A stretch of DNA of 6,557 bases, from positions 1 to 6,557 of the forward strand of contig JAJRZV010000038.1 in assembly GCA_024275095.1 (NCBI GenBank), given 5' to 3'. The notes beneath the pieces were generated by a model. That model searched no databases and was not told the DNA's origin. It saw only the letters and a list, made by a program, of their open reading frames with translations. Below are positions 1-6,557 of this stretch, piece by piece. This stretch comes from a bacterium. Lineage in GTDB: Bacteria > JAJRZV01. The first letter of the stretch is position 1; each line of letters begins with the position of its first letter. Made by a program: the position numbers and the translations under genes.

Positions 1-1604
1 GGAGCCTTCCCGTTTCCCTCGGGCCTCCTGACCTTGCTCCCCTTGCAACGCAGTGCCCTTCAGGATACTACGATGTGCCCGGTCTTATTAATTTTGTAGG
101 CCTTGATTTTGAGCGCATCAGCGAACTGCTTTCAGATATAGATTCTCAGGTAGCCCAAATTGAAGAGCTCACCAATAACGGCGAGACATTCCAGTTCATA
201 CTCGACGGGGTTAACGATTACCTGCCCATACAGATCAAGGCAAAGGCAAGTGCCCCCATTGAAATTGACGTTGATATTGATCTTCGCATAAAGGGCGAGT
301 TCGACAAGGTGGAACTTGAAGGTGTCGGTGCTGTGGCTTCCGGGGCCAATGCACTGATCAAGCTGGTGCTTTCGCATAACATATGTATTAATCTCAGCGG
401 AATTATTTTCCAGGGTGGACTTGATGAACTCATGACCCTTATGGATAATGATATTGTCAAACTTGTCAGGGTGCTTCCCAAGTATCTGGATGAGAACTTC
501 CTCAAGCTGGAAGATCCCGATATGTTCATGGAAATTCCCACGGATCTGTTTAACCTTGCATCACGTATCCCGGCAGTCCTTGATGTTTTCAGTGAATGTG
601 AAAATGCAACACCCGAAGATCCCTGCGACGATGATGTCTTCTACTTTGAGGATAATCCTGGGTCAGCTACCGATTACATTGTAGTAAACATGGATTACGC
701 AAACTCAAAATTGTGCACCAGCAATTGCGCTTCCGCAGGCAACATGACCAAGGATGATGCAAAAATAGAAGTAATCCCCGGCCTGGTGGATGCTGTTCCT
801 GTGATTAAAGATACGGTAAACAAGCTTGCAGATGAGTTGAGCACGGCGCTCAACGGTGGCGAGGCTTATATTGACATCGGGAAGCACATTAACCCTGTTC
901 TCGGACCCCTCAACTTAGACCTGTGCACGCACTGCCCTCCGGAATACCAGCATGTTATCCCACCGGTTGCACGCATTGCGCTTCACAAGATCTTTCCTGT
1001 GAACGATCCCGCTTCCGCTGTGGGCCTTGGTGCTTTACGGATTGCCGTGGATCCTTCCAGCAACGAGTGGATAGTGGAAGCAGAAGCCCCTGAAGGAACA
1101 ACCTTTCCAACACTTTCTACCGGACCTGCTGATCCCAATTATTCCACCCCGCCTGAATACATCACTCTCGGGGACACCTCTCACTTTGGAGCTTCCATTG
1201 CAAACGATTGCGTTGCACCTGTGTTCTTTACTTCTCCTGCACCTGCGACCAATGCGCGTCCCTACATGAGCGTGGTACACCTCGCCACGGCAAGCATGAT
1301 CCTGTATGTGCAGTCAGAGCTCCCGGACCTCGGAGGAATTATTGAATACAATCCTGCCGAGATTCAGAAGGTTCTCGATGCCTGGTACGGTGTGCCCGCC
1401 AATCAGAAATTGTATCTGGACACCTATCCTTCACAGAGCACCGTGCCCACCTGTCAGCTGCCGGCAGAATATCCCACCAGTGATACCACGGCCTGGGTGT
1501 CGGCTGATCAGTATTTGAACTCCACGGTTCTTGGCGGGGCTCAGCTCTTTTATTTGGTCGAACTGTTGGGTCTTGCGGAGGAAGCTCAACAGCAGGCTCC
1601 CTGA
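1..1604 (+). CDS. Large acidic, cysteine-containing, probably exported protein of unknown function (5' partial)
   Basis: I do not recognise this protein. The frame is open to the left edge: the first full codon is at 3, there is no stop before TGA at 1602-1604, and 533 residues are visible. The GTG at 75 is merely the first start-type codon inside the window and has no convincing Shine-Dalgarno, so I treat the gene as truncated by the window, with the true start and any signal peptide upstream. The visible part is rich in Asp, Glu, Pro, Asn and Thr. It carries about ten cysteines, several in close pairs, including C-x3-C in KLCTSNC (near 712-726) and C-x2-C in LCTHC (924-935). Such a composition suits an extracytoplasmic protein with disulfides. 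The first third alternates hydrophobic and acidic stretches (for example IEIDVDIDLRIKG near 261-297); the middle has helical segments, and the last third is Pro/Thr/Ser-rich. No membrane segment, LPxTG or catalytic signature is evident. It ends in its own terminator, so it is probably transcribed separately from the genes downstream. Confidence 0.75.
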   Translation, partial: SLPVSLGPPDLAPLATQCPSGYYDVPGLINFVGLDFERISELLSDIDSQVAQIEELTNNGETFQFILDGVNDYLPIQIKAKASAPIEIDVDIDLRIKGEFDKVELEGVGAVASGANALIKLVLSHNICINLSGIIFQGGLDELMTLMDNDIVKLVRVLPKYLDENFLKLEDPDMFMEIPTDLFNLASRIPAVLDVFSECENATPEDPCDDDVFYFEDNPGSATDYIVVNMDYANSKLCTSNCASAGNMTKDDAKIEVIPGLVDAVPVIKDTVNKLADELSTALNGGEAYIDIGKHINPVLGPLNLDLCTHCPPEYQHVIPPVARIALHKIFPVNDPASAVGLGALRIAVDPSSNEWIVEAEAPEGTTFPTLSTGPADPNYSTPPEYITLGDTSHFGASIANDCVAPVFFTSPAPATNARPYMSVVHLATASMILYVQSELPDLGGIIEYNPAEIQKVLDAWYGVPANQKLYLDTYPSQSTVPTCQLPAEYPTSDTTAWVSADQYLNSTVLGGAQLFYLVELLGLAEEAQQQAP

Positions 1605-1615
1605 AGTGAGTGAGT

Positions 1616-1652
1616 AAAATCGGGGTGCTCTGGGTAAGAGCGCCCCGATTTT
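1616..1652 (+). terminator. Strong rho-independent terminator
   Basis: The arms AAAATCGGGGTGCTCT (1616-1631) and AGAGCGCCCCGATTTT (1637-1652) pair over 16 positions with a single G-U wobble and a 5-nt loop (GGGTA). The stem has a GC-rich core, and its 3' arm ends in TTTT, giving the U-tract. It starts 12 nt after the stop of the exported-protein gene, so it should end that transcript. Because the 5' arm begins with AAAA, the structure would also terminate on the - strand, although no gene is seen arriving from that side. It sits only 21 nt before the next start codon, which leaves almost no room for a promoter between them. Confidence 0.9.
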
Positions 1653-1661
1653 AAATATCAT

Positions 1662-1668
1662 GGAGGTG
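1662..1668 (+). promoter_or_regulatory. Shine-Dalgarno of the first SCP2-like gene
   Basis: GGAGGTG lies 5 nt before the ATG at 1674 and is a near-perfect match to the anti-Shine-Dalgarno. It selects the ATG at 1674 over the ATG at 1660-1662, which overlaps the motif and is in another frame. Confidence 0.85.
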
Positions 1669-1673
1669 GAGAA

Positions 1674-2099
1674 ATGGGTATTCCGTTTCCGTCTGAAGAA
1701 TGGGTGGCGAAATACAAAGAAGCTGTGAACAGCAATCCCGCGTATAAAGAAGCAGCGAAGGACTGGGTTCACGGTCCTGTATCCCTTATTGTAAAGGCAG
1801 AACCTTCCATTGGATTAAATGAAGATATTGGTGTGTGGCTGGATCTGGAAAAAGGTGTGTGCAAGGATGCGCGTGTTGTGAGTGCTGAAGAGGCGGAGAA
1901 AGCACCTTTTTGCATTACCGGTGAGTATGCCCGGTGGAAGCAGGTGTTGAAAAAAGAACTGGAGCCCGTGCAGGGAATGATGCAGGGTAAACTCAAGCTC
2001 AAGGGAGATCTGCCCACCATCGTTCGGTTTGTGAGGGCGGCTCAGGAGCTGGTGAACAGTGCGACTTTTGTTGATACTGAATTTCTTGATGAGAAATGA
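1674..2099 (+). CDS. SCP2 sterol-binding domain protein (lipid carrier-like), first copy
   Basis: This 141-residue protein is a stand-alone SCP2 (sterol carrier protein 2) domain. That fold holds a hydrophobic tunnel for fatty acyl chains, sterols or other apolar ligands. Visible family features are an amphipathic N-terminal helix (about 8-30), a beta-rich middle with the SLIVKAEP strand (37-44) and the VWLDLEKG strand-turn (54-61), the segment PFCITGEYARW (78-88), and the C-terminal hallmark GKLKLKGD (105-112) followed by a closing helix (113-130). The length fits single-domain bacterial members. There is no signal peptide or membrane segment, so it should be cytoplasmic. It opens the five-gene cluster, and its TGA stop (2097-2099) abuts the Shine-Dalgarno of the dehydrogenase gene, so the two are probably translationally coupled. 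The ligand cannot be read from the sequence; delivery of a hydrophobic substrate to the adjacent dehydrogenase is an inference from position. Confidence 0.85.
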   Translation: MGIPFPSEEWVAKYKEAVNSNPAYKEAAKDWVHGPVSLIVKAEPSIGLNEDIGVWLDLEKGVCKDARVVSAEEAEKAPFCITGEYARWKQVLKKELEPVQGMMQGKLKLKGDLPTIVRFVRAAQELVNSATFVDTEFLDEK

Positions 2100-2105
2100 G
2101 GAGGT
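2100..2105 (+). promoter_or_regulatory. Shine-Dalgarno that selects a TTG start for the dehydrogenase
   Basis: GGAGGT immediately follows the upstream stop codon and lies 7 nt before TTG at 2113. The nearer ATG at 2106 directly abuts the motif, is out of frame and reaches a stop after six codons. TTG at 2113 is therefore the supported start. Confidence 0.8.
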
Positions 2106-2112
2106 ATGACCG

Positions 2113-3285
2113 TTGAAATACTCTGACAGTTTGAACTTTATCTTTCGTATGCCAACGAAGGTGGTGTTTGGCAAAGGGACTGCCAAAGAGGTTCCTCTCG
2201 AGATGAAGGAACTTGGTGTAAGCAGGGCACTGGTGGTGACTGACCGTTTCCTGTACGAAAAGACCGAAATTGTTAATGATATTGTAAAGGCTCTTGGAGA
2301 GGCCTGCGTCGGTGTTTTTGCAGATGTGGAGCCGGATACAGGTGTGGATATTGTGGATTCGGCTTACGCGTTGTTCCAGGAAAAAGGGGCTGATGTCATT
2401 GTAAGTGTCGGAGGGGGAAGTTCCATTGATACTGCCAAGGGCGTACAGATTGCTGCGGGATTGGGTAAAACGCTGAAAGAGATTGGTAGTGGTGGAGTGA
2501 ATTTGCTCAACGCGCCGACTGTACCTCATATTTCGGTACCAACCACAGCTGGTACAGGTAGTGAAGTTACCTACGCAGCAGTCATCAAAGACAGAGAGAA
2601 AAAACAGAAATTGATATTTGCTGACAACTTCATCATTCCGTCTGTTGCTATTCTGGACCCGCTTGTAACTGTGGGTATGCCCAAGTCTCTTACTGCCCAC
2701 ACAGGACTCGATGCTTTCACACATGCAGTTGAAGCTGTTCATTCCAACATGCGGGAGCCCGTTGCAGATGCGCTTGCACTTCACGCCGTCCGATTGATAT
2801 ACGAGTATTTACCTGCGGCACTCAAGGACGGTAATGACATTGTAGCAAGGGGCCAGATGCTCATTGCTGCATGTATTGCTGGTGCAGCTTTTTCCAATGC
2901 GCAGGTGGGCGTGGTACATGCACTCGCGCATTCGGTAGGAGCAAAATTTGGTGTGCCTCATGGGCTTGCGAACGCTATTCTCCTTCCCCATTGCATGCGG
3001 TTTAACGCGAAAAAAGTTGCTGATAGATATGCAGAAATTGGTAAAGCAATGGGGCTGGACCTTCACGGCAAGAGTGATGAGGATGCCTGCGAAGAGACCG
3101 TTAAGGCGATTGAGGATTTTATCCGGAGTACCGGCATTCCCACACGGTTGCGCGATGTGAACGTCCCTCAAGAAAGACTTTCAGAAGCGGCAGAAACAGC
3201 GATTTATGATGGTTCCATAGTAAATAATCCGCGGTTTGCCATGGACCCAAAAATACTGGAGGAGATTTTACAAAATGCCTGGTGA
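2113..3285 (+). CDS. Iron-containing alcohol dehydrogenase (group III)
   Basis: This is a full-length (390-residue) member of the Fe-dependent alcohol dehydrogenase family, which interconverts alcohols with aldehydes or ketones using NAD(P)(H). The N-terminal dinucleotide-binding half contains VVFGKG (17-22), VVTDRF (41-46), and the glycine-rich loop SVGGGSSIDTAKG (98-110). It is followed by SVPTTAGTGSEVT (141-153). The C-terminal helical half carries all expected metal ligands: Asp200 and His204 in HTGLDAFTHAVEA, His269 in VVHALAH, and His283 in GVPHGLANA. Spacings of 4 and 14 residues match FucO-type enzymes, and His273 is also kept. Asp44 after the second strand is the type of residue linked to NAD rather than NADP preference in FucO, so NAD is my guess. 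The enzyme is cytosolic and the substrate unknown. The start is TTG, set by a good Shine-Dalgarno 7 nt upstream. The gene lies between two SCP2-like genes, overlapping the second by 11 nt, which points to a hydrophobic or carrier-delivered substrate (inference). Confidence 0.95.
   Translation: MKYSDSLNFIFRMPTKVVFGKGTAKEVPLEMKELGVSRALVVTDRFLYEKTEIVNDIVKALGEACVGVFADVEPDTGVDIVDSAYALFQEKGADVIVSVGGGSSIDTAKGVQIAAGLGKTLKEIGSGGVNLLNAPTVPHISVPTTAGTGSEVTYAAVIKDREKKQKLIFADNFIIPSVAILDPLVTVGMPKSLTAHTGLDAFTHAVEAVHSNMREPVADALALHAVRLIYEYLPAALKDGNDIVARGQMLIAACIAGAAFSNAQVGVVHALAHSVGAKFGVPHGLANAILLPHCMRFNAKKVADRYAEIGKAMGLDLHGKSDEDACEETVKAIEDFIRSTGIPTRLRDVNVPQERLSEAAETAIYDGSIVNNPRFAMDPKILEEILQNAW
3258..3264 (+). 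promoter_or_regulatory. Shine-Dalgarno inside the dehydrogenase gene, fixing the second SCP2 start
   Basis: GGAGGAG lies within the last codons of the dehydrogenase gene and 10 nt before the ATG at 3275. It favours that ATG over an in-frame ATG 39 nt upstream (3236), which would add thirteen residues (MPWTQKYWRRFYK) read out of frame from conserved dehydrogenase coding sequence. Confidence 0.75.
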
Positions 3286-3712
3286 GAATGGTTTTGTAAA
3301 GATTGACGAAGGGGCCAAGGAAAACGGCCTCGCGCAGATGCTGGGAGATTTAATTTCCCAGAATCTCGAAAGGGTGCCTGCTAAAAAGGGTGTGGCGGAA
3401 AAGATGAACGGGAGTGTTTACATCAATGCATCAGATATCGGTGTCGCTGTTACCATTGAGTTTCGCGGTAGAGACGGGATTTACATTTTTGATGGGAAAC
3501 AGGGGCGTCCTCTTCTGGAAGTGGAGGCTGACAGCATCACTGTAGTGGATATGAGTCGCCTTACATTTGTGGGCGGACTTCTTCCGAACTTTTTCGACGA
3601 TGTGGGACGAAGCATCGTGATTAAAATGCTCAAGAGACACCTCAAGGTAAAGGGGATGATTATTCATCTACCGTTTACCGTTAAGTTACTGAATGTCTTT
3701 TCGGTTATGTAA
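3275..3712 (+). CDS. Small SCP2-like protein, second copy
   Basis: This 145-residue cytosolic-looking protein is most simply read as a divergent SCP2-type lipid-binding domain. It has an N-terminal helix (about 15-33) and a run of beta strands: GSVYINAS (46-53), VAVTIEFRGRDGIYIFDG (57-74) and PLLEVEADSITVVDMSRL (79-96). The last of these corresponds to the SCP2 segment in which a 'value of the domain' strand leads into a helix. A C-terminal region, LKVKGMIIHLPFTVKLLNVF (123-142), matches the family pattern of a KGxxxHLP motif plus hydrophobic closing helix. It is clearly different from the first SCP2-like protein in the cluster, so this is not a recent duplication. The ATG at 3275 is chosen because of its Shine-Dalgarno; the gene overlaps the end of the dehydrogenase gene by 11 nt, so coupled translation is expected. 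The SCP2 call rests on pattern recognition only and is less certain than for the first copy. Confidence 0.7.
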   Translation: MPGENGFVKIDEGAKENGLAQMLGDLISQNLERVPAKKGVAEKMNGSVYINASDIGVAVTIEFRGRDGIYIFDGKQGRPLLEVEADSITVVDMSRLTFVGGLLPNFFDDVGRSIVIKMLKRHLKVKGMIIHLPFTVKLLNVFSVM

Positions 3713-3727
3713 CATTTTCTTGCTCGG

Positions 3728-3753
3728 AAGAGGGAGCCGTGTGGGCCCCCCTT
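3728..3753 (+). promoter_or_regulatory. Hairpin enclosing the DUF2905 ribosome-binding site and start codon
   Basis: The arms AAGAGGGAGCC (3728-3738) and GGCCCCCCTT (3744-3753) can pair in ten positions with one bulged A (3735) and one A-C mismatch. The five-nucleotide loop GTGTG contains the GTG start codon (3739-3741), and the purine-rich Shine-Dalgarno candidate (3726-3736) lies in the 5' arm. Such a fold would hide the initiation site unless ribosomes finishing the upstream gene (stop at 3712, 26 nt away) or another factor open it. It is a hand-drawn structure with no energy calculation. Confidence 0.35.
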
Positions 3754-3966
3754 GAAAACTTCGGCAAAACCCTTATCATTATCGGGTTTGCTATTGCATT
3801 TTTCGGGGTGATACTTTACTTAACAGGGAAAATTCCCTACGTAGGGAGATTACCCGGTGATATTCTCATAAAGAAAAAGAACATGGTGATCTACATTCCC
3901 ATAGCAACATCTCTTCTTATCAGTATTGTTTTGAGTTTGATACTAACACTCTTTTCACGGCGATGA
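3739..3966 (+). CDS. DUF2905 family small two-helix membrane protein
   Basis: This 75-residue protein matches the DUF2905 pattern well. It has a first transmembrane helix (about 10-29), a conserved short loop containing GRLPGDI (36-42) followed by a basic run IKKKN (44-48), and a second transmembrane helix (about 50-72) that begins with the family-typical YIPIATSLLISI and ends in SRR. The family is made of small bacterial inner-membrane proteins of unknown function. With basic residues in the loop and at the C-terminus, topology is hard to settle. The start is GTG at 3739; no in-frame ATG precedes the first helix, and the length is normal for the family. The end overlaps the kinase gene by four nucleotides (ATGA, 3963-3966), so the two proteins are probably made together and may act together at the membrane (inference). 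Confidence 0.85.
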   Translation: MWAPLENFGKTLIIIGFAIAFFGVILYLTGKIPYVGRLPGDILIKKKNMVIYIPIATSLLISIVLSLILTLFSRR

Positions 3967-6332
3967 ATAATTTACTCCCGTATTTTTATCAGGCCCTTGA
4001 CATGGTGAAAGAACTTGTTAAGACTGTGGATCCACTTTTCCTTGTCGCAGGAGCCGCGGGCTTTGCAGGGTTCATAGCAGTTCTTGTTGCGGGAGGTAGA
4101 GGAAAAGGGTCAATCCCACCTGAGGTAGAAGACCTTTACAATGCATACCTGAAAGTGGGAGACCAGGTGAAAGCAGCGGAAGTGCTTGTAAAGTATGGCT
4201 TTGCTGCTCTCGCTTTTGAAATTCTTGAAAGTGCAGGGGCCAGATACGCTATGGCAGACCTGCTCGTGAAAATGGAACGCTTCGAAGAGGCAGGAGCCAT
4301 TTATGAAGATCTGGGCAGGATTACAGAGGCTGCTTCCATGTATCTTAAGGCTGGCAAACCCATGCGCGCGGAAGCGGTGATGAGAGAGGGGGGCAATTAT
4401 CTGGGTGCTGCAATTGTCGCGGAGAAAAGTAACGAACATTATGCCGCTGCACGCAATTATGAAGAAATTGAGCTCTATGCAGCAGCTGCTGAAGCATATT
4501 TTCGCGTAGCAGATAATCTTAAAGCAGCAGAGAACTTCGAGAAAGCATGGGAACGAGCAAGGAGACGGGGAGGAGGAGGATCCTTCACAGGCAGATATTT
4601 TGCCAGAAGAGCTGCTGAAGCTTACGAAAAGGCTGGGGAATTTCGAAGAGCCGCGGAAATGGCCTTGGCAGCAGGTGCAATGGATTTGGCTGCTCGTTTG
4701 AACGAAAAGGCCGGTGAACGAATTCAAGCGGCCAGGTGTTACCTTGAAGCGGGTATGATTGATGATGCTTATCGCATTGCCTCGACGATAAAGGCTGCTG
4801 GTCCGGATGCTCTTGTGCTAATGGGTAGGATATACGAAAGGCATGGAGATTCAAGTGTGGCCGCCTCTTTTTACAAGGAAGCAGGCGACTATGCAAATGC
4901 AGCACGTTTGTACGAACTTTCAGGTGAAAAGTCACTTGCTGCTCAGATGTATGAGAAGCTGGGGCGACTGGACAAGGCCTTTGAGCTGTATGCGCAGGTG
5001 CCTGAGCATGGAAAGGCTGCAGAGGTTGCTGAAAAGTTGGGTCGTTTTGAAGAAGCAGCAGAACATTACGGACGCGCTGGTAACATTATCAAGCAGGCTG
5101 CAAGTCTCGTAAAAGCCGGTCAACTTACGAAAGCGGGCCACCTTCTGGTAGAACAGGGACTCTATGATCGTGCCCTGGCGATACTACAAAAGGTGCCGAA
5201 AGATGACCCTGAATATCCACACGTTCTCGCTGATATGACCCGCATTTTGAAAACCAAAGGAATGGACGAAGCTGCTCGCGAGAAGCTGGAAGATTATATC
5301 TCCACGGCCGGCGTTACAGAGGAAAACGTGACACTTTTTTATTCGTTAGCCTCTATATATGAGGATGTGGAAGATTACAATAAGGCTGCTGAGGTATATC
5401 GAACGATTATTGCCTCGGGTATAAATGCAGATCGTGCGGTGGAGAGGTTGAAAAGCATAGAAGAAATGAGCATGCGGAGGACGGAGCCAGCTCCCAGTGA
5501 TACAAAATCGCTTGAAGTTACTGATACAGAGGAGTTCAAAAAGAAATATCAAATTATAGAAGAGGTGGGAATAGGTGGGATGGGAGTGGTGTATAAAGCA
5601 CGCGATCTTTTCCTCGATCGTCTCGTGGCACTTAAAATTTTGCCCAAGTCGGTAAGAGATAACCCAAAGGCTCAGCGCAATCTTATGAAAGAAGCGAAGG
5701 CCGCGGCTTCGCTCAATCATCCCAACATTGTCACGGTGTATGAAGCGGGGTTTTTGAACAATATCCTTTATATTGCAATGGAATACATTGACGGCGTTAC
5801 TCTCGCCCAATTAAAGGAAGAAGATGGGGTTCTTGAAGGTAAGTTGTTTCTGTACGTATTTGGTCAAGTAACACGGGCCCTTGCATACGCTCATAAAAAT
5901 GGTATTGTCCACGGAGACGTGAAACCGGGAAATATCATGTGGACGGAAAATAAAATCGTCAAAATTACAGATTTTGGTCTTGCGAGAGCACTGGAAGAAC
6001 TCAAGGGCGGCGTAACAACTGTTGCTGGTGGTACGCCTTATTACATGAGCCCCGAGCAGGTGCTGGGTTCCGGGCTGGATCAGAGAAGTGATATATATTC
6101 CCTCGGCGCGACCATGTACGAAATGATAGCGGGCCGGCCTCCTTTTACAGAAGGAGATGTGGGATATCACCACATTCACACCCCTCCAGAGCCGGTGTCG
6201 AAGGTAAAACCTGGTGTCCATCCCGAAATAGAAAGAATTATTATGAAATGTCTTGAGAAGGATCCTGCAAAGCGTTATCAGAATATGGAAGAAATTTTTG
6301 AAGATTTAAAGAAGGTCGTTAAAGGGAAATAG
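3963..6332 (+). CDS. Membrane-anchored helical-repeat scaffold with C-terminal Ser/Thr protein kinase domain
   Basis: This 789-residue protein has a short N-terminal stretch, one transmembrane helix (about 23-44) and then GGRGKG. By the positive-inside rule that places the rest in the cytoplasm. Residues 54-412 are a helical solenoid with a 13-residue period. About 413-495 look like one or two more conventional TPRs, 500-528 form a polar linker, and 529-785 are a Hanks-type kinase. Kinase motifs are the glycine loop GIGGMGVVYKA (536-546), Lys558 in VALKIL, the probable helix-C Glu577, the catalytic loop HGDVKPGN (650-657, Asp652 present), DFG (670-672), GGTPYYMSPEQ (689-699) and SDIYSLG (709-715). 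All catalytic residues are present, but the HRD arginine is Gly, making it a non-RD kinase. Thr685, Thr686 and Thr691 lie in the activation segment. Bacterial kinases more often carry the kinase N-terminal to a membrane helix; here the order is reversed. It would phosphorylate Ser/Thr on unknown partners recruited by the solenoid. It starts with ATG overlapping the DUF2905 stop and ends the cluster. Confidence 0.93.
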   Translation: MNNLLPYFYQALDMVKELVKTVDPLFLVAGAAGFAGFIAVLVAGGRGKGSIPPEVEDLYNAYLKVGDQVKAAEVLVKYGFAALAFEILESAGARYAMADLLVKMERFEEAGAIYEDLGRITEAASMYLKAGKPMRAEAVMREGGNYLGAAIVAEKSNEHYAAARNYEEIELYAAAAEAYFRVADNLKAAENFEKAWERARRRGGGGSFTGRYFARRAAEAYEKAGEFRRAAEMALAAGAMDLAARLNEKAGERIQAARCYLEAGMIDDAYRIASTIKAAGPDALVLMGRIYERHGDSSVAASFYKEAGDYANAARLYELSGEKSLAAQMYEKLGRLDKAFELYAQVPEHGKAAEVAEKLGRFEEAAEHYGRAGNIIKQAASLVKAGQLTKAGHLLVEQGLYDRALAILQKVPKDDPEYPHVLADMTRILKTKGMDEAAREKLEDYISTAGVTEENVTLFYSLASIYEDVEDYNKAAEVYRTIIASGINADRAVERLKSIEEMSMRRTEPAPSDTKSLEVTDTEEFKKKYQIIEEVGIGGMGVVYKARDLFLDRLVALKILPKSVRDNPKAQRNLMKEAKAAASLNHPNIVTVYEAGFLNNILYIAMEYIDGVTLAQLKEEDGVLEGKLFLYVFGQVTRALAYAHKNGIVHGDVKPGNIMWTENKIVKITDFGLARALEELKGGVTTVAGGTPYYMSPEQVLGSGLDQRSDIYSLGATMYEMIAGRPPFTEGDVGYHHIHTPPEPVSKVKPGVHPEIERIIMKCLEKDPAKRYQNMEEIFEDLKKVVKGK
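4122..5198 (+). repeat. Array of about 26 coding units with an exact 13-residue (39-nt) period
   Basis: Within the kinase protein, residues 54-196 divide into 11 consecutive 13-residue units with no gap. Residues 213-277 give 5 more, and 283-412 give 10. The only interruptions are a 16-residue Arg/Gly-rich insert (197-212) and a 5-residue slip (278-282). The unit pattern is an acidic or basic residue at 1, often an aromatic or aliphatic at 2, Ala-Ala at 5-6, Tyr at 9 in many units, Ala or Leu at 12, and Gly at 13. Examples are DYANAARLYELSG, EKSLAAQMYEKLG and RFEEAAEHYGRAG. Each unit looks like one short helix closed by a glycine turn like the one between helices A and B of a TPR. The conservation is at protein level: codons differ between units, so this is an old repeat rather than a recent DNA duplication. 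Confidence 0.85.
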
Positions 6333-6540
6333 GAAATATTTGGGTTGTGTCTCAGTAATTGTGTCTGCGAAGAAAGCATAAAGGTAAAGGGTGTAAGTAA
6401 TATATTGACGGAAAGTCCCTATATAGAAAATAAAATAACCTCCTGGGTGAAAAAATCAAAAACCTGAGTAATATACACACTTTCGAGAGTAAGGGTATGT
6501 GACAGGGCTAAAGTGAGTTTTATGCTGAGGAGAATTTATC
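6333..6540. other. Intergenic stretch with weak regulatory-like signals
   Basis: I see no gene, RNA gene or clear terminator for the upstream cluster in these 208 nt, which are visibly richer in A and T than the flanking genes. Small signals are: TTGTGTCT repeated at 6345-6352 and 6359-6366; AGTAATATA repeated at 6396-6404 and 6467-6475; a promoter-like TTGACG at 6405; and an imperfect 12-nt palindrome ACTTTCGAGAGT at 6479-6490. Together they suggest a promoter region with possible operator sites for the gene starting at 6541. Confidence 0.4.
6405..6436 (+). promoter_or_regulatory. Weak candidate promoter for the right-hand gene
   Basis: TTGACG at 6405-6410 matches five of six bases of the -35 consensus. 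The best -10 candidates are GAAAAT (6426-6431, 15-nt spacer) and TAAAAT (6431-6436, 20-nt spacer). Neither spacing is ideal, so this is tentative. If real, transcription would leave a leader of roughly 100 nt before the GTG at 6541. Confidence 0.25.
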
Positions 6541-6557
6541 GTGCAGAAAGCAAAGAA
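6541..6557 (+). CDS. Start of a further gene, cut by the right edge
   Basis: GTG at 6541 is preceded by the Shine-Dalgarno TGAGGAGA (6526-6533) at 8 nt from the GAGGAG core and opens a frame reading MQKAK before the window ends. Only five full codons are visible, so no product can be named; the lysine-rich beginning would suit either a signal peptide N-region or a cytosolic protein. The 208-nt gap in front suggests it is not part of the kinase cluster. Confidence 0.5.

Follow-up and report, generated by a model that had tools for sequence, protein, structure and literature searches.

A helical solenoid with a 13-residue repeat in a family of bacterial Ser/Thr protein kinases

The window analysed here, a 6,557-nucleotide stretch of bacterial DNA, carries the gene for a 789-amino-acid protein that on balance we take to be a membrane-anchored, probably active Ser/Thr kinase, whose cytoplasmic 26-helix solenoid would act as a docking or regulatory scaffold. 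The repeat unit of the solenoid appears to be a single 10-residue helix followed by a 3-residue turn. Up to 11 such units follow one another unbroken in this protein, and 51 do so in another bacterial protein (L075).

Architecture of the protein

The kinase gene (positions 3963-6332 of the window, forward strand, as are all parts of the protein given here) is an ORF with a match to Pfam Pkinase (4e-54) and with homologues along most of its length. A single transmembrane helix (residues ~24-45, 4032-4097) is indicated by a hydropathy of 2.45 at residue 25 and by a modelled helix at residues 24-45. Positive charges lie directly after this helix (R46, K48), which on sequence grounds suggests that both the array and the kinase are cytoplasmic. 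The family can do without a membrane anchor, since some relatives show no transmembrane helix (L044, L045, L046, L048 and L127).

The repeat array occupies residues 54-412 (4122-5198) and is divided into three blocks. Block 1 is made up of 11 unbroken 13-residue units (residues 54-196, 4122-4550; autocorrelation, unit profile and model). It is followed by the first phase break (4551-4598), where the model has a Gly-rich linker, RRRGGGGSFTG, and longer helices at residues 185-201 and 208-223. Block 2 comprises four clear units and a weak fifth (residues 213-277, 4599-4793; unit profile and model), and block 3 contains 10 unbroken units (residues 283-412, 4809-5198; autocorrelation, unit profile and model). 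Canonical TPR-type hairpins at residues 418-431/435-446 and 456-468/472-485, with a closing helix at 489-505, come next (5199-5477; Pfam, profile and model).

The kinase domain (residues 528-785, 5544-6317; Pfam and NCBIfam) is of the Hanks type, with the catalytic residues Lys558, Glu577, Asp652, Asn657 and Asp670 all present and these positions invariant in 12 homologues. The HRD motif reads HGD in the window kinase, a replacement that may alter regulation of the kinase. The protein does not belong with the PknB/Stk1 PASTA kinases: it scored 316 bits against an NCBIfam cut-off of 450, over the kinase domain only, and no PASTA domain was found with Pfam.

The 13-residue period

Autocorrelation of residues 54-412, scored with BLOSUM62 against 1000 shuffles, gave z-scores of 9.98 at lag 13, 9.25 at lag 26 and 4.9 at lag 39, and of -2.4 at lag 34. 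The period of 13 residues and about 26 units given for these residues in a preliminary description was therefore borne out. The runs of 11, 5 and 10 units proposed there were, but for one weak unit, recovered independently with a 13-column unit profile trained on homologues, the window protein being left out. This profile found 25 array units: 11 in a run that begins at residue 54, 4 in one that begins at residue 213, where the fifth unit is weak, and 10 in one that begins at residue 283. The whole arm scored 277 versus at most 14 in shuffles. In the proposed phase (11+5+10 = 26 units), Ala is found at position 5 in 22/26 units, Tyr, Phe or Leu at position 9 in 20/26 and Gly at position 13 in 18/26. 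However, the Ala-Ala pair at positions 5-6, described as present almost throughout, occurs in 15/26, for which that wording was too strong.

The hairpin is the usual unit in which the repeats of helical proteins are counted, and the two helices of a canonical TPR differ. Within block 1, odd-even units are as alike as units of the same parity (7.00 vs 6.94), and no alternation of A and B helices was seen among its units. Nor were DNA-level repeats found among the unit copies of the array. Recent tandem duplication was thus rejected, and the copies point instead to an old periodicity at the protein level.

Predicted structure of the array

AlphaFold was given the whole protein on an alignment of 12 homologues, and the array alone with 19. 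The array alone was modelled as 26 helices with a pLDDT of 96.1 and a pTM of 0.83. The modelled helices are mostly of 10 residues with 3-residue turns, and their starts are 13 residues apart within each block. In the whole-protein model, helices of block 1 start at residues 68, 81, 94, 107, 120, 133, 146, 159, 172 and 185, those of block 3 start at residues 297, 310, 323, 336, 349, 362, 375, 388 and 401, and the phase breaks coincide with longer helices at 185-201, 208-223 and 281-294. The models agree with the earlier proposal of one short helix per unit and a 26-residue hairpin per two units, and no standard 34-residue TPR hairpin was modelled within the array. The long, regular superhelix proposed along with these is a possible form of the array. 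The pTM of the whole-protein model was 0.43, so that the mutual placing of array and kinase is not fixed by the model, and this was counted against our preferred explanation.

That the protein is simply an ordinary bacterial TPR kinase, with a 13-residue period that is a degenerate 34-residue TPR, seems unlikely. TPR families do score above their Pfam cut-offs in the window protein, and the Foldseek matches are solenoids of the TPR superfamily. Canonical hairpins also follow the array: residues 413-505 include a TPR_7 match (1.7e-10, residues 460-481) and two modelled hairpins, and the C-terminal part of a longer profile matches consensus TPR structures. The departure from 34-residue TPRs claimed previously therefore holds for the array, but the canonical hairpins at 418-505 had been overlooked. 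Moreover, canonical TPR proteins (L077, L080-L082) score with the unit profile as pairs of units about 34 residues apart, which makes the unit recognisably TPR-like and suggests that it is a 13-residue short form of the TPR helix. Residues 54-412 are nevertheless not canonical TPRs, given the negative lag-34 score and the 13-residue spacing and equal 3-residue turns of the modelled helices, and lag-34 z does not exceed 1 in 68 homologues either. In addition, a profile of the array alone matches the arms of intraflagellar transport (IFT) proteins first and consensus TPRs far more weakly. As to repeat length, the degenerate-TPR reading is thus largely refuted.

Homologues and conservation of the array

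Relatives of the kinase are present in distant bacterial genomes. A locus search with the kinase C-lobe signature [GAP]YHHxH[TS][PA]P returned 80 loci, with titles mostly from Deltaproteobacteria/Myxococcota and single cases from Nitrospirae, Planctomycetota and unplaced bacteria. The 13-residue phase is kept in 68 array proteins (lag-13 z 6.0-13.1, lag-34 z <=1.0), among which the commonest layouts are 11+6+9, 11+5+10, 10+6+9 and 11+5+9, and the first phase break is found at the same place in most homologues. The layout, being mostly 11+5/6+9/10, points to a fixed 26-helix domain. Identity per 13 residues is 4.7 for the same unit across proteins versus 2.9 for different units within one protein, which argues that the array is old and evolves as a fixed domain. 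Among the family members the window protein is divergent: for only 11 of its units does the unit of the same index rank among the best three of 25.

The preliminary description had foreseen homologues that keep the phase while differing in unit number. The phase is indeed kept, but a growing or shrinking array inside the kinase family was rejected for most members in view of the near-constant layout and the unit-specific similarity. Some kinases have only the last block of 8-10 units, beside TPRs (L072, L100, L131, L137 and L155), so the long arm is dispensable in those members of the clade. Differences in unit number are mainly those between one architecture and another (8-10 to 51 units) and those seen in these last-block-only kinases. 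No long runs of units occur in L050 and L051, which are distant homologues of the kinase; L050 gives lags of 35 and 34 instead of 13 and serves as a control. A search for the array in plasmids and phages gave no match.

The unit in other proteins

The 13-residue unit is also found in proteins of other kinds. In L075 (G104:C2, ORF 232-3480 on the reverse strand), residues 22-684 form 51 consecutive units with no indel (lag-13 z 16.4). A J-domain and TPRs come after them, and there is no kinase domain. When relatives of this 51-unit protein were sought in 58 genomes, only L075 itself was found. A second protein, L073 (G140:C764, ORF from 1417 on the forward strand), has 19 units, a beta-propeller and 11 further units, and is a coat-like combination in a bacterium. 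Arrays of 8-9 units are joined to a cyclic-nucleotide-binding domain in L071 and L074. A rather doubtful reading of this distribution is that the 13-residue single-helix repeat is a separate class, widespread among bacteria, lacking a Pfam model of its own and used as a modular scaffold with kinases, J-domains, cNMP-binding domains and beta-propellers, and that the IFT arms descended from it.

Genomic neighbourhood

YebC, RuvA/B/C, LpxC and PilZ were named by sequence recognition and by tblastn between loci, rather than by a family scan. In 36 loci a RuvB gene on the same strand precedes the relative, usually by no more than a few hundred bases. LpxC is immediately downstream in 42 loci, and PilZ often stands beyond it on the opposite strand. 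Across loci L086-L160, together with L038, L049 and L060, the conserved orders are ruvA-ruvB-kinase and, in Myxococcota/Deltaproteobacteria MAGs, ruvB-kinase-lpxC(-PilZ opposite). This ruvAB/lpxC neighbourhood of the relatives had not been noted in the preliminary description.

In the window, the start of the kinase gene is overlapped by the stop of a gene for a small DUF2905 membrane protein (ATGA; 3739-3966, forward strand, Pfam DUF2905 1.8e-20). Two further ORFs in the window have no Pfam or NCBIfam match. One (3281-3712) encodes a 143-aa protein and is flanked by an iron-type alcohol dehydrogenase and by DUF2905; the other (75-1604, 509 aa) may be truncated by the contig end and represent the C-terminal portion of a larger protein. 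At the threshold used, the window genome contains exactly two arrays. The second copy (L049, contig C133) has the order yebC-ruvC-ruvA-ruvB-kinase. In genome G043, this order is extended by DUF2905 and a second array protein (L038). L009 shares a 148-base overlap, at 99%, with the last gene of L038 and is therefore taken as the remainder of that gene. L009 is the nearest homologue of the window kinase and, as in the window, is directly preceded by DUF2905. As the two also group together (support 92/85), the window kinase is most likely a DUF2905-linked paralogue of the ruvAB-linked kinase.

These linkages might mean that the kinase regulates its neighbours, either RuvAB (recombination) or LpxC (lipopolysaccharide synthesis). 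Besides the recurrence of both genes and the shared yebC-ruvC-ruvA-ruvB-kinase order, there is a precedent for LpxC, which in E. coli is controlled by LapB, a membrane-anchored TPR protein. However, linkage alone is no proof of regulation, and several family members are located elsewhere, away from ruvAB/lpxC. For the window copy, neither ruvAB nor lpxC is in view on a contig that ends 225 bases downstream of the kinase, and lpxC of the window genome is on another contig. Regulation of either neighbour is thus improbable.

Proposed role

The most plausible reading of a conserved, unit-specific 26-helix scaffold beside a kinase is a surface for docking or regulation by a partner protein. In the scaffold reading that we favour, the N-terminal transmembrane helix would anchor the protein and lead into the cytoplasmic alpha-solenoid (blocks of 11, 5 and 10), then into the two ordinary TPR hairpins and the kinase. 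Close to the membrane, the solenoid would capture the partner and present it to the kinase; alternatively, the TPR hairpins may pass the signal of partner binding on to the kinase. Each compact unit would be a helix of the TPR superfamily cut down to 13 residues and nearly equivalent to its neighbours, with no distinct A/B pair. Since a kinase with this fixed 26-helix domain is kept across several phyla, often beside ruvAB and lpxC, it is probably an important signalling protein, as yet undescribed, in Myxococcota and related lineages. A literature search, covering sources other than subscription journals, returned neither a comparable helical repeat of 13 or 26 residues nor a ruvB-lpxC-linked kinase. 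The array could also guide the design of highly compact solenoids and give a bacterial counterpart with which the arms of ciliary transport proteins can be compared.

Comparison with known systems

Against solved sequences, the array-only profile (TPRs excluded) matches IFT172 best (1.3e-24), then IFT144, IFT140, IFT122, WDR35 and WDR19, followed by alpha-SNAP. Lag 13 is the strongest lag in the stretches of IFT172, IFT144 and IFT122 tested (z 3.1, 5.9 and 3.2), although the period is weaker there than in the array. The likeness to IFT proteins pointed out previously is supported by these matches, and the 13-residue unit has a precedent in IFT arms and is not wholly new. The array differs in having as many as 11 consecutive units and a kinase, whereas IFT runs are of at most 4 units in proteins that carry beta-propellers. 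A combined reading, in which the array shares an ancestor with the alpha-solenoid arms of IFT and coat proteins and serves at the membrane as a coat-like polymer or a scaffold for assembly, is very improbable despite these matches and the beta-propeller flanked by a related array in L073: arrays of the same repeat unit can match each other by convergence, IFT runs are short, the Pfam scan found no propeller in the window protein, and the TM-scores to IFT chains in Foldseek are 0.21-0.32. The window protein is not itself an IFT or coat protein with a beta-propeller ahead of the solenoid, as it has no propeller and matches in the solenoid part only. The planctomycete membrane-coat-like proteins, bacterial alpha-solenoids that have been likened to eukaryotic coats, differ in the same respect, in that an N-terminal beta-propeller is required (PMC2799638).

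The best Foldseek rows are TPR-superfamily solenoids with TM-scores of at most 0.32, and the top VIA rows are also TPR-superfamily chains. Among many VIA alignments, Sec17/alpha-SNAP superposes at 2.4 A over 157 residues with a Z of 11.7, a value to be read in the light of Z below about 13 being common among helical repeats by chance. Alpha-SNAP/Sec17 thus resembles the array both in this superposition and in sequence (array profile and Pfam SNAP), but has no kinase and another function, and its helices are not known to have an exact 13-residue period. Canonical TPRs (Pfam TPR clan) share antiparallel helices and small residues at packing positions with the array. They differ in having 17 residues per helix rather than 13 and in their 34-residue period, and neighbouring units in block 1 of the array are not separable as A and B helices.

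Ser/Thr kinases containing TPRs are well known in bacteria (PMC1262709, PMC11032199), and the protein described here shares with them a Hanks-type kinase, a solenoid that in the present case may belong to the TPR superfamily and, often, a membrane anchor. In a survey of such kinases, however, the TPRs are for the most part C-terminal and periplasmic (PMC11032199), whereas here a solenoid of 13-residue units follows the membrane helix and precedes a kinase at the C-terminus.
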